DNA from: an uncultured bacterium | Lineage (GTDB): Bacteria > Planctomycetota > UBA8108 > UBA1146 | Direction: 5' to 3' | Length of the DNA: 64,000 nucleotides | NCBI GenBank assembly: GCA_913056395.1 | Contig: CAJXMG010000003.1 | Coordinates: 62,001-126,000, forward strand | Shown: piece after piece, positions 1 through 64,000 of the stretch | Numbering within the stretch: position 1 is the first letter of the stretch | How the letters are laid out: the number at the start of each line of letters is the position of its first letter | Made by a program: the position numbers and the translations under genes | The notes under the pieces: generated by a model | Told to the model about the DNA's origin: nothing | The model's input: only the letters and a program-made list of their open reading frames with translations | Database searches by the model: none

Positions 1-1853
1 AAGTGGGGCTCTCTCTGAAGCGCTTTTCGATAAAGCGATTCCGCTCGATCCAGATTTCCTGCGGTGTCCTCCAGTTGTGCAAGGTTGACGAGAGCCTCTG
101 CTCTGTCTGAGTGAATCTCCTGACTGCGGCGGTATTCCTGCAGAGCCTTGTTGAGACTGGGTGGCTTGGGAGACTCCGCACTCTCGGGCCATTGAAGAAT
201 GACCTCTGCAAGATATTGGGCAGCGGTCAACCTGACCGAACGATCAGGGTCCTCAAGGAATTGAAGTATCCACGACCCGAGTTCATAGGGTGGGTCCGCT
301 TGCAGCCCGAGCAGGGCACCGCGCCGAACCAGGGGCTCTGATGAGTTCAGGTTTTCAACGATCTTCAGAAGGTCACTCCTTGATCGTAATTCCGGCTCCT
401 GTCGCAGTCGGGAATATTCGGAAAGCAGAGTCCCGCGTGCGATGGCGGGCAATTCTTCATCATCGAGAGCCAGTCCCAACAGCGTCGAAGAATTGGTTTT
501 ATTGTTGCGAACCGCATGCAGTGCTTGTCCCCAATGAAACTGTCCGCTAACGCCATTGGGAAACCAATCGCGGATTTTCAGGTCTGCCCAGTTCGCTGTT
601 TCATCGTAGTGGCACTCGTTGCAGGCATTGGGGGTGCCGATGCTTTCAGTCAGATCAGGTCGTGGAATTCGAAAGGAGTGGTCATGACGGCGGTCGGTGC
701 CCATGTAGATACGGGATGTCATGTGACAGTCGATGCACTGTGAACCGGGTGTCCCAGCGGCGTGATGGGTGTGCGAGAGACTGTCGTAGCGGGCGGGTTC
801 ATGGCAGCCGATGCAGAGTGCGTTTCCCTGCAAATACAGCTCTCCGGAGTGGGGGTCATGGCAATCGGTGCAGGTGACCCCCTTCTGGTGCATGCGGCTC
901 TGAAGGAAGGAACCGTGGACATACACCTCGTCAAGAATTTGACCGTCGGCGTGGTAGAGACCCTCCTCCAGAAGAGACAGTTGGTGAGTCTGGGAAAGTT
1001 CTTTTCCCGGAATCGATCCATCCACGAGAGCGGTTCTCCGCGAGTGACAGCGGGCACAGGTTTCCTGCTCCCGTGAGTGGGGAAGTTCAGGATTGCGAGT
1101 GGCGACCTTTTCACCCTCTGCACGCACCCATTGTCGCTTGCCACTGGATAGAGAAAACGGGAAGCCAAAGTTGGGAGGGGGAGGTGGTTGATCATCTTCT
1201 TTCGACAATCCTCTCACCGATTGAGCCCAATCAAGGTGGTGGCTGCCAGGACCATGACATGCTTCACACGCCACATCGATCTCCTCATAGCGTGTCTTGA
1301 ATTGCTGGGTGCTGGCATCAAAGTTTTTGGTGACACCCGTAGAGTGGCACTCAGCACACATATGATTCCAGTTGTTCAGAGAGCCGGTCCAGTGAAGAGG
1401 ATCTCCAGGTGGAGTCTTCTCACCCGGAAAGAGGGGATACCAGCCCTCCGGTTTTGCACCACTTCCAGTGGACCAGGCGATGGGGTAGCTCTGAAGCTTG
1501 CCCGGTTCCTCTTCGATGAGGACTTGCTGGCAAGGCTCGATGCCAAAAAAGTACTTCACCGGTTTTTGGATTTTCCCTGAAGAATCTTCCACTTCGACAT
1601 GGGGGACTCCGGCGATTTCGATGAAGCGGGAGATCAGTCCTGCGGCCTTGACTTCTTCTCCCTTGAAGGAGGCCACAGCCCCCTTCTCTCCGGGAGCGAG
1701 CATGGCCTTTGCGTGGTGTGAAGTCAGCCAGGAGGAGTGCTCCTGCTGGTGGCATCCGATGCAGGTCTGGCTTCCAACGTGCGTCGGTTCACCGCTCGGG
1801 TTCAAGCCGATCCATGGAGCGATCAAAAGCAGGATAGAAATGTGAATCGTCAT
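1..1853 (-). CDS. Secreted multihaem c-type cytochrome with HEAT-like and TPR regions (3' end beyond window)
   Basis: The reading frame is open from an ATG at 1853 to the window edge, so the C terminus is missing. It begins with a short hydrophobic signal peptide (MTIHISILLLIAPW). Eight in-frame CXXCH haem-binding motifs are visible, with His codons at 1751, 1346, 1256, 1046, 860, 803, 725 and 611; all fall in the same frame, including CIGCH, CAECH, CEACH, CARCH, CTDCH and CNECH. After the last motif come helical HEAT-like segments (LVRRGALLGLQAD) and a TPR-like stretch near the edge (EALVNLAQLEDTAGNLDRAE). Proteins with this order are common as periplasmic electron carriers in Planctomycetota. 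The redox partner is not deducible. It is divergent from the acyl-CoA dehydrogenase, with about 170 bp between start codons. Confidence 0.88.
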   Translation of the reverse strand, partial: MTIHISILLLIAPWIGLNPSGEPTHVGSQTCIGCHQQEHSSWLTSHHAKAMLAPGEKGAVASFKGEEVKAAGLISRFIEIAGVPHVEVEDSSGKIQKPVKYFFGIEPCQQVLIEEEPGKLQSYPIAWSTGSGAKPEGWYPLFPGEKTPPGDPLHWTGSLNNWNHMCAECHSTGVTKNFDASTQQFKTRYEEIDVACEACHGPGSHHLDWAQSVRGLSKEDDQPPPPPNFGFPFSLSSGKRQWVRAEGEKVATRNPELPHSREQETCARCHSRRTALVDGSIPGKELSQTHQLSLLEEGLYHADGQILDEVYVHGSFLQSRMHQKGVTCTDCHDPHSGELYLQGNALCIGCHEPARYDSLSHTHHAAGTPGSQCIDCHMTSRIYMGTDRRHDHSFRIPRPDLTESIGTPNACNECHYDETANWADLKIRDWFPNGVSGQFHWGQALHAVRNNKTNSSTLLGLALDDEELPAIARGTLLSEYSRLRQEPELRSRSDLLKIVENLNSSEPLVRRGALLGLQADPPYELGSWILQFLEDPDRSVRLTAAQYLAEVILQWPESAESPKPPSLNKALQEYRRSQEIHSDRAEALVNLAQLEDTAGNLDRAESLYRKALQREPH

Positions 1854-2025
1854 GGCTTCAGGATACTCCCGAGTCAGGGGGGTGGGCAGGATTTCAGGAA
1901 GCCGGTCAGGGCTTCAATTCCTGCTGAATTGTCGATATTCCCCACCAAGATCCCCTGTGGTGAGGCCGGTCTTGGGTTACAACATACCCCGATACGGGAA
2001 TACCCTTCAAAAGGATGGAATCGCC

Positions 2026-3213
2026 GTGAACCGCCTCGATAAACATCTCAAACCTCTGGTGGATGAAGAGAGATTTTCGCTCTTCGATCAAATTTCCAGA
2101 TTTGCGGCCAACGAGGTCGCTCCTCACTTGCTCAAGTGGGAACGGGAAAAGCTGCTGGTCCCCGATCATCTGATCGAGCAGTTGGGAGAGATGGGCATCT
2201 TTGGGCTGCCGATTCCGGAAGAGTATGGGGGACAGGACGGCGAGATGATCGATCTCGTCCTTGCGGGCCTTGCGCTCTCCTATTGGAGTCCTTCCGTCGC
2301 CATTACTCCCGGTGCGGCTGTTTCACTCGGTATCAATCCGTTGTTGCGATTCGGATCTGCGGATCAGAAAGCGGAGCACCTGGAAGATTTGGCTGCAGGC
2401 CGGCGCATGTTTGCTTTTGGACTTTCCGAGCCGGGGCGTGGTTCCGATGCAGCCAATCCCCAAGTCGTGGCTGAAAAGACCGACAATGGTTACGTGCTTC
2501 GCGGTGAAAAGTGCTGGAGCACCAATGCTGCCTGGGCCAGCCATGTCGTGGTTCACGCCTTGACTGATCCAGAGGGGCGCAATGGTCATCGCAGTACCTG
2601 CTTTATTGTCCCCCGTGATCGTGCGGGTGTGGCTTATCAGGAAATGGAAGGCAAAACCGTCTGGCCCCTTTCCTCCACCGGGTCGATTGCATTCGATTCG
2701 GTCGAAGTCAGCGAAGATGAGATTCTGGGTGAGGTCAATGGTGGCTTCCGGGTCATGGTGACCACTCTCAACGGCGGTCGTCTTTTCGTGGCTGCCATTG
2801 CTCTGGGTTCCCTCGCATTCGCCCTCGATAAAACCCGCCAGTATGTCCAGGAGCGGGAGCAGTTTGGTGGGGCCATCGGCCGTTTCCAGCGAGTTCAGGA
2901 TGTGGTTCTGGAAATGGACCTCGCCCTCGAGCGCAATCTCAGCTGGTTGATCCAATTGGTCCACCGTTACGATCAGGGCTCACTGGATCGGGAGCAGGCT
3001 GCAAAGGTCAAAATTGATTGCAGTCGTGTCGCGTCCGAGTTGGTTCAGGACGCCATGGAAGTGTGTGGGGGAGTGGCCTGTCTCGATGAGTTCGGCCTCG
3101 CCCGTCACGCTGCGGATCTGTTTGTCACCCGTGTTGGCGAAGGATCCAACAAGGCGTTGATGAGCCAGATCTCCCGTTCACTGCTTCCGGAGATCGCCGA
3201 CCAGCTTCAGTAA
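2026..3213 (+). CDS. Acyl-CoA dehydrogenase family protein
   Basis: This is a flavoprotein expected to oxidise an acyl-CoA to the 2,3-enoyl-CoA and pass electrons to ETF. I chose the GTG at 2026 because AAGGA precedes it by about 10 nt and it gives the usual family length (395 aa); an ATG 58 codons upstream adds a low-complexity, non-homologous extension. Visible motifs are FGLSEPGRGSDA (FAD/substrate loop, about residue 131), REQFGGAIGRFQ (about 283) and GEGSNKALM (about 371), where the Glu is in the position of the usual catalytic base. No beta-oxidation partners are adjacent, so the chain-length preference is unknown. Confidence 0.88.
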   Translation: MNRLDKHLKPLVDEERFSLFDQISRFAANEVAPHLLKWEREKLLVPDHLIEQLGEMGIFGLPIPEEYGGQDGEMIDLVLAGLALSYWSPSVAITPGAAVSLGINPLLRFGSADQKAEHLEDLAAGRRMFAFGLSEPGRGSDAANPQVVAEKTDNGYVLRGEKCWSTNAAWASHVVVHALTDPEGRNGHRSTCFIVPRDRAGVAYQEMEGKTVWPLSSTGSIAFDSVEVSEDEILGEVNGGFRVMVTTLNGGRLFVAAIALGSLAFALDKTRQYVQEREQFGGAIGRFQRVQDVVLEMDLALERNLSWLIQLVHRYDQGSLDREQAAKVKIDCSRVASELVQDAMEVCGGVACLDEFGLARHAADLFVTRVGEGSNKALMSQISRSLLPEIADQLQ

Positions 3214-3245
3214 TTTCCAGATCAGCAGGCTCGATATATCTGGGC

Positions 3246-4934
3246 TTACGGCATCGGGTAGAAGTATTGGGTGTAAGGCGTGTCTGCCTTGCTCTGAAGT
3301 TCCAGATTTCGAATCAGCAAGGACGGGCTGATGGTTGAAACAGGAACCATGCCGCTTTCGGCTCCACACCAGGCATTGTCGATCACCGGATCATCGCCGG
3401 CAGCGATGATTCCCTGTACAGCATTCAGGGGTGTTCCGACAAAGTTGACTCCCCGAATCAGCTCTTCCCCGCCATCGGGAAAGACCCTCGCGGCAAGATT
3501 GATTTCGCCGAGGAAAGCCTGGAAATCGTAGGCGTCAGTCGTGGTTTCACCCGAGGAGGCATTCAGGATGCGGATGCCGTAAGGGAGATTTTGTCGCTTT
3601 ACCTCTTCGAGAAGTTTTGCCTTCAATTCCCGGGAAGTTGCCGTGTGTTCCGACTCGAGATGGGTGACGCCCATGCGACTGATCGCCCGTTCATGGTGAC
3701 TGGAACGGGCATGTCCGTTTGAAGAGTGTCGGCGTTCGATGGGAACCCGACTGGTCAGGAATCCCTTCAACTTGCCTCCCGAGATCAGATCAGCAGTCGC
3801 TGAAGGCGTGCCTTCATCGTCGAATCGGTAATGACCCACCAATGAGCGGGATTCGCCACTAGGCAACACAAGGTGTGAATCCTGCGGATGGTCGGAGAGG
3901 GACAGAAACTCGGGGAGGACTGTCTTGCCCAGGGAGTCGGCAAAGGTACGGGCCTCACCGCCTGACCGAAGGCGGTTCCCTTCAAGGCGGTGCCCCATCG
4001 CTTCATGGATCAGCAGGCCTGCTGGGATGGGATCGAGAAGTACCGGGCCGGAGTAGGAGTGGAAGCGCGGCGCAGCAGCCACTTTTTCGAGCAGTTGAGC
4101 TGCAGACCGAATCTCTCTGCGGATCTGTTTGAGATCAGGAAGTTCAGAGGGGTCGTTGACGAAGTGGCTGATGGTCCACGGGATTCCATCGCCCTTTTCA
4201 CTCAGGTGCCAAAGGTAGGCCTCCAGCTGCCAGAAAGCCTGGCTTTCAGCGATTTGTGAGCCGTCCGAATTGACGAAGAGCCGTGTCTGATGTTTGACCT
4301 GAAGGGAGACATGGCTGTTTTTGATCCCTGGATGGTTTCTGGCAGTGGCACTGGCCTTCTCGACATAACGGGACCAATGCTCCCGGTCGATGGATGGCAG
4401 TGAACCGGGAGCCAGATCGACCACCGGTTTTCGCTTCTCCCAATCATGAAGTTCCGGGTGCAGATTGAGGTAGGTCAGTTCATGAGCCTTGCGACGGAAG
4501 TAGGCTTCCTCCGCTTCACGATACTTGGCATCCGTCAAGCGCCAGAGACCGATTCGAAGTGCTTCCTTGCGATCATGAATCGGCAACCCCAGATAGTTGT
4601 AGGATTCTTCTTCCTTCGAGTTTTCCTCGAGACCACCTTCGCTGATCTGGTCTTTACGGAAAGATCCTACGTGGGCATCCGTGAGACAGTTTCTTCGCGA
4701 GTAGTGATCTTCCTTGTAAAGGGCACCGAAGCGGGCCTCTACGTTGAAGAACTCATGATCCCGAATCAGGTATGAGAGGTAAAAGAGTTTGGGAAGACCG
4801 GGTTTGCGCAACTTTTGCGCTGCCCTTTGGCATTCTTCGGAAGCGACCTGGACCAGTTTTTTGGCGGTGGAAGAATTAATCCTGAATCTCCAAGAGGCTG
4901 AAGACTTCGCAGTCGGGGATGAGGTTTCTGCCAT
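3246..4934 (-). CDS. TldD/PmbA-family metalloprotease homologue
   Basis: The family comprises Zn-dependent proteases such as TldD, which act on small peptides or antitoxins. The HExxxH zinc site is present near residue 309 (HEAMGHRLEGN), and the C-terminal conserved segment with Cys is present (NAWCGAESGMVPVS). The 562-aa length exceeds E. coli TldD (about 480), with extra sequence at the N terminus. The ATG at 4934 overlaps the end of apt by 59 nt, which is long for a coupled start. The true start may be a few codons downstream, close to the apt stop, but no good alternative ATG exists there. No second TldD/PmbA partner is seen nearby. It lies downstream of apt, probably on the same transcript. 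Confidence 0.8.
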   Translation of the reverse strand: MAETSSPTAKSSASWRFRINSSTAKKLVQVASEECQRAAQKLRKPGLPKLFYLSYLIRDHEFFNVEARFGALYKEDHYSRRNCLTDAHVGSFRKDQISEGGLEENSKEEESYNYLGLPIHDRKEALRIGLWRLTDAKYREAEEAYFRRKAHELTYLNLHPELHDWEKRKPVVDLAPGSLPSIDREHWSRYVEKASATARNHPGIKNSHVSLQVKHQTRLFVNSDGSQIAESQAFWQLEAYLWHLSEKGDGIPWTISHFVNDPSELPDLKQIRREIRSAAQLLEKVAAAPRFHSYSGPVLLDPIPAGLLIHEAMGHRLEGNRLRSGGEARTFADSLGKTVLPEFLSLSDHPQDSHLVLPSGESRSLVGHYRFDDEGTPSATADLISGGKLKGFLTSRVPIERRHSSNGHARSSHHERAISRMGVTHLESEHTATSRELKAKLLEEVKRQNLPYGIRILNASSGETTTDAYDFQAFLGEINLAARVFPDGGEELIRGVNFVGTPLNAVQGIIAAGDDPVIDNAWCGAESGMVPVSTISPSLLIRNLELQSKADTPYTQYFYPMP

Positions 4935-5421
4935 TGAGGAATGAAAGTTCCATCAGGAATCCCGCTCCGATCACGACGCCGCCCTGCTTTTCCGCCAGCT
5001 TCTCGCAGGCTGCAATGGTTCCTCCCGTTGCCAGAACATCATCGATCAGCAATACCTTTTGTCCCGGTTGAATGGCACCAGCTCTCATTTCGACGGTGTC
5101 AGTTCCATATTCCAGTTCATACTCCACGGAAATCGTTTCACCGGGCAGTTTTCCAGGTTTGCGAATGGGAATGAATCCGATGCCGAGGGCTTGGGCGACC
5201 GGCAACCCAAAGAGAAATCCCCGTGACTCCGGTGCCGCAATCAGGTCTGCGCCCAGGGGACGACTCTTCTCTGCGAGAAGTTCAACGGTTTCAGCAAAGA
5301 CCTCTGAAGAGGCGAGCAGGGGAGTGATGTCCTTGAATTGAATCCCCGGTTTGGGGAAATCGGGAACAGTCGCAATCAGGGAATCGATCCTGGCGATAAC
5401 AGAATCTTGAGAATCGGTCAT
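4876..5421 (-). CDS. apt: Adenine phosphoribosyltransferase
   Basis: Converts adenine and PRPP to AMP in cytoplasmic purine salvage. The protein has 181 aa, the usual family size. The PRPP-binding motif is clear (VLLIDDVLATGGTI), followed by the APRT C-terminal region (GAGFLMELSFLNGR). The start ATG at 5421 lies directly after a 14-bp hairpin and a run of six T residues on the coding strand; the only Shine-Dalgarno-like sequence (GGGAG) is inside the 3' arm of that hairpin. This suggests translation or read-through is controlled by folding of the leader. It overlaps the downstream TldD-like gene. Confidence 0.95.
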   Translation of the reverse strand: MTDSQDSVIARIDSLIATVPDFPKPGIQFKDITPLLASSEVFAETVELLAEKSRPLGADLIAAPESRGFLFGLPVAQALGIGFIPIRKPGKLPGETISVEYELEYGTDTVEMRAGAIQPGQKVLLIDDVLATGGTIAACEKLAEKQGGVVIGAGFLMELSFLNGRNLIPDCEVFSLLEIQD

Positions 5422-5424
5422 AAA

Positions 5425-5480
5425 AAACTCCCGTCCAAAATCTCCTCGGGGGGAGAGAGGAGCGTGTTGGACGGGAGTTT
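5425..5480 (-). promoter_or_regulatory. Strong hairpin with T-tract overlapping the apt ribosome-binding site
   Basis: Arms AAACTCCCGTCCAA (5425-5438) and TTGGACGGGAGTTT (5467-5480) form a perfect 14-bp inverted repeat. An inner 6-bp stem CTCCTC/GAGGAG sits in the loop on the minus strand. On the minus strand the second arm is followed by T residues (six in total) and then immediately by the apt ATG. It therefore has the form of an intrinsic terminator for the upstream sigma gene, yet its 3' arm also contains the GGGAG expected to recruit ribosomes to apt. It could be a terminator with read-through, an attenuator, or an RBS-masking element. Confidence 0.8.
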
Positions 5481-5514
5481 ATAACAACAGGGTTCTTTGG
5501 GGAAGCGACAGTCT

Positions 5515-6390
5515 TCAGCTGACGGTTTCTTCGTACTGTTCGTCAAACTGCTCGTCGTAGATTTCCGGTTTTTCAATCAGGCCTTCAGCTACAAGTTGCT
5601 GCAATTTGGCAAGCGCGTCGTTTTCAATCTGACGAACTCTCTCGCGGGAAAGTTTGATCCGTTGACCGATCTCCTTGAGAGTCATCGGTTCGCCGTTGTC
5701 GAGACCGTAGCGCATACGGACAATCTTGCGCTCTCGCTCATCCAGATGGCTCAGGAGATCCTTGATCATGTCGATCTGGATGTTTTTCTCCAGTGAGGTG
5801 TGCGGCTGAGTCTGGGACGGGTCCTCGATAATGTCGGAAATCGTCCAGGAGTTTTCGATGGAGATGGTCTGATTGGCAGAATCTGCGACGTGAAGAGCAT
5901 TCTGGATGATTTCGGTCTTCTCCAGAGGGATCTCCATGCGCTCAGCAATCTCGTGGAACATCGGTGGACGTCCCAACTCGATGGCAAGGTCTGCCGCAGC
6001 TCTCTTCCACTTGGTGATGGTTTCCACCATGTAGGAAGGAATACGAACCGATTTCACGGTGTCGATCAGGGCACGCTTGATAGACTGCTTGATCCACCAG
6101 GTTCCGTAAGTGCTGAAGCGGCATTCCGCAGCAGGGTCAAATCTTTCGACAGCCTTGAGAAGCCCGAGGTTTCCTTCCTCGATCAGGTCGAGAAGGGGAA
6201 GACCTCTTTCCACGTAGTGCTTTGCAATGCTGACCACCAGTCGAAGGTTGGAGCGGACCATATGGTCACGGGCTTCCAGATTTCCCTTCTGAACCTCGAT
6301 GGCCAACTCACGTTCTTCTTCCGCAGTCAGCAGTGAGTGACGATTGATGTCTTCAAAGTATGCTTCAAGTCCTACTTCGCGCGCGTTCAT
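5515..6390 (-). CDS. RNA polymerase sigma-70 family factor (RpoD/RpoS-like, no region 1.1)
   Basis: A 291-aa sigma factor with regions 1.2 to 4.2. Region 2 is well conserved (GNLGLLKAVERFDPA, FSTYGTWWIKQSIKRA), region 3 follows (GRPPMFHEIAERM), and region 4.2 ends with LSRERVRQIENDALAKL. There is no long acidic region 1.1, so it resembles a group 2 (alternative, stationary or stress type) factor more than the housekeeping one; this is inference from length. The ATG overlaps the stop of the upstream small gene as ATGA, indicating translational coupling. A strong hairpin follows the gene at 5425-5480. Confidence 0.92.
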   Translation of the reverse strand: MNAREVGLEAYFEDINRHSLLTAEEERELAIEVQKGNLEARDHMVRSNLRLVVSIAKHYVERGLPLLDLIEEGNLGLLKAVERFDPAAECRFSTYGTWWIKQSIKRALIDTVKSVRIPSYMVETITKWKRAAADLAIELGRPPMFHEIAERMEIPLEKTEIIQNALHVADSANQTISIENSWTISDIIEDPSQTQPHTSLEKNIQIDMIKDLLSHLDERERKIVRMRYGLDNGEPMTLKEIGQRIKLSRERVRQIENDALAKLQQLVAEGLIEKPEIYDEQFDEQYEETVS

Positions 6391-6644
6391 TTGGTGATCC
6401 CTTCAGGATTCGTCGTGACTTTCGAGAAGGGCTTGGCCATGAACATGCGCTGGCTTCCGCATTGATCAAGGAGCTCGAGGAGAACCCGCTTCTCGGCGGT
6501 GGTCTCCGGTCCAGGTGCGATTCCGGTGGAATCGGCAGTCTGTTCCCCTGCCACGTTTTGGTTGGTGTGGATTTCATCGCTGTTTGCGAGTCTTTCGGCT
6601 TCATTGAGAAGCTCTTCACAAATCAGCAGAATGGTTTCTTGCAT
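6387..6644 (-). CDS. Small hypothetical protein coupled to the sigma factor
   Basis: An 85-aa protein of unknown function. I chose the ATG at 6644 because GGAAGAG lies 6 nt upstream; a GTG at 6683 would add 13 residues. Its stop TGA overlaps the sigma-factor ATG, an arrangement typical of genes translated together. The N-terminal half is helical and acidic (ETILLICEELLNEAERLA), the middle is polar and probably disordered, and there is a second short helix (RVLLELLDQCGSQRM). No signal peptide or membrane segment. By position it could modulate the sigma factor, for example as an anti-sigma or assembly partner, but nothing in the sequence proves that. Confidence 0.55.
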   Translation of the reverse strand: MQETILLICEELLNEAERLANSDEIHTNQNVAGEQTADSTGIAPGPETTAEKRVLLELLDQCGSQRMFMAKPFSKVTTNPEGITK

Positions 6645-6713
6645 CGATTTCTCTTCCGCCAGTTCTCCATGGGTGCGCGGCACTCTCAGGAGAAAAACTT
6701 GCCTACGGAAGAC

Positions 6714-9527
6714 TCATCGGTCGCGGGGGGGGTCAGACTTTAGGCTGGCTTCAAATTCTGGGGATTTTTTATCCCACCAGGCTCTCCAGAGGGCTCCAAC
6801 CTCTTCCTGGACCTGGTATCTCTCTTCCATATCGGTCATCGAATAGGTATCCCACCACCCCATATCCAGGCCGGTTTGCCTGCGAAGGATAGGAATAACG
6901 GTATTTCGACCATTTCGATTATCGGTCCTGCCGATCAGGGCGCCGAGCAAGCGACCCTCAGGGATAATTTGCTGATCGGGGTTATTCAGCAGCCAGCCAT
7001 CGAGGTAGCGGATCAGCATCAGCAGTTGGCTCTCGTTCTGCGAAAAGGTTGAGGATTCCGGGTCTTCGATCCAACTGATCACCGATTCGAGGGTTTCCGG
7101 ATCACCGACCTCGATCAGGTCTTCGAGTGCTTTTTGGGTATCCCTCTGTAGTCGATTGCGAGACGTCATGATCGTATCCCTGAGAAGTTCTCTGCCGCGA
7201 TCATCTCCAAGTGCAAGCAATGCCCTTCCAAGAGAAACGGTGGGTTTCTCTTCCCACAACTCAATCAAGCGGGGAAGAGTGGCTTTCAGTCTCAGGGTCG
7301 TGATGACTTCTGTCGTCATATAGAAATCGGTGGAAGACTCCGGGTTGAGAGACTCGATCAGGAAGCGGTCAAGGTCTTCCCACGTCACCGGAATCTCCTG
7401 CACGAGTCCGTCTTCAGGTGCTTCCACCTCAGAGGCGATCAGAAGTGTCTGGAAGAGAACATTGGATCGAACCATGGCACTCTCTGCACCAAGGCGGGCA
7501 GTGCTGAATCGGTAAACCCAATTACGCCATGTGGTTCGCCAGCGAGTGAGGGTGGGCCGATCGATCATCAATAACATCGAGCCAGAAAATCTAACGGAGC
7601 CACCCGCAGAATTCTCCAGATAGATGGAGGCATCACGACCGTCGTCTCCCATCATGTGCAATCGATAATCGGTTGGAAGAATCCATCGACGCACTCCCAG
7701 AGGACGGATATCGGTTCCATCGATCCGCACATCTGCGAGGGTTAGCTGTAACCAGCGAACTTCCTGGGGATCTTGCTCTACGGGAGAAGCGAGGCGTTCT
7801 TTCCATTTGGCTGAACGACGATCCCACCATGTCTCATCCCTGCGTACATTTCTTTCTCGGGGAAGCTCACCCAGATTCTTGACCAGTATCTGATCGATGA
7901 TGGATTGCTGGTTGGACTGGAACTCAGGCAAACCCTCAACGAGGTTCCTCAGAAATGTGTCTCTGTGGTCTTTGGGGAGAGCCTGATATTCGTTCAGTTT
8001 TTTGACAGAGTTGCGAACACGAATCGAAATGGTGGTGTCTGCAAGCCTCAAAGCATCGTCCAGTTTTTCCAGCAGTGATTTCCAGTCGTCGCTTTCAAGG
8101 GGCTTGATGCGATCCTGTCCGAGCAGGATGGCCAATGCGAATTCTGCGTATTGGGTGGAGATCAAATCGAGTATCGGCTCTTTCCAACCGGGGTTCAATT
8201 CGAGTCCCTGATTGGTCATATAACCCAGTGCGGAAAAGAAGAGAGGAATTCTGCCGGTCGATTGAGAGAGGTCTTCTCCCATGATTTCAGCCCAGTTTTT
8301 GGCCAGTAAATCGTTGAGAACCTGCATGTCGATGGATCGGATCAGTGCAGACCACATGGAAGCTATATGTGAATCTGACCAGCGCAGTACGGCGAGGCTC
8401 CCTGGTTGGATCAATGACTCGATCAACTGTTTCTGGTGATCCTTAGAAAAGCTTCCTTCACGAAGTTTCCTGTCGAGAGAGCTCCACAGGATGTGCTGTG
8501 ACCAGGGGGAGAGGTCTGCGCAGTGTTGCTGAAGGAGGGCTGTGGCTCCTTCTGTATCGGTGTCGATGGCAAAGGGGAGCAGGCCATCGATCACGAGAGT
8601 GGTGAGGGGGGCCTCCCCTGTCATATGCAACTCGATGGTTTCTGCAGCGAGCTGGATCGAATCGGTCTTCCCGCGAATCATTTGGGCGATCAGCCAAGGG
8701 TCTGCTGCTTCTGCACTGTCACGGAAATGCTCATTTGGAATGTCACTCCATTGTGCTGCTGCAATGATTTGCTGTGGGGTGGGGTCAGTGGACAGACTTT
8801 TGACGAGAGCATTTCTGAGTCGTTCTCCTGCTGATTCTTCAGGATCTGACAGTTCGTGCGATTCACTTAGAAGAAGAACCCAGGTCGAGATCTCGCTGGC
8901 TGTTTGGGCTGTGCCCTGAACCGTTTCAGATTGGACCCGGTCCTCAGTGAGGATCACCCAGGGAACTCCGAGTTCCAGTTTTTTACCGGGGGGGCCTGTC
9001 ATGCTGGACGTACTGGTTCCATGAAACAGAACTTCGACAGAGTAGGGGGCTTCATTGCCTCGCAAAGAGATCTGGAAGCGTCTCTCTTCATGATCGGTAC
9101 GGATGGTATTCATCCGTGTCTCACCCGGCTTGAAATCAAGGCTGCAGGATTTGATCGACTGATAAGGGGCCACAAGGGAAGCATTCCTGTCTTTCCCCAG
9201 GCGCACCAGATCAACACGAATCTTCAGCGGTGAGATGACGGACAGGAGTTCGCGAACCCTTTCACGGACTTCCAGATCGGGATGGGTGAGCGCCGTGCGC
9301 AAGGCCTCGACCGAAGCCTCCCCTGCCTCGAGAAGTTTTTCCGCGGATTCTTCCCGTTCAATCCAGTCTGAAGAGCCCAATTTCTCAACCCAAAGGAAAG
9401 GGTCTTCAAGCAGAGCTTGATTGGATTTTGGGGTAAGGGGATCAGCGACAACCGACGGAATTTCCGGTGAACCAAGAAGAAACAGAAAAGATAAAAAGGT
9501 AGGAAAAAGACAGGATTTAAATCTCAT
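6714..9527 (-). CDS. Large secreted hypothetical protein with N-terminal HEAT-like repeat
   Basis: A protein of 937 aa from the ATG at 9527; an in-frame start at 9560 is less likely because the signal peptide (MRFKSCLFPTFLSFLFLLG) begins at 9527 with GGGAAAG upstream. After the signal peptide a HEAT/armadillo-like helix pair is visible (SAEKLLEAGEASVEALRTAL, followed by HPDLEVRERVREL). The rest is long and mostly helical, with a further HEAT-like region in the C-terminal third (GRALLALGDDRGRELLRDT). I recognise no catalytic motif. Likely periplasmic or surface located. It may head the minus-strand transcript that continues into the small gene and sigma factor, about 70 bp downstream. Confidence 0.75.
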   Translation of the reverse strand: MRFKSCLFPTFLSFLFLLGSPEIPSVVADPLTPKSNQALLEDPFLWVEKLGSSDWIEREESAEKLLEAGEASVEALRTALTHPDLEVRERVRELLSVISPLKIRVDLVRLGKDRNASLVAPYQSIKSCSLDFKPGETRMNTIRTDHEERRFQISLRGNEAPYSVEVLFHGTSTSSMTGPPGKKLELGVPWVILTEDRVQSETVQGTAQTASEISTWVLLLSESHELSDPEESAGERLRNALVKSLSTDPTPQQIIAAAQWSDIPNEHFRDSAEAADPWLIAQMIRGKTDSIQLAAETIELHMTGEAPLTTLVIDGLLPFAIDTDTEGATALLQQHCADLSPWSQHILWSSLDRKLREGSFSKDHQKQLIESLIQPGSLAVLRWSDSHIASMWSALIRSIDMQVLNDLLAKNWAEIMGEDLSQSTGRIPLFFSALGYMTNQGLELNPGWKEPILDLISTQYAEFALAILLGQDRIKPLESDDWKSLLEKLDDALRLADTTISIRVRNSVKKLNEYQALPKDHRDTFLRNLVEGLPEFQSNQQSIIDQILVKNLGELPRERNVRRDETWWDRRSAKWKERLASPVEQDPQEVRWLQLTLADVRIDGTDIRPLGVRRWILPTDYRLHMMGDDGRDASIYLENSAGGSVRFSGSMLLMIDRPTLTRWRTTWRNWVYRFSTARLGAESAMVRSNVLFQTLLIASEVEAPEDGLVQEIPVTWEDLDRFLIESLNPESSTDFYMTTEVITTLRLKATLPRLIELWEEKPTVSLGRALLALGDDRGRELLRDTIMTSRNRLQRDTQKALEDLIEVGDPETLESVISWIEDPESSTFSQNESQLLMLIRYLDGWLLNNPDQQIIPEGRLLGALIGRTDNRNGRNTVIPILRRQTGLDMGWWDTYSMTDMEERYQVQEEVGALWRAWWDKKSPEFEASLKSDPPRDR

Positions 9528-9731
9528 GACTCTTTCCCATTTCCAGGCCTTCTTTGTCACACCACCAAGTTCTCCGAAATACGCTCAAGCCTGGGCCGCT
9601 GGCGATCGATATACACGTCAGGGACCACTGCACCCGGATTCTCACGAGAGATCAGGATCTGCAGAAGAATACCCCATTAGCGGCCGATACGCAGGCCGTG
9701 AGTCAGATGGAGGAGTCGCGGGAGGCTGAAA

Positions 9732-11327
9732 ATGGCTGCTGAGTTCCGAACTACAATTCTCTCTCCCAATTTGGAGGAGTACAGATCGGTCGAGGATGTA
9801 AGGCGTTTTGCTGTATTCAGCAAAATGTTACTGGGGAGTCTTCGTGACCACTATTCGGCAGATTTTACCGTGATGTTGCATTCGGAATCTCCGAACGGTT
9901 TCAGTTCTTTCAAATCGAAAGTGATTTCCAGCGTTGGCGTTCTTCCTGATGGTTTTGAAGATCAGGTGCTGAATCGTGTGAAGAAAAACGGCAACACTCC
10001 AGGCACTTTTGCAGGAAAATTTGATCATGTGGCCTTTCCTGAGGCAGAGTGTTTCGTTCAGCGACTGTCGGTTACGGAACGGGATTCAGTCCTGTTTCTT
10101 CTCGGTTTTGAATCGGTGAACCCACCGACTGGAGAAACCGGTCAGCAGTTTGCAGAGTCTCTCGAAAAGATTCAGTCGGAGATTTCAGATATCTTTTTGA
10201 TCAGTCAACAGGCTCAGAAGATCGAGGACTTGCGCCTTCAATTGGAGGCTGCCGAGGACCAACTCGATTCTCCCGGTCTCGATCTCTCCAGAGGGATTGA
10301 GCAACTCGAGGTCTCAGGGGAGTCTGAATCCGTCATCGGAGTGAATACCTGTTCTCCACTAATGAAATCGGTCTTGAATCAGATTTCCAAGATTGGACTC
10401 AGTGATTTGAGTCTGTTGATTCGTGGTGAAGTGGGTACAGGAAAAGCTTTCCTGGCCCGAAAGGTTCATGACCATTCCAACCAGAAAGACAGCCCGTTCG
10501 AGATGATCAGTTGTGGAGCATTGACTCCCAGTCTCGTCGAGGGAGAGTTGTTCGGTTGGAAAAAGGGTGCCTTCAGTGGTGCAGACGAAGATCGCCCAGG
10601 TCTCTTTGAGCGTGCCAATGGGGGAACTGTTTTCCTCGATGAAGTCAGTGAGTTGCCGCAGGAAATTCAGCAGAAGCTTCTTCGTGTCATTCAAGAGAAT
10701 GAAGTTCGTCCCATCGGCTCTTCTGATCCAGTGGCTGTCGAATGTCGAATCATCTCCTCCAGTTGCAAAGATTTGATGGAATTGGTCCATCAGGGAGAGT
10801 TTCGAGAGGATCTGTACTACCGCCTGTCAGGATTTCAGTGTGAGGTGCCTCCCCTGCGTGAGCGCAGTGAAGATATGCAGGCATTGATCAACGGCTTCCT
10901 CTTTGAACTGAGAAATGAACACGGAATCTCGAAGAGATTCTCGGAAAGTGCTTCACAGGAGCTTTGTTCATTCCCGTGGCCCGGAAATATTCAGCAACTC
11001 AAAAACGTGGTTCAACAGGCATACCTGATGAGCGAGAAGCGTGTTGTTGCCAGAAAAGTGGTTCTTTCGGTGATGCAGGATTCAACGGCAGATGCTCTCA
11101 TGAGTGAGAAGTTTGCTGTAACACCGGAAGAAATTTGCATTCGTATTCCACGAACAGAAGGATTCAATGAGATTGTTTCCGAAGTGGAGCGGGCAGTGAT
11201 TGTGTCAGCGATGCAGCAGAACCGCGGAAACAAGTCGCGGGTCACCAAGCAATTGAAGATTCCACGCCAGACTTTGTACAACAAGTTGGAACGCTTCAGC
11301 ATTTCTGAAGACGAGTGGAATCTGTAA
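9732..11327 (+). CDS. Sigma-54-type AAA+ transcriptional regulator with Fis-type HTH
   Basis: A 531-aa bacterial enhancer-binding-protein homologue. The N-terminal ~170 residues are a putative sensory region without a recognisable receiver Asp, followed by a short coiled coil. The AAA+ domain has Walker A (GEVGTGKA, about residue 232), the sigma-54 contact loop written as GAFSGA (about 279, normally GAFTGA) and an intact Walker B (VFLDEVSEL, about 300). The C terminus is a Fis-type helix-turn-helix (NKSRVTKQLKIPRQTLYNKL). GGGAGG lies 6 nt before the ATG. Transcribed divergently from the HEAT-like gene. Its input signal is unknown. The intact ATPase motifs and near-consensus loop make it the more plausible true sigma-54 activator of the two in this window. 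Confidence 0.85.
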   Translation: MAAEFRTTILSPNLEEYRSVEDVRRFAVFSKMLLGSLRDHYSADFTVMLHSESPNGFSSFKSKVISSVGVLPDGFEDQVLNRVKKNGNTPGTFAGKFDHVAFPEAECFVQRLSVTERDSVLFLLGFESVNPPTGETGQQFAESLEKIQSEISDIFLISQQAQKIEDLRLQLEAAEDQLDSPGLDLSRGIEQLEVSGESESVIGVNTCSPLMKSVLNQISKIGLSDLSLLIRGEVGTGKAFLARKVHDHSNQKDSPFEMISCGALTPSLVEGELFGWKKGAFSGADEDRPGLFERANGGTVFLDEVSELPQEIQQKLLRVIQENEVRPIGSSDPVAVECRIISSSCKDLMELVHQGEFREDLYYRLSGFQCEVPPLRERSEDMQALINGFLFELRNEHGISKRFSESASQELCSFPWPGNIQQLKNVVQQAYLMSEKRVVARKVVLSVMQDSTADALMSEKFAVTPEEICIRIPRTEGFNEIVSEVERAVIVSAMQQNRGNKSRVTKQLKIPRQTLYNKLERFSISEDEWNL

Positions 11328-11334
11328 GCAGGTT

Positions 11335-12741
11335 TTAGCCGATTCCCAGGATCAACTCTGCGACCATCATGAAAGTGATGGCGGCTGTGACATCATTGAA
11401 ACTGGTGATAAAGGGGCCTGCGACCAGAGCGGGGTCGAGTCCAAATTTTCCACAAATGATGGGAATGGCGGTGCCACAGGCACTCGCCAGAAGTATGCCC
11501 AGGCCTATCCCTGCTGTGACTGCCAGCGGGAAGAGCAGATGGACTTCTCCGCTTTGAAGCCCCTCAAATCCGATCAAAACCAATCCGATGATCAAACCTA
11601 TGCTGAGGGCGATCAACACGCCGATGAGGACTTCCTGACGAAACAGGCGAATCGTTGAACGACCGAGACCGATGTCGCCGACGGCCATACCCCGAACCAC
11701 CATCGTTGCTGACTGAGTACCCACACCTCCAGCCAGACCCATCACGAGGGGAATGAATGCCGCGAGGAGCAACCGTCGATCTCCGGGGGATTGGAGGATC
11801 TCCTGCAAAGTTCCGCCCCCCTCGACGGGGTGGAGCCATGCGAGAATGAACCCGCTGATCACGGGTAGCAGTAGCCAGGGGATTCTGACCATTGCCCTTC
11901 TCAGCACCTTCTGTTGGCTGGGGTGACTTTCCGGAGCTCCGGCAAGTCGATAAAGGTCTTCGTCCGCCTCTTCGGAAATCACCTGGACCAGGTCATCGAT
12001 GGTCGCCACACCGAGAAGATGATCTTCTGCATCGACAACGGGGATGGCCTTCAGCCCGTATCGTCGAACCAGATTGGCGACTTCTTCCTGGTCATCGGAG
12101 ACCGATACCGAAATGACTTCAGTACTCATCAGATCGCGGATGGCAACTTCCGGATCACTCCCCAGTAAGTCACGAATAGAGACGATGCCCTTGAGAGTTC
12201 TCTGGCCATCGAGGACGTACACATAGTTGACCACTTCTGCATCGATTTGCGATTGCAGATGCTCCAGCGATTGTCCCGCTGTCGCTTCCTGCGAGATGGA
12301 GATGTAGTCGAGTGTCATGATTCCCCCGGCAGATTCGGGGGCGTGCTGCATCAGCCTCAGCAGTTCAACGGTGGTTTCCGGGTCCATCCCTGCGAGGACT
12401 TCGCGTCGGCGGCTCTGTGAGAGTTGGTTGAGAAGGTCGGTCGCTTCATCCGGAGGCATTTCCTCGAGGATCTTTTGCAGGAGGTGGCCGTCCAGATGCG
12501 CGATGATCTGTTCCTGAGATTCCGCATCCGTATCGTCGATGACCTCGGCCTGAGCTTCAGTTCCGATGACGGAAAAGACTCGCCACGTCTCCTGGGGGGT
12601 GAAGTCGTCGAGGACCAGAGCGATGTCTTCGGGACGGATTCCGCGAAGCCTCTCCCGCAATTTGGTGTCCGCGTCGGGCGCTTCGAGCAGGGTGCGGATC
12701 TCTTCTGCAAGTTGAACCGGATCCTGCGGTGACTGGGACAT
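11335..12741 (-). CDS. mgtE: Magnesium transporter MgtE
   Basis: A Mg2+ channel of the inner membrane gated by cytoplasmic Mg2+. Starting at the ATG at 12741, which has AGAGGAG about 5 nt upstream, the protein is 468 aa. An upstream in-frame extension to 12987 is low-complexity and not family-like. Order: MgtE N domain (LRGIRPEDIALVLDDF and EEMPPDEATDLLNQL), two CBS domains (about 135-255, VNYVYVLDGQRTLKGIVS and GLKAIPVVDAEDHLLGVA), then five membrane segments with the conserved pore region (GLAGGVGTQSATMVVRGMA). It converges tightly on the regulator ending at 11327. No Mg riboswitch is recognisable in the leader. Confidence 0.93.
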   Translation of the reverse strand: MSQSPQDPVQLAEEIRTLLEAPDADTKLRERLRGIRPEDIALVLDDFTPQETWRVFSVIGTEAQAEVIDDTDAESQEQIIAHLDGHLLQKILEEMPPDEATDLLNQLSQSRRREVLAGMDPETTVELLRLMQHAPESAGGIMTLDYISISQEATAGQSLEHLQSQIDAEVVNYVYVLDGQRTLKGIVSIRDLLGSDPEVAIRDLMSTEVISVSVSDDQEEVANLVRRYGLKAIPVVDAEDHLLGVATIDDLVQVISEEADEDLYRLAGAPESHPSQQKVLRRAMVRIPWLLLPVISGFILAWLHPVEGGGTLQEILQSPGDRRLLLAAFIPLVMGLAGGVGTQSATMVVRGMAVGDIGLGRSTIRLFRQEVLIGVLIALSIGLIIGLVLIGFEGLQSGEVHLLFPLAVTAGIGLGILLASACGTAIPIICGKFGLDPALVAGPFITSFNDVTAAITFMMVAELILGIG

Positions 12742-12964
12742 GACGACTCCTCTGAAGGAAATGTGGGTCTTTTGAGGGATGTTGCCGCTCCTCCGGAAAA
12801 CGTCAACAGCAGTGCGGGGCTCTGGGCAGAACGCATAGGGGCGGCTCGGGTGCCGGAAGCGGGTTCTGCCACAGTGGCAGGCGGCAGTGTCGCCTCTGAC
12901 AGTGCACTGCCAATTTGACACGCCCCTTTTACCCAAGGCTCTGTGGCGGTCAAATCCCGGGTTT

Positions 12965-12991
12965 ATAAGTGTTTTTGAATATGCCACTTAT
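12965..12991. promoter_or_regulatory. Perfect 7-bp inverted repeat upstream of the receiver-groESL cluster
   Basis: ATAAGTG (12965-12971) and CACTTAT (12985-12991) are exact inverted copies separated by 13 nt, in an A+T-rich patch of an otherwise G+C-rich intergenic region. The form fits a dimeric repressor operator about 145 bp before the receiver-protein start. The binding factor is unknown. Confidence 0.4.
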
Positions 12992-13036
12992 GGATATTGC
13001 CCGACGGCGGCTGTCAGCGGCACAGCCCTTGCAAAT

Positions 13037-13054
13037 ACCTTTGGGCCCCAAGGT
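13037..13054. promoter_or_regulatory. 18-bp near-palindrome upstream of the receiver-groESL cluster
   Basis: ACCTTTGGGCCCCAAGGT is palindromic apart from one symmetric base-pair position (two mismatched bases). It lies about 80 bp before the receiver-protein start codon and could be an operator or a leader hairpin. Not matched to any site I know. Confidence 0.3.
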
Positions 13055-13136
13055 CCGATGACCCTTTTGGGCACTGCTCGGCAGGCCGATGTGTCCGCAG
13101 ATCAGGAATCACTCTTCTCAGTTCAGGGAGATCGAC

Positions 13137-13607
13137 ATGTTTGGGTCAGCTTCCGGAGGTGGGTCGAGTTTCCAGGGTGCACAGCGTGCACCCTGGCGGG
13201 TTCTGCTGGCGGATGACGATGCCGGAGTTCGCAACAGCCTGGCAGCCCTGCTTCACCTCGATGGCTTTGCCACGGAAGAGGTGGGGGGCGGTGAAGAGGC
13301 GTTGCGAAGATTGAGGAGCTGTTCGCCGTCCCTCGCAGAGAGGGGCTTGAATGGAGTCTTTGACCTGATGGTTCTCGACGTCCACATGCCCGATTTGACG
13401 GGTGTGGAGGTCCTGAGAAGAGCCCGTCGGGAATTGGATTGGGCTTTGCCAACGCTGTTCGTCAGCGGTGAAGCAAGTACAGATTTGCATGAGGAAGTGA
13501 AATCTGCAGGAGGATTCAGGCTGCTCTCGAAGCCGGTGATGCCGGAGGACTTTCGAGGATCGGTCAGGGAGTTGGTCTCCACGTTTCTTCTGAAGGACGA
13601 AAACTAG
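13137..13607 (+). CDS. Single-domain response regulator (receiver domain)
   Basis: A 156-aa protein with one receiver domain and no output domain. The acidic pocket (LLADDDAG, about residue 25), the phospho-acceptor Asp in FDLMVLDVHMPDLTG (about residue 81), the Ser/Thr switch (FVSGEA) and the conserved Lys (LSKPV, about 133) are all present, so it should be phosphorylatable. The start at 13137 is preceded by AGGGAG at good spacing. The first 18 residues are Gly/Ser-rich and probably flexible. It lies 50 bp upstream of groES in the same direction, so it may share transcription with the chaperonin genes. The cognate kinase is not in the window. Confidence 0.85.
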   Translation: MFGSASGGGSSFQGAQRAPWRVLLADDDAGVRNSLAALLHLDGFATEEVGGGEEALRRLRSCSPSLAERGLNGVFDLMVLDVHMPDLTGVEVLRRARRELDWALPTLFVSGEASTDLHEEVKSAGGFRLLSKPVMPEDFRGSVRELVSTFLLKDEN

Positions 13608-13623
13608 ACATCAAGTTCATTGA

Positions 13624-13638
13624 ATGCCCGCAGGGCAT
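13624..13638 (+). repeat. Short hairpin in the groES leader
   Basis: ATGCCC-GCA-GGGCAT forms a 6-bp stem with a 3-nt loop, just before the groES ribosome-binding site. No T-tract follows, so it is not an obvious terminator. It might stabilise or process the receiver/groES junction of the transcript. Confidence 0.45.
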
Positions 13639-13657
13639 GCGAAAGGGAGGGACTCCA

Positions 13658-13954
13658 ATGTCCAAAAAGAATCTTCGCCCGCTGAACGACAAGATCGTTG
13701 TCAAGCGGCTCGAAGCCGAAGAAAAAACCAAGGGCGGCATCTTCCTGCCGGACAACGCCAAAGAGAAGCCCCGCGAGGGCAAGGTTGTTGCTCTGGGTGA
13801 CGGCAAGCTGCTCAAGGATGGCAACCGCGCCGATTTCCAGGTGAAAAAGAATGACGTGGTCATCTTCAGTTCCTACGCCGGAACCGAGATCAAGGTCGAG
13901 GGTCAGGAGTTCCTGATCATGAGCGAGGACGACGTTCTCGCCATCGTGGACTGA
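13658..13954 (+). CDS. groES: Co-chaperonin GroES
   Basis: The 98-aa heptameric lid of the GroEL folding chamber. The sequence starts MSKKNLRPLNDKIVVKRLE, has the mobile loop (EAEEKTKGGIFLPDNA) and ends with EDDVLAIVD. GGGAGG lies upstream of the ATG at 13658; an in-frame ATG at 13637 lies inside the leader hairpin region and is unlikely. Codon usage is strongly biased to C/G-ending codons, as expected for a highly expressed gene. It is followed after 73 bp by groEL. Confidence 0.97.
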   Translation: MSKKNLRPLNDKIVVKRLEAEEKTKGGIFLPDNAKEKPREGKVVALGDGKLLKDGNRADFQVKKNDVVIFSSYAGTEIKVEGQEFLIMSEDDVLAIVD

Positions 13955-14027
13955 TTCAATTTGATTAACCCGGTCGCCGGATCAGAGAGATCCACCGAGG
14001 CGACCCGAAACGAGAGGAACCGACACG

Positions 14028-15683
14028 ATGGGCGCAAAGCGCATCGCGTTTGACCAGGAAGCTCGCGATTCCGTTCGCCGCGGCGTTCAGAAGCTTGCCA
14101 AAGCTGTCATGGTCACGCTCGGCCCCAGAGGCCGTAACGTCGTTCTTGAGAAATCCTTCGGTGCTCCCACCGTCACCAAAGACGGTGTGTCTGTGGCACG
14201 TGAAATCGAACTCGAGGACTCTTTTGAAAACATGGGCGCACAGATGGTCAAAGAGGTCTCCGCAAAGACCTCCGACAATGCCGGTGACGGCACCACGACC
14301 GCAACCGTCCTTGCCAACGCCATCTTTAACGAAGGTCTCCGCAACGTTACTGCCGGTGCCAACCCGGTCAGCATCCAGCGTGGAATCCACAAGGCTGTCG
14401 AAGGCATCGTCAACCGTCTCGGTGAAATGTCCACCGAGGTGAAGAACAAGGAAGAGATCGCCCAGGTCGGCAGCATTGCCGCCAACAACGACCCTGAGAT
14501 CGGTGGCATCATCGCCGACGCCATGGAGAAGGTCGGCAAAGACGGTGTGATCACCGTCGAAGAGGGCAAGTCCCTCGAGACCTCCGTGGACTGGGTTGAG
14601 GGCATGCAGGTGGACAAGGGATACCTTTCCCCGCACTTCGTGACCGACACCGAGGACATGGCCTGTGTTCTGGAAGATCCCTACATTCTCATCCACGAGA
14701 AGAAGGTCGGATCCATCAAGGACCTGGTGCCGCTGCTTGAGAAGATCGCCCAGTCCGGCAAGCCGATCCTCGTGATCGCCGAGGACGTCGAGGGTGAAGC
14801 TCTGGCAACTCTCGTGGTCAACAAGCTTCGTGGAACCTTCTCCTGCTGCGCCGTCAAGGCCCCGGGATTCGGTGACCGTCGCAAGGCCATGCTTGAAGAC
14901 ATCGCCATCCTGACCGGTGGTCGTGCCATCTTCGAGGATCTTGGAATCGATCTGAAGAACGTCGACATCTCTTTCCTGGGTCGTGCCAAGAAGGTGATCA
15001 TCGAGAAGGAAACCACCACCGTCATCGAAGGTGCCGGTTCCTCCGAGGACATCAAGAGCCGCATCGACCAGATCCGCGCCGAGATGGAGAAGGCTTCCTC
15101 CGACTACGATCGTGAGAAGCTTCAGGAGCGTCTGGCCAAGCTCAGCGGTGGTGTTGCGCAGATCAACGTCGGCGCTGCCACTGAAGTCGAAATGAAAGAG
15201 AAGAAGGCCCGCGTCGAGGACGCCCTTCACGCGACCCGCGCTGCCGTCGAAGAGGGCATCGTTCCGGGTGGTGGAGTGGCTCTGCTGCGTGCCAGCCTTG
15301 CTCTTGACGAGGTCAAGCTGGTCGGTGACGAGATGATCGGTGTCGACATCGTTCGTCGCGCCGTCGAGGCTCCGATCCGTCAGATCGCCGAGAACGCCGG
15401 TGTCGATGGCGCCGTCGTCAGCGAGCGCGTCAAGAAGGGTGAAGAGGGCTTCGACGCCCTGCACCTGGAGTACGTCGACATGATCAAGGCCGGAATCATC
15501 GATCCGACCAAGGTCACTCGCACCGCTCTTGAGAATGCCGCCTCCATCGGTGGTCTTCTGTTGACCACCGAGGCAGTGGTCAGCGATCTTCCCTCCTCTG
15601 ACGATGCCGCCGGAGCTGCTGCTGCAGCTGCCGCGGGCATGGGCGGAATGGGCGGAATGGGTGGCATGGGCGGCATGTACTAG
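14028..15683 (+). CDS. groEL: Chaperonin GroEL
   Basis: The 551-aa, 60-kDa chaperonin subunit. ATP-binding and hinge motifs are intact ([44 protein letters not shown]), and the C-terminal Gly-Gly-Met repeats are present ([15 protein letters not shown]). Codon choice is the most biased in the window. AGAGGAA precedes the ATG. The operon ends in a strong terminator 36 bp downstream. Planctomycetota often carry several groEL copies; only one is visible here. Confidence 0.98.
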
Positions 15684-15718
15684 CCGACCGTTTCACTCGA
15701 AGCGTTTGCCAATGAAAG

Positions 15719-15754
15719 AGGCCCCGTGGAGTTCACTCCGCGGGGCCTTTTTTT
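15719..15754 (+). terminator. Intrinsic terminator of the groESL operon
   Basis: A 13-bp stem (AGGCCCCGTGGAG at 15719-15731 with CTCCGCGGGGCCT at 15736-15748, one G-U pair), a TTCA loop and a run of seven T residues. On the plus strand it directly follows groEL; without a T-tract on the other strand it is probably one-directional. Confidence 0.93.
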
Positions 15755-15796
15755 GTTGAATCGGAGAAGTGATCAAGGGGCTATATCAGACGACTA

Positions 15797-17215
15797 TTAG
15801 CGTTCGGGCCTGCTTCGACGATTTCTGTTACCGCCGCCACCGCCCGGTCCTTTTCGGGGGCCGCCGCCTTTGGAACGGTTTCCGCCACCGCCGGATCGGG
15901 AACCTCTCGGACCTCCGCCTCTTGAACCACCACTTCTTGGACCACCGTGTCGTCCGCGGGATGGAGGACCACTTCTTCGTCGCTGTCGGGGATCCGGGCG
16001 AATCCCTTTTGGCGGAGTCCACTCTTCTTCTGTGATGTCAAAACCGGTTTCAGAGACGATACGATTCCAGGAAAGTTTGTCCGCCGGATCGACGAGACTG
16101 TATGACTCGCCCAATGCTCCGGCTCTTCCGGTTCTGCCGATGCGGTGGACATAGGTCTCAACCTCATCGGGCACGTCGTAGTTGACGACGCGGGCGACCG
16201 CTTCCACGTCAAGTCCCCGGGCAGCCACGTCAGTCGCGACCAGTGTCGTGATCTTTCGATCCCTGAAGCCTTCCAGCACCTTGAATCGCCGTTCCTGATC
16301 ATGGTCGCCATGCAGAGATCCCGCGGGGTAACCACGACCCCAGAGATCCCGATCCAGTTCGATGACAGACCTTCGGGTGTTACAGAAGATGATGCAGGTC
16401 TCACCGGGATGGGCTTCGAGAAGTTGATGAACCCAGTACTTCTTGGCGTGGTCCTGACAGCGAATGAACTTCTGATCGATTTCAGGATTGGTCGCCATCT
16501 CCGAGATCGTCGAGATCGTTTCCGGATTTTTCATGAAGCGGCGCGTCAGAGATTTGATCTTGGGCGGAAGCGTGGCACTGAAGAGGCAGGTCTGTCTCTC
16601 AGAAGGAGTGTGCTCAAGGATATTCGAAACGTCATCGATGAAGCCCATGTCGAGCATTCGATCCGCCTCATCGAGTACCACGTGCTCGACCCAACCGAGG
16701 CGGATCTTCCCACTTTTGAGAAAATCTAGAACCCTGCCCGGAGTGCCAACCACCATTTGGGCTCCCCGGCGCAGTTGGATCAATTGCTGGGCAGCATGGA
16801 TTCCACCCACGACCAGCGCGACGCGAATCCCCACTGCTTCTCCGAGAAGTGAGGCCACTTCCTCGACCTGCTGGGCCAACTCACGGGTGGGGCAGAGAAC
16901 CAGGGCCTGAATCCCCACGCGTTCCGGGTCGAGCTTTCCCATGATGGGTGCGGTGAAGGCGAGTGTTTTTCCAGTGCCGGTTTCCGCTTTGCCGATCAAG
17001 TCCTTTCCCTGAAGGGCAACGGGAATCGACAGTTCCTGAATAGGGGTTGGATAGACAAACCCCTTCTCCTGTAGGCGATCACGGATTTCCGCAGGGAGGG
17101 GGAGGTCGCTGAAGCGAACCTTTTCACTCTCAGGCTCATGGGGGTTTTCAGCAGGATTGTCCTGAGAATCGGAATCAGGTTCATCCAGGCCAGCAAGAAA
17201 ATCATCTTCATTCAT
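15797..17215 (-). CDS. DEAD-box RNA helicase with Arg/Gly-rich tail
   Basis: An ATP-dependent RNA helicase of the RhlE/CsdA type, 472 aa from the ATG at 17215. The start is uncertain: AAGGA is only 1-2 nt before this ATG, and in-frame starts at 17251 and 17287 exist. All core motifs are present: Q motif (YPTPIQELSIP), motif I (AETGTGKT), DEAD (VLDEADRMLDMGF), SAT, and motif VI (YVHRIGRTGRAG). After residue about 410 the protein becomes an unstructured Arg/Gly/Ser-rich RNA-binding tail (SGGSRGGGPRGSR). Likely roles are ribosome assembly or mRNA unwinding in the cold. It converges on groEL. Confidence 0.92.
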   Translation of the reverse strand: MNEDDFLAGLDEPDSDSQDNPAENPHEPESEKVRFSDLPLPAEIRDRLQEKGFVYPTPIQELSIPVALQGKDLIGKAETGTGKTLAFTAPIMGKLDPERVGIQALVLCPTRELAQQVEEVASLLGEAVGIRVALVVGGIHAAQQLIQLRRGAQMVVGTPGRVLDFLKSGKIRLGWVEHVVLDEADRMLDMGFIDDVSNILEHTPSERQTCLFSATLPPKIKSLTRRFMKNPETISTISEMATNPEIDQKFIRCQDHAKKYWVHQLLEAHPGETCIIFCNTRRSVIELDRDLWGRGYPAGSLHGDHDQERRFKVLEGFRDRKITTLVATDVAARGLDVEAVARVVNYDVPDEVETYVHRIGRTGRAGALGESYSLVDPADKLSWNRIVSETGFDITEEEWTPPKGIRPDPRQRRRSGPPSRGRHGGPRSGGSRGGGPRGSRSGGGGNRSKGGGPRKGPGGGGGNRNRRSRPER

Positions 17216-17402
17216 GTCCTTATTGTAAGGGCGAGGGATAATAAAACCCATCAGACCTTGGTAATTCATTTGTTTGTCTGGGGGCAAGTACCGTCTCGAT
17301 ATGCTAAAAATGACGCTGATTTCTCCTAATGGAATCTTTTTGACCCCTCAATTAACGTCTGTCGATTGACGGGTTGATTTAGACTATAGAACGGATCCAT
17401 CA

Positions 17403-18725
17403 ATGAAAATCACAGTAGTCGGAACCGGGTATGTCGGTTTGGTAACAGGTACCTGTCTTGCCGAAAGTGGCAATCAGGTGATCTGTGTCGACAACGATGC
17501 CCGTAAAATCGAGCAACTGGAGTCGGGGAAGATCCCGATCTACGAGCCAGGGCTTGAAGAGTTGGTGGATCGCAACGTCAAGGGGCAGAGGCTCTCCTTT
17601 ACGACAGATCTGAAAAGTGCAGTTGCTGAATCGACCATTACTTTCATCGCGGTGGGGACTCCTCAAGCCGATGATGGATCCTGTGATCTGACCGCTGTCA
17701 AAGTGGTGGCCGGAGAGATCGCAGAAGCGATGACCGGGCCACAGATCGTGGTCAATAAATCGACTGTGCCTGTAGGAACAGCAGAGCTCGTCACAGGGAT
17801 TATTCAGGGAAAAACAAGCCACCCTGTGGAAGTAGTTTCAAACCCGGAATTCCTCAAAGAGGGAGCGGCCATCGACGATTTCATGAAGCCGGATCGGGTC
17901 GTCATTGGAACCAATTCCGAGGAGGTCGCTCGAACGATGAAGGAACTTTATTCACCGTTCGTGCGCACGGGAAAACCTCTCATGGTGATGGATCCTCCTT
18001 CCGCAGAACTGACCAAATATGCTTCGAATGCCATGCTGGCGACCAAGATCTCATTCATGAATGAACTGTCTCGGTTAAGTGAGAAGGTCGGCGCAGACAT
18101 TTCCAAGGTTCGCCAGGGAATGGGTGCCGACCAAAGGATTGGGCCGCACTTTCTCTTCCCCGGTGTGGGTTATGGAGGCTCTTGCTTCCCGAAAGACATT
18201 CGAGCCTTGTCGCATCTGGGTCAGGAAAACGGGGTCCATCTGGAGATCCTGGCGGCGGTAGACTCCGTCAATGATTCACAGAAGAGGGTTCTTTCCGAAA
18301 AGGTGGTCGCACGATTCGGGGAAGACTTGAGTGGTCACAAATTCGCGTTTTGGGGACTTGCCTTCAAACCCAAGACGGATGACATGCGTGAGGCTCCGTC
18401 TATCGTGCTTGCGGAGGAGTTGGTCAAACGAGGGGCCAAAGTCTGCGCCCATGATCCGGAGGCATTACACACGGGCAGGGAAGCCATCGGCGACAGCATC
18501 GAATACAGTGAGGATCCGTACCTGGCTGCAGAAGGTGCTTCTGCTCTGCTTTTGATTACCGAGTGGAATGAATATCGGGGACCTGACTTCGAACGTCTGA
18601 GATCCCTGCTCAAGGAGCCGGTCATCTTCGATGGGCGCAACATCTGGAATATGGATTTGGCTTCCAAGCATGATTTTGAATACTTTGGTATCGGAATGAG
18701 GGGAAGCAGCGATGCCAAGAAGTAG
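17403..18725 (+). CDS. ugd: UDP-glucose 6-dehydrogenase
   Basis: Oxidises UDP-glucose to UDP-glucuronate with two NAD+. The 440-aa protein has the N-terminal Rossmann motif ([17 protein letters not shown]), the catalytic Cys in [14 protein letters not shown] (about residue 260) and the C-terminal domain ([18 protein letters not shown]). It overlaps the next gene by 14 nt, so the two are coupled; together they supply UDP-glucuronate and UDP-xylose for exopolysaccharide or surface glycans. Confidence 0.96.
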
Positions 18726-19692
18726 GGTTTTGATCACCGGCGGTGCCGGTTTCATCGGATCATACCTTGCTGAGTTGTTTATGGATCGCGACTGGGATGT
18801 CGTTGTCATGGACAATCTCATCACAGGCAATCCTGAAAACATCGAGCATCTCTTCGGCAAAAAGGGTTTCCAATTTATCGAGCAGGATGTCACTGAATAC
18901 ATTCATCACTCTGGAAGCCTGGACGCAATCCTTCACTTTGCTTCCCCTGCGAGCCCCATCGATTATCAACTTTATCCCATCCAGACTCTCAAGGTCGGTT
19001 CTCTGGGAACTCATAAAGCACTGGGTTTGGCGAGGAGTAGCGGAGCAAAATTTCTTCTGGCCAGTACCTCTGAAGTTTACGGCGATCCTCTGATCCATCC
19101 TCAACCTGAAAGTTATTGGGGTAACGTGAATCCGATCGGAGTGCGGGGCGTTTATGACGAGGCCAAAAGATTCGCAGAAGCGATGACTCTCGCCTATCAC
19201 CGTGCCCATGGAGTCGATACGCGGATTGTTCGTATCTTCAACACTTATGGTTCGAGAATGCGCCTCAACGACGGCCGCGCACTGCCCAATTTCCTCTGCC
19301 AGGCGATTCGTGGGGAACCACTGACCGTCTACGGAGATGGGTCACAAACCCGCTCATTTTGTCACGTCTCCGATCTCGTCGATGGGATCTGGAAATTGCT
19401 CCATTCCGATACCCACCAACCGGTCAATTTAGGGAATCCTACCGAAATCCCGATCATTGACTTCGCTCGTAAAGTACTGGAAGCCACGGGCTCCGAGAGT
19501 GAACTGGTTCACGAAAATCTTCCGGAAGATGATCCAAGAGTTCGTCAGCCCGATATTTCAAGAGCGCAGGAGATATTGGGGTGGGAGCCAAAGGTCACTT
19601 TGGAGGAAGGTCTCAGATTGACCGTGCCCTACTTCGAGCAGAAAATCAGGGAAACCGGAAACGATTCAACCGCGGTTTGTGAATCTGATTGA
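18712..19692 (+). CDS. UDP-glucuronate decarboxylase (UDP-xylose synthase)
   Basis: An extended SDR of 326 aa that converts UDP-glucuronate, the product of the gene just upstream, to UDP-xylose. Seen: the NAD-binding [12 protein letters not shown], the family-specific [20 protein letters not shown], and the active-site YDEAKRFAE (YxxxK), followed by [10 protein letters not shown]. The overlap with ugd and the substrate-product relationship make the assignment firm. It is followed immediately by NAD kinase. Confidence 0.93.
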
Positions 19693-19702
19693 AAGGCCAG
19701 CT

Positions 19703-20563
19703 TTGGACAGCTGCCAAAATGTTCTCATTCTTGGAGATGCGGGAAACAGCCCGGGGCTGGATTACCTGAAGACTCTGATTCCCGTTTTTTCAGAGAGGGG
19801 AGTCCGGTCTGAACTTCACCCGATTCAGCTTCGAGTGGACAAACCGGTGCTTCCTGAACTTGACGGCATCGACCTCATCATCCTTGCGGGTGGCGATGGC
19901 GCATTGATGTCTTTGCTGAGAGCTCTCGGAACCAATCCGATACCTGTTTACGGCATCAACTTCGGAAGGGTGGGGTTCCTCATGAATCCGGCCAGAGATC
20001 CTTCCGAGTTGGTGGAGCAGATTCTTCAGGGCAAATGTGTGGAGCAACGATTGCCGGTTCTCGAAGCCCAGTGGGTGACCACGACTGGAGAGTCTGGCAG
20101 TGCTTCTGGGGTCAATGACATCGTTCTGGAGAGAGCTTCTGGTCAGACGGTGCACCTGGATGTCTTTATCGACCAGGTGCGTCTCAATGATTATTCCGGG
20201 GATGGAATGGTTGTTGCGACCCCCGCAGGATCCACGGCGTATTCCCTTGCCGCAGGGGGACCGGTGATTCATCCGGAAGTATTCGGGATACTGATGACGC
20301 CTCTGAATGCTCACCGACCTGTCCAATTCCATTCCCTCCAGTTTCCTGTGGTGTTGCCATTGCAGACGGAGATACGTCTGGTGGGCAAAGGCCTGGAAAA
20401 ACGACCGATTCGCGTGGTGGTCGATGGTGAGACACATATGGATATTCAGGAGCTGGGGATCAGAGCCCGCGGCGATTTCGTCAGGTTGCTGAGGCTTGAG
20501 GGGTATCAGTACGTCAAAGGCCTCGTGTCCCGAATCATCGGCGAAACGGATCGTGACGATTGA
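19703..20563 (+). CDS. nadK: NAD kinase
   Basis: Phosphorylates NAD+ to NADP+. The GGDG motif (LAGGDGALMSLLRAL), the NE/ND loop (VNDIVLERA) and the substrate-binding DGMVVATPAGSTAYSLAAGG are intact. I place the start at TTG 19703 because AAAGG lies 7 nt upstream and the protein then begins close to the first beta strand (QNVLILGD). A GTG at 19679 in the same frame, inside the end of the preceding gene, is the alternative and adds 8 residues. Probably co-transcribed with ugd and UDP-xylose synthase, although there is no direct pathway link. Confidence 0.93.
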   Translation: MDSCQNVLILGDAGNSPGLDYLKTLIPVFSERGVRSELHPIQLRVDKPVLPELDGIDLIILAGGDGALMSLLRALGTNPIPVYGINFGRVGFLMNPARDPSELVEQILQGKCVEQRLPVLEAQWVTTTGESGSASGVNDIVLERASGQTVHLDVFIDQVRLNDYSGDGMVVATPAGSTAYSLAAGGPVIHPEVFGILMTPLNAHRPVQFHSLQFPVVLPLQTEIRLVGKGLEKRPIRVVVDGETHMDIQELGIRARGDFVRLLRLEGYQYVKGLVSRIIGETDRDD

Positions 20564-20614
20564 GGGAACTTTTGAATTCCAGATTCCCCATCGTCGAAGG
20601 TCGGGTGAGACACC

Positions 20615-22123
20615 ATGAATGAGGATCTCCTCGAAATCATGAGCCTTTTTTCCCGACTGGGGGATCACAAAAGGTACAGAACCCAGTTGCTGGGCAAGTT
20701 GTTGAATCTCTTCAAATCAGGCCTTTCAGCAGAGCGTGCATTTCTATTGACCTTAACGGAGGGCCAGGAGTACCAGGTATGGTGTTCCCAAAGTTCAGGT
20801 GAAGCATTGGTCGCCAACGCTTCGGGGAATATCTCCCACCACGCACTGGCATTGGCTGCGAAATCGGACTCTCCCGCGATTTTTGAAAACACCCATCTGG
20901 ATCGAAGGTTCCGAACTCTGGCTGAAGAGGAGAGCGGCAACAAAGTCCGCTGGATTCGTGTATTTCCGTTGAGGGCTCCGATGTCGACGACCTTTGTTTA
21001 CCTCGATTCGAGGTTTGCTCAGGAAGCTCATAAGGAAAAACTGACACCCCTTGAAGAGGGAGTTCTGGAAATCTTGCGTCTGATATTGCAAGAGGAAAGC
21101 CTGCCCACGTCTGCAACCGTTACGGTTCCGAAGAATGAAGTTCCTGAAGAGACAGAATCCACGACTGTAGAAACACAAAAACTGACGATAGAGGATCCTG
21201 TCATATTCGGATCCTTTGTGACCCGTTCACCGGACCTCATATCGGAGATCGGGGAATTGGAAAAAATCACCGCCACAGATATTCCGATCCTGATTTCCGG
21301 TGAAAGTGGAACAGGAAAAGAACTCCTCGCTCAGATGATCCATCAGCAAAGTGGGCGTGAGGGTGACTTCATCACGTTGCACTGTGGCACCATCAATGAA
21401 TCATTGGCGGAGGTGGAACTGTTCGGCCATGAAAAAGGGGCATTCACCGATGCTGTTGAAGAGCGATCAGGGCTTCTCGAACTGGCTTCAGGTGGAACCC
21501 TGTTCCTCGACGCCATCGAAGAGTCACCCGCTTTCTTGCAGGCGATGCTCTTGAGTGTCCTTCAAACGGGTCGTTACAGAAGAGTGGCTGGAGAGGTCGA
21601 TCGGGAAGTCGACGTTCGTATCATCGCGACGATGGGCACCGAAACCCCCGGGAATCAAATCAGGGAAGACCTCATCTATCGCCTTTCAGGATTCAGGATT
21701 CACCTTCCACCCTTGAGAGAGCGACCGGAAGATGTCCTGTTGATCCTCGACCATCTGTTGGAATCCCAGAATTGCACTGCAGTTATTTCACCCGAAGTCC
21801 AGGCTTTGCTTCTGACCCAATCATGGCCTGGAAACGGTTGGCAGGTCCGACATCTGGTTCAGCACATGGTCGCCAAAGGCGACATGGAAATTTCAGAAGA
21901 AACCCTCGCCACGGTGCTCGATGTCGAAAAGGCACCCCGTACATCAGAAGCTCCAGTGAGTGACCTGTTGGGGATGGCGGAGAGAGAGTTGATCCTTCGT
22001 GCCCTCGAGGAAACGGGGGGCAACAAGACGGAAGCATGCCAAAAACTGGGGATCTCCCGCCGTACACTTTATCGCCGACTGGAAAAGCATGGCCTTCTCA
22101 CGGAAGAGAATGGCGAGTCCTGA
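20615..22123 (+). CDS. Degenerate sigma-54-type AAA+ regulator with GAF-like domain and Fis HTH
   Basis: A 502-aa protein. The N-terminal part (about 1-160) resembles a GAF sensor (AERAFLLTLTEGQ, SPAIFENTHLDRRF). The AAA+ domain keeps Walker A (GESGTGKELLAQ, about residue 228). However, the sigma-54 contact loop reads GAFTDA (Gly to Asp, about 275) and Walker B reads LFLDAIEES, with Ala instead of the catalytic Glu (about 296). The C-terminal Fis-type HTH is good (NKTEACQKLGISRRTLYRRL). It may bind ATP and DNA but is unlikely to activate sigma-54 polymerase in the usual way. Codon use and neighbours look normal, so it does not look like a decaying gene. Confidence 0.82.
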   Translation: MNEDLLEIMSLFSRLGDHKRYRTQLLGKLLNLFKSGLSAERAFLLTLTEGQEYQVWCSQSSGEALVANASGNISHHALALAAKSDSPAIFENTHLDRRFRTLAEEESGNKVRWIRVFPLRAPMSTTFVYLDSRFAQEAHKEKLTPLEEGVLEILRLILQEESLPTSATVTVPKNEVPEETESTTVETQKLTIEDPVIFGSFVTRSPDLISEIGELEKITATDIPILISGESGTGKELLAQMIHQQSGREGDFITLHCGTINESLAEVELFGHEKGAFTDAVEERSGLLELASGGTLFLDAIEESPAFLQAMLLSVLQTGRYRRVAGEVDREVDVRIIATMGTETPGNQIREDLIYRLSGFRIHLPPLRERPEDVLLILDHLLESQNCTAVISPEVQALLLTQSWPGNGWQVRHLVQHMVAKGDMEISEETLATVLDVEKAPRTSEAPVSDLLGMAERELILRALEETGGNKTEACQKLGISRRTLYRRLEKHGLLTEENGES

Positions 22124-22152
22124 TTCAACGTTGTGGGGCTGTGATCAGGACT
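22116..22152. repeat. 9-bp inverted repeat between convergent genes
   Basis: AGTCCTGAT (22116-22124) and ATCAGGACT (22144-22152) are perfect inverted copies with a 19-nt loop, spanning the stop codon of the regulator. There is no T-tract on either side, so termination is possible but not supported as intrinsic. Confidence 0.4.
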
Positions 22153-22156
22153 GTTC

Positions 22157-23155
22157 TCAGGATTGCAACGCTTGACGCCAGCCATCACAGATCACGTCGA
22201 CAGAAGGAATTCGATCCGCTTCAAGCTTCTTGTTGAAGGGAGAAGGGCTGTCCGGATAGGTGATCCGTGTGACCGGCCCATCCAGATTCCAGATCGCTTC
22301 GTCACTGATCCTCGCGGCCAGCTCCGCACCAAAACCACAGGTACGAGTGGCTTCATGGGTGATAGCCACATGCTCTGTTTTCTCGATGGATTGCAGTATC
22401 GGATCGAGATCGAGGGGGGAGAGAACGGGCAGGTCGATGACTTCGATCTCGACCCCTTCTGCAGCCATAATCTCAGCCGCTTCCAGAACCCGGTGCGTCA
22501 TCCAACCCCATGAGATGGAAGTCAAATCCTTGCCTGAACGCCGCACATTGGCTTCGCCAACCACACGGTCCTTGATTTCGGTTCCCTTGAGGTCTGTCCG
22601 CTCACGTCGATACAGAAACTTGTGTTCAAAGTAGATGACTGGATTGGGGTCCTTGATGGCGGATCGGAGCAATCGGTAGGCGTCGTCAGAGAAAGCCGGT
22701 GCCACAACCTTGAGCCCGGGTGAGTGCAGGAACCAGGATTCCACATTCTGTGAGTGGAATGCACCCGCACCCATACCACCACCACCCGGCATGCGTATGA
22801 CGAGTGGAACGGCACACTCTGTGCGCCAGTACATCTTGGCGGCGACATTGACCAATTGGTTGAAGCCACAGGAGATGAAATCTGCAAACTGCATTTCGAT
22901 CACAGGGCGTTGGCCGAGGATCGCTGCACCGGTGGCGATGCCAATCGTTCCACTCTCCGCTATGGGAGTGTTGCGCACTCGCTGGGGGCCAAACTCATCC
23001 AGAAAACCCTTGGTAATCTTGAAGGCTCCACCGTGTCCGGCGATATCTTGCCCCATCAACATGACAGAAGGGTCATGGCGCATCTCATCACGCAGGGCGT
23101 GGGAGAGGGCCTCGATGTAGAGAACATTCTCTTCGATCGTCATCTCATTCGGCAT
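22157..23155 (-). CDS. 2-oxoacid dehydrogenase E1 beta subunit
   Basis: The beta subunit of a heterotetrameric thiamine-diphosphate E1 (pyruvate or branched-chain 2-oxoacid dehydrogenase). 332 aa from the ATG at 23155, which has GGAG 6 nt upstream and overlaps the alpha-subunit stop by 11 nt. Seen: VMLMGQDIAGHGGAFKIT, RNTPIAESGTIGIATGAA, EMQFADFISCGFNQLVN and the C-terminal transketolase domain (GEANVRRSGKDLTSISWG). No E2 or E3 gene lies in the window, so the substrate cannot be decided. Confidence 0.9.
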   Translation of the reverse strand: MPNEMTIEENVLYIEALSHALRDEMRHDPSVMLMGQDIAGHGGAFKITKGFLDEFGPQRVRNTPIAESGTIGIATGAAILGQRPVIEMQFADFISCGFNQLVNVAAKMYWRTECAVPLVIRMPGGGGMGAGAFHSQNVESWFLHSPGLKVVAPAFSDDAYRLLRSAIKDPNPVIYFEHKFLYRRERTDLKGTEIKDRVVGEANVRRSGKDLTSISWGWMTHRVLEAAEIMAAEGVEIEVIDLPVLSPLDLDPILQSIEKTEHVAITHEATRTCGFGAELAARISDEAIWNLDGPVTRITYPDSPSPFNKKLEADRIPSVDVICDGWRQALQS

Positions 23156-24275
23156 GGATGCTCCGATCGCTGTTCGGTTCCGGCTCCGGCATCGACATGG
23201 CTTCATCGACCACTTCCATGATCAGGGCCGCACACTTTTCGCGGATTTCTTCAAGCCAGGCTCTCGAGACGATTCCGCCATTCACCAATCGGGTTTCGAT
23301 CAGATCCATGGGGTCATTCTCGAGGTAGCCCTTGAGTTCATCCCCTGGCACCTGATCGAGGGAATCGTCTCCCTCGGAGTGACCCCGATGTCGTCCGACA
23401 TGTGCCTCCACAAGAGTGGGGCCTTCTCCGGATCGAGCACGCTGGACCGCCTCCTGCATTACCTGGTGCATGGCGATGGGGTCATTGCCGTCGACTTCGA
23501 CTCCTGGCATTCCATAGCCGATGGCTCGGCTGGCGAGGTTGTCACAGGCGTATTGCTGGGAAGTGGGGGTTGAGAAGGCCCAGTGGTTATTTTCGATGAT
23601 CAGAATGAACGGGAGCTTCCAGACGGACGCAATATTGAGTCCCTCATGGAAGTCACCGGTGGAAGTGGCGCCTTCACCGATGAAGTTGATCGCCACCCGA
23701 TCACTTTTCTGTTGTTGAAAAGACAACGCCGCACCGGCAGCCACCGGAATCATCGATCCCAGATGACTGATCATGCCGATATGAATCAGGCCATGTTCCG
23801 GCTCCATATGGTTGTAGTGGTAGGAACGCTCATGTCCGGCGGAGTAGCCGTGTTGACGGCCGAGCATTTGACAGGCGAGCCGAAACAGTCGCTCCCGTGA
23901 GTCTCCACCCAGAGGCTGGCGAATCAGATTCATGTTCGATGGGAAGATCTCGGGTATGAGACTCTCGATGTCCACGTAGTGCCGGAGGATCGCTCCCGCA
24001 TCCCTGTGGAGGCTGACCAGGGCGTCCCCTTTTTCGATGGCACTCGCTGCGGCAACTGTGGCGGCTTCATTGCCAACCGATGAGTACCACTTGGAGAGCG
24101 CACCGGTCTTGAACATCTTTTCGTATCGCAGGTCCCATTCGCGGGTGAGTCGCATGTAGGCATGCATCTCGCGAAGAGCGTGGTCCGAACCGGTATCTAG
24201 CCATGCGGCTGCCGGCGAAACCTCTGGAGGGGCACCTGTGTTGCTGGTTGAGGAGTTGGCTGGTTGATCCATCAT
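23145..24275 (-). CDS. 2-oxoacid dehydrogenase E1 alpha subunit
   Basis: The 376-aa thiamine-diphosphate-binding alpha subunit. The ThDP motif runs from GEGATSTGDFHEGLN to ENNHWAFSTP, preceded by the conserved GHERSYHYNH region and followed by the phosphorylation-loop-like HRGHSEGDDS. The first 25 residues are Ser/Pro/Ala-rich and probably disordered. Two adjacent ATG codons (24275 and 24272) could start it; neither has a strong ribosome-binding site. It overlaps the beta subunit. Pyruvate, acetoin and branched-chain substrates all remain possible. Confidence 0.9.
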   Translation of the reverse strand: MMDQPANSSTSNTGAPPEVSPAAAWLDTGSDHALREMHAYMRLTREWDLRYEKMFKTGALSKWYSSVGNEAATVAAASAIEKGDALVSLHRDAGAILRHYVDIESLIPEIFPSNMNLIRQPLGGDSRERLFRLACQMLGRQHGYSAGHERSYHYNHMEPEHGLIHIGMISHLGSMIPVAAGAALSFQQQKSDRVAINFIGEGATSTGDFHEGLNIASVWKLPFILIIENNHWAFSTPTSQQYACDNLASRAIGYGMPGVEVDGNDPIAMHQVMQEAVQRARSGEGPTLVEAHVGRHRGHSEGDDSLDQVPGDELKGYLENDPMDLIETRLVNGGIVSRAWLEEIREKCAALIMEVVDEAMSMPEPEPNSDRSIHAE

Positions 24276-24287
24276 GCGGGGATGGTA

Positions 24288-24974
24288 TCAGCGACCTTCC
24301 TCCGTGGCCACTCCGTCTGTGGAGGCTTGGGCAGGAAACACGATTTTTCCATGGCGGTAAGGCTCGAGAAGGCTGGCATCTGAAGCCTCCTGGTCCTTCC
24401 AGAGGGTCCGGAAACGTGCAGGCTCACCTCGCCAGCGGCGTTGGGTCTTTTCGTCGAACTCGACTCGAAATTCCTTTTTTGCCCGCTCCGGTCCGATGTT
24501 GAGGAGAACCGGTTCCGAGTCGGGAGAGACGGGCCTGAGCTTGAGGGTGTCACCCTGAACCAGACTGCCGACCAGATCGGTCGGCTGGGTGGAAGGGGGT
24601 AACTGGTGCAACACCAGACGAATCAGCGGGCTGCGATGGAGTGCCACGGTCTCTTGCAAAAGGATCGCTTTTTGAAGCCGCAATTCTTCTACGCGACCCG
24701 CAAGCAGGGTGGGCTGGGCAGAGGATCCCGGATTCCATTCCACCGCACCGCAAACGAACAATCCCGCTTTGCCCTCGATGTCCTGAACCGGCAGACCTGC
24801 GAGGATCAGACCAGGTTGTGCAGCGAGAGGCTGCGAAACTTCGACTTCAAGGATCAGTCCAGCCCACGGGGAGGTGTTACCAAAATCCAATTTGCCTGTG
24901 GGCCAATTGAAGATGACCACTGTGGCAAGGATCAGAAGCGGCAACCACGTGCGGACAAAAGAACTCAGGGACAT
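24288..24974 (-). CDS. Hypothetical membrane-anchored protein downstream of pentahaem cytochrome
   Basis: A 228-aa protein of unknown function. It has one N-terminal hydrophobic segment (WLPLLILATVVIFNW) after a short basic start, then a soluble beta-rich region. I use the ATG at 24974, which overlaps the stop of the cytochrome gene; a GTG at 24989 is possible. The overlap implies co-translation with the pentahaem protein. No Cys pair or haem motif is present, so it is not itself a c-type cytochrome. It may be an assembly or anchoring partner, but that is guesswork. Confidence 0.6.
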   Translation of the reverse strand: MSLSSFVRTWLPLLILATVVIFNWPTGKLDFGNTSPWAGLILEVEVSQPLAAQPGLILAGLPVQDIEGKAGLFVCGAVEWNPGSSAQPTLLAGRVEELRLQKAILLQETVALHRSPLIRLVLHQLPPSTQPTDLVGSLVQGDTLKLRPVSPDSEPVLLNIGPERAKKEFRVEFDEKTQRRWRGEPARFRTLWKDQEASDASLLEPYRHGKIVFPAQASTDGVATEEGR

Positions 24975-26908
24975 GGATACTCGTAGCACCTGAGGAAGTC
25001 GGGGGTTGGATCATTCCCGCAATCGGGCCAGGGTGCCGAAGGGGCAGCTCCGATTCCGAAGAGAGCATTCAGTGCATAGATCACATCCGAGATGTTCAAG
25101 CTGCTGTCATCGTTGACGTCACCGGCAATGGGGCAGGTACCGAAGTCCGCACCCATGAAGAGCCAACCCAACAGAGTGATGGAATCGGACAGATCGATGG
25201 AGTTGTCGAGATTGGTATCTCCCCTGACAAAGGGTTCCAACCCCAATTCGACGTTGTACTCATCCATCAGAACGGGAGGTCCCTTGTCCTGTTGGAGCCA
25301 TTGCTCGTAAAGGATGTCTCCCGCGTCATTGGTCACATTCTCGTTTTTCAGGAACTCGATGTATTCCTTCGACGCAGTTTGGTACCAAACGCGGACATCG
25401 AGGAGGACCGACTCATTGGGAATGTCGTAGTAGGTGTCATGCCAATGCTGACCATCCGGATAGAAGATTCCCACGGGCTCCGCCTGCACCGATTCAAAGC
25501 CCGCATTGGTGAATCCCATCGGCGGGATTCGGTTGTCCTTGTAGATCTTGTTGTTGAGTGCGAAGTGGAAGGAGGGACCTTCATCCAGTCCACTGACTTC
25601 AGCGGAGTGGGCATCCAGACCATGTTTTGCCTCGAAGACGGTGGTCGTCGAGGATTCCAGAACAGCAGTACTGAAGTTGTACTCTCCATGGTGGGCGAGG
25701 GTCATTCCAAAGGCATTGCGGAAGTGGACCTCAATCCACATTCTGCGCCCTTCGGGGTATCCGGTGGGCAACTTGTGGCCTGACATATTGATCACCCGAA
25801 CCTTGATCTGCCCATTTTCGACGGTGACTTCCAGATCACTGGCGTCTTCCAGCATGGCGATGTTCCTCGCCTTTGCTGCTTCGATCTGCGTCGGGTCCAT
25901 ATAGGCGGGGGTATCCCACAAGAGGTAGCTGGTGTCGAGGGCATGAATGGCGTCGAGGACCCAGGTCTGTGTTCCCATGAAGTAGTGACGGGCTAGATCC
26001 GGTCTGGCCGGGTAGCCCATGTTGCAGCCGATCGCATTGATTCGCGGCATGTGGCAATCCTGACAGGAACTGACATTGGGATTGTTGCCGCCGAAGCGTC
26101 CGCCCATATCCACTGGGCCCTGTGCAAACAGGCTCTGGCTCCACTCTCCGTAGGTTCTTTCGACAGGGAATTCCTCTGCCGGGTCATGGGTGTCGTGGGG
26201 AGCGTCGAGATCATTCATGACGAAGGAGTCGCCCACTCGCTGGTATGCAGGATTGGAAACGTCATGGCAGGTTCTGCACAAACGCGATGAGCTGTGGAAG
26301 GGGGACTGGATCGCCGGATGGAAAGGAAAACCGGAACCCAGATTGTAGGGGCCTCGGCGTCGGTCGACAGGATCGACGACGAATTGCCCGGTATGTGCCT
26401 GGGCTGGAATCTCATCGAGTGCATTGAGAATGCCGAGATCGATCGTAGGACTTTGACCACTGACATATTCCGGGTCGACCATGCGATGGCACAGGTTGCA
26501 GGTCACTCCGTCAAAATCATTGACCCCGGAAAGATTGGATCCATCCGTCGGAGTACTGTTGCCGGCAAGCCATGCTCCGGGAGTGTGGCAGCGCAAACAG
26601 AGATCGCCGGACTCGGCGGCATCCTGGTTGGCGATGGCAAGGCATGCATGAAAGAGCGGGTCTCTTCCCGCCTGTGCCATGATGCTGGTCTTCCAGGTGT
26701 CGACGGGTGAATGAGCGAAATTGGAATGGCACAGGTTGCACGCACTGCCGGCGATGATGGGTTCACTGAGTGCCCCCGGTTGTGTACCGGGTTGAGCCCA
26801 ATCCTTGATCGTGGTTGGAATGGGCAGATTTTGTGCCTGCGACATGGAGGGGAAACCCCAGAGTGTGAGACAACAGATTCCCAGAATCAGTTTCAAATTC
26901 AGTTTCAA
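24965..26908 (-). CDS. Secreted pentahaem c-type cytochrome with C-terminal dockerin-like repeats
   Basis: A 647-aa exported protein. Signal peptide MKLNLKLILGICCLTLWG ends near SQAQ. Five CXXCH motifs occur in the N-terminal half: CNLCH (about 57), CLRCH (about 102), CNLCH (about 138), CRTCH (about 212) and CQDCH (about 282). A beta-rich region follows. Residues from about 562 hold two Ca-binding dockerin-like repeats (RGDTNLDNSIDLSDS and GDVNDDSSLNISDV) and a Cys-containing tail (CGNDPTPDFL ending YEYPCP). This tail type recurs in the protein at 49253-51829. Function is probably extracellular or periplasmic electron transfer; the tail may attach the protein to the cell surface. Confidence 0.85.
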   Translation of the reverse strand: MKLNLKLILGICCLTLWGFPSMSQAQNLPIPTTIKDWAQPGTQPGALSEPIIAGSACNLCHSNFAHSPVDTWKTSIMAQAGRDPLFHACLAIANQDAAESGDLCLRCHTPGAWLAGNSTPTDGSNLSGVNDFDGVTCNLCHRMVDPEYVSGQSPTIDLGILNALDEIPAQAHTGQFVVDPVDRRRGPYNLGSGFPFHPAIQSPFHSSSRLCRTCHDVSNPAYQRVGDSFVMNDLDAPHDTHDPAEEFPVERTYGEWSQSLFAQGPVDMGGRFGGNNPNVSSCQDCHMPRINAIGCNMGYPARPDLARHYFMGTQTWVLDAIHALDTSYLLWDTPAYMDPTQIEAAKARNIAMLEDASDLEVTVENGQIKVRVINMSGHKLPTGYPEGRRMWIEVHFRNAFGMTLAHHGEYNFSTAVLESSTTTVFEAKHGLDAHSAEVSGLDEGPSFHFALNNKIYKDNRIPPMGFTNAGFESVQAEPVGIFYPDGQHWHDTYYDIPNESVLLDVRVWYQTASKEYIEFLKNENVTNDAGDILYEQWLQQDKGPPVLMDEYNVELGLEPFVRGDTNLDNSIDLSDSITLLGWLFMGADFGTCPIAGDVNDDSSLNISDVIYALNALFGIGAAPSAPWPDCGNDPTPDFLRCYEYPCP

Positions 26909-27062
26909 ACCGTCACTCCACCATCGAACGCTTGGGAGGTTCCCGATTCCCTGCGGCTGTTGAATTCAGCCACAACGTCTCAATCAAGAATACACCATTT
27001 TGAAACACTCACCCAATGAGACTGGAGAAGTGAAGCCAATCATGACACTCATGGCCGGAATG

Positions 27063-28100
27063 TTACCCGGTCAGCCAGCCCTCTGATTGCAGGAGGGAGC
27101 GCATCTCCGAAATGTTCAATTGCGGGGCCAGGTCACTGCGTAACTGAAAATCCTCGGCAACCGGTTCGCCACCCGGAGATGTGGAGGAGGAGGTGGAGTA
27201 GGGGGGCTGAACAACGAGGTGGCTGCCAAAGTCTGTCAGTCGGGGGCTTTCCGAAATCGCAGTCAAAACCTCGTGCTGTTTCTCTCCGGGCCTCATCCCA
27301 ATCACCTCCTGATTTGCCTCTTCGGAGATGGCATGTGCAAGAACATCGATTCTGCATGCGGGTGAGCGGGGGATGTGAATCTCTCCTCCTTCACTCCGGG
27401 AAAGGCATCTGTGAAAGGCATCGACAAGTTCATTTTGGCCGATCCAGAAACGGGTCATCGCAGGATAGGTGATGGTCAGGCAACCTTTTTTTGCCTGTTC
27501 GATAAAGAGGGGAACAACACTGCCTTTGCTACCGATCATATTGCCATGACGAATCACGTCGAAGCGGGTATTGCCCGCCCTTTCCCGGTCGGCATTCAGC
27601 AACTCCAACTCCATCATGAACTTGGTGTTCCCGTAAACGTTGGCAGGGTCTACGGCCTTGTCTGTTGAGCTGGCGATGACCCGATCCACCTTTTGGGCGA
27701 GGGCTGCTTCCACAACATTCCGTGTTCCCAGAACATTGGTTTTGTGTGCTTCGATGGGGTGCTGTTCTGCGAGATGGACATGCTTCATCGCAGCCGTATG
27801 AAAAACGACGGACACATCTTTCAGGGAGTGGGTGATTTGATCGAGATCTCGGACATCGCCAATGACGGAGCGAACCCGGGCAGGATCAAATTCGGGATCG
27901 AGCTGTAACTCATGGTGTTTCTGTTCGTCCCTTGAATAGATGAGGATCTCTTCCGCGTCCGTTTCCGCGAGCAACCAGCGAGTCAGGGTTTTGCCGGTAG
28001 TTCCGGTTCCCCCGGTGATCAACACCCGCTTTCCCCGCAGATCAGGGGGCAATTCTCGGGCGGCGGCGGATCCAGGGTTGGGGTCGCGGGAATCGGACAA
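27063..28100 (-). CDS. UDP-N-acetylglucosamine 4,6-dehydratase-like SDR (PseB/CapD family)
   Basis: A 345-aa nucleotide-sugar dehydratase. Start TTG at 28100, with AGAGGA about 8 nt upstream. NAD-binding GGTGTTGKTL near residue 30, then GDVRDLDQITHSL, HTAAMKHVHLAEQHP, SSTDKAVDPANVYGNTK (family signature including YxxxK) and RHGNMIGSKGSVVPLF. These match enzymes making 4-keto-6-deoxy sugars for surface glycans. No aminotransferase partner is adjacent, so the end product is unknown. It stands alone, convergent with nothing nearby. Confidence 0.88.
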   Translation of the reverse strand: MSDSRDPNPGSAAARELPPDLRGKRVLITGGTGTTGKTLTRWLLAETDAEEILIYSRDEQKHHELQLDPEFDPARVRSVIGDVRDLDQITHSLKDVSVVFHTAAMKHVHLAEQHPIEAHKTNVLGTRNVVEAALAQKVDRVIASSTDKAVDPANVYGNTKFMMELELLNADRERAGNTRFDVIRHGNMIGSKGSVVPLFIEQAKKGCLTITYPAMTRFWIGQNELVDAFHRCLSRSEGGEIHIPRSPACRIDVLAHAISEEANQEVIGMRPGEKQHEVLTAISESPRLTDFGSHLVVQPPYSTSSSTSPGGEPVAEDFQLRSDLAPQLNISEMRSLLQSEGWLTG

Positions 28101-28358
28101 GGATCATTCCTCTTCAGGCTTTCCGCCGAGGGGGGGAGTTTGGCAAGGGGCAGTGTGCCTGCCGGAATTCGCCGAGACAACAGATCTGGAGTTCTCCGTG
28201 GCTTCCAGAGGCCTGTTTCAGGGGGGTATCGAGCGGATTCTGGCCTTCTGGACTTCGTTTCCCTTGACGATCTGCAGGCAGGATGGTCCCATCTTGGACT
28301 GCCTGCGATCAGGGGCAACAAGGACTGATCATTGACGGATTCAGGAAGCGAGAGCGTC

Positions 28359-28535
28359 GTGGCCAAGAACAAGAACACCGAATATGTCTGGCTTCAGTGC
28401 ACGGAGACAGGTGACCTCAACTACAGAACTTCCATCAATGCCAAGGGTGGAATTCCTGAGGGTTTGAAGGAGGGCTTGAAGAAGTACTCTCCGCGTCTTC
28501 GCAAGCACACCGTTCACAAGATCAAACGCAAGTAG
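28359..28535 (+). CDS. rpmG: Large ribosomal subunit protein bL33
   Basis: A 58-residue basic protein starting at GTG 28359 (VAKNKNTEYVWLQC), ending KHTVHKIKRK. Only one Cys is present, so this is the zinc-free (C-minus) form of L33. An in-frame ATG at 28332 would add nine residues that are not family-like. It stands apart from the usual secE-nusG neighbours. Confidence 0.92.
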   Translation: MAKNKNTEYVWLQCTETGDLNYRTSINAKGGIPEGLKEGLKKYSPRLRKHTVHKIKRK

Positions 28536-28785
28536 CGCTGCGCACGCCGCTTCCGTATCAGGTGCGGCTTGCCCATCCAAAACAGCCAACAGATTTCCTT
28601 CGGCATCTGCTTTCGGGCGGGTGCCGATCGTTTTTTGTTGGGACCGGCCCCGATTCTGTTGCCGATTATTCAGGATCTGTACACCTGAATTCCCTGCCCG
28701 TTTCTTGGCGGTTTCCTCCCACTCTGCGGATCTGATTTGTCCCAAGGGATAAATTTGATGCGTCAGGGATGGGAAGGAAATGATC

Positions 28786-29541
28786 ATGGAAAAACCAGTG
28801 GTTTGGATACTGGGAGCCGGTGGCGGCGTTGGCGGGTGCGTGGCCCAGCAGCTTTCCGCAGCCGGCTGGAAAATTGTCGCAAGCGGGAGAGATCCCGAAA
28901 AATTTGGTGCAGCCTCACAAGGCACCGCCGATTGGGTTTCTCTTCCGCTCGACGCCTGTGACCCCCAGCAGATGGACGCGGGAGCCAAGAAAATCCTCGA
29001 GGATTGCGGTCGCCTCGACGCTGTCGTCGTGGCTGTCGGTTCCATCTTCCTCAAACCTTTGCATGCGACGACACCCGAGCAGTTTTCAGAGACGGTGAAT
29101 GCCAACCTGTTGCCGGCATTTCACGCACTGAGATACTCGATTCCAGGAATGATGCGCCAGAAGGGCGGGCGCGTGGTGCTCTTCTCATCCGCTGCAGCGC
29201 AGGTGGGAATGGCCAACCATGGAGCAATATCGGCAGCCAAGTCCGCCGTCGAAGGGCTCGCACTGGCGGCCTCCTCGACTTACGCAAAACGGGGAATCCG
29301 CATCAACACCATCGCTCCCGGTTTGACCGATACACCGATGGCTGAATCCTTGCTGGCTGATGAAAGTCGCAGGGCGATCAGTGACGGAATGCATCCGGTG
29401 GGCAGGGTAGGAAGAGCGGAAGAGGTGGCAAAGGTCGCTTCATGGCTCGTCAGTGAAGCCCCCGACTGGATGACCGGGCAGGTGATTGGAGTCGATGGGG
29501 GATTGGCCAGGCTTCGATCTCAGGAAACCCGCAAAGTCTGA
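28786..29541 (+). CDS. Short-chain dehydrogenase/reductase with altered catalytic Tyr
   Basis: A 251-aa SDR. The start at 28786 has GGAAGGAA at good spacing; an ATG 6 nt earlier lies too close to it. The cofactor motif GAGGGVGG, the Asn (VNANLLPAFHAL), and the Ser (VLFSSAAAQVG) are present. The segment that normally holds YxxxK reads GAISAAKSAVEG, that is Ile in place of the catalytic Tyr, with Lys kept. The rest of the fold (PGLTDTPMAESLL, VIGVDGGLARL) is normal. It may have a different catalytic mechanism or a non-redox role. Substrate unknown. Confidence 0.85.
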   Translation: MEKPVVWILGAGGGVGGCVAQQLSAAGWKIVASGRDPEKFGAASQGTADWVSLPLDACDPQQMDAGAKKILEDCGRLDAVVVAVGSIFLKPLHATTPEQFSETVNANLLPAFHALRYSIPGMMRQKGGRVVLFSSAAAQVGMANHGAISAAKSAVEGLALAASSTYAKRGIRINTIAPGLTDTPMAESLLADESRRAISDGMHPVGRVGRAEEVAKVASWLVSEAPDWMTGQVIGVDGGLARLRSQETRKV

Positions 29542-29542
29542 T

Positions 29543-29998
29543 TCAGAATGCCAACTCGGGGCGACGCAGGAGGCCTCCCAGATGGGAGGTCCAGATCAGG
29601 CTGAGAACCCCGGCAGTCAAAAGCCAGGCTACAGCGTGGAAAATCCACGGGTGTGGCTTCTCTTCCTGGATTTCCGCCAACACTGAAATCACTGAGCCGA
29701 CTCCGGCGAGGGCGAGAATCGTGAATGAGATTCTGCCCCAGAGACCGTGGTCTTCGACGGCCCCGGAATCCCAATCCACAAGACTTTGCCACCATTCCAC
29801 TGTTGTGGGACCTGTGAAGTAGGCGACAGCAGAGGTCAATGCCACAAGAACCGAGAGGGTGTGCCCCAGCCTGAGGAATTCCCGGGAGTCGCTTCGCTTG
29901 CCCCTGATCATCAGATACAGCGAAAGCGGGGCAAGGATCACAGGAACGTGAACCACTGCCACATGAAGCCAGGCCTGAATCTGACCTGCATCCATCAA
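29543..29998 (-). CDS. DUF2231-like small membrane protein
   Basis: A 151-aa protein with about four hydrophobic segments (HVPVILAPLSLYLMI, TLSVLVALTSAVAYF, ISFTILALAGVGSVI, AVAWLLTAGVLSLIW). The N-terminal WLHVAVVHVPVILAP, with spaced His residues, recalls DUF2231 membrane proteins, which are proposed to bind haem; this match is from memory. Its start overlaps the end of the upstream gene (ATGA), so the two are co-translated and may form one complex. Confidence 0.7.
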   Translation of the reverse strand: MMDAGQIQAWLHVAVVHVPVILAPLSLYLMIRGKRSDSREFLRLGHTLSVLVALTSAVAYFTGPTTVEWWQSLVDWDSGAVEDHGLWGRISFTILALAGVGSVISVLAEIQEEKPHPWIFHAVAWLLTAGVLSLIWTSHLGGLLRRPELAF

Positions 29999-30870
29999 TC
30001 GCCGGTTCCGATGGCTTCTGCCGGATCGACGCCCTTGTCCACCGCTTCGTAGTTCAGTTCAGAGCCACGCATGCTGTGTGGAATCGCATAGACCGCAGAC
30101 ATGACCAACGCCGCAGCCAGTACCACAGCTCTGCAGATGCCCTCTTTCTTTTTGGGACCGGTACCGATCACCGCCACTGCCGTGAGCCAACTGACCCACA
30201 TGATCAGCATCTTGTTGTCGGTGAGATCTCCGCCGAAGGGAAAGCCGGTCCAGTACTCACCAAATGCATACTTCTGCACGATGGGACCCAGAATCATGCC
30301 ACCGAGAGTCATTCCACTGATCGTGACGAAAGCAAGCCGTCGCATGTCGTCGACATTGAAGAGTGCAGAGAGACCAGTCCGCATACCGATCAGAACCGAA
30401 AAGAACATCAGGAAGATATGTGGCCAGAGGATCCACGAAGGTACGGGGTCCTTGTAGCGAAGAACGATGTTGTCTGCCCCCTCCTCGGGAATCCGAATCA
30501 TGGAGTTTGCAGTATTGACTTCGACGAAGTATTCCATTTTTCCTGCAGCAGGCTGGACCGGCAAAGCCGCAACCCACTCTGAACCACCCTCCTCGAGGGT
30601 TTTCTTCTCGAAGGCAGTGACGGTGATCGCGTCTGCGGTTTTGTAACGCTTGAAGTGCAGGGTTGCAGAGAACTCTCCGTCTCCCGTATCGGGAAGTGTG
30701 ATGGGAGCTCCATGAGTGGTTTCATGAGATCTGAGCAGTTTGTATTTGTGAACTTGATCACCGGTCTGGATCTCGCCCCTGAATGGGTAGGTGGGGCCAG
30801 TCGTTCGCTGGTAGATGATGGCAGAAATCATGATCATCAACGCGAGGATCCAAAGGAAAAACTTCTTCAT
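29995..30870 (-). CDS. Hypothetical membrane protein with N-terminal anchor and four C-terminal membrane segments
   Basis: A 291-aa protein. An N-terminal hydrophobic segment (FFLWILALMIMISAIIY) leads into an extracytoplasmic beta-rich domain (about 25-140), then four membrane segments follow (ILWPHIFLMFFSVLIG, FVTISGMTLGGMILG, MLIMWVSWLTAVAVIG, AVVLAAALVMSAVYAIP). I do not know a named family. The ATGA overlap with the DUF2231-like gene suggests a two-subunit membrane module, perhaps redox-related. Confidence 0.7.
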   Translation of the reverse strand: MKKFFLWILALMIMISAIIYQRTTGPTYPFRGEIQTGDQVHKYKLLRSHETTHGAPITLPDTGDGEFSATLHFKRYKTADAITVTAFEKKTLEEGGSEWVAALPVQPAAGKMEYFVEVNTANSMIRIPEEGADNIVLRYKDPVPSWILWPHIFLMFFSVLIGMRTGLSALFNVDDMRRLAFVTISGMTLGGMILGPIVQKYAFGEYWTGFPFGGDLTDNKMLIMWVSWLTAVAVIGTGPKKKEGICRAVVLAAALVMSAVYAIPHSMRGSELNYEAVDKGVDPAEAIGTGD

Positions 30871-30886
30871 GTCGATTCAGCCTTTC

Positions 30887-30908
30887 TTCAGGGGTGAGTC
30901 CCCCTGAA
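30887..30908. repeat. Hairpin in the divergent region between the membrane-protein pair and modA
   Basis: TTCAGGGG (30887-30894), loop TGAGTC and CCCCTGAA (30901-30908) form a perfect 8-bp stem, 17 bp before the start codon of the minus-strand membrane protein. It could be a 5' leader structure or an operator. No molybdenum-cofactor riboswitch is recognisable in the remaining ~170 bp before modA. Confidence 0.45.
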
Positions 30909-31077
30909 CGATCTTTGACATCCTACCTGAACCGTTCTTCAACTTGGATCTTTTCCCCTCGCAACCGGCAATATCCGCATCTATTCTCTTCTGTTTACGT
31001 GTGTCCTAAACGGCAGAATTCTGCTCTTTCTGACCTTTCGGGCACTTCAAATACCGTCCTCGCCTTGGGGATCAGAA

Positions 31078-31914
31078 ATGAGTCGGACCTTGTCCAGCAA
31101 TCGGTACAGGAAGGGGAAGGAACGAAACCGGCTTCAATGGTGGTTTTTCTTTCTTCTGCTGATCTCGCTGATTCCGGGTTGTGATTCCGGTTCGGGCAAA
31201 GAACGCCTGACGGTCTTTGCCGCCAGCTCCCTGACGGATGTTCTGCCAGAATTGAAAGCAGAGTTTGAGCGCTCCACGCCTGAGGCGGAATTGAGTCTGG
31301 TTTTTGGGGGCAGCCAAATTCTTCGCCTTCAGATTGAACAGGGAGCGATGGCTGATCTGTTCATTTCAGCCCACCCGGAGCATGTTCAGTCTCTGATCGA
31401 TCAGCAGATTTTATCTGATGCTCTGCCGGTGATTGAAAATCCCCTCGTCGTCATCGTCTCCCCTGAGCAGGCGACCTCCATCACCCGATTTGATCAACTC
31501 ACCGATTTGGAAAAGTTGGTCGTCGGTGACGTTGCTGTGCCTTTGGGCTCGTATACCGAAGAGGTCATTCGCAAATCAGACGAAGTCATGGGCTCCGGTT
31601 TCGCAGACCGATTGAGATCATCAGTCGTGTCGAAAGAGTCCAACTCCAGATTGGTTCGCAGCAAGGTCTTGCTTGGGGAAGCGGATGCGGCCTTTGTCTA
31701 CAAAAGCGATGCCCGCAATACACCAGCCGGAGTTGTCGAGTTGCCTGAACCTCTCTCTGCCAGAGCCCGATATGTGCTGGCAGGACGGGATGCCGAAGGT
31801 GGAAGTGTGGCGCATCAGTTCAGGATTTTTCTGGGCAGTGACAAGGCCATGGAAATCTTCAGGAGGCATCAGTTCACTCTTCCAACAGGTTCGGAGGCCG
31901 ACCGTGAAAAGTGA
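31078..31914 (+). CDS. modA: Molybdate ABC transporter substrate-binding lipoprotein
   Basis: A 278-aa periplasmic binding protein for molybdate or tungstate. A basic N terminus is followed by a hydrophobic stretch and a lipobox (SLIPGC), so it is probably a lipoprotein. The mature part begins with the ModA hallmark LTVFAASSLTDVL and contains FGGSQILRLQIEQGAMADLFISA. The stop overlaps the modB start by 11 nt. Supplying Mo or W agrees with the formate dehydrogenase at 60.6-63.4 kb. Confidence 0.93.
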   Translation: MSRTLSSNRYRKGKERNRLQWWFFFLLLISLIPGCDSGSGKERLTVFAASSLTDVLPELKAEFERSTPEAELSLVFGGSQILRLQIEQGAMADLFISAHPEHVQSLIDQQILSDALPVIENPLVVIVSPEQATSITRFDQLTDLEKLVVGDVAVPLGSYTEEVIRKSDEVMGSGFADRLRSSVVSKESNSRLVRSKVLLGEADAAFVYKSDARNTPAGVVELPEPLSARARYVLAGRDAEGGSVAHQFRIFLGSDKAMEIFRRHQFTLPTGSEADREK

Positions 31915-32716
31915 AGAAGGGCGGAAGAGCCTCGGGGCCGCCAGGCTCGCATGGATCCTTGGCGTTCCCCTGTTCCTGATTCTGCTTCTCCCCGGGTTTG
32001 CGCTGGTTCTTTCGGCAGGCCTCTCAAAAGTCTGGGCCGCATTTCTTGACCCGGCATTTCTGCAAGCCGCGGTTCTGAGCTTGACCTCTTCGACGGTGGC
32101 GATGGTCCTGATTCTGTTATCGGGAACCCCTTTGGCATGGTGGTTGGCGCGATCCCCATCCCGTTTCTCTCGCGGAGTAGAACTGATTCTGGATCTTCCC
32201 ATCATCCTTCCTCCTGCTGTGGTGGGAATTGGATTGCTCCAGGCATTTGGTCGTTCGGGAATCATCGGCGACTTGCTTGCTGCTGTTGGATTGAATCTGC
32301 CATTTTCATTCATGGCGGTGGTGCTGGCACAGGTGGTCATCGCTGCTCCCTTTTTTCTCAGGTCAGCAACGGTGGCATTCAGAAATGCCGATCGGGATCT
32401 GGAAGACGTGGCAAAAACACTGGGACATTCGCCAGTCCGAATCTTTTTTCAGGTGGTGCTTCCCCTTTGCCGCCGAGGGTTGTTGGCGGGTGCGTTATTG
32501 GCATGGGCCCGTGCTTTGGGCGAGTTCGGTGCAACACTGCTCTTTGCCGGGAATATGCCGGGGGTAACGCAGACGCTGCCATTGGCGATTTTCTCGACCC
32601 TGGAAAGAGATGTTCATTTGGCCATCGCCATGTCTTTGCTGTTATTGGCATTGGCTCTGTTGTTGTTGGCATCGTTGCGTCGTTTTGAGAAGACCCCGGC
32701 AGGGGGGCACCGATGA
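31904..32716 (+). CDS. modB: Molybdate ABC transporter permease
   Basis: A 270-aa inner-membrane permease from GTG 31904, which has GGAGG 7 nt upstream. About five or six membrane helices are visible, with the ABC-permease EAA-type loop (LEDVAKTLGHSPVRIFFQVVLP) that contacts the ATPase, and the ModB-typical ARALGEFGATLLFAGN. It overlaps modA upstream and modC downstream (ATGA). Confidence 0.93.
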   Translation: MKSEEGRKSLGAARLAWILGVPLFLILLLPGFALVLSAGLSKVWAAFLDPAFLQAAVLSLTSSTVAMVLILLSGTPLAWWLARSPSRFSRGVELILDLPIILPPAVVGIGLLQAFGRSGIIGDLLAAVGLNLPFSFMAVVLAQVVIAAPFFLRSATVAFRNADRDLEDVAKTLGHSPVRIFFQVVLPLCRRGLLAGALLAWARALGEFGATLLFAGNMPGVTQTLPLAIFSTLERDVHLAIAMSLLLLALALLLLASLRRFEKTPAGGHR

Positions 32717-33435
32717 ACAACTGGGAAGTTCAAATTGAATGCCTCAAAGGTGAGTTCCATCTGCAGGTGGAGTTGTCCGGTGGTTCGCGACCTCTGGCCC
32801 TGATTGGTGCCAACGGATCAGGTAAATCCACGATACTTCGTGGAGTGCTGGGACTCGAAAATCCTGAACATGCATTTGTGCGAGTCGGGGAGCGAATTCT
32901 GCATGACTCAAAAGCTTCCCTTTGTGTCCCTGTCGAGGAGAGAAACCTGGCCTACCTGCCTCAGGGGCTGGGATTGTTTCCGCATATGAATGTCGCCGAA
33001 AACATACTCTTCGCTGACAGAAGCAACACCCTCACCTTGTCTGAATTGGTCGATGGGGAATACTCGACAACCGTTGAAAACCTGAAGATCAAATCTTTGC
33101 TTCATCGTCGGCCTGAAGAACTGTCAGCAGGGGAGTGTCAGAAAGTGGCCTTGGCGAGGGTCATGATCCAGAAGCCACAGATGATTCTTCTCGATGAGCC
33201 GGCCAGTGCTCTGGACATTCTTGCCCGCAGGGAAGTACGCAAGGTTTTGTCGGAGCAACTTTCTGATCTGGGGATTCCTTCAATTCTGGTGACCCATGAT
33301 TTTCGTGATGTTCGGGATCTGGTAGCAGATATCGCCTATCTCAAAGCTGGAAAAGTGGAGAAAGCCGGATCGGCAGATGATTTTCCGGGGGGAGAGTCAG
33401 ACGAGTTCCTCGTCGAGTTTTTCGCTCAGCCCTGA
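32713..33435 (+). CDS. modC: Molybdate ABC transporter ATP-binding protein
   Basis: A 240-aa ABC ATPase. Walker A GANGSGKST, Q-loop (YLPQGLGLFPHMNV), signature LSAGECQKVALAR (a variant of LSGGQ), Walker B MILLDEPASALD and switch His (VTHDFRD). The C-terminal molybdate-sensing TOBE domain found in many ModC proteins is absent; the protein ends soon after the ATPase core. Start overlaps the modB stop as ATGA. The 3' end overlaps the convergent membrane-protein gene by 10 bp. Confidence 0.92.
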   Translation: MNNWEVQIECLKGEFHLQVELSGGSRPLALIGANGSGKSTILRGVLGLENPEHAFVRVGERILHDSKASLCVPVEERNLAYLPQGLGLFPHMNVAENILFADRSNTLTLSELVDGEYSTTVENLKIKSLLHRRPEELSAGECQKVALARVMIQKPQMILLDEPASALDILARREVRKVLSEQLSDLGIPSILVTHDFRDVRDLVADIAYLKAGKVEKAGSADDFPGGESDEFLVEFFAQP

Positions 33436-33911
33436 AGTCCCGTTGTTCCTGCAGCGAAAGCCGGGGGGAAATAGATGGCCAGCAAGGCCAGCCGACCACT
33501 CCAGGCAAAGGTACGGATCCAGTTCGATTTGACGAGGGCCTTAATGGCGATTCGCTCAGCGGTTTTCGATTCTTCAGTGACAGATCTGCTCTGGCCAATT
33601 TTCCCATGGTTGGGAATCTGCAAAACCAGCGTCGAAAGCCAAATGATGGCGAGCAGAATGAACCCCCAGAGAGCGGGTTGCTGAGTTGCTCCCTGCCATT
33701 CCCAGACGAGTAAAAGGGAGCCTCCCAGCAACTCGACAACCATGGCGGGAAAGACGACCAGGGTCGTTCGGCGGACGTGGAACTCCTGATATTCCCGCAT
33801 CTTTTCAGATCCAACATGCACATAGATGGGGTAGTGGACGATCTGGACAAACCAGATCAGCCCCGTCATGAAACCTGTTGTCAGCCATTGGCTCAGAATC
33901 AAAAGGTCCAT
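33426..33911 (-). CDS. Hypothetical four-helix membrane protein
   Basis: A 161-aa protein with about four hydrophobic helices, for example WLTTGFMTGLIWFVQIVHYP and LWGFILLAIIWLSTLVLQI. A His-rich conserved-looking patch (VQIVHYPIYVHVG, EFHVRRTTLVV) suggests a buried polar or metal/haem site. Family not named by me. It lies 15 bp downstream of the SOUL haem-binding gene and probably shares its transcript. Confidence 0.75.
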   Translation of the reverse strand: MDLLILSQWLTTGFMTGLIWFVQIVHYPIYVHVGSEKMREYQEFHVRRTTLVVFPAMVVELLGGSLLLVWEWQGATQQPALWGFILLAIIWLSTLVLQIPNHGKIGQSRSVTEESKTAERIAIKALVKSNWIRTFAWSGRLALLAIYFPPAFAAGTTGLQG

Positions 33912-33926
33912 GGGTTCGTCAGTGAA

Positions 33927-34742
33927 TCAATCTTTGGCCGAAGGTGATTCGGAATCAGGCTTGTCGTCGGATGATTCCTTTGCGGAGTCGGCGTTGTTGC
34001 GGATTCGAACAGGAAGCTGCGCTTCACCCCAACGAAGAGGGCTTCTCACTTCGGGACCGTTGTAGAAAAGGGCTCTCGGTTTACCTGCCAACTCAAGATG
34101 AGGATGCTTGTCGAGCTCTTCCTTCAGTTGATCGATTCTCTGGGTCAACTGTTTCACGCCGTAGCCTCCCTGAAAGCCGACGGAGATAAAACTCATCCGG
34201 GCTTCGTCTTCGACCACGACGGCTCCGGCGATTCCGGTAGGACCGAGTTCAGGAGTTCTGTAGAGGAATGACATCGCCCAACCGGCAACTTTTGGCGAGG
34301 GGGCGCCGATGTCGATGTCGTACTCCATCTCAACAGGAGAAGTCATGGCGATATCGCGGGACTTGATATGAGTGAACAGTTTCCAGAAGCCGAAGTTGCT
34401 GGCGAGGTCGGGAGCGATTTTCCCCTCCACTTTGGCCCTTCGAACCACGGGGTAGCTTTTGAGTTCGACGCAACCGGGTGCTGTGGGGGCGGGGTAACCC
34501 TCAGGCAATGGAGTGCCGATCCGGGCGGTGTCGCACCTCCATGTTCCTGCCTTGTCCTGATGGGGCTTTTCTTTGGCTGTCCCTGAAAGATGAACGCTGG
34601 TCCCGGGGGCGGGCAGGGCTTTTTCAGAATCCTTGGGCAGACTTGCCGTGTCCTCCGTCTGATCCGGATTTTGGCGGGTCGAATCGACTGAAACGGGCAC
34701 TGTTGCGATAAAAAAGGCCAAACAGAGTGAAAGGTGAGTCAT
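33927..34742 (-). CDS. SOUL-family haem-binding protein, exported
   Basis: A 271-aa protein with an N-terminal hydrophobic signal (LSLCLAFFIATVPVS), a polar linker, and a SOUL domain (about 85-245) recognised by GCVELKSYPVVRRAKVEG, GFWKLFTHIKSRDIAMTSPVEM and the C-terminal NGPEVRSPLRW. SOUL proteins bind haem or related tetrapyrroles. The C-terminal ~25 residues are acidic and Ser-rich. It lies between modC and the light-type regulator and is transcribed away from the latter. Confidence 0.88.
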   Translation of the reverse strand: MTHLSLCLAFFIATVPVSVDSTRQNPDQTEDTASLPKDSEKALPAPGTSVHLSGTAKEKPHQDKAGTWRCDTARIGTPLPEGYPAPTAPGCVELKSYPVVRRAKVEGKIAPDLASNFGFWKLFTHIKSRDIAMTSPVEMEYDIDIGAPSPKVAGWAMSFLYRTPELGPTGIAGAVVVEDEARMSFISVGFQGGYGVKQLTQRIDQLKEELDKHPHLELAGKPRALFYNGPEVRSPLRWGEAQLPVRIRNNADSAKESSDDKPDSESPSAKD

Positions 34743-34888
34743 GGGTCTCCAGGTGAGGTTAGTCAGTTCATTCCGAAAAATGTCCGATTCGGTAAAAATC
34801 GTGCAAGTCGACCAAATTTAATCAGGATGTGATATGATCATCAAGGTCCAGATTTAAGCCGCGCTTCATTTTCTGGTCATTTAGCGAT

Positions 34889-34909
34889 AATTGGGCAGGC
34901 AATTGGGCA
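34889..34909 (+). promoter_or_regulatory. Tandem 9-bp repeat upstream of the MerR-type regulator
   Basis: AATTGGGCA occurs twice, at 34889-34897 and 34901-34909, a 12-bp period on one face of the helix, about 50 bp before the regulator start. Head-to-tail repeats of 11-12 bp are the kind of operator used by tetrameric CarH proteins, so autoregulation is plausible. Only two copies are seen. Confidence 0.4.
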
Positions 34910-34960
34910 TTTGCACCTTTCTCCGCTCGACAGCCCTGAAAAGGTCAATACGATCACATT

Positions 34961-35860
34961 ATGGATAAAGAATTCTTCACTCCCCGAACCCTCGGTGACG
35001 CGATAGGTGTCAGTCAGTCCAGCTTGAAGCGTTGGGCAGACAAGGGCCTGTTGAATGTCGAAAAGACTGCGGGCGGACATCGCAGGATCGGAATGGAGGA
35101 AGCCCTGCGCTTTATCCGCGAATCTGGCGTGACCGTCGTCAAGCCGGATTTGCTGGGGTTGGGATCGGAAGACTTGGAAGTACAGGAAGATGAACTGAGT
35201 TCATCGGATCGGCTGTACTACGCGCTCCACTCCGGCGATGAGACCCGCGTTCGATCGCTGGTACTCAACCAGTACCTCGATGGGCGTCCTCTTCATGAAA
35301 TTTTCGACGAAGACATTCAGCCGGCTATGGCAAGAATCGGACTGCTCTGGCATGACGATGTCTCTGGCATCACCATCGAGCATCGTGCTCATGATATTTG
35401 CCTTCAAGTCTTGGCGGACCTCCGATTCCGCTTGCCGAGAGTCTTTACCAAAGGTACTGCCATCGGAGCGGCTGTTCCGGGAGATCCCTACACCTTGCCC
35501 ACTGCGATGGTCTCCACTGCGTTGAGGGGTGAAGGTTTTTCAGCGGTCAATCTGGGGCCGAACTTGCCGATCGAGGCACTTCTGGATGAGGCCAAGAAGG
35601 TCAAACCGTTGATCGCATGGCTCAGTGTCAGCCACCTGAAAAAAGCCCATATCCTCCGTACAGAAATCAAGGAATTCGCCAGAGAACTGAGAGCACAGAA
35701 CACCTTCCTCATCATGGGTGGTTCCCAGATCCACAAATTGCGCCTCGATCGTGATCCCTACGTTTTGATCGGAAAAAACATTCACGAACTGGTTTCGATT
35801 TCCAGGGGATTGGTCGCCAACATCCCGCAATCAAGTCAATCAAAGGACGAACTTTCTTGA
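34961..35860 (+). CDS. CarH/LitR-like MerR-HTH regulator with B12-binding fold
   Basis: A 299-aa regulator. Residues 1-60 are a MerR-type winged helix (TPRTLGDAIGVSQSSLKRWA, TAGGHRRI). Then comes a four-helix cap with the CarH signature W-x9-EH: W130, H131, E140, H141. The Rossmann-like B12 domain follows. The position that holds the cobalt-binding His in CarH (ExH) reads D175-P176-Y177, so the lower axial ligand is Tyr. Thus the light-sensing cap is conserved while classic B12 ligation is not. It overlaps the photolyase gene (TTGA), which suggests light- or damage-dependent control of DNA repair. The start lacks a strong ribosome-binding site. Confidence 0.85.
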   Translation: MDKEFFTPRTLGDAIGVSQSSLKRWADKGLLNVEKTAGGHRRIGMEEALRFIRESGVTVVKPDLLGLGSEDLEVQEDELSSSDRLYYALHSGDETRVRSLVLNQYLDGRPLHEIFDEDIQPAMARIGLLWHDDVSGITIEHRAHDICLQVLADLRFRLPRVFTKGTAIGAAVPGDPYTLPTAMVSTALRGEGFSAVNLGPNLPIEALLDEAKKVKPLIAWLSVSHLKKAHILRTEIKEFARELRAQNTFLIMGGSQIHKLRLDRDPYVLIGKNIHELVSISRGLVANIPQSSQSKDELS

Positions 35861-37293
35861 CCATTCCAGCGGATCCCGTAGACAACACAGGCAGAGTTCA
35901 GCCGGTCAACGACCGACCCGTGAACTATGACGGCAAATACGTCCTTTATTGGATGACCACCGCACGCAGGACCCGATTCAATCACGCCCTCGATCGCGCT
36001 GCTTCATGGGCCCGATCACTCGACATTCCATTGGTAGTTGTGGAGGCCTTGGGGCTGAATCATCGCTGGGCCAGTGCACGATTCCACCAGTTCATCTTAG
36101 AGGGTATGGAGAACAACGCCGCTGCATTTGCAGAAGCGGGGATCCAATACATTCCCTTCGTGGAAAAGTCGCCGGCTGATTCCAAAGGATTTGTGGAGGC
36201 GGCCTCACAGGAAGCAGCGCTCGTCGTCACCGATGAATGGCCTTGTTTTATCACTCCCAAAATCGTTGCCGGATTAGGGAAAAAATCTGCGGTTCATGTG
36301 GAAGCAGTCGATGGCGCAGGTTTGCTTCCGGTCAGGGCCGTCCCCAAAGTTTTTTCACGGGCGTTTCACTTCCGGAACTGGCACAAGAAGAACATTGATC
36401 CCCACCTGATGGCCTTGTCGAGTGCCAAACCTCTGGAAGGTCTACAGGGCAAGAATGTTTTCGATAAAAAGATTCTCGATCAGTGGGAGCCTCTCTCTGC
36501 GGAGCAGCTCGCCAATCCTTCTGGTTTGATCTCTTCTTTGCCGATCGATCAGGAAGTTGCTCCGGTGTCGGTTCATCCAGGGGGCAGTTCTGAAGCGAAT
36601 CGTCGATTGACCCATTTCATCCATCATGTCATCGATCGATATGGGGAAGATCGCAATCAACCGGATAAAGTCGCAACCAGTGTGTTGAGCCCATACATCC
36701 ACTTCGGCCATATCTCGACCCAGGAAATCTGGGAGCAGGCCTGCAGGGCGGATGCCGGCGAAAATGGCGATGCCTTTATCGACCAACTGCTGACATGGCG
36801 AGAACTGGGGCTCAATTTTTGTCACTATCATGAAGACGTGGACACTTGGGAATCATTGCCAGAGTGGTCTAGAAAAACGCTGGAAGAACATGCCGAGGAT
36901 ACTCGACCGGTGTCCTATACCCTCGAACAGATGGAAGCTGCAGAAACCCACGATGAAATCTGGAATGCAGCCCAACGGCAGCTCAAGGGTGAAGGCTTGA
37001 TTCACAATTATCTGCGTATGCTTTGGGGAAAAAAGATCCTCGAGTGGAGTTCCCATCCCCGTGAAGCGGTGGAAACGATGGTCCACCTCAACAATCGCTG
37101 GGCTCTGGATGGGCGTGATCCCAACTCCTACAGCGGAATCATGTGGTGCGTCGGTAGATACGACCGGGCCTGGGGACCAGAGAGACCTATCTTTGGCAAG
37201 ATCCGCTACATGTCCTCGGACAACACAGCCAGAAAACTTCGCCTCAAGCCTTATCTGGAGCAATGGGGCGTTGATCCCTCGCTGAGCATGTAA
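35857..37293 (+). CDS. phr: Class II deoxyribodipyrimidine (CPD) photolyase
   Basis: A 478-aa flavoenzyme that uses blue light to split cyclobutane pyrimidine dimers. The N-terminal antenna domain (VLYWMTTARRTRFNHAL) and C-terminal FAD domain are complete. Class II hallmarks: LSPYIHFGHIS, LTWRELGLNFCHYH, IHNYLRMLWGKKILEW, LNNRWALDGRDPNSYSG and WCVGRYDRAWGPERP. The TTG start overlaps the stop of the MerR-type regulator, so the two are translated together. A terminator-like hairpin lies 210 bp downstream. Confidence 0.95.
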   Translation: MTIPADPVDNTGRVQPVNDRPVNYDGKYVLYWMTTARRTRFNHALDRAASWARSLDIPLVVVEALGLNHRWASARFHQFILEGMENNAAAFAEAGIQYIPFVEKSPADSKGFVEAASQEAALVVTDEWPCFITPKIVAGLGKKSAVHVEAVDGAGLLPVRAVPKVFSRAFHFRNWHKKNIDPHLMALSSAKPLEGLQGKNVFDKKILDQWEPLSAEQLANPSGLISSLPIDQEVAPVSVHPGGSSEANRRLTHFIHHVIDRYGEDRNQPDKVATSVLSPYIHFGHISTQEIWEQACRADAGENGDAFIDQLLTWRELGLNFCHYHEDVDTWESLPEWSRKTLEEHAEDTRPVSYTLEQMEAAETHDEIWNAAQRQLKGEGLIHNYLRMLWGKKILEWSSHPREAVETMVHLNNRWALDGRDPNSYSGIMWCVGRYDRAWGPERPIFGKIRYMSSDNTARKLRLKPYLEQWGVDPSLSM

Positions 37294-37500
37294 CCCTTTA
37301 CGCGTGTTGCCTGTGTGAACTCAGCGGTCCTTCATGTCGTCATAATTTTACACCGTGGTGTGACTTATTCAGGTCACCGAATTCCTGACTTGGTGGGAGA
37401 TATGGGGCGAAGGGTCGGCATCAGGGCCATGATTAAGATTGTTCAGACGAACTTCGTCGGACCAGTAAACACGACCCCATCTCTCGAGCCTTTGCCGTGA
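37294..37500. other. Non-coding stretch between photolyase and terminator
   Basis: About 210 bp with no credible gene. An in-frame 61-codon reading exists (37315-37500, plus strand) but lacks a ribosome-binding site and protein-like composition. It contains small hairpins (ACACCGTGGTGT near 37350; GACGAACTTCGTC near 37447) and ends at a terminator-like stem. It is either a long 3' untranslated region of the photolyase transcript or a small RNA; I recognise no known RNA family. Confidence 0.35.
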
Positions 37501-37526
37501 AGCCCTGCGGCGAGGGCTCATTTTTT
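37501..37526 (+). terminator. Terminator-like hairpin after the photolyase transcript
   Basis: AGCCCT (37501-37506), loop GCGGCG, AGGGCT (37513-37518), then CA and six T residues (37521-37526). It abuts the hemB stop codon on the other strand. The stem is only 6 bp, so strength is moderate. Confidence 0.65.
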
Positions 37527-38508
37527 ATGACAACAGTTTGGCGGCTTCGGGTGCGAAGTAGGTGAAGATCATGTCCGCACCTGCTCGTTTGATGGCCACG
37601 AGGGACTCGAGCATCGCAGCTTCTTCGTCGATGGCGCCGGCCTGACTGGCATAGCGGATCATCGCAAACTCTCCACTGACCTGATAAGCGGCGATGGGCA
37701 GGGGGGAGATCCCGGCGATCTCCGAGATGACATCCAGATAAGCTCCCGCGGGCTTGACCATGACGATGTCTGCGCCCTCGGCAATATCCAGTTCGACCTC
37801 ACGAAGTGCTTCGTTCAGATTTGCAGGGTCCATCTGGTAGGTCTTCTTGTCTCCACTTCTGGGGGCGGAGTCGAGGGCGTCCCTGAAGGGGCCGTAGAAA
37901 GCGGAAGCGTACTTGGCGGAATAGGAGCAGATGGAAACATTTGTGAATCCCTCATCATCGAGGGCGTCGCGAATGACAGCGACTCTGCCATCCATCATGT
38001 CCGATGGTGCGACGATATCCGCCCCAGCTCTGGCTTGGCTGACTGCCATGTCTGCGAGAATCGGCAAGGTCTCATCATTCAGGATTCGGCCGTCCTCACT
38101 GACGAGTCCATCGTGACCATCACTGGAATAGGGATCCATGGCGACATCAGTAATCAACAAGAGGTCCGGGAAGCGGCTTTTCAGTTCGCGAATGCTGGTT
38201 TGCATCAAACCTTCTTCACGAACAGATTCACTGGCAGTGCGATCCTTGCGGTCATCCCCGAGAACAGGAAACAGGGCAACAGCCCGAATTCCCAACTCCA
38301 CAACCTCATCCAGATGCCGAACCAGGTGATCGAGAGAATGCCGGTGGATACCTGGCATGGTTCCGATTTCCTCGGAGGTTCCAGATCCTTCCCTGACGAA
38401 AACCGGATAGATCAAATCGGTTTTGTTGACCTGAATCTCGCGCATCAGGTCGCGCATGGCAGCGGAAGAACGATTTCTTCTGGGACGGCTGGGCATCGGA
38501 TCGATCAT
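37525..38508 (-). CDS. hemB: Porphobilinogen synthase (delta-aminolevulinic acid dehydratase)
   Basis: Condenses two 5-aminolevulinate molecules to porphobilinogen in tetrapyrrole synthesis. The 327-aa protein has the Schiff-base Lys segments (YSAKYASAFYGPFRDA and MVKPAGAYLDVI). The metal loop reads DVAMDPYSSDGHDG: none of the three Cys of the zinc-type enzymes is present, so it is the Asp-type, Mg-dependent variant. It is complete and transcribed convergently with the photolyase. Confidence 0.96.
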   Translation of the reverse strand: MIDPMPSRPRRNRSSAAMRDLMREIQVNKTDLIYPVFVREGSGTSEEIGTMPGIHRHSLDHLVRHLDEVVELGIRAVALFPVLGDDRKDRTASESVREEGLMQTSIRELKSRFPDLLLITDVAMDPYSSDGHDGLVSEDGRILNDETLPILADMAVSQARAGADIVAPSDMMDGRVAVIRDALDDEGFTNVSICSYSAKYASAFYGPFRDALDSAPRSGDKKTYQMDPANLNEALREVELDIAEGADIVMVKPAGAYLDVISEIAGISPLPIAAYQVSGEFAMIRYASQAGAIDEEAAMLESLVAIKRAGADMIFTYFAPEAAKLLS

Positions 38509-38656
38509 GAAAATCCTCAGTGTCTTTCAGCGGCTGAACGGACAGGAATCAAAGACTGCCCTTCTTATCAGATTGAATCATTTTCGAGAGGAACAGGCCA
38601 CCCTTGGCAAGGTGTCGATACAGGGTATACAGCACCGTTCCGACAGGAATGACTGA

Positions 38657-39373
38657 TTACTGATTGGAACGCGGATCCTTGCGCCAGTAACCCTTGCGGA
38701 AATCCCAGATCATCGACATCTCGGTACCCTCTGGAGCCCCCTCTGCCTTGACGGGGAATCGGCGGATCAGCAGTTCACTTTGACGCTCGACCGTATCACC
38801 GCCGGCATAGCCGGCAGCCAGGTGCCCAGGGATTCTGGAAAGGTCAAAGGTTCTCACTTCCCATTTCTGTTCGCCCTCGGGGATTTGTAACGGTTCGAAG
38901 CCGATCACGCTGTGTTTTTCCACGCTGTGTTTTTCAGTGGGTGTGGATTTGTCGCCCCATACGATCAGGGTATGACAGCCGTCTCCGTTGGAATCGAGAA
39001 AGATGACATCCCGGAAACGATCTGCATCAAAGTCGGTGGAAAGGGTGTAGGAGGAGGTCGGGTGATTCGAATCCTCGTCACTGCTGCTCCGCAGTTTGGA
39101 ATAGGTCACGTCAAGAACACCCGGTCGAGGGCCGTCTGCTTCCCCTTCAGGAATTGGAGGCGTCAGCTTTACACCATACTTCCAGATTCCCGATCGCCAT
39201 GAGCGTTGATTCAGGTCCGAACCGTACTCGGTGAGCTCGGTGACCGGTGGAGTGACGAGACTCTGCGCCATGCGGTAACTGACCAAGGGTATCAGGATAG
39301 CCAGGGTAACAAAAAGAATCAGGATGGTGTAACCGGGGACGACAAGCCTGGAGTCATCCTGGGACGTGGACAT
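38657..39373 (-). CDS. Hypothetical single-pass membrane protein
   Basis: A 238-aa protein from the ATG at 39373 (AAAGGAACAGGA just upstream); an in-frame start at 39436 lacks support. One N-terminal membrane helix (YTILILFVTLAILIPLVSY) is followed by an extracytoplasmic domain with a possible Ca-binding DSNGDGCH loop. No family recognised. It ends about 150 bp upstream of hemB in the same direction. Confidence 0.65.
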   Translation of the reverse strand: MSTSQDDSRLVVPGYTILILFVTLAILIPLVSYRMAQSLVTPPVTELTEYGSDLNQRSWRSGIWKYGVKLTPPIPEGEADGPRPGVLDVTYSKLRSSSDEDSNHPTSSYTLSTDFDADRFRDVIFLDSNGDGCHTLIVWGDKSTPTEKHSVEKHSVIGFEPLQIPEGEQKWEVRTFDLSRIPGHLAAGYAGGDTVERQSELLIRRFPVKAEGAPEGTEMSMIWDFRKGYWRKDPRSNQ

Positions 39374-39460
39374 TCCTGTTCCTTTCTGTGGCACAGAATC
39401 GCAAGAGTCATACGGTACTCGAATCTGGATTCCCAATCAGGCTCAGGATAGCATCCTGAT

Positions 39461-42400
39461 ATGCTGAAACACTCGATATTGCCCCTGCTGACCATCTTCC
39501 TGATCGGCTTCCCCGAAATCACGGCGGCTTCCGAGAAGATCGACTTTGAACGGGACGTTCGGCCGATCCTGACACGCAATTGTCTCAATTGTCATGGTCC
39601 GGATGGGGAGAGTCGAAAAGCCGGTTTGCGCCTCGATCAGCGTGAAGGACTCTTTGGAACTTCCCGTGGGGGGGAACCCATCATCACACCGGGAGTCCCC
39701 GGGAAGAGTCTGTTGTTGGAGCGTGTCGCAGACCCCATCGATCCCATGCCCCCGGTGGATCATCCGCCTCTCACTTCAGCAGAAATTTCCACCCTTGAAC
39801 GCTGGATTGATCAGGGAGCCTCCTGGAGGGGCCATTGGTCGTGGACACCCCTGGTTTCTCCCAGTGTTCCTGAACCCGCTGATCCGGAGTGGTGCAGAAG
39901 TGACATCGATCGTTTCATTCTTTCCGGATTGGAAGAGCAGGGGTTGACCCCTCCGGCACCTGAAGCGGGAGCCTTGACCTGGCTGAGACGAGTGGTTTTC
40001 GATCTCACCGGATTGCCACCCACCCCAGAGCAAATCGATGCCTTCCTGATCGACTCCAGTGAGTCGGCGCGAAAACTTCTGGTGGATGAACTGCTGGAAA
40101 GTCCCGCGCATTCGGAACACTTCGCCAGGCACTGGCTCGACCTGATGAGATATGCGGAAACCCACGGTCATGAGTTTGATTATCATGCCGGACCTGCTTT
40201 CGAATATCGGGATTGGGTCATCGAGGCGATCTCGAAGGACCTGCCCCTTGACGACTTTGTGATTCGCCAGATCGCCGGAGACTTGCTTGATGGGGATCAG
40301 GCTTCCCATCGGGCGACAGGATGGTGGTGGCTGTCACAGGCCACCCATGGGCCGGTGGATGTTCTGGCAGATACGCTCGAAAGGGTGGACAACCAGATCG
40401 ATGTGGTTTCCCGGGCATTCCTCGGGGCGACCGTCTCTTGTGCACGCTGTCACGACCACAAGTTCGATGCCATTGGACAGTCGGACTGGACTGCACTGTC
40501 CGGCATCATTCGATCAACCCGGCGAGTGCTCCACCCTGCAGACGAAACTGGGGAAGTGGGTCCATTCCTGGATTCTCTGGAGGCTGTTCAAAAACGATTT
40601 CAGTCCGGTATCGAACAAAGCCTCGACTTCCAAAGAAGCATGCCATTGGTGGATCTGTTTCGCTCTGCCAGAGAGCTTCATCAGGGAGACTTGCAGGAAT
40701 CCGCTGACCAGCGCGAGGATCGGCTCCTGTGGGATTTCTCTCAGGGGTGGTCCGGTTGGAGTGTCACCGGAGATGCTTTTGGTCCCGGACCCCATACCCG
40801 GAATGAACTTCCCGAGATTTTCCAAGAGGGCCTTCAGGAGGGCCTTCAGGAGAGCCTTCAGGAGGACAGGGGTGAAGTCTTTCTGGCGACCAGTCATGAC
40901 CGCCGATCCGGAAGCGACTCTGCTGAAAGTGATCGTCGGAAGGGTCTCCTCACGAGTGACTCCTTTCTTGTCGATCGCGATTATCTCACCTTTGAAGTTG
41001 CGGGGGGGCAACACCCGAATGAAGCCTGTGTGCAACTGCTCATCGACGGCGAGGTGATCCACCAGGTCACCGGAGAAAACAGTACCCAGCTGAGAACAGT
41101 CCGTTGGGATCTTGCGGAACATTCTGGAAAAAGAGCCGTCCTGAAAGTGATGGATGAGCGCGAAGGCGCATGGGGTCACATCAGTTGCACGAACTTCTCT
41201 TTGACGGATGTTCCGCCGGCCGGTTTCCCATCTCGTGGGATGATCGAGGTGATGGCTCGCAAGCAGGGTCTCGACAAGGACGTTCTCCACAAATGGGTGC
41301 AGGCGTATCCCGCCTTGACCCTGCCGGTGGCCGGATCGGGTCCTCTGAAGCCCTCCGATGAACTGATCGCCGACTTTTCCGGGGGGTTATCTGAGTGGAC
41401 TCTGGATGGGCCCGCCTTTGATGGGGTTCCGCAAGGAACCTGGATCCTGACCGGCGAGCCAAGATTGACCGCCACCGATACGCTGAACTCAGCCAGTCGA
41501 TCGAGAGCACTCGTCGGCACCGCTTTTTCGCGAAGTTTCAACGCAGACCAACGATATCTCCACGTCACCGCCAGTGGAGAGAGTTGCCAGGTGCGCGTCA
41601 GTATTGAGGGTTTCTGGATGGATGAACACAATGCCCTTCTCTTTGAAGGATTCATCCAGACCGTTGATCGCATCGATGGAATCCAGCATCTGATTTTTGA
41701 TCTGGATCGTTATCAGGGCAGGCACGTCCATGTGGAGATTCGTGATCATGGAAAAGGCTGGATTGCCGTGGATCGCATCTGGCTTTCGGATGATCGCGCG
41801 GCCGTGGATCAGGTTCTCGATTGGGGAGCGGACGATTCAGCCGAGGAGGCGCTGGACCGCTTTTTGACCGATCCGAAGCTGCTCTCAAAACTGGTCGAAC
41901 AGGGATTGGTGGATCCCTCTCGCTGGGGAGGCGCCTGGAACGCTGCAGTCATCAAGCCGGTCATGGAGTGGAAAGAGATTGAAGCCCAGGCTCCACAGCC
42001 ACGCTGGGTGCTCTCATGCAGCGATGCTCCTGTTGGCAGGGATGTCCCCCTTCAAATACGGGGAGAGTCCGGGACTCCTGGGGGGATGGTTTCCCGATCT
42101 TCACTCCAACTGGTTTCGCATCAGCAAGAGTTGGGGGGAGAGCTGGAGGGGTCAGGTCGTTTGAAGTTGGCCCAATGGATCTGTGAGCCTGAGAATCCGC
42201 TCTTCTGGAGAGTTCAGGCCAACAGAATCTGGGGCTGGGTCATGGGTGAAGGGTTGTCAGAAACCCCCGATGATTTCGGTCGAATGGGAGTCATTCCTGA
42301 ACAGCAGGGTTTGCTCGATTATCTGGCCGTTCGATTGGCGAACAATCCCTCACGACGCGACCTGATTCGTGACCTGGTTCTCAGTCAAACCTATGCGATG

Positions 42401-43000
42401 GATTCCCGGCAACCCGGGAAAGAGCAGGTTGAGAGGGATCCTCTCAACCGTCATTGGCATCGGGCACACACCCGAACCCTGAAAGCAGAATCGATTCGGG
42501 ATGGAATGTTGCAGGTTTCCGGCAGGCTGGACTCAACTCAAGGTGGTCCTTCCGTGCCGATTCATCTGACCGACTTCCTGACTGGCCGGGGCCGTCCCGG
42601 TACGAGTGGGCCCGTCGATGGTCGGGGGCGCAGAACCATCTATCTGGCGGTCAACCGCAACTTCCTCGATCCATTCCTGACCGTCTTTGATTTTCCGATT
42701 CCCTCAACGACCGTAGGTAAGCGCGATCGATCGAACCTGCCGGCTCAAGCGCTGGCCCTCATGAATTCCCCCTTCGCCCACGAAATGGCCGAACTGTGGG
42801 GTGGCACCTTGCATGATCAGGCGATCGAGCAGGGAACGGAGGAAACGCTGGTTCATGCGTGGAAAAGTGCATTGGGGCGTGCACCCGGAGAACAGGAACT
42901 GCAGGAAGTTTCACTCTTTGTTTCAGAAGGATCGATCGAACGCTGGATCGATCTGGCTCATGTTCTCTTTCAGTCGAAGGAGTTTCGATTTGTCCGCTGA
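39461..43000 (+). CDS. Planctomycete cytochrome c / DUF1549 / DUF1553 domain protein
   Basis: A 1179-aa exported protein with the order usual in Planctomycetota: signal peptide (ILPLLTIFLIGFPEITA), one cytochrome c domain with haem motif CLNCHG near residue 46, DUF1549 (LRRVVFDLTGLPPTPEQ; second haem-like motif CARCHDHKFD near 327), a central region with two jelly-roll-like segments, and C-terminal DUF1553 (FWRVQANRIWGWVMGEGL, LPAQALALMNSPF). Function is unproven; such genes always travel with DUF1501 genes and are suspected to degrade complex polysaccharides. It overlaps the DUF1501 gene by 11 nt. A 12-bp coding repeat occurs at 40826-40864. Confidence 0.92.
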   Translation: MLKHSILPLLTIFLIGFPEITAASEKIDFERDVRPILTRNCLNCHGPDGESRKAGLRLDQREGLFGTSRGGEPIITPGVPGKSLLLERVADPIDPMPPVDHPPLTSAEISTLERWIDQGASWRGHWSWTPLVSPSVPEPADPEWCRSDIDRFILSGLEEQGLTPPAPEAGALTWLRRVVFDLTGLPPTPEQIDAFLIDSSESARKLLVDELLESPAHSEHFARHWLDLMRYAETHGHEFDYHAGPAFEYRDWVIEAISKDLPLDDFVIRQIAGDLLDGDQASHRATGWWWLSQATHGPVDVLADTLERVDNQIDVVSRAFLGATVSCARCHDHKFDAIGQSDWTALSGIIRSTRRVLHPADETGEVGPFLDSLEAVQKRFQSGIEQSLDFQRSMPLVDLFRSARELHQGDLQESADQREDRLLWDFSQGWSGWSVTGDAFGPGPHTRNELPEIFQEGLQEGLQESLQEDRGEVFLATSHDRRSGSDSAESDRRKGLLTSDSFLVDRDYLTFEVAGGQHPNEACVQLLIDGEVIHQVTGENSTQLRTVRWDLAEHSGKRAVLKVMDEREGAWGHISCTNFSLTDVPPAGFPSRGMIEVMARKQGLDKDVLHKWVQAYPALTLPVAGSGPLKPSDELIADFSGGLSEWTLDGPAFDGVPQGTWILTGEPRLTATDTLNSASRSRALVGTAFSRSFNADQRYLHVTASGESCQVRVSIEGFWMDEHNALLFEGFIQTVDRIDGIQHLIFDLDRYQGRHVHVEIRDHGKGWIAVDRIWLSDDRAAVDQVLDWGADDSAEEALDRFLTDPKLLSKLVEQGLVDPSRWGGAWNAAVIKPVMEWKEIEAQAPQPRWVLSCSDAPVGRDVPLQIRGESGTPGGMVSRSSLQLVSHQQELGGELEGSGRLKLAQWICEPENPLFWRVQANRIWGWVMGEGLSETPDDFGRMGVIPEQQGLLDYLAVRLANNPSRRDLIRDLVLSQTYAMDSRQPGKEQVERDPLNRHWHRAHTRTLKAESIRDGMLQVSGRLDSTQGGPSVPIHLTDFLTGRGRPGTSGPVDGRGRRTIYLAVNRNFLDPFLTVFDFPIPSTTVGKRDRSNLPAQALALMNSPFAHEMAELWGGTLHDQAIEQGTEETLVHAWKSALGRAPGEQELQEVSLFVSEGSIERWIDLAHVLFQSKEFRFVR
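40826..40864 (+). repeat. 12-bp in-frame tandem repeat (3.25 copies)
   Basis: GAGGGCCTTCAG is repeated at 40826, 40838 and, with one change, 40850, followed by a partial copy. It encodes an EGLQ-EGLQ-ESLQ-E stretch in the variable central region of the DUF1549/1553 protein. Being a multiple of three, copy-number change would keep the frame. Confidence 0.9.
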
Positions 43001-44444
43001 TTCCCGAACCCATTCCCACTCCGGTGAAGCCCTATGCAGGGGGCAGCGACGACTGATTGGTCGCAGGGAGATGCTCGCCCAGTGTGCTTCCGGATTCGGG
43101 GCAGTGGCATTCAGTACGCTATTGGGTGACCAGTTCGGGTCACTGCTGGAAGCGGCTCCGATCGATGGTCAGGCACCGCCGGTGGCCAAGGCGCGATCGG
43201 TGATTTTCCTCTACATGGATGGTGGGCCGAGTCAGATCGATACCTTTGATCCCAACAAGCCCGCGCTGGCCCGTTACCATGGTCAACCGTTCCCGGAAAC
43301 GATGGAGCGGACCCAGTTCAACAGTATCGGCAATACGTTGAAATCACCGTGGGACTTCCAGCGACACGGGGAGTGTGGCCACGAGATCAGTGACCTGTTT
43401 CCCCACGTTGCGAAGCATGCGGATGACTTGTTGCTGGTGCGGTCGATGACGAGCAAGTTCAATGAGCACACCAACGCCAACTATTTTCTTCATACCGGAC
43501 TCGGACTATCGGGAAGACCGAGTATGGGTGCCTGGGTCAGTTACGGCCTGGGAAGTCTGAACCAGAATCTTCCCGGTTTTGTCGTTCTCAATGGGGGCCT
43601 GATTCCTCCGGGAGGTCTCGACTGCTTCTCCAACTCCTTTTTGCCGGCGAGCCATCAGGGTTCCATCGTTCTTCCGCGAGAAGAGGCTCTGGCCAACATT
43701 CGCATCCGCGAAGGGGAAGAGCGCCAGAAACGAAAACTGGAACTTCTCGCTCGCCTCGATCACCTTGGGCTTGAAGCCGCAGGAGAGACGGAAGCGATGG
43801 AAGGGGCGATTGCCCAGGGAGAGTTGGCCTATCGGATGCAAACCTCGGTTCCGGAATTCTCGGATCTCTCTGGAGAGCCGGAAGAGGTCCACGAGCTTTA
43901 CGGTCTCGATCATGAATATGAGCCGACGCGCACCTTTGCCCGCGAATGCCTGCTCGCTCGCCGACTGGTAGAGAGGGGGGTCCGTTTCATCGAGTTGACC
44001 TGTCCCTACGTCGGTACCGATCGCTGGGATCAGCACAGCAATCTCAAGGATGGTCATGAAAAGAATGCGCGTGCTGTGGATCAGCCCATAGGCGCACTGC
44101 TGACCGACCTCAAGCGTCGCGGACTACTGGAGGACACCCTGGTGGTCTGGGCCGGTGAGTTCGGTAGGACTCCTTTTGCCCAGGGGGACAACGGTCGCGA
44201 TCACAACCCTTATGGTTATTCGATCTGGCTGGCGGGAGCAGGGATCCGTGGGGGACACGTGCATGGAGCAACCGACGATTTTGGTTACCGTGCCGTCGAC
44301 AGACCGGTGGAGATTTATGATCTGCACGCGACGATGCTGCACCTGCTGGGGGTCGATCACACCCGACTGACCAAACTCTTCGGGGGCCGAGAGCAGCGAC
44401 TGACCGATGTTCACGGCCACGTCCAACAGGAGTGGCTCTCCTAA
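42990..44444 (+). CDS. DUF1501 domain protein, Tat-exported
   Basis: A 484-aa sulfatase-like fold protein. I place the start at TTG 42990, inside the end of the previous gene, because AAGGAG lies 7 nt upstream; an ATG at 42960 is the alternative. A twin-arginine signal is visible (IGRREMLAQCASGFGAVAFS). DUF1501 motifs: FLYMDGGPSQIDTFDPN, NEHTNANYFLHTG, WDQHSNLKDGH, VVWAGEFGRTPF and HNPYGYSIWLAGAG. Paired with the cytochrome-DUF1549-DUF1553 protein, as is general in Planctomycetota; the biochemical role remains unknown. Confidence 0.92.
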   Translation: MSADSRTHSHSGEALCRGQRRLIGRREMLAQCASGFGAVAFSTLLGDQFGSLLEAAPIDGQAPPVAKARSVIFLYMDGGPSQIDTFDPNKPALARYHGQPFPETMERTQFNSIGNTLKSPWDFQRHGECGHEISDLFPHVAKHADDLLLVRSMTSKFNEHTNANYFLHTGLGLSGRPSMGAWVSYGLGSLNQNLPGFVVLNGGLIPPGGLDCFSNSFLPASHQGSIVLPREEALANIRIREGEERQKRKLELLARLDHLGLEAAGETEAMEGAIAQGELAYRMQTSVPEFSDLSGEPEEVHELYGLDHEYEPTRTFARECLLARRLVERGVRFIELTCPYVGTDRWDQHSNLKDGHEKNARAVDQPIGALLTDLKRRGLLEDTLVVWAGEFGRTPFAQGDNGRDHNPYGYSIWLAGAGIRGGHVHGATDDFGYRAVDRPVEIYDLHATMLHLLGVDHTRLTKLFGGREQRLTDVHGHVQQEWLS

Positions 44445-44448
44445 ACCG

Positions 44449-45222
44449 TCAGGGCCGGTCTGCCGGTTCTTCTTCTTCGGCGAGAGTTTCCTTGGCGGCT
44501 CCGGCGACTGCCATCCCCATCCGTGCGGTTCCTTCGGTGGCCATCATGATTTCGCCGAGGTCCATCATCTCATTGCCATTGAGGAAGGTGCCGATCTCGT
44601 CGATGGTTTCACCGGCGACGGATTTGATGTCTCCCATCAAGGCCATCTCCTCTTCGGGAGCGAGGTCATCGTTGTAAAGTTGTGCCGTGAGTTCATCCAT
44701 GCGGGCCCAGCCCGATTCGAGAGTCGCTTCCAACTGCTGCTGGCGATTGCGATCGAGGTTCATCTTCTCGGAGATGCCCTGATACACCTGCGGCAAACCT
44801 TCACCGAAACGGGTGACAAACTTGTCAAAGTTGGTGCGGTTCCCCTCCCGCTTTGCCTGACGCTGGGCTTTTTTGACCAGATCGACCCCTTGCTTGTCGA
44901 GGGCTTTCTGGACCGCTTCATCGACCCTTGCGGCGATGGCGGTTTCACCGACAAGTGCTTCCTTGGCGACCCCTTTATCCCCTTTGCCTTTGGGTGAACC
45001 ACTTTGGGCAACAGGGTTCTCCAGTGCATCGAGACGTGCGCTGATGGTGATCAACTCCGAGCTCACCTGTTGGAGGGTTTCCTCCAGTTGGGAAAGATCG
45101 ACCTGCGATTGCTTTTGTAACACAGGCGCCGAATTCTGCTCGGCAGGCTTGCTGGAGAGAAACAGGGAAACACTGCTCAGAACCAGAGCGACGATCAACA
45201 GTGCCTTGGAAGCGGGGGGCAT
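44449..45222 (-). CDS. Hypothetical coiled-coil protein with N-terminal membrane anchor
   Basis: A 257-aa protein. One N-terminal membrane segment (ALLIVALVLSSVSLFL), then a predicted coiled coil (LSQLEETLQQVSSELITISA), a Lys/Gly linker and a helical acidic C-terminal half. No known family. It converges on the DUF1501 gene with only 4 bp between stops and lies downstream of the symporter on the same strand. Confidence 0.7.
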   Translation of the reverse strand: MPPASKALLIVALVLSSVSLFLSSKPAEQNSAPVLQKQSQVDLSQLEETLQQVSSELITISARLDALENPVAQSGSPKGKGDKGVAKEALVGETAIAARVDEAVQKALDKQGVDLVKKAQRQAKREGNRTNFDKFVTRFGEGLPQVYQGISEKMNLDRNRQQQLEATLESGWARMDELTAQLYNDDLAPEEEMALMGDIKSVAGETIDEIGTFLNGNEMMDLGEIMMATEGTARMGMAVAGAAKETLAEEEEPADRP

Positions 45223-45311
45223 TTCGAATCCTCTCTTTTGGTCTCAAATGTACTCCTTGAACCGATCATTGGCTAACCCCGGTTCAGGGGGCAGGTTGTC
45301 CTGAAATGAGG

Positions 45312-46814
45312 TCAATTCGCGTTTTTTCCCCCAGAATTTGGGCTGAGAGTGCTGACGAAAAGGGTGACCAACAGGCTGACCAGGAATCCCGGAACCAGAC
45401 TGTAGAGACGAAGTTCGGGGATCCACCCGGAGAGAACCTCATTGGCATTCAGGTTGTCCCAACAAAGAACAGTCACCAGTCCCGAAACCATGCCGGCGAT
45501 GACGCCGTTGCGGCTGGTCCGCGACCAGTGGAGGCAAAGCAACAGGGGCGGGCCAAAAGCGGAACCGAGTCCGGACCAGGCGAAGAGCACCTTCTTGAAG
45601 ATGCTCGATCCGGATTGGGTCGACAGGGCAAAGGCGAGAAGACCGACACTGAGGGTGACCCAGCGGCCCATTCTGACCAGCTTCTCGTCACTGGCTTCGC
45701 GGTTGATCTCCTGATGATAGACATCCTCGGTGAAGGCGGAGGAGGTGACCAGCAACTGTGAATCGGCGGTCGACATCATCGCCGCCAGGGCACCGCAGAT
45801 GACCAGACCGGCGAGCCAGCCGGGGAAGACCTCCTGTGCCAGAGTGGGCATCATCTTTTCCGTATCGGCAAAGGCCCCGGTCCCGAACCAGGCGATGGCG
45901 ACGATGCCCATCAAGATGGCCCCCCCGTAGGTCAAGCAGCCGAAGATGATGGCAATTCTTCGGGCTTGTGGCGTATCGCTGGCGGAGCTCATGCTCATGT
46001 AACGGACCGCAAGGTGGGGCTGGCCCATGTAGCCGAGACCGACCGCAAAGCCGCTGATGATCCCGGAGAAGAGAAGAATCGGCGATCGTCCTCCCGTAAT
46101 CGACAGGAGATTCGGGTCGATGGCCGAAACCTTGTCTGAGACGGCTCCCCAGCCCCCCAGTTGACTCATGGCAACGATGGGCAGGACGACGAGTGCGATG
46201 AGCATCAGCCAGCCCTGCAGGAAATCGGTCCATGCGACAGCGAGGAATCCCCCCATCAGGGTGTAGAAGACGATGACGGCGGCACCGATCAGGACACCGA
46301 TCTGCTGATTCCAGCCAAAGGTGCTCTCGAGGGCTTTACCGACCGCCACAAATTGGGCGGCGATGTAGAAGGTGAAGCAGAAGGCGATGATGCCCGTGGC
46401 CAGAAGCCGGAGGGTGGGATCACTTTTGCGTCCCGATTTTTCTCCAAGGTGTGCCTCGAAGAAGCGGGGCATCGTCAGCGCACCATACTTTTCCGATTGG
46501 GATCTCAGGGGGCGGGCGATGACATACCAGCTCAGGGACAGACCACTGATTCCACCCACCATCGTCCAGAATGCAGGCTCGAGCTTCAGACCTGATGGGT
46601 CGCCGAGGCCACTGGCGTAGGCGAGGCCGGTGAGGCCGAGGAGCAACCAGCCACTTTCTCCGGAGGCCCTCTCAGAAAAGGCGACGACCCAGGGGCCCAG
46701 ACGCCTTCCCGCGAGCAAAAAGTCGGGCAGGTTCTGGTGCGACCGGGAGCACAACAGGGCGATCACGATGAGGCCGACCAGGTAGATGATGAAGCCGAAA
46801 GCCAGCGGGGTCAT
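45312..46814 (-). CDS. Sodium/solute symporter (PutP-like)
   Basis: A 500-aa inner-membrane carrier of the SSS family, closest by eye to Na+/proline symporters. Start ATG 46814 has AAGGAG 6 nt upstream. About 13 hydrophobic helices; family motifs FLLAGRRLGPWVVAFSERAS, GGFLAVAWTDFLQGWLM, GQPHLAVRYMSM and ALAAMMSTADSQLLVTSSAF. Substrate (proline or another small solute) is inferred only from the family. Confidence 0.9.
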   Translation of the reverse strand: MTPLAFGFIIYLVGLIVIALLCSRSHQNLPDFLLAGRRLGPWVVAFSERASGESGWLLLGLTGLAYASGLGDPSGLKLEPAFWTMVGGISGLSLSWYVIARPLRSQSEKYGALTMPRFFEAHLGEKSGRKSDPTLRLLATGIIAFCFTFYIAAQFVAVGKALESTFGWNQQIGVLIGAAVIVFYTLMGGFLAVAWTDFLQGWLMLIALVVLPIVAMSQLGGWGAVSDKVSAIDPNLLSITGGRSPILLFSGIISGFAVGLGYMGQPHLAVRYMSMSSASDTPQARRIAIIFGCLTYGGAILMGIVAIAWFGTGAFADTEKMMPTLAQEVFPGWLAGLVICGALAAMMSTADSQLLVTSSAFTEDVYHQEINREASDEKLVRMGRWVTLSVGLLAFALSTQSGSSIFKKVLFAWSGLGSAFGPPLLLCLHWSRTSRNGVIAGMVSGLVTVLCWDNLNANEVLSGWIPELRLYSLVPGFLVSLLVTLFVSTLSPNSGGKNAN

Positions 46815-47070
46815 GGCGTACTCCTTGCTGAGGGAAATCCGCAAGGGTCCACATTCCCTGCAAAATCACCCTCGGGCAAGACCCACGGTTGGCCGATAAT
46901 TCCTTGCTCCCTCTTCAGTTGGCACCCTCACGAATCTTGCTTCAGGGGGTGCCACCCTGACACCCCTTCAGTTGATCGCCCTCTATCCGGATTTTGCTGA
47001 TTCAATCTTCCCGTGCATAATGATGACGTCGTTGATCCGCGCATACCCTTTATCGAATGAGAGCTCGAAA

Positions 47071-47436
47071 ATGACTTTGAGAATCTGGACAAGAGTCTGT
47101 TTTTTATACGGCTCACTGCTGTTGGCCTGCGGTTGCCAAAGCACCACGATTCACGATCCTGTGGTTTCAAATGAAAACACTCCGGTCCAGAAGTTGGAAG
47201 TGACGGTAGGAAGTCATCTCGAGTTGCGGCTTCCATCTCCTGCGATTGGGCGCTGGTGGACGGTCGCGAAGGGGGCGCGCCCGTGGCTAATTCCGAAAAC
47301 GGAAGCGGATACCGGGCGCATTCTCCTGCATGCCGTTCAGGTGGGATCGACGCGGGTCACTTGCATCCAGCGGGATCGCAACAACTTCGAATACCGCAAG
47401 GTGGTCGTCGACGTCGAGGTCAAACCGGTCTCGTGA
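47071..47436 (+). CDS. Small putative lipoprotein
   Basis: A 121-aa protein from the ATG at 47071. Signal with lipobox-like LLLACGC, then a beta-rich domain (VTVGSHLELRLPSPAIGRWW ... GSTRVTCIQRD). The layout recalls small Ig-like or chagasin-like inhibitor folds, but this is only a shape impression. Longer in-frame starts upstream (46972) lack signal-peptide character. It converges on the candidate selenoprotein gene. Confidence 0.55.
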   Translation: MTLRIWTRVCFLYGSLLLACGCQSTTIHDPVVSNENTPVQKLEVTVGSHLELRLPSPAIGRWWTVAKGARPWLIPKTEADTGRILLHAVQVGSTRVTCIQRDRNNFEYRKVVVDVEVKPVS

Positions 47437-47459
47437 GGTCTTCGGTCTGAGCTGTCTGC

Positions 47460-48707
47460 TCAGGAACCGGGGGGCAGAATCCAATCTGCGCCATAGACAT
47501 CGACGAAGGCCGGAGGCAGACGGTCCGCAGGTTGATCTCCGGAGAGTTCCATCCACCAGGCGACCCTGGCGGGGTTTGATTCGGTGACCCCGCGGCGACC
47601 ATTGAGTCCGCTGCCTCCCCACACCGTTCCGGTGAGAATGGCATCGAAACGATCAAATCCTTGCTTCGTGGGATTCCAGATTGCAGTACCGTGCATCGTT
47701 GCGTTCACCCCGCGGGTTCTGCTGGGGAAGTGTTTCCAATCGGTTTCACCCAACTTGTAGACCCCATCGCTTTTGGTGACAAAGTCACCGGTAATCAGCA
47801 GGTGAACCTGATCCTTCTCAACACGTTCGACTTCCACTCTGATCTGTGCTTTTTCGATATCCTGGTCAGAGAAAGGGCCTTCCTGGCCGGAGATATTGTC
47901 GACGACGTGGAAGCGTGCGAGACGCAATGCCAATGATTTCGGCAGTTCAGTGGACTCGCCCACTTCCAATTTTCGGGGCAACCATTCGGCCAGTTCTGAA
48001 TCGTGGAACCAGATGTGATCCCGGTTCCAGCGACCTCTCTTATTGGGGTCATCCATTCCTGCAGGAAAATCGCGGGAGGTACTCGTCAGGACCAGACCCT
48101 TGCTGGGGTAAAAAAGTTCCCAGCGGTGTTCCGGGAGGAAGAGTTCCGGCTCTGCTGCTTTTCTTTCTTCTTCAGGAAGGGTTCTCCATGCTTCGAGACC
48201 TTTATCCATCAACTGGAGAGCCTTGTCCGCCTGCAGGGTATTTTGTCGGGCGAGGAGTTTGCCTGAGGGACTGAAGATATAGAGTCCCTGCCAGGAGCCA
48301 CCGATGGGAGTGCGACGACCGGCCACCTGCTGGCGGAAGAATTGGCATTCCCGATCGGGGTGTCGCTGCAAGCGCCAGACCTCATCGGTAGCGGGTACGA
48401 AGTTGCGGGCTTTTTCGACCACCCGTGGGTCATTCCAGACGGACCGCCGGCCCGCCACACCGTTGCCTCACGTACAGCCGAGGGGATGTCCATTCATCAG
48501 CCACAGCAGCATCGGTTTGCCCTCGATGCCTGAGTTCTTCAATCCTTCGTGGAGGCTGGTGTGCCAGGGAATCGTCAACCAGCGATCCTCGACACCGGGG
48601 AGGATCAGTTTTTTCCACTCTTTATGGGTACGCCCCTCAAAGGTGGGCTCTTCCACCACAGCAGGGGAGAGGCAAAGTTGCATGATCAGCAGTGTCAGCA
48701 GGCTCAT
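47460..48707 (-). CDS. Candidate selenoprotein: exported thioredoxin-like protein with Cys-Thr-Sec motif (in-frame TGA at 48468-48470)
   Basis: Two same-frame readings join through one TGA into a 415-aa protein. The first part starts at ATG 48707 with GGAGG 5 nt upstream and a signal peptide (LLTLLIMQLCLS). It leads into a thioredoxin-like strand, KPMLLWLMNGHPLGCT; the next codon is TGA (position 80), then GNGVAGRRSVWNDPRV continues without break for 335 codons to the stop at 47460. C78-T79-U80 would sit where thioredoxins have their active-site Cys pair. An 8-bp hairpin begins at the right distance after the TGA (separate entry). I know no named family. The alternative is a nonsense mutation, but both halves look under normal coding constraint. 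Confidence 0.7.
48438..48467 (-). promoter_or_regulatory. SECIS-like hairpin after the in-frame TGA
   Basis: On the minus strand, GGCGGGCC (48456 to 48449) pairs with GGTCCGTC (48445 to 48438) over 8 bp, two of them G-U, closing a GGC loop. The loop begins 19 nt after the TGA and starts with G. Bacterial SECIS elements need a stem with a G-containing small loop roughly 16-37 nt after UGA (recalled from published descriptions). Confidence 0.6.
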
Positions 48708-48805
48708 CGTTCCTCCAGGCCTCCATCGTGCCAGCAGATCCGGTCTTTTGCCAGCGGGCTTCGGTTATGATTTGCGACGGATGTCAGCATTGGGAGGAGC
48801 CAGAA

Positions 48806-49168
48806 ATGCCTCAGTTTGTGGAATCACCGACGGTGATCGAATCTGTCGGGAATATGCCGAAGCGCATCGAGGAATACGTGGGTCGAGTGAATACCGGTGA
48901 CGAAGCGGCCAGCGTTGCCCGCATGGTTTCACCGGCAGGGTGGCAGGAGCCTGGGCAACGCCCCCGGTTCGATGAGATGACACTGGTTCTGCAAGGGGCT
49001 CTCAGAGTCGAATTTGAGGGTGGCGAACAGATGGTGCGTTCAGGTCAGGCGGTCATCGCCCGTGCCGGGGAGTGGGTTCGTTACAGTAGCCCAGAGGATG
49101 GAGGCGCAGAGTACGTGGCAGTTTGCCTGCCTGCCTTTTCCCCGGATACGGTCCAGCGTGATGAATAA
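48806..49168 (+). CDS. Small cupin-domain protein
   Basis: A 120-aa single cupin. Start ATG 48806 has GGGAGGAG 7 nt upstream. Cupin strands are visible (FDEMTLVLQGALRVEFEGG, VRSGQAVIARAGEWVRYSSP). Only part of the usual His/Glu metal set is evident, so metal binding is uncertain. No pathway link with neighbours. Followed by a bidirectional terminator. Confidence 0.85.
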   Translation: MPQFVESPTVIESVGNMPKRIEEYVGRVNTGDEAASVARMVSPAGWQEPGQRPRFDEMTLVLQGALRVEFEGGEQMVRSGQAVIARAGEWVRYSSPEDGGAEYVAVCLPAFSPDTVQRDE

Positions 49169-49198
49169 GTGATGCTGGCAAACTGAATACAGAAACAA

Positions 49199-49232
49199 AA
49201 AAGAGGCGAGGGGATTTCCCCTCGCCTCTTTT
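49199..49232. terminator. Bidirectional intrinsic terminator
   Basis: AAAAGAGGCGAGGGGA (49199-49214) and its exact complement (49217-49232) form a perfect stem of up to 16 bp, with A-runs on one side and T-runs on the other. It therefore serves both the cupin gene (plus) and the dockerin-tailed secreted protein (minus), which converge here. Confidence 0.95.
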
Positions 49233-49252
49233 CCACAGACTTCCCCAACAGG

Positions 49253-51829
49253 TCAGGGACAGTTGTAGTTTGCACAATCGAGGCCGTCCGGCTCTGTGGG
49301 GTCGAGTCCACAGTCGACAGATCCCGGAGCCGGCAAGGGCGCTCCACCACTGAAGAGCGTGGCCAACTTGAAGATGGCGTCAGCGATGTTGACTCCACCA
49401 TCATCGTTGGCATCACTGGCATCTGAACAGGAACTGGCGGGGCCTCCACTGAAGAGTGCAGCCAACAGATAAACAGCATCCGCGATGTTGAAGCCGCCGT
49501 CGCCGTTGGAGTCACCCCTGCGGAACTGAGGACCTGCAGGACCTCCGCCGCCACTCCCCATCGCCGCTACGTAGCTATCAATCAGGTCTTCCTGTGAACC
49601 GCCGAAGCCGCCAAATTCCCAACTCTGGCAAATGACCTTTCCGCCGGCATTGGTGTTGTAGTAAACACCCGTTCCATAGAGACCCGTTCCTTCTTCCCAG
49701 ATGGCACCCGCCTCTGGTCCCAACAGGTCGAGGTCTGTGGAAACCAGTTGATCGGTCCAGTCATTGTCTGCGGCATTGTCCTGGTTGTAGGCGACCGCAG
49801 CGAAATTGGTCAGATCGAGACCGAAGCCGCTGTCGAGTCCATTCATCGTCTGGAAGGAGTCATCTCCATCAAGGATGCCATCGGCGATGCCATCGATGGC
49901 AGCAAAGGCCGGATCGATGGGATCGAATCCCCACGCGTCTCCAGCTTCGACATAAATCCCGATTCCCAAAGCCTGAGCTTCAGAAATGGCCACAGCGGAG
50001 GCAGGAGTCATCGCCTGCCCGTTGGGGTAAGTTCCGCCGCAATACCAAAGTCTTTCCGTCGCTGAAATGGCGGGGTCGAGAAGACCACAACTTGCGACTT
50101 CAGGTTGCCCTTCAACGATGACAGGAGTTCGTCCCGTTGCCGTCAAGGCGTCTGCCAGAGCCTGGGCACTGTCGATGGATCCACCAGGAAGTTCGACTCT
50201 GAAGATCACATCTGTTGCAGAAAGGTCAGGGGCGGTCAGTGTCAATTCTGTTCCGGCAGTAGACAAACCACAGGCATTGCTGGTGCCGATGATTTGATAG
50301 GTCTGGGAACCGACGACGGGAGAGGTGTCAGTGAAGGTCGTCGTGCCTGCGGGTAGTCCGGAAGCGATGGAAACACCATCGCGAAGCACTTCGTACTCAT
50401 CGTAGGTTGGACCAAAACCGGTTCCATCCCAGGCCAGTTCAGAGAACCCGGTGGTGCAATCGTAGAATCCGGTGAGTCCGGTGATCTCGGCCATCCCAAT
50501 GTTGAGAGTACCGGGGCCACGGTCACCACCGAATCCGGAGATTCGCAGGTAGTAGGTGTTTCCAACAAATGCTGTCAGATTGAGAGCACTCTGAAAACCA
50601 CAGAAATCATCGTTGCATTCGATCAGAGTCATCGTGGAGCAATCTCCGGGGGTCACCCCACCATCGAAGATTTCAATGGCGGTGTCGTAACTGGATCCAC
50701 AGAGAGAGACGTTGAAAACTCCATCACAAGTGGGGGTAAAGGTGTACCACTGATCGACAGAGCCTCCATTGGCACAGCTGAAAGCGGGTGCCGCAGGATC
50801 GAGGAGCGCAAAGGTCGTGTCGAAAGCGGTGGTGACACCTAGATCAACTGGCAAGGCCGTATCACAGGTGTCGTTGTCGATGGCGCTGCAGTGGATGATG
50901 CTGCAGGAAGTGGACCACGAAGTGTTGACGCTGCAAACTCCCACGACTTCATATTCGTGGACGCCATCGTCGACACCCACATCCTGATAGGTCGTGGCAT
51001 CTCCGGGAAGCGATGCAATATCAACACCATCACGGCGAATGGTGATTCCCTGGGGATAGGGTCCCGTCTGGAAACTGCTCCAGTCGAGATTGACACTGTC
51101 AGTGGGGCAATCCGAAACGCAATTCAGTGAATCGAAGGGGCAGCAACTGCTGCAACCACCGACAACATCGACCAAGACGTCATCGTAGTAAAAAGTACCC
51201 GTTCCTCCATTGTAGAGATCGAGGCAGCGCATTTGAGCGGCTCCGCCAGTTTGCCAGGCGTTATCTCGCATGATTTGAATGCCGTTGTATCTGGCGCTGT
51301 AGACATTGTTGGTGATGTCGACCGTGACTTCGATCTCTACCCACTGGTCATAGACGATGGTGGTGGGTGTCGACAAACCGGTGACGGCGGCTGAGCCACC
51401 GAAGTCTTCCACCTGACCGGTGGCATCATTCATCTCGATCTGGACAGACCAGTTTTTCGGACCGTTGTGCTCATAGGTGTTGAGAAGAATGAAATAGTAG
51501 GTTCCAGCTTGACCCGAAGGGATGTAGACGTTCGATGTGAAACTGAACAAACCTTGATTCAGCCCATTAAAGAGGCGAACGATATCGTCACCGGGTCCCA
51601 ACTCCAGGGATCGATCTCCGCCGGCAGTAGAGTTGTAGGCCGCAGTGACGATGGAATCGACTCCGGGGACCTGATCCCAGGTATCCCAGCTTCCCTGCCC
51701 ACTGATGGTGGAGCCGATGGCATAACTTTCAAAATCGTCCTGATCCAACTGGGCGTGAAGGGGGCTGCTGCCCAATCCCAGAAGCAGGATTGCCAGCACG
51801 ATGATGGCGTGAATTCCATGATGATTCAT
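49253..51829 (-). CDS. Large secreted modular protein with dockerin-like tail
   Basis: An 858-aa exported protein. Signal peptide MNHHGIHAIIVLAILLLGLG. Then a jelly-roll-like domain (about 30-225), Cys-rich linker (GCSSCCPFDSLNC), fibronectin-III-like segments, a pre-peptidase-like beta domain (about 320-450, DTAIEIFDGGVTPGDC), a second FN3-like segment, and a module of about 220 residues (537-757) that is also found in the subtilase at 54247-58605. The end is two dockerin-like Ca-binding repeats (RGDSNGDGGFNIADAVYLL, DANDDGGVNIADAIFKL) and a CGLDPTEPDGLDC tail. No catalytic domain recognised; probably a surface adhesin or matrix protein. Confidence 0.85.
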   Translation of the reverse strand: MNHHGIHAIIVLAILLLGLGSSPLHAQLDQDDFESYAIGSTISGQGSWDTWDQVPGVDSIVTAAYNSTAGGDRSLELGPGDDIVRLFNGLNQGLFSFTSNVYIPSGQAGTYYFILLNTYEHNGPKNWSVQIEMNDATGQVEDFGGSAAVTGLSTPTTIVYDQWVEIEVTVDITNNVYSARYNGIQIMRDNAWQTGGAAQMRCLDLYNGGTGTFYYDDVLVDVVGGCSSCCPFDSLNCVSDCPTDSVNLDWSSFQTGPYPQGITIRRDGVDIASLPGDATTYQDVGVDDGVHEYEVVGVCSVNTSWSTSCSIIHCSAIDNDTCDTALPVDLGVTTAFDTTFALLDPAAPAFSCANGGSVDQWYTFTPTCDGVFNVSLCGSSYDTAIEIFDGGVTPGDCSTMTLIECNDDFCGFQSALNLTAFVGNTYYLRISGFGGDRGPGTLNIGMAEITGLTGFYDCTTGFSELAWDGTGFGPTYDEYEVLRDGVSIASGLPAGTTTFTDTSPVVGSQTYQIIGTSNACGLSTAGTELTLTAPDLSATDVIFRVELPGGSIDSAQALADALTATGRTPVIVEGQPEVASCGLLDPAISATERLWYCGGTYPNGQAMTPASAVAISEAQALGIGIYVEAGDAWGFDPIDPAFAAIDGIADGILDGDDSFQTMNGLDSGFGLDLTNFAAVAYNQDNAADNDWTDQLVSTDLDLLGPEAGAIWEEGTGLYGTGVYYNTNAGGKVICQSWEFGGFGGSQEDLIDSYVAAMGSGGGGPAGPQFRRGDSNGDGGFNIADAVYLLAALFSGGPASSCSDASDANDDGGVNIADAIFKLATLFSGGAPLPAPGSVDCGLDPTEPDGLDCANYNCP

Positions 51830-51866
51830 GGTCGCCTCCTTTCAGATTTTTGATTCAGAGCCACTG

Positions 51867-51925
51867 AATATCCACGAGAGCAGTCAGAGCACTGCGGGTG
51901 TCCTGTAGACACAATTGTGGATATT
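51867..51925. repeat. 9-bp inverted repeat with long spacer in a divergent promoter region
   Basis: AATATCCAC (51867-51875) and GTGGATATT (51917-51925) are exact inverted copies separated by 41 nt, about 40-95 bp upstream of the large secreted protein gene. The right copy borders an A+T-rich stretch (51920-51945) that is the likeliest promoter area. A loop-forming or two-site operator is possible. Confidence 0.35.
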
Positions 51926-52121
51926 TATATCTTTATTTTACACGCTCTTCCGTGGATCCCAAAGGGGGAGCCCCAGTGGCCATCGTTGTCTCAGGCATGA
52001 TTGGAGCACTTGAAGCACAAATTTTCTGGAATCCAACTGTGAAAAACCTTTATCTGTGCATGTGACGAATGGGAACCCCAACGGGTGATCAGCCGTCCAT
52101 CTGATTCAGGAGGAAAGACCC

Positions 52122-52835
52122 GTGACCCATTTTGCATTCTTATATTTTGATCCGATGTACTTCGTCTTTGTGGGGCCTGCGTTTCTGTTTGCGATGTGGG
52201 CGCAGATGCGAGTCAAGAGTGCCTTTGCACGATGGTCCGAGGTTCCAACGAACAGGCGGATGACCGGAGCGGAAGTCGCGAGAAGAATTTGTGAGATGGG
52301 TGGGGTGAAAGATATTCCCATTGAGATCTCCGATGGGTATCTCTCTGATCACTACGATCCGATCAATCGGGTGGTGCGACTTTCCCGAAGCAACTACCAC
52401 GGATCCAGTGTCGCTGCTGCTGCGATTGCAGCCCACGAAGCAGGCCATGCGATTCAGCATGCGACCCGATACCCGTTTTTTGGACTGCGCAGTGCCTATG
52501 TTCCCATTGCCAATCTCGGATCCTGGCTGGCTTTCCCGTTACTCTTCGCCGGAGCGTTCTTCTCCATCGGTCCACTGATCACTGCGGGGATTGCACTCTT
52601 TGGTGCGGTGGTCTTGTTTCAGTTGATCACCTTGCCGGTGGAATTTGATGCCAGTGCCAGAGCAAAGCGATTGCTTGCTGACAGCGGTTTGATCCAGGAT
52701 CAGGAAGAGATGCGGGGGGTTCAAAGCGTTCTGGGCGCTGCCGCACTGACCTATGTGGCGGCAACGATCCAGGCGGTTCTGACCCTGCTCTACTATCTCT
52801 GGAGGCTGGGCCTTCTCGGTGGTAGCCGCGACTAA
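52122..52835 (+). CDS. YugP-like neutral zinc metallopeptidase, membrane-bound
   Basis: A 237-aa membrane protein. GTG start at 52122 with AGGAGG 8 nt upstream. The zinc site HEAGHAIQH is near residue 106, flanked by membrane helices (MYFVFVGPAFLFAMWA, WLAFPLLFAGAFFSIGP, TAGIALFGAVVLFQLI), and the third-ligand region FDASARAKRLL follows. This is the layout of YugP/DUF-type zinc peptidases. Substrate unknown. It converges on the ThuA-like gene, with a 4-bp overlap of the ends. Confidence 0.88.
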   Translation: MTHFAFLYFDPMYFVFVGPAFLFAMWAQMRVKSAFARWSEVPTNRRMTGAEVARRICEMGGVKDIPIEISDGYLSDHYDPINRVVRLSRSNYHGSSVAAAAIAAHEAGHAIQHATRYPFFGLRSAYVPIANLGSWLAFPLLFAGAFFSIGPLITAGIALFGAVVLFQLITLPVEFDASARAKRLLADSGLIQDQEEMRGVQSVLGAAALTYVAATIQAVLTLLYYLWRLGLLGGSRD

Positions 52836-53881
52836 TCGAGCAGATCTTTGGGGCGGACATTCTTTCGGTATGAGTCGAACCCGAATGGAGTGGGCTCGAA
52901 CTCGCCGACGATGGAGACATCCCCCTTGCCGTCGATCTTCTCTTCCATGCCGAGGCACCAGTAACAAGCCTGAACCAACAAACGGCGACTGCCTTCCCGG
53001 GTGAAAGCCTGCGAGGCGCCCATGGTGGTAGAGAAAACCCTCTGCGTTTTTCCTGAAGAGCTTTTCAGTTCGCGAACCCAGGCCAGAGGCATCATGGGAT
53101 TGTTTTTGTCGAAGGTCTTTCCATCCCGTTCTTCCGGCTCACACGGACCGTCCTCGGGATTCATGCCTGAGAGAACCCGCCCCATGACGACAGGAATACA
53201 ACCATCGGGGAGTGGCAGGCGAACGGTGTAGACGTCCGAGGGGTCCCAAATCTCACCGTCGTTGATGCCGCGGACGATCGGGTGTTGCTTCATGTCCGCT
53301 GGAATGATGCCGCTGGTGCTTTGCCAGCCGTGACCTCCGTGGTGAGCGATCCAGGTTTCTCCCATGATCTGACGGCCGAAACCACCCTTCCATTGGTCGT
53401 TGCGAAAAGACCAGCGGTGATACTTGCGGTCTTTGGGAATATCAAAGGCGTGGGTCGCAGTTCGCAATCCGATCAGGGGTTTTCCGGATTCGACAAAGTC
53501 GACGATATGTTTCATCTGTTCGTCGGGAAGATTTCTGAAGCGTGTGAAGAGCACCAGCAAGTCTGCATCAACCAAAGTCTTCAGCCCCGGGATGTTGTCG
53601 AGAATATTCGGGTCAATACAGCCGGTGTCCGGATCGATGGCAAAGAGTACGGTGCAGTGAAATCGATGGTGCTTGCTGAGAATTTTCGCCAACTGGGGCA
53701 TTCCCTCCTCAGAACGGTATTCCTCATCCCCAGTGACAAAGACGATGTGTTTGCCATTGTGATCTTTCGGTTTCAGGGAAATCCAGGGAGTCTCGGCAGA
53801 AGTCCCAGCATTGACGAGTGCTGGTATCGAGATCAAGAGAGTCGCCAACCATGTCTGAAGCACACAGCCTCCTTGCTTCAT
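52832..53881 (-). CDS. ThuA-like domain secreted protein
   Basis: A 349-aa exported protein of the trehalose-utilisation-like (ThuA, type-1 glutamine amidotransferase-fold) family, which is expanded in Planctomycetota. Signal: LQTWLATLLISIPALVNA. Core: HIVFVTGDEEYRSEEGMP, LLVLFTRFRNLPDEQM, GKPLIGLRTATHAF and GRQIMGETWIAHHGGHG. The start may be ATG 53881 (no ribosome-binding site) or GTG 53863, which has AAGGAGG 4 nt upstream. Enzyme activity for this family is not established. Confidence 0.85.
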   Translation of the reverse strand: MKQGGCVLQTWLATLLISIPALVNAGTSAETPWISLKPKDHNGKHIVFVTGDEEYRSEEGMPQLAKILSKHHRFHCTVLFAIDPDTGCIDPNILDNIPGLKTLVDADLLVLFTRFRNLPDEQMKHIVDFVESGKPLIGLRTATHAFDIPKDRKYHRWSFRNDQWKGGFGRQIMGETWIAHHGGHGWQSTSGIIPADMKQHPIVRGINDGEIWDPSDVYTVRLPLPDGCIPVVMGRVLSGMNPEDGPCEPEERDGKTFDKNNPMMPLAWVRELKSSSGKTQRVFSTTMGASQAFTREGSRRLLVQACYWCLGMEEKIDGKGDVSIVGEFEPTPFGFDSYRKNVRPKDLLD

Positions 53882-54246
53882 AATGCAACGAAGACAAAAG
53901 GTAATCGGCATTGGAGAGGTTGACCAGTCACGTTCGGAACGAGGAAGCAGGCAAGGTTCATCGGTGTAATCCGCAAATCAGGACCGGCCGGACCGGGATT
54001 TGTGAATTATTTTTTTATCGTTTCCGACTTCACAAATGGCCACTTGTCACGACCAAATCGAAGATCCAAACTGACTGCGGATCTGAAATCCGTCCGCCTG
54101 ATTTGGGTGTGCCATCCGTCATCAGGATTTCAGTTCCACTCGTATCCGCCTGCGAGGTTTTGGCTCTGTTACACAAAATCCAGTGAGTTCATCTTCCGAC
54201 TCTGGCACGGAGTGCAGGCGGATGGCTCGTTCTTTTCGGAGGAACG
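53882..54246. other. Intergenic region before the subtilase gene
   Basis: A 365-bp divergent region. A GGAGG immediately before the ATG at 54247 serves the subtilase. An imperfect hairpin followed by seven T residues (about 53976-54018) looks like a terminator but no plus-strand gene precedes it closely. No small gene or RNA recognised. Confidence 0.4.
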
Positions 54247-57200
54247 ATGTCCAGATTCATCTTTCTTTGTGTTGTGTTGTTGTGGGCGCCTTCTCTGGTT
54301 TGGGCACAATCGGCCACCAAACCCTGGTCCTATCCCTACGGTGAAGTTCAGGTTGCACTCGAACAGAGTCAGCCGGGGACATTGGCCATTCTTCTCGCAG
54401 AGGGAACAGAGGATGCGGATGAGATTCTTCAGGGAATCCTGAAAAGTACCGGCCCGTTGATCGGCGGGACCTCATACAAGGAACAGGAGTACCCTCGTCT
54501 TTACTACGTGGAAACGTCGCGAAGGATCGACTCTGCTGCGTGGATGAAACTGACGGAAGTTCTCACGCAAAGTCCTGACATCACTTTGGCTGCTCCGTTG
54601 CTTCAGTACGACCGTGCAGAGATGGTGATCCGGCCTGAGTTGATCCTGACTTTTGACGGTGCCGTTGATGAAGATGACATGAAAGCTCTCTTCAAGGAGT
54701 TCGGTCTGCAGAGAATCAGATCCTTTTCCGCACTCGACCCGACCTATCTGGTTTCTTTCAACGGATCTCCCCTCAAAGGCTTTGAGCTTTCCAGAGAGTT
54801 GATCCGCAGAGATGAAATCGAAGCTGCAGAGCCGAACTTCATTCATGATCTTCCTGAAATGGCGGCTCCCAACGATCCGCTGTACTCCAGTCAGTGGGAC
54901 ATGAACAACACTGGGCAGACGGGTGGAACCCCGGGCGCGGACATGCACATGGAAGCGGCCTGGGATATCTCCACCGGGTCTTCCGACATCATCGTTGCCA
55001 TCATCGATGAGGGTGTCGATGTGGATCACCCGGATCTGGTTGCCAACATGGTTGCCGGATTTGATGCGGTGACAGCAGATCCGACTCCGGGAGGAATCCC
55101 CGGTAATGCCAATTCGGGGGATGGTCACGGTACCTGCTGTGCAGGCATCGTTGCGGCCTCGGGCAACAATGGTATCGGCGTGACCGGCGTGACCTGGAAC
55201 AGCAAGATCATGCCGATTCGCATCGGCTTCGGGAACTACTGGACACAGACGGACTGGATCATCGATGGCCTGACATGGCCGGTCGACAATGGTGCGGATG
55301 TTCTCTCCAACAGTTGGGGTGGGGGATCGGCCAGTACTGCGATTCAGAATGCGGTCAGTTACGGAACAACAGTGGGTCGCGGAGGATTGGGTTGTCCGAA
55401 CTTCTTCGCTTCCGGAAATGACAATGGCGGGGTTTCCTATCCGGCCGCATATCCTGAAGCGATCGCTGTTGGAGCCTCGAGCCCCTGCGATGAACGCAAA
55501 AGTCCTTCCTCCTGTGATGGCGAAACCTGGTGGGGAAGCAACTACGGTTCGACCCTCGATTTCGTGGCTCCCGGTCCGTTGACCACCACCGTCGATATCG
55601 CCGGTTCCGGGGGGTATGCCTCCGGCGATTACACCACCAGTTTCAATGGAACTTCTTCCGCCACGCCTCATGCTGCAGGTGCTGGAGCCTTGCTACTCGC
55701 TGTCGCTCCTGGATTGACCGAGGCGGAAGTGCGAACCCTTATGCGTCAGACTGCGGATGACCAAGTCGGCCCGCCTTCAGAAGACACACCCGGCTTTGAC
55801 ATCTACATGGGTTATGGAAGGGTCAACTGTGAAGCTCTTTTGCTGGCAGTGGCCAGTCTGGTTCCCGGTCCGACCAACCTGTCCTGCAACAACAGTGGTG
55901 CCTCGACCTCTCTCAGCTGGAGCAATGGGGCCAGTTACACCTCTGTCGAAGTGACCCGCAATGGTACTTTGCTGGCGACCCTTTCCGGCTCCGCAACTTC
56001 CTACACCGACAACAACACGCCGGTGGGTTCGACCTCCTATTCTGTTCGGGGCTTCCAGGGATCGGATCCGAGTGCGGCCGCCAGTTGCAACATCTTTTCC
56101 ATCGGTGGTGCCACCGATCTGGTCTGGGCTCCATCTGCAGCGTCCGGAGCCGTGGCAGGGGGGCAGGGACTCGCAGATGCCCTGATCGCCGCAGGCCGTC
56201 AGCCACTGGTGGTCAGTTCCCTGGGCGATGTTGCAGATCTCGATGTCTTTGAAGCGGTGTGGGTCAACCTTGGTATTTACCCTTCCAACCACGTTCTCTC
56301 TTCGGGGGAGTCTTCCACACTGGATGCCTATCTGACCAATGGTGTCGGCGGCAACTTCCTCTACATGGAAGGTGGAGATACCTGGGCCTACGACTCGGCA
56401 ACAACCCTGCATGGTCGTTTTGGAATCAGTGGTCTTGCGGATGGCAGTGCGGATCTTTCGACGGTGACGGGTGCAGCCGGGACCGGTTGTGATTTGAGTG
56501 GCCAATCGTGGAGTTACTCCGGCGAGAACAACTGGATGGATCGTCTCGGGACCACCGGTTCGGCAACGGTGACTTTGGTGAATCCCAGTCCTTCGTACAA
56601 TGTGGGAGTGTTCAATGATGCCGGCGGTTATCGCACTTTTGGTACCTCCTTTGAGATCGCAGGTCTGAATGACGGCGCATCGACGCGGGCTGATCTCGTT
56701 GCAGCGATTCTGAACTGCTTCGGAGGATCGCCTCCGCCTCCACCGCCGCCGGCTCCCGTCGCAGATTTCAGTGTCAATCCGACCTCGGGTGAAACTCCTC
56801 TGACGGTTGCGTTCACCAACCTGACCACCGGGGATGTGTCTGGATACAGTTGGGATTTCGGCGACGGCAATAGCTCAACCGCCACAAATCCCTCCCATAC
56901 CTACACCAGTGCAGGGGTTTATAGCGTCACTTTGACAGCGACGGGGCCCGGGGGCTCGGATACTGCGGTGTGCTCTTCGTGCATCACTGTCGAGGATCCG
57001 CCTCCGCCACCTCCCCCTCCGGCACCGGTGGCAGCCTTCTCACTTTCTCCATCCTCCGGAGATGCTCCGCTGTCGGTGAACTTCACCAATGAAAGCAGCG
57101 GTGATATCAGTGGATACAGTTGGGACTTCGGAGATGGCAACACTTCGACTGCAACCAACCCTTCCCATGTGTACACGGTGGCGGGTTCCTACACCGTAAC

Positions 57201-58605
57201 GCTGACTGCGACCGGTCCGGGTGGATCCGATACTGCGGTTTGTGGGAATTGCGTCGTCGTCAGCGATCCGCCCCCTCCTCCGCCGAGTGCACCGATTGCC
57301 GATTTTTCTGTTTCGACCACCTCAGGTGAAACACCCCTGACGGTCGACTTCAGCAATCTCAGCAGTGGGGATATCAGTGGATACAGTTGGGACTTTGGAG
57401 ATGGAAATGGTTCTACTGCAACCAACCCTTCGCATACCTACACCGTTGCCGGCACCTACACCGTGACCCTGACAGCGACAGGGCCCGGTGGATCCGATAC
57501 CGCGATTTGCAGCAACTGCATCACCGTGACAGATCCGCCACCGCCGCCTCCTCCTGCTCCGGTGGCTGATTTCACTCTGACTCCGGACAATGGCGATGCG
57601 CCGTTGATGGTGGCCTTCAGCAATCTCAGCAGTGGAGACATCAGCGGTTACAGCTGGGACTTCGGCGACGGCAACGGATCGAGTGCAACCAGTCCGTCGC
57701 ATACCTACACCAGTGCGGGTACCTACACGGTGACTCTGACCGCCACCGGTCCCGGTGGATCGGATACCGCAGTGTGTAGCGGGTGCGTGGTCGTCAACGA
57801 TCCGCCGCCACCACCACCGCCTCCGTCGACGACGCTGTATTACCTCAGTTTCGTCAATAATACCTTCGTTCCCGGTGTCGGAACCGTGCGTGATGAAGAC
57901 GTGGTGACCTACGATCCGGCCACGGGTATCTGGGCCATGTTCATCGATGGCAGTGACGTCGGAATCGGTATCGCTGATATCAATGCTCTTAGCGTTCTTG
58001 CAGACGGCAGTGTCGTAATGTCCTTTAACAATGCTTTCACGCTGTTTGGGATTACCGACGGACCGAATGGTGTCGATATCGATGACTCTGATCTGGTTCT
58101 GTTCACACCCACGAGTACCGGTTCCAACACCTCCGGTTCCTGGAGTTTCTTCTTTGATGGTTCGGATGTGAGTCTGACCACCAACGGGGAAGATATCGAT
58201 GGGGTCTGTGTGCTCGATGATGGCACCTTCCTCTTCTCCACGGTGGGAACTGCCAAGGGTGGGGGACCGAACAGTCATGATGAAAACGTGGCTCTCTTTA
58301 CTCCTACTTCTCTCGGTGCCAACTCCGCTGGATCGTGGTCCCTTTTCTTCGACGGCAGTGATGTCGGATTCAGCCAAAGTGGTGGAGAAGATCTGGATGG
58401 CATCAGCCTTGATTTTGATGGCACGCTGCTCTTCTCTACGGTGGGCAATTACTCCGGCTCCGGATCCAGTGGCGCAGACGAGGATGTCTCCCGCTTCACT
58501 GGCACCTTCGGTGCCGCAACCTCCGGAAGCGCCCAATTGATCCTGGACCTCACGGCGCTGGGGATCGATGCCTCGGAGGATGTGGACGCACTTTCGATTC
58601 GTTAA
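54247..58605 (+). CDS. Secreted subtilisin-like protease (S8) with four PKD domains
   Basis: A 1452-aa exported protease. Signal peptide FIFLCVVLLWAPSLVWA, then a propeptide-like region (about 30-205). S8 catalytic domain about 210-545, with triad residues Asp in IIDEGVDVDHPD (about 253), His in GDGHGTCCAGI (about 293) and Ser in GTSSATPHAAG (about 468), plus oxyanion Asn (ASGNDN). Then an FN3-like segment, a roughly 200-residue module (about 620-825) shared with the protein at 49253-51829, four PKD domains joined by Pro-rich linkers, and a C-terminal region of three similar units (each with FIDGSDVG or FFDGSDV). No dockerin tail. GGAGG lies just before the ATG. Confidence 0.92.
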   Translation: MSRFIFLCVVLLWAPSLVWAQSATKPWSYPYGEVQVALEQSQPGTLAILLAEGTEDADEILQGILKSTGPLIGGTSYKEQEYPRLYYVETSRRIDSAAWMKLTEVLTQSPDITLAAPLLQYDRAEMVIRPELILTFDGAVDEDDMKALFKEFGLQRIRSFSALDPTYLVSFNGSPLKGFELSRELIRRDEIEAAEPNFIHDLPEMAAPNDPLYSSQWDMNNTGQTGGTPGADMHMEAAWDISTGSSDIIVAIIDEGVDVDHPDLVANMVAGFDAVTADPTPGGIPGNANSGDGHGTCCAGIVAASGNNGIGVTGVTWNSKIMPIRIGFGNYWTQTDWIIDGLTWPVDNGADVLSNSWGGGSASTAIQNAVSYGTTVGRGGLGCPNFFASGNDNGGVSYPAAYPEAIAVGASSPCDERKSPSSCDGETWWGSNYGSTLDFVAPGPLTTTVDIAGSGGYASGDYTTSFNGTSSATPHAAGAGALLLAVAPGLTEAEVRTLMRQTADDQVGPPSEDTPGFDIYMGYGRVNCEALLLAVASLVPGPTNLSCNNSGASTSLSWSNGASYTSVEVTRNGTLLATLSGSATSYTDNNTPVGSTSYSVRGFQGSDPSAAASCNIFSIGGATDLVWAPSAASGAVAGGQGLADALIAAGRQPLVVSSLGDVADLDVFEAVWVNLGIYPSNHVLSSGESSTLDAYLTNGVGGNFLYMEGGDTWAYDSATTLHGRFGISGLADGSADLSTVTGAAGTGCDLSGQSWSYSGENNWMDRLGTTGSATVTLVNPSPSYNVGVFNDAGGYRTFGTSFEIAGLNDGASTRADLVAAILNCFGGSPPPPPPPAPVADFSVNPTSGETPLTVAFTNLTTGDVSGYSWDFGDGNSSTATNPSHTYTSAGVYSVTLTATGPGGSDTAVCSSCITVEDPPPPPPPPAPVAAFSLSPSSGDAPLSVNFTNESSGDISGYSWDFGDGNTSTATNPSHVYTVAGSYTVTLTATGPGGSDTAVCGNCVVVSDPPPPPPSAPIADFSVSTTSGETPLTVDFSNLSSGDISGYSWDFGDGNGSTATNPSHTYTVAGTYTVTLTATGPGGSDTAICSNCITVTDPPPPPPPAPVADFTLTPDNGDAPLMVAFSNLSSGDISGYSWDFGDGNGSSATSPSHTYTSAGTYTVTLTATGPGGSDTAVCSGCVVVNDPPPPPPPPSTTLYYLSFVNNTFVPGVGTVRDEDVVTYDPATGIWAMFIDGSDVGIGIADINALSVLADGSVVMSFNNAFTLFGITDGPNGVDIDDSDLVLFTPTSTGSNTSGSWSFFFDGSDVSLTTNGEDIDGVCVLDDGTFLFSTVGTAKGGGPNSHDENVALFTPTSLGANSAGSWSLFFDGSDVGFSQSGGEDLDGISLDFDGTLLFSTVGNYSGSGSSGADEDVSRFTGTFGAATSGSAQLILDLTALGIDASEDVDALSIR
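56757..57804 (+). repeat. Four tandem PKD-encoding repeats
   Basis: The SGYSWDFGDGN-encoding segment recurs with starts near 56842, 57112, 57379 and 57646, a period of 267-270 bp. The copies stay similar at nucleotide level, especially around GGATACAGTTGGGACTT and GGTCCGGGTGGATC, suggesting recent duplication or gene conversion. Linkers encode runs of seven or eight Pro. Confidence 0.85.
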
Positions 58606-58630
58606 CGGATGATGTGATCGATCGGGGATA

Positions 58631-58665
58631 TGGCCCTGCCGGGGAACCGGCGGGGCCATTTTTTT
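58631..58665 (+). terminator. Intrinsic terminator of the subtilase gene
   Basis: TGGCCCTGCCGG (58631-58642), GGAA loop and CCGGCGGGGCCA (58647-58658) form a 12-bp stem with one G-U pair, followed by seven T residues, 25 bp after the stop codon. Confidence 0.94.
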
Positions 58666-58822
58666 GTCCGAGTCAGATTTGAGGGCGACTGAGCCGGTCG
58701 AGATTGACCTAAAAGGTCTCGAAAAGCATGGATATCGGTGGTCAGAGCCGACTTCCTGCCCTTGTTGAAGTTGCCCGATCTCGATACCTTGGGAGTGTCC
58801 AATTTGCCGTATTTCGGAGGTG

Positions 58823-58836
58823 GGCGTCTGATTTGC
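58823..58836 (+). promoter_or_regulatory. Possible sigma-54-type promoter of the formate dehydrogenase genes
   Basis: GG at 58823-58824 and GC at 58835-58836 are 10 nt apart, in the context GGGCGTCTGATTTGC; the GGC and TTGC parts match the -24/-12 consensus, the middle does not. It lies 41 bp before the formate dehydrogenase start. Sigma-54 controls formate dehydrogenase H in E. coli. Weak evidence on its own. Confidence 0.25.
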
Positions 58837-58877
58837 CGTGGATCTGCCACGGATGACCTGACAGCGATCGGAGAATC

Positions 58878-60620
58878 ATGAAATCACAGGTAGAGGTTCA
58901 GGATCCGATCACCGATCGCATTCTCGACGAATGGCTCGATGAGCCGGCCCCGTTCCTGTCGATTATCCATGCGATTCAGGATCATTATGGCTATCTGCCG
59001 GAGCCTGCCCTGAGGCGTGTCAGTCAGCGGATGGATATCCCCATCAGTGATCTCTACGGCACCGTCACTTTTTACCACTTCTTCCAGCTGGAGCCGAAGG
59101 CAACCCCGGATATCCGCGTCTGCGAAAACTCGGCGTGTTGCCTCCATGACCTCGATCAGCTCTGTGAAGAGGTCGCCGGTGCTGATCTGGGAATTGAGCA
59201 CTCCGGCAAGATCGAGAAGATCTCTTGCCCTGGTCGATGTGATGTTCCAGTTCCTCTGTTGATCGGTGAGAAGTTCCTCCATGGGGCCAAACCCGGTGCC
59301 ATCGGTGAAGCGGTGGAGGCGACGATGCCCCTGCCACCGGAGACGGGGCAACAGGAATGCCTCTTCCGGCACATTCGCGATGGAGTCTCTGATTTGGCGA
59401 TTGCCATCGAGAAGGGTGCATGGAAATCCCCTCTGCTGGCGGCGTCTGACCCTGAAAAACTGATCAGCGAATTGAAGACCAGTGGTCTGACCGGACGCGG
59501 CGGTGCGGGATTCCCCACCGGTGTGAAGTGGGAAGTGGTTCGCAATGAGAATCGCGGCCCGAAATGGATCATCTGTAATGCAGACGAGAGTGAAGTCGGT
59601 TGCTTCAAAGACAGAGTGCTGATGGCGCATACGCCTCACGCCCTGCTTGAAGGGATGACCTGTGCGGGTCTGGTGACCGGTGCAGAAGTGGGGATCATTT
59701 ACCTGCGCTGGGAATACCCGGAGATTCTCGAGTCTTTGCAAGCCGCCATCGATGAAGCAACGGCGGCGGGATACCTCGGGGAGGATGCCTGCGGCAGTGG
59801 TCGACCCTTCCGCATCGTCATTCGTCGCGGAGCGGGAGCCTACATCTGCGGTGAAGAGACCTCGCTTCTCAACTCCCTCGAAGGGAAGCACCCTTTCCCC
59901 AGAGAGAAGCCGCCTTTCCCGACGACCCATGGTCTCTTCCAGCAACCCACCATCGTCAACAACGTGGAAACATTCTGTGCGGTGCCTCCCATCGTGGAGC
60001 ATGGAGGGCAGTGGTTCAGTGACCTCGGCCTCGGCGAGCAGAATGGCATGCGCATCTTCAGTGTTTCCGGAGACATTCAGCGTCCAGGGAACTACGAGGT
60101 TCCGGTGGGGACTCCCCTGCGCCAGCTCCTCGTCGAGTTTGCCGGTGGTCCGCTTCCAGGTCGGGATATTCAGGGCGTGACGATGGCCGGGGTCAGTGGA
60201 GGTCTCGTGGGAGCAGAGGATCTGGATGTCCGTCTGGACCCCGCTTCTCTCGATGGATTGGGCGCGATGCTCGGTGCCGGAGGGATCGTGGTTCATGACG
60301 ACACCCGCTGCATGATCAAGGCCGCCAGAGAAAGCATGCACTTCCTGAAAGAAGAATCCTGCGGCAAGTGTTTCCCATGCAGGATTGGCACGACGCGCAT
60401 GACCGAGATCCTCGATGAACTCGGATCAGGGCAGCCGGTACGCGAGGGGATCATGGAAGAGATCGAGGATCTGGAAGAAGTGTTGGGTGAGACCAGTGCC
60501 TGTGGATTGGGTCTGGCCGCTCCTTACATCACCCGCATGCTGAAAAAGTATTGGCCTGATCAGATCCAGCAGAAATTGAATGGCAGCACGCAAGCCTCAG
60601 AAGGGGCCGATGATGAGTAA
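58878..60620 (+). CDS. NAD-linked formate dehydrogenase diaphorase subunit (NuoE-NuoF fusion)
   Basis: A 580-aa fusion. Residues 1-150 are a NuoE-like [2Fe-2S] domain (VTFYHFFQLEP, Cys in CENSACC and SCPGRC). Residues about 165-570 are a NuoF-like flavoprotein with the FMN site (GLTGRGGAGFPTGVKW), NADH site (GAGAYICGEETSLLNSLEG) and the [4Fe-4S] Cys (ESCGKCFPCRIGT, TSACGLG). It should pass electrons between NAD(H) and the catalytic subunit encoded next. The 3' end overlaps the catalytic gene by 8 bp, so the two are coupled. The two functions are usually separate genes in NAD-linked formate dehydrogenases. Confidence 0.93.
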   Translation: MKSQVEVQDPITDRILDEWLDEPAPFLSIIHAIQDHYGYLPEPALRRVSQRMDIPISDLYGTVTFYHFFQLEPKATPDIRVCENSACCLHDLDQLCEEVAGADLGIEHSGKIEKISCPGRCDVPVPLLIGEKFLHGAKPGAIGEAVEATMPLPPETGQQECLFRHIRDGVSDLAIAIEKGAWKSPLLAASDPEKLISELKTSGLTGRGGAGFPTGVKWEVVRNENRGPKWIICNADESEVGCFKDRVLMAHTPHALLEGMTCAGLVTGAEVGIIYLRWEYPEILESLQAAIDEATAAGYLGEDACGSGRPFRIVIRRGAGAYICGEETSLLNSLEGKHPFPREKPPFPTTHGLFQQPTIVNNVETFCAVPPIVEHGGQWFSDLGLGEQNGMRIFSVSGDIQRPGNYEVPVGTPLRQLLVEFAGGPLPGRDIQGVTMAGVSGGLVGAEDLDVRLDPASLDGLGAMLGAGGIVVHDDTRCMIKAARESMHFLKEESCGKCFPCRIGTTRMTEILDELGSGQPVREGIMEEIEDLEEVLGETSACGLGLAAPYITRMLKKYWPDQIQQKLNGSTQASEGADDE

Positions 60621-63381
60621 CGAAAACAGGATGACCATCGATGGTGCGGAAGTAACCTTCCAGCCGGGTGAGACCGTCCTTGAGGTCGCCCGTCGTCAGG
60701 GAGCCTTTGTTCCGACCCTCTGTTATGACGAGAGACTGGATCCCTACGGATCATGCCGCTTGTGTGTGGTAGAGGTCGAAGGGCGACGTTTGCCCGCTTC
60801 CTCCTGCACTCTCAAGGCAGAGCCAGGAATGGAAATCCGTACCGGCAGCGATCCGATTCGCAAAATGCAGTCGACGCTGATGGAGATGGTGCTCTCGGAA
60901 AATCCGGATGACGAATGTCCCCGTTGTCGTGACATCGGTACCTGTGAAGTCCACGACTTGGCTGAAAAGCTGGAGGTGGGCCGCGAGCGTTTCCTGGGCG
61001 CTACCAGCAATGCCTCCAAAGATGATTCAAACCCATTCCTTTTACGCGATTACGATCGCTGCATCTCCTGTTATCGCTGTGTTCGCATCTGCGATGAAGT
61101 GGAAGCGGACCACGCCATTACCATGACTGGTCGTGGCTGGAACAAGGGCATCGCCACCGCATTTGACGGCGGCTTGATGGACAGCGATTGCACCCTTTGC
61201 GGCCAGTGCATCTACACCTGTCCGACCGGTGCGTTGGCAGACAAGAAGATGGTGGGTCAGGGAGAGATCCCTGGCGAGGTGGAAGTCACTCGCAGTGTCT
61301 GTCCCTACTGTGGAACCGGTTGCTCCATCAATCTCCACAGTCGTGACGGCAAAATGATCGGTGTGACTCCGGTCCTCGACGGGCCCGTCAACGAAGGAGC
61401 GCTCTGCGTCAAAGGTCAATTCGGGTTTGATTTCGTCAACTCGGGAGATCGATTGACGAGACCGTTGATTCGCAAGAATGGTGAGTTGACTCCCGTCTCA
61501 TGGGATGAGGCTTTCGATTACACCGCCCAGAAATTGATGAGTGTGCGAGCGGATCATGGACCGAAGGCATTCTATGCCATCGCCAGCGGACGTGCTCCCG
61601 GTGAAGGTTCCTACATGCTGCAGAAGTTCACCAGGGCGGTCATGAATTCGAATCAGGTCGACAACTGTTCGCGTGGCTGACACAGTCCTACTGTCGCCGG
61701 TCTGGCGGCTTCCATTGGACGCGGAGCCATGTCGAACTCGATCCCGGAGATCGAAGACGCAAAGATGATGCTGTGTGTGGGCACCAATATGACCGAGTGC
61801 CACCCCATCATCGCCGTGCGTGTGAAAAAAGCGGTACGTAAAGGAGCCAAGCTCTACGTGGTAGATCCCCGGAAGATTCCGCTGACGGAATACGCCGATG
61901 GTCATCTGCCCTTGAAGCTCGGTTCTGACGTAGCCCTCTTCAATGCCATGGCCAAGGTCATCATCGATGAAGGCCTCGAGGACAAGGAATACATCAAAGA
62001 GCGGGTTGAGGGTTTCGAGGAGTTGAAGGCGCATCTTCAGCCCTTCACCCTGGAGTACGCCGAAGAGATTTCCGGCGTTCCTGCTGAGTTGATTCGCGAG
62101 TGTGCCATCGAGTACGCCAAAGCGGAGAGTGCGGGCATTTACTACACGTTGGGAATCACCGAGCACATCTGTGGTGTAAGTAACGTTCAGAGTCTGTGCA
62201 ATCTGGCGCTGATCACCGGGAACCTCGGTAAAAAGTCGGCAGGGGTTAATCCGCTGCGAGGACAGAACAACATTCAGGGTGCCGGCGACTGCGGTGCATT
62301 GCCGAATAATTATCCCGGCTTCCAGTCCGTGGAAGATCCCGCCTGCCAGGAGAAATTCGAGAAGGCGTGGGGCGTGCCGATGGATCCCAAGAAAGGGATC
62401 ACCAAGATTGCCGCTCTCGATCATGCCGTCGATGGACGGATCAAGGCGATGTGGATCTGCGGGGAGAACACCCTGGTCACCGACCCGGATGTCAAACACA
62501 CCACCAAGGCACTGGAGTCGCTGGATTTCCTCGTCGTGCAGGACATGTTCCTCACCGACACCGCCAAGCTGGCTGACGTGGTCTTCCCCGCCGCTGCTTT
62601 CACCGAGGTTGATGGTTTCTTCACCAACTCTGATCGTCGGGTACAGCGAATTCGCAAGGCCGCCAATCCTCCCGGTGAGGCGAAGCCGGACTGGTGGATC
62701 ATCTCGCAGGTCGCTCAGCGCATGGAGACCCCTGTCGATTTTGAATACCAGAGCAGTGAAGAAGTCTTCGATGAGTTGGCGGCTCTCTCGCCCATTTACG
62801 CTGGACTGACTTACGATCGTATCGAGAAGGGTGATCTTTCCTGGCCTGTTCCCGACAAGGATCACCCGGGAACCCCCGTTCTTCACGAAGGGGAATTCCT
62901 CAACGGCAAAGGCAAATTGCAGTTGCTCGATTACGTGCCCCCTTCAGAGAATCCGGATGAAGAGTATCCCTTCTACCTGACGACGGGGCGTCGATTGCCG
63001 ACGTACCACAGCAACACCATGACCGGCCGCTCCGGTGGGTTCCGGATTCTGGTTCCCAATGAATGGCTGGAAATTCATCCCGCCGATTCCGATCGCCTTG
63101 GACTGGTCGATGGAGACTGGGCACGCATCAAATCCAGAAGGGGAGAGGTGATCACCCGCGTGGCGGTGACTCGCACCTCACCCCGGGGAACCGTGTTCAT
63201 GAGCTTTGCTTTCCCTGAAGAGGTGATGACCAACTTCGTCACCAATCCGGAAGTGGACCCGCGCACAGAGACCCCCGAGTTCAAAGTGGCTGCGGTTTCC
63301 ATCGAGCGGGTGGAAGCACCATCCGGATTGGGTGCTGAACAGGCATTGAGAGCGGATCCCGAAGGGCCAGGCCTTGTCTGA
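60613..63381 (+). CDS. fdhA: Formate dehydrogenase catalytic subunit, selenoprotein (Sec at TGA 61678-61680)
   Basis: Read through one TGA this is a 922-aa NuoG-type molybdopterin enzyme. The start at 60613 has GGGG 6 nt upstream; ATG 60610 is equivalent. Order: [2Fe-2S] domain (CYDERLDPYGSCRLC), His/Cys cluster region (CPRCRDIGTCEVHDL), two [4Fe-4S] (CISCYRCVRIC, CTLCGQCIYTCP), the [4Fe-4S] of the catalytic core (CPYCGTGCSI), then the active site QVDNCSRG-U-HSPTVAGLAAS, with Sec at residue 356 followed by the conserved His, and a C-terminal molybdopterin dinucleotide-binding domain (LTTGRRLPTYHSNTMTGR). The TGA sits exactly where formate dehydrogenases have Sec or Cys. Oxidises formate to CO2, or the reverse. 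Confidence 0.95.
61685..61720 (+). promoter_or_regulatory. SECIS element of fdhA
   Basis: After the TGA, CGCC (61695-61698) and GGCG (61704-61707) close a GGTCT loop that starts exactly 18 nt after the TGA; GTCC (61685-61688) and GGAC (61717-61720) can form a lower stem. Loop sequence and distance equal those I recall for E. coli fdhF, which SelB recognises. Confidence 0.85.
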
Positions 63382-64000
63382 TCCGGTTGATCAGAATCAG
63401 TTTGATGTCACCGGTCATGGCGGCTCCCTCGGGGTGGGGGGGCCGGCAACCCTGAGATTTCATGGGCGTGAGGTGACCATCTCAGCGAAAGACTTTCCGC
63501 CAGTGACACTGGATCTTCAGAACTGTGAAGCCAGCGTGGTCGGCAAGTGCCTCGATGTTCTGGATACTTCGAGCAATATCGGATTTTCAACGCGCAACCC
63601 TGCAGTCTATGCCCGGTTGCAGGAGGTTGCCCCAGCAGAGTTGTCGGAAGAACTGACAGCGATGGCCGGCCTCCTCTACCAGACAAAAAAATCAGAGTCC
63701 CAACTTTACTGGTTCGCAGGGATCATTCTGGTGGCTCTATTTGCAGGGGGCTTCTTTTTTCTCAGTCACGTGACGCGAAACGTCATCGACTGGGTACCCA
63801 TCGAGGTGGATCAGACGATTGGTGAACCGATTCACGAACTGATGCTTCAGGAGTATGAAGTGGTCGATGATCCGGTACTGCTGGAGGCTACCGGAATGAT
63901 CTTTGATTCACTTCTGCCCCACTTGCCTGCCGAGGGTCTGAAGCCGAATTGGACACTGGTCAAGAATCCGCAGATCAATGCCTATTGCCTTCCGGGAGGG
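63374..64000 (+). CDS. M48-family metallopeptidase, N-terminal part (runs off window)
   Basis: The frame opens at TTG 63374, overlapping the end of fdhA by 8 bp, and stays open to the edge (209 codons). A soluble N-terminal region (about 110 residues) precedes one membrane helix (WFAGIILVALFAGGFFFL). The last residues, VKNPQINAYCLPGG, match the segment just before the HExxH site in M48 peptidases (usually VNAFALPGG). The catalytic motif itself lies beyond the window. Possibly co-transcribed with the formate dehydrogenase genes, but without an obvious functional link. Confidence 0.75.
   Translation, partial: MSDPVDQNQFDVTGHGGSLGVGGPATLRFHGREVTISAKDFPPVTLDLQNCEASVVGKCLDVLDTSSNIGFSTRNPAVYARLQEVAPAELSEELTAMAGLLYQTKKSESQLYWFAGIILVALFAGGFFFLSHVTRNVIDWVPIEVDQTIGEPIHELMLQEYEVVDDPVLLEATGMIFDSLLPHLPAEGLKPNWTLVKNPQINAYCLPGG

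Follow-up and report, generated by a model that had tools for sequence, protein, structure and literature searches.

Results

The sigma factor gene and apt

The window is a stretch of 64,000 nucleotides from the genome of an uncultured planctomycete (2.77 Mb in 57 contigs), which we label G000; other G and L numbers denote relatives and compared loci. The close relatives are metagenome-assembled genomes labelled Planctomycetota, including Planctomycetia bacterium TMED53. At positions 5515–6390 (−) the window carries the gene of a sigma-70 family factor of 291 amino acids with regions 1.2, 2, 3 and 4 (Pfam Sigma70_r1_2, r2, r3 and r4). Among the NCBIfam models RpoS and RpoD match best but stay below their cut-offs, and the superfamily model TIGR02937 is above its cut-off. 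The next gene in the same direction is apt (4876–5421 (−)), which encodes an adenine phosphoribosyltransferase of 181 amino acids (NCBIfam NF002636 and TIGR01090 above cut-off; Pfam Pribosyltran). From the sigma stop codon to the apt ATG the spacer measures 93 nt, a distance which makes the translational coupling to the sigma gene proposed in the initial annotation unlikely.

The apt frame is open for a further 19 codons into the hairpin described below (200 amino acids open vs 181). We rejected an earlier start in G000, as the upstream part of the frame contains no ATG, GTG or TTG. In-frame starts further upstream are found in G006 (TTG) and in G005 and G001 (ATG), and the apt start codon is therefore less certain in these genomes. 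The last 59 bases of apt (4876–4934 (−)) also belong to the longest frame of a PmbA/TldD-type gene (3246–4934); there may thus be co-transcription and translational coupling of apt with tldD.

A terminator-like hairpin on the apt ribosome site

The spacer is dominated by a perfect stem of 14 bp, which begins 34 nt past the sigma stop codon. Its 5′ arm is AAACTCCCGTCCAA (5467–5480 (−)) and its 3′ arm TTGGACGGGAGTTT (5425–5438 (−)), such that 5480–5467 pair with 5438–5425 and 28 nt lie between the arms. Both arms emerge from the sequence as well as from folding, shuffled controls and genome comparison. Between them folding predicts an inner helix CTCCTC/GAGGAG (5462–5457/5447–5442; 5442–5462 (−)), which would be present in both kinds of transcript considered below and whose letters are changed in G006 and G005 with the pairing kept. 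A run of six T residues (5422–5427 (−)), three inside the stem and three after it, adjoins the apt ATG (5421–5419). The apt Shine-Dalgarno motif GGGAG (5428–5432 (−)), six nt before the ATG and the sole GGGAG of the spacer, lies within the 3′ arm. A stem of 14 bp followed by T6, 34 nt past a stop codon, has the make-up of an intrinsic (Rho-independent) terminator. The initial annotation had described the stem, the T run that ends at the ATG and the position of the only GGGAG in the 3′ arm, and in all these points it is exact to the base.

RNA folding, which had been suggested as a check, yields a stable terminator. The segment 5514–5400 (−) folds with −37.7 kcal/mol (z = −4.66), none of 200 dinucleotide shuffles was as stable, and the minimum-energy and the centroid fold of the spacer are both the terminator. 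When the 93-nt spacer was shuffled 1000 times with conservation of dinucleotides, the longest perfect stem over the ribosome-site region had 11 bp, and stems of at least 10 bp arose three times. We also compared 653 candidate ATG starts (at most three per open reading frame, frames of at least 150 amino acids) from 464 kb of the genome, that is, 400 kb of stretches plus the window. The apt stem is the longest over a ribosome site in this set, with 14 bp against 9 bp for the runner-up. The hairpin over the apt ribosome site is far beyond chance.

The hairpin is missing from the output of a generic terminator scan, as this admitted loops of 3–8 nt only. The ordinary strong terminators of the sample (stems of at least 11 bp) form hairpins of mostly about 26–41 nt, from which we deduce mostly short loops, and are mostly located 12–35 nt past a stop codon, some up to 91 nt. 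With the crude gene calls that were used in these scans of 464 kb, the apt hairpin is the only listed non-coding one with a T run touching the start codon of a predicted gene; after the terminator at C4:5886 a candidate start follows 10 nt further on. The sampled genome (L122–L141 and the window) is rich in near-perfect terminators of 11–18 bp. At several places a terminator is called on either strand (L123, C1:27584/27613; L124, C1:45448/45472), and these are probably bidirectional.

The genome holds no second copy of the hairpin; the additional matches are its own reverse strand and one match of 15 nt. A search for GGGAGTTTTTNATG with up to two mismatches returned 66+53 matches vs 38+44 for the reversed control. 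Seven other loci from this search were folded, and a strong terminator before an ATG was present in L120 with none seen in the other six. At L120 (G000:C14:47510-47523, minus strand) the terminator AAACGCCCGGG/CCCGGGCGTTT, with a T run and CATG, stands directly before the ATG of a candidate open reading frame.

Conservation in the family

We compared the locus in 16 genomes of the family. In 15 of these the sigma gene directly precedes apt in the same direction. The hairpin adjoining the apt ATG is found in 11 of the 16, with seven distinct spacer sequences: all seven genomes of the window's genus have it, as do four of five in genus g4. It is absent from G013 (g4), G008 (g3), G007 (g2) and from G010 and G012 (both g5), and in G015 (g4) the U tract is weak (TTTCC only). 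Alignment was confined to 13 genomes since the spacers of G007, G010 and G012 are unlike the rest.

Within the window's genus (four aligned genomes with three distinct spacers) the blocks ATAAACTCCCGTCCA and TGGACGGGAGTTTTTT are invariant and the loop varies. Between the genera the arm words differ (AAACTCCCGTCCAA vs ATCCCCCTTCAG). Changes on both sides affect 4 of 11 pairs in one register and 5 of 12 in another, and there is not a single one-sided change. Thus it is the pairing and not the sequence that is conserved. The initial annotation had recommended a comparison of both arms in relatives, and its view that termination and translation-start signals are superimposed draws support from the sequence and from this conserved pairing. 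At the position of the hairpin G013 and G008 have seven and six contiguous pairs, respectively (G-U allowed), without a T run.

A predicted promoter of apt

Further upstream the 13 aligned genomes share two more invariant blocks, CTTnCnC and ATA, at a fixed distance. To evaluate this region we fitted a two-box promoter model with TTGACN/TANNNT as its seed. The training set was drawn from upstream of 30 among the genome's 42 tRNA matches; it includes several poorly scoring members, and in a tRNA cluster a gene may lack a promoter of its own. Two other approaches did not yield a sigma-70 consensus. Motif learning on the upstream regions of 196 open reading frames drifted to a non-promoter motif and gave no sigma-70 motif, and 41 divergent intergenic regions showed no enrichment (TTGACA 3 vs 6.65 expected, TATAAT 1 vs 1.24 expected). 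The promoter grammar therefore rests on the tRNA genes and the seeded model. The tRNA promoters (L142–L171) fit TTGACn-17-TAnnnT, often with G or C just before the TA, and their −10 box is very degenerate at its centre.

The best model match in the 150 bases before apt has the same −10 in all 13 aligned genomes and reads TTCCCC-17-TAAACT in the window's genus. The predicted −35 box TTCCCC (5499–5504 (−)) coincides with the invariant CTTnCnC and is a poor match to TTGACA; a general consensus promoter scan found no promoter before apt. The predicted −10 box TAAACT (5476–5481 (−)) shares five bases with the stem, and TAnnnT recurs at the same place in the 13 genomes. The G000 match reaches 11.6 bits vs 7.0 ± 2.0 in mononucleotide shuffles, a score attained by 1.0% of 2000 random genomic 150-mers. 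About two standard deviations or more above the shuffles are found in 9 of the 13 genomes (five distinct spacers), and the other four (G009, G014, G011 and G015, all g4) are within one standard deviation; three of these four prefer a 16-bp spacer with the same −10. Beyond the aligned set we scanned G007, G010, G020, G023 and L025, where the corresponding position showed no clear promoter: G007 has 9.2 bits with a different −10, G010 3.9 bits (below shuffles), G020 and G023 7.2 bits, and L025 9.1 bits at a different place.

The terminator-less genomes G013 and G008 retain the promoter block (10.4 and 9.4 bits) and the ribosome site. The block is thus conserved independently of the terminator. 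Going by the model, TTCCCC-17-TAAACT (5504–5476) seems to be a promoter that belongs to apt itself. A separate apt promoter inside the loop had been named in advance as an observation that would speak against control by the hairpin. The comparison does point to a separate promoter; its predicted position coincides in part with the 5′ arm and is thus outside the loop.

Geometry of the overlap and access to the ribosome site

By prediction, then, the apt promoter is placed on the sigma terminator. In the window's genus the −10 box and the stem have five bases in common. For G009 the overlap is two bases, and for G014, G011 and G015 the −10 adjoins the 5′ arm or is one base off. In the 11 hairpin genomes the 5′ arm ends 8–11 bases past the −10. 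A start at the usual seventh base would therefore leave 2–5 nt of the arm in the RNA; for the window the predicted start, the 7th–9th base past the −10, falls on the last bases of the 5′ arm (5467–5469 (−)). It follows from this geometry that the 5′ arm would reach from the −10 to near +1, and that the ribosome-binding site would form the 3′ arm. The 25–30 nt between the arms in the hairpin genomes fit a 5′ leader.

We computed the cost of opening the ribosome site for RNA coming from upstream and for RNA beginning at +7. In eight hairpin genomes (the other three have the spacer of G000) it falls from 14.1–18.3 to 2.7–8.3 kcal/mol, and for G000 itself it is 16.8 kcal/mol in read-through RNA vs 3.5 kcal/mol in RNA from the apt promoter with the start deduced above. 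The cost drops as well in the terminator-less G013 (10.8 to 3.5) and G008 (8.2 to 3.8). It is thus lower in the short RNA in all ten genomes computed, so that the site is predicted to be less accessible in read-through RNA, as in transposase genes of the IS200/IS10 type. The short RNA of G000 has an unremarkable fold (z = −0.35). "Open" is meant only in relative terms, because in the short RNA of five genomes (G006, G009, G014, G011 and G015) the ribosome site is mostly paired with coding sequence, with a mean unpaired probability of 0.01–0.05, and because in G008 this probability hardly changes (0.19 to 0.22).

The sigma–apt order beyond the family

The sigma–apt order occurs at the window and at L018, L024–L027, L029, L046, L049, L057, L082, L091, L097, L100, L104, L105 and L109. 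In other Planctomycetota the spacers measure 120–324 nt (59 nt in L046), and some carry hairpins of their own, for example a classical terminator in L025. In L024 and L047, which judged by length are on one contig, a short G+C-rich unit, CAGCGCCGTCCCG, is repeated several times head to tail between the sigma stop and apt. Nine loci with this order are from Verrucomicrobiota, and in eight of them the candidate apt start lies 2–13 nt past the sigma stop codon (108 nt in L049). Judged from these distances co-translation of the two genes is plausible in Verrucomicrobiota, and translational coupling looks likelier there than in the window's family, where the sigma gene and apt are separated by a terminator and a promoter-like element. 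We also noticed the order in L062 (labelled Spirochaetes) and L090 (Ghiorsea). Among the more distant apt loci, 80 in number, many have no sigma match beside apt. The recurrence of the order in the compared sequences suggests an old functional link.

Discussion

We suggest that the hairpin is an intrinsic terminator of the sigma gene which is built from the promoter and the ribosome site of apt, and that it insulates apt constitutively. On balance we hold this to be the probable explanation. It builds on the hairpin, its conservation and covariation and the position of the promoter-like element. The 5′ arm would be the DNA from the apt −10 to about its transcription start, the 3′ arm would be the Shine-Dalgarno region and the U tract would serve as the spacer before the ATG. 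Transcripts of the sigma gene would carry both arms and terminate at the apt ATG. Where the polymerase reads through, the ribosome site would be locked in the stem and the RNA would be poorly translated. Transcripts from the apt promoter would start near the end of the 5′ arm; they would not form the outer stem, would not be terminated and would have a more open ribosome site. Because of this start the RNA of apt itself could escape both blocks. The proposal thus presumes a working promoter, a start near the end of the arm, efficient termination and a translational lock. As the promoter block and the ribosome site both persist where the terminator is missing, they may predate it.

A different explanation is an attenuator. 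Here most apt expression would come from sigma transcripts that read through, with the hairpin setting the ratio, perhaps by means of an unknown factor or antiterminator. The adjacency of the two co-directional genes in 15 of the 16 family genomes and the start of apt 2–13 nt past the sigma stop in eight of nine Verrucomicrobiota loci agree with this idea, and it follows from both that co-transcription may be ancestral. However, the ribosome site of the read-through RNA would be locked at an opening cost of 14.1–18.3 kcal/mol, no Rfam element is found, no fold competes with the terminator as minimum-energy or centroid structure, and the promoter-like element is conserved. The initial annotation had advised a search for an alternative antiterminator. 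On inspection the spacer of G000 offers nothing above about five weak pairs: a weak pairing of GGGAG with the conserved CTTCCC would comprise about five pairs, far below the 14 bp of the stem. We therefore regard an attenuator as unlikely.

It could also be that the hairpin is a plain sigma terminator which came to lie beside apt by chance of genome compaction. The apt promoter would then be located elsewhere, for instance inside the sigma gene, and the overlap would be meaningless. Strong terminators some 12–35 nt past stop codons are indeed common in this genome, and the present one begins at 34 nt. Yet it is the only listed non-coding hairpin in 464 kb with its T run on a predicted start codon, and two genera keep the arrangement despite different arm sequences. 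Moreover, a promoter inside the sigma gene would presumably put the terminator into the leader of apt itself. A fortuitous neighbourhood thus appears improbable. We give still less credence to the view that the inverted repeat is mainly the binding site of a protein regulator of apt. The arms are invariant in the four aligned genomes of the window's genus (three distinct spacers), which agrees with this view, but the second genus has other arm letters and nevertheless pairing and T run persist; the −10 box and the ribosome site already account for the constraint on each arm, and the genome has no second copy. Purine-responsive or coupled control, as put forward in the initial annotation, is hardly credible: its sole support is the identity of apt as a purine-salvage gene, an Rfam search of positions 4800–6500 at E up to 1 for a purine aptamer or other element remained empty, the 34 nt between the sigma stop and the stem are too short for a known purine aptamer, and inspection of the G000 spacer revealed no leader open reading frame.

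Insulation of apt by its own initiation signals would have parallels in known systems. The overlap of terminators and promoters between operons was reportedly treated in a primary paper by Brandis et al. in 2019. In Salmonella the tufB and secE operons are consecutive and the terminator of the one overlaps the promoter of the other; breaking the overlap lowers fitness (PMC7055797). The S10-spc-alpha operons are concatenated in a similar manner, and a second paper deals with the conservation of the concatenation (PMC8046335). The sigma–apt locus is alike in two respects. The terminator of one unit would overlap the promoter of the next co-directional unit, and the neighbourhood is old and conserved, here in Planctomycetota and Verrucomicrobiota. 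Beyond the overlap of tufB-secE, the apt terminator also holds the Shine-Dalgarno motif and ends at the ATG, which would involve translation; we state this for apt only.

In IS10/Tn10 the transposase gene is protected from impinging transcription, and transcripts from its own promoter start inside one arm and escape. For IS200 it is reported that impinging RNA is terminated and that the ribosome site of the transposase is occluded (PMC3196728). The apt locus would share the termination of outside transcripts and the occlusion of the ribosome site. While IS200 relies on a pair of distinct stem-loops, the apt locus has a single stem for both tasks. The protected gene of IS200/IS10 is a transposase and here it is apt, a chromosomal housekeeping gene. 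With this gene and a hairpin in single copy the locus is not a mobile element of that type.

Some terminators of riboswitches and attenuators also sequester the Shine-Dalgarno sequence, and like these the apt hairpin bears a U tract and a ribosome site in one structure. In contrast to them, Rfam search and inspection revealed no aptamer, leader peptide or antiterminator at the apt locus. The apt hairpin would choose by the place at which transcription starts and not by a ligand. By analogy the apt case resembles a merger of terminator-promoter overlap and read-through protection in one stem before a housekeeping gene. Among the matches listed, which consist of titles, abstract starts and passages and mostly lie outside subscription journals, this combination is undescribed, which is no proof of its absence. 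The passages considered from PMC7566282 and PMC10319736 contain no counterpart to the apt arrangement.

Going further, and more tentatively than for insulation as such, we propose a bifunctional hairpin gated by the start site. The initiation DNA and the Shine-Dalgarno region may have evolved jointly to become the arms of a single terminator. The identity of the promoter would thereby set both whether the RNA ends and whether it can be translated. If this is true, such gating has been kept for a housekeeping gene across at least two genera, and it could itself favour the retention of the old sigma–apt neighbourhood.

If insulation is the right explanation, one hairpin of about 56 bases does the work of terminator, leader and insulator alike. 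The outcome would then be set by the place of the transcription start with no need of a ligand or protein. This would be a compact natural design of an insulator. It would also supply a rule that can be searched for, namely a 5′ arm between −10 and +1 that is complementary to the downstream ribosome site, and it would offer a tangible explanation for the lasting adjacency of some operons.

Follow-up and report, generated by a model that had tools for sequence, protein, structure and literature searches.

A probable undescribed family of exported two-domain selenoproteins in Planctomycetota

Results

Gene structure and genomic context

The window, by which we mean the whole stretch of 64,000 nucleotides analysed, contains a gene that starts with an ATG at position 48707, ends with a TGA at 47460-47462 and is split by a single internal in-frame TGA into 79 codons on the 5' and 335 codons on the 3' side (Table 1). 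The initial annotation, which left the strand unstated, had placed this TGA within HPLGCT-TGA-GNGV, and translation of the minus strand from 48707 to 47460, giving MSLLTLLIMQLCLSPAVVEEP...MLLWLMNGHPLGCT-TGA-GNGVAGRRSVWNDPRVV..., reproduces both the motif and the 335 codons following it. The ribosome-binding site and signal peptide proposed at the same time are likewise present by eye, as a GGAGG and a hydrophobic N-terminus. The gene stands alone, with a divergent cupin gene as its 5' neighbour (48692/48806-49168, plus strand) and a short, convergent 3' neighbour (46972-47436, plus strand). The conserved C-terminal part of about 220 residues matches no Pfam or NCBIfam model and is probably a beta-rich domain of no known family. 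In two other members (L020 and L021), a lipobox can be read by eye at the N-terminus (...LVGC and ...LAGC, respectively), so that some members may be lipoproteins instead of being exported in soluble form.

Table 1. Coordinates of the features at the locus, elsewhere in the host genome and in related genomes.
Feature	Position	Strand	Basis or remark
Selenoprotein gene	47460..48707	minus	415 codons plus terminal TGA; codon-80 TGA inferred to be read as Sec
Internal in-frame TGA, residue 80, HPLGCT-U-GNGV	48468..48470	minus	TGA here in 96/104 aligned members
Shine-Dalgarno GGAGG	48712..48716	minus	4 nt 5' of ATG; read by eye
Hydrophobic signal peptide, ~residues 1-18	48654..48707	minus	By eye, no signal-peptide program
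Putative thioredoxin-fold domain, ~residues 45-182, with C78 and Sec80	48162..48575	minus	Weak profile matches to PF13899/PF03190; weak matches to PDB 3f9u, AGR2/AGR3 and 3ira; helix/strand order in low-confidence model
Probable C-terminal beta-rich domain, ~residues 190-415	47463..48140	minus	Family conservation; strands in low-confidence model
Bacterial-SECIS-type hairpin, GGCGGGCC-GGC-GGTCCGTC	48438..48456	minus	Folding and covariation
NAD-type formate dehydrogenase alpha, Sec-containing	60580-63378, TGA 61678-61680	plus	TIGR01591, 808 bits
selA, Sec-containing SelD and tRNA-Sec cluster	L054 3000-5739 (G000:C5:60000-66000)	minus	Host genome
Thioredoxin_7-type protein, in-frame TGA, HAPGULGCKRLD (UxxC)	L144, G000:C2:85699-85953		Host genome
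Thioredoxin_7-type protein, in-frame TGA, SYAPUPPCTALE (UxxC)	L146, G000:C15:25231-25497		Host genome
Conserved upstream gene without Pfam match	L126 1958-3481; L139 4437-6110; L140 7448-9154		One planctomycete family

Conservation across the internal TGA

Between close relatives, the sequence following the TGA evolves with a dN/dS of 0.07-0.11, indicating strong purifying selection, and homology runs uninterrupted across codon 80 down to about 27% identity. TGA occupies exactly this codon in relatives from many independent assemblies. A sequencing error, which had been named as a possible refutation, is excluded because the identical TGA recurs in dozens of independent genomes; a pseudogene was likewise considered and rejected. 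TGA is also the gene's own terminator, so there is no global change of the code, and the recoding is local.

Distribution of the family and the residue at codon 80

The family was detected in 109 of 392 evenly sampled Planctomycetota genomes and in 29 of 59 relatives. Among the 104 alignable members, 96 have TGA at codon 80, while the other eight encode Ser (six; TCA, TCG, TCC or AGC), Asp (one; GAC) or Pro (one; CCC). Cys was found in none of the 104, nor was TAA or TAG, leaving TGA as the sole stop codon seen at the site. The expectation that homologues would carry Cys or Sec at residue 80 therefore held for Sec only. Since the 104 loci include near-copies, a deduplicated set of 68 TGA and eight non-TGA members was used where indicated. 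At the codon level, the pattern GHPLGCT-TGA-(N/G)NG has matches in 71 of the 392 genomes. With a Cys codon in place of the TGA it matches no genome, and a reversed-pattern control gave no matches either. Family relatives were also absent from the viral contigs and plasmids searched.

TGA members occur all over a 66-sequence tree, and the non-TGA forms sit among them at four points, corresponding to four separate changes, so that Sec is the older state within the sampled set. Because the sample comprises Planctomycetota only, Cys forms in other phyla are not excluded. Two loci contain neighbouring pairs of family genes, one with Sec and Ser (L087, G133:C37:8000-12700) and one with Sec and Asp at the site (L091, G181:C321:4400-12000); the non-Sec copies of these pairs may be redox-dead partners.

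A conserved SECIS-type hairpin follows the TGA

The suspected hairpin with a G-starting loop 3' of the TGA is real and covaries in the family. In the window it consists of an 8-bp stem and the 3-nt loop GGC, with 19 nt from TGA to loop and a folding energy of -11.6 kcal/mol, and it satisfies every criterion of a published bSECIS model (loop of 3-9 nt with a G within its first two positions, stem of 4-16 bp, 16-37 nt from the UGA, at most -7.5 kcal/mol; PMC13188914). Of the 68 distinct TGA members, 57 keep at least five of six hairpin pairs in two fixed registers; in 200 synonymous shuffles this number averages 22.3 and never exceeds 33. The best G-loop hairpin of the 68 members averages -7.8 kcal/mol versus -3.6 kcal/mol in synonymous shuffles. 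Seven control offsets showed no clear hairpin excess. At least five of six pairs are formed by 44 sequences in register 42 and by one and three sequences in registers 41 and 43, respectively.

Compensatory changes are seen at pairs 14-28 (CG/TA), 15-27 (GC/CG/TA) and 17-25 (AT/GT/CG/GC/TA), the covarying positions 15 and 27 both being third codon positions. Pair 18-24 is invariably C-G in the main register, although both of its positions are third codon positions as well. None of the eight non-TGA members keeps five or more of the six pairs. The hairpin is not universal, with 11 of the 68 TGA members lacking it in the two registers tested; under a stricter perfect-stem energy limit, 38 of the 68 pass, as does a hairpin of some kind in one non-TGA member. 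Total folding energy 3' of the TGA is not below that of shuffled sequences (z -0.04; mean z -0.24 versus synonymous shuffles), and the signal is therefore a specific local hairpin. As the members are related, p-values are guides only, and the stronger argument for the hairpin comes from the synonymous shuffles and the control offsets.

The host and most family-positive genomes encode the Sec machinery

The inference that the host decodes UGA as Sec is borne out by its genome, which encodes tRNA-Sec (anticodon TCA), selA, selB and selD. SelD is itself of the Sec type, with an in-frame TGA in SCAGUAAKLSPG, and selB sits on a contig apart from the cluster of the other three genes (Table 1). The Sec-containing formate dehydrogenase reported earlier for the window was also recovered; its alpha subunit, with an in-frame TGA in ...CSRGUHSPTVAGLA, is the window's second selenoprotein. 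Two Thioredoxin_7-type proteins with in-frame TGA codons are likely further selenoproteins of the host (L144 and L146, Table 1). A related group encountered in other genomes has in-frame TGA codons in HCULGG, ECULGG, FAULGG and GHCUATA sites (L148, L150, L154 and L162; G247 and G082). It also includes what may be a Cys form, GLTCLGARITRG, from a genome lacking selA (L149, G355), and perhaps represents further undescribed selenoprotein families.

Across the phylum, selB at cut-off strength is found in 99 of the 109 family-positive genomes versus 135 of the 283 others (Fisher p=1e-16, relatedness uncorrected). The ten family-positive genomes without selB were picked out manually from the tables. 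Six of them are drafts with selA and selD, and selB is therefore probably missing from the assembly. Three (G121, G193 and G304) have only Ser or Pro forms and no selA, selB or selD over the cut-off, and the tenth (G355) has no more than a remote relative with Cys. Two further genomes (G315 and G374) carry Ser forms, yet retain the Sec machinery.

A putative thioredoxin-fold active site with Sec in place of the first cysteine

At E<=1, the window protein matches no Pfam or NCBIfam model. Weak matches to Thioredoxin_7 (PF13899) were obtained for 12 of 44 members (best E 1.4e-5) and to DUF255 (PF03190) for five of the 44; the curated PF13899 cut-off of 27 bits is unmet, the members listed individually scoring 13-15 bits. 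A sequence search of the PDB with a close-family profile gave no match, and a wide profile gave weak matches to 3f9u, AGR2/AGR3 and 3ira (E 0.014 to 1.3), all of which we take to be thioredoxin-fold proteins. AlphaFold models, computed with six sequences, were poor (pLDDT 57 and 44), and a Foldseek search of the PDB with the first, low-confidence model returned nothing significant, the best thioredoxin-fold match being AGR2 with E=0.12. Thus, the assignment of the N-terminal domain to a thioredoxin fold of the Thioredoxin_7/DUF255/AGR2 type is an inference from weak sequence matches.

Within these limits, the proposal that the TGA lies at a thioredoxin-fold active site is supported by the profile alignments, in which Sec takes the position of the first CxxC cysteine of 3f9u, DUF255 and DsbD-like relatives (TGYGCVNC, TGKWCSPC and CHWC). 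The usual second Cys is Gly in the family (UxxG), so that neither CxxC nor UxxC of the PF13899 type is present, and a five-residue insertion, the HPLG region, places a Cys at position -2 from Sec. A Cys at -1 or -2 is found in 58 of the 68 Sec forms versus none of the eight non-Sec forms (Fisher p 2e-6). Cys and Sec are thus lost together, an indication that they act jointly; since ten of the 68 Sec forms have no Cys at -1 or -2, such a partner role cannot be universal.

Comparison with known thioredoxin-like and CxU proteins

Around the active site, the elements follow one another as in Thioredoxin_7 (PF13899), Thioredox_DsbH DUF255 (PF03190) and AGR2/AGR3, and the distance between Sec and the W[TN]DP.V segment after it is, without gaps, that of PDB 3f9u (CVNCRKMELAVWTDPKV). 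Unlike the former three, the family has Gly as the second Cys, an extra HPLG-Cys-Thr before Sec and an added C-terminal beta-rich domain. With the VPGUxxT (NF041383) and Trx7/PDZ (NF041199) selenoproteins, it shares the broad thioredoxin-like fold group but differs from them in motifs and C-terminal domains. Membership in either was rejected, with scores of at most 13.8 bits among the members listed individually against a cut-off of 275 for VPGUxxT, and of 11.5 bits in one member against a cut-off of 300 for Trx7/PDZ.

The CxU spacing is shared with the Sec.1 thioredoxin-like family (PF13192) and the UshA-like, FTR and rhodanese form 3 families, which are separate Pfam/NCBIfam families (PMC13188914) and whose profiles match no members of the family described here. 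GOS_B and GOS_C are, like the present family, marine selenoproteins of no known function (PMC2398784). They have 125 and 312 Cys homologues, respectively, and the GOS_C motif is UxxC (PMC2398784). Assignment to GOS_B was rejected; the family has no NCBIfam match.

Discussion

We interpret the gene as a representative of an undescribed, exported, two-domain family of Sec-containing proteins, with a probability of roughly 0.9. The recoding, the SECIS element, the machinery, the selection and the family itself are supported at the level of sequence. The decoding of the codon-80 UGA as Sec is near certain, although there is no direct proof of selenium incorporation. According to our proposal, SelA, SelB, SelD and tRNA-Sec of the host would read this UGA as Sec, directed by the SECIS hairpin at nucleotides 12-30 past the UGA. 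Sec80 would occupy the place of the attacking first Cys of CxxC, with Gly replacing the second, and Cys78, two residues before it, would most likely resolve the oxidised Sec through an internal Se-S bond. On this view, the protein would be an extracytoplasmic oxidoreductase, of either the thiol/disulfide or the peroxide-reducing kind. The fold, the partner Cys, the reaction and the substrate are inferred, and no activity has been demonstrated; on balance we think a thiol/selenol redox role fairly probable.

The main functional rival holds that Sec is inserted without serving redox chemistry, Cys78 and Sec80 instead forming a periplasmic binding site for a soft metal or metalloid, for example mercury, copper or arsenite. 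A close Cys/Sec pair in an exported protein would fit such binding, similar roles have been proposed for other selenoproteins (PMC13188914), and a scan of neighbourhoods across planctomycete families revealed no conserved adjacent redox-partner gene. Against it, no metal-resistance genes were seen among the neighbours scanned, and Sec occupies the catalytic site of the putative thioredoxin fold, so that we regard metal binding as unlikely but worth keeping in mind. In one planctomycete family, a conserved co-directional gene without Pfam match lies directly 5' of the selenoprotein gene (Table 1), and in another genome a co-directional downstream sulfatase gene has its start within the family gene (L134 6337-8999, G343).

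The family could also be real but already described under another name. Our comparison did not extend to the candidate lists of two planctomycetes (PMC4807772, Table S9) or to the tables of a groundwater MAG survey (cited in PMC13188914), which leaves room for this. It did cover Pfam and NCBIfam (June 2026), of which no model matches the family, and a 2026 inventory of 119 prokaryotic selenoprotein families, which has no entry with this motif or domain (PMC13188914); the string HPLGCT was not found in the literature searched. These searches agree with the earlier statement that no named selenoprotein of this type was known and make a prior description rather improbable. Because there is no catalogue entry, no NCBIfam model and, in the literature searched, no mention of the motif, we consider this a new family among the thioredoxin-like bacterial selenoproteins, its priority not being fully settled as long as the two supplementary candidate lists are not covered.

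Other readings of the codon fare far worse. A near-cognate tRNA or an altered code could insert one of the standard amino acids (Trp, Cys or Ser), and Ser is indeed encoded by six non-TGA members. The terminal TGA of the gene, however, argues against a global code change, the site carries TGA and never TAA or TAG, and both the hairpin, which is lost in non-TGA members, and the tie to selA, selB and selD favour Sec, making this reading very improbable. That the TGA is a true stop followed by a separate gene or decaying remnant, as automated annotation would have it and as a GTG start on the downstream ORF might suggest, is hardly tenable in view of purifying selection on both sides and unbroken homology over the codon in dozens of genomes.

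Within the Sec-containing family, two traits are unusual, the lack of a Cys counterpart and the Cys-x-Sec-x-x-Gly site. Cys homologues exist for almost every selenoprotein, and the methods commonly used for discovery rely on Cys/Sec pairs (PMC13188914). Cys homologues at the Sec site are a usual but not obligatory criterion for bacterial selenoproteins, one that is unmet in our Planctomycetota-only sample. A widespread family without a Cys form would be missed by methods based on Cys/Sec pairs and therefore marks a blind spot in selenoproteome catalogues. We give about even odds to a more far-reaching proposal, namely that the family lacks any Cys counterpart, that Sec is ancestral and retained throughout a phylum, that its replacement by Ser, Asp or Pro went along with loss of the partner Cys and the SECIS element, as if Cys were unable to take its place, and that the site represents a new redox layout with Cys at -2, Sec at the first thioredoxin position and Gly for the second Cys.

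Why some sites retain selenium though cysteine is available is an open question, for which the family offers a natural case, with the independent losses to Ser serving as built-in comparisons. Genes of this family occur in about a quarter of the sampled planctomycete genomes, and annotation would truncate most of these genes at the Sec codon.
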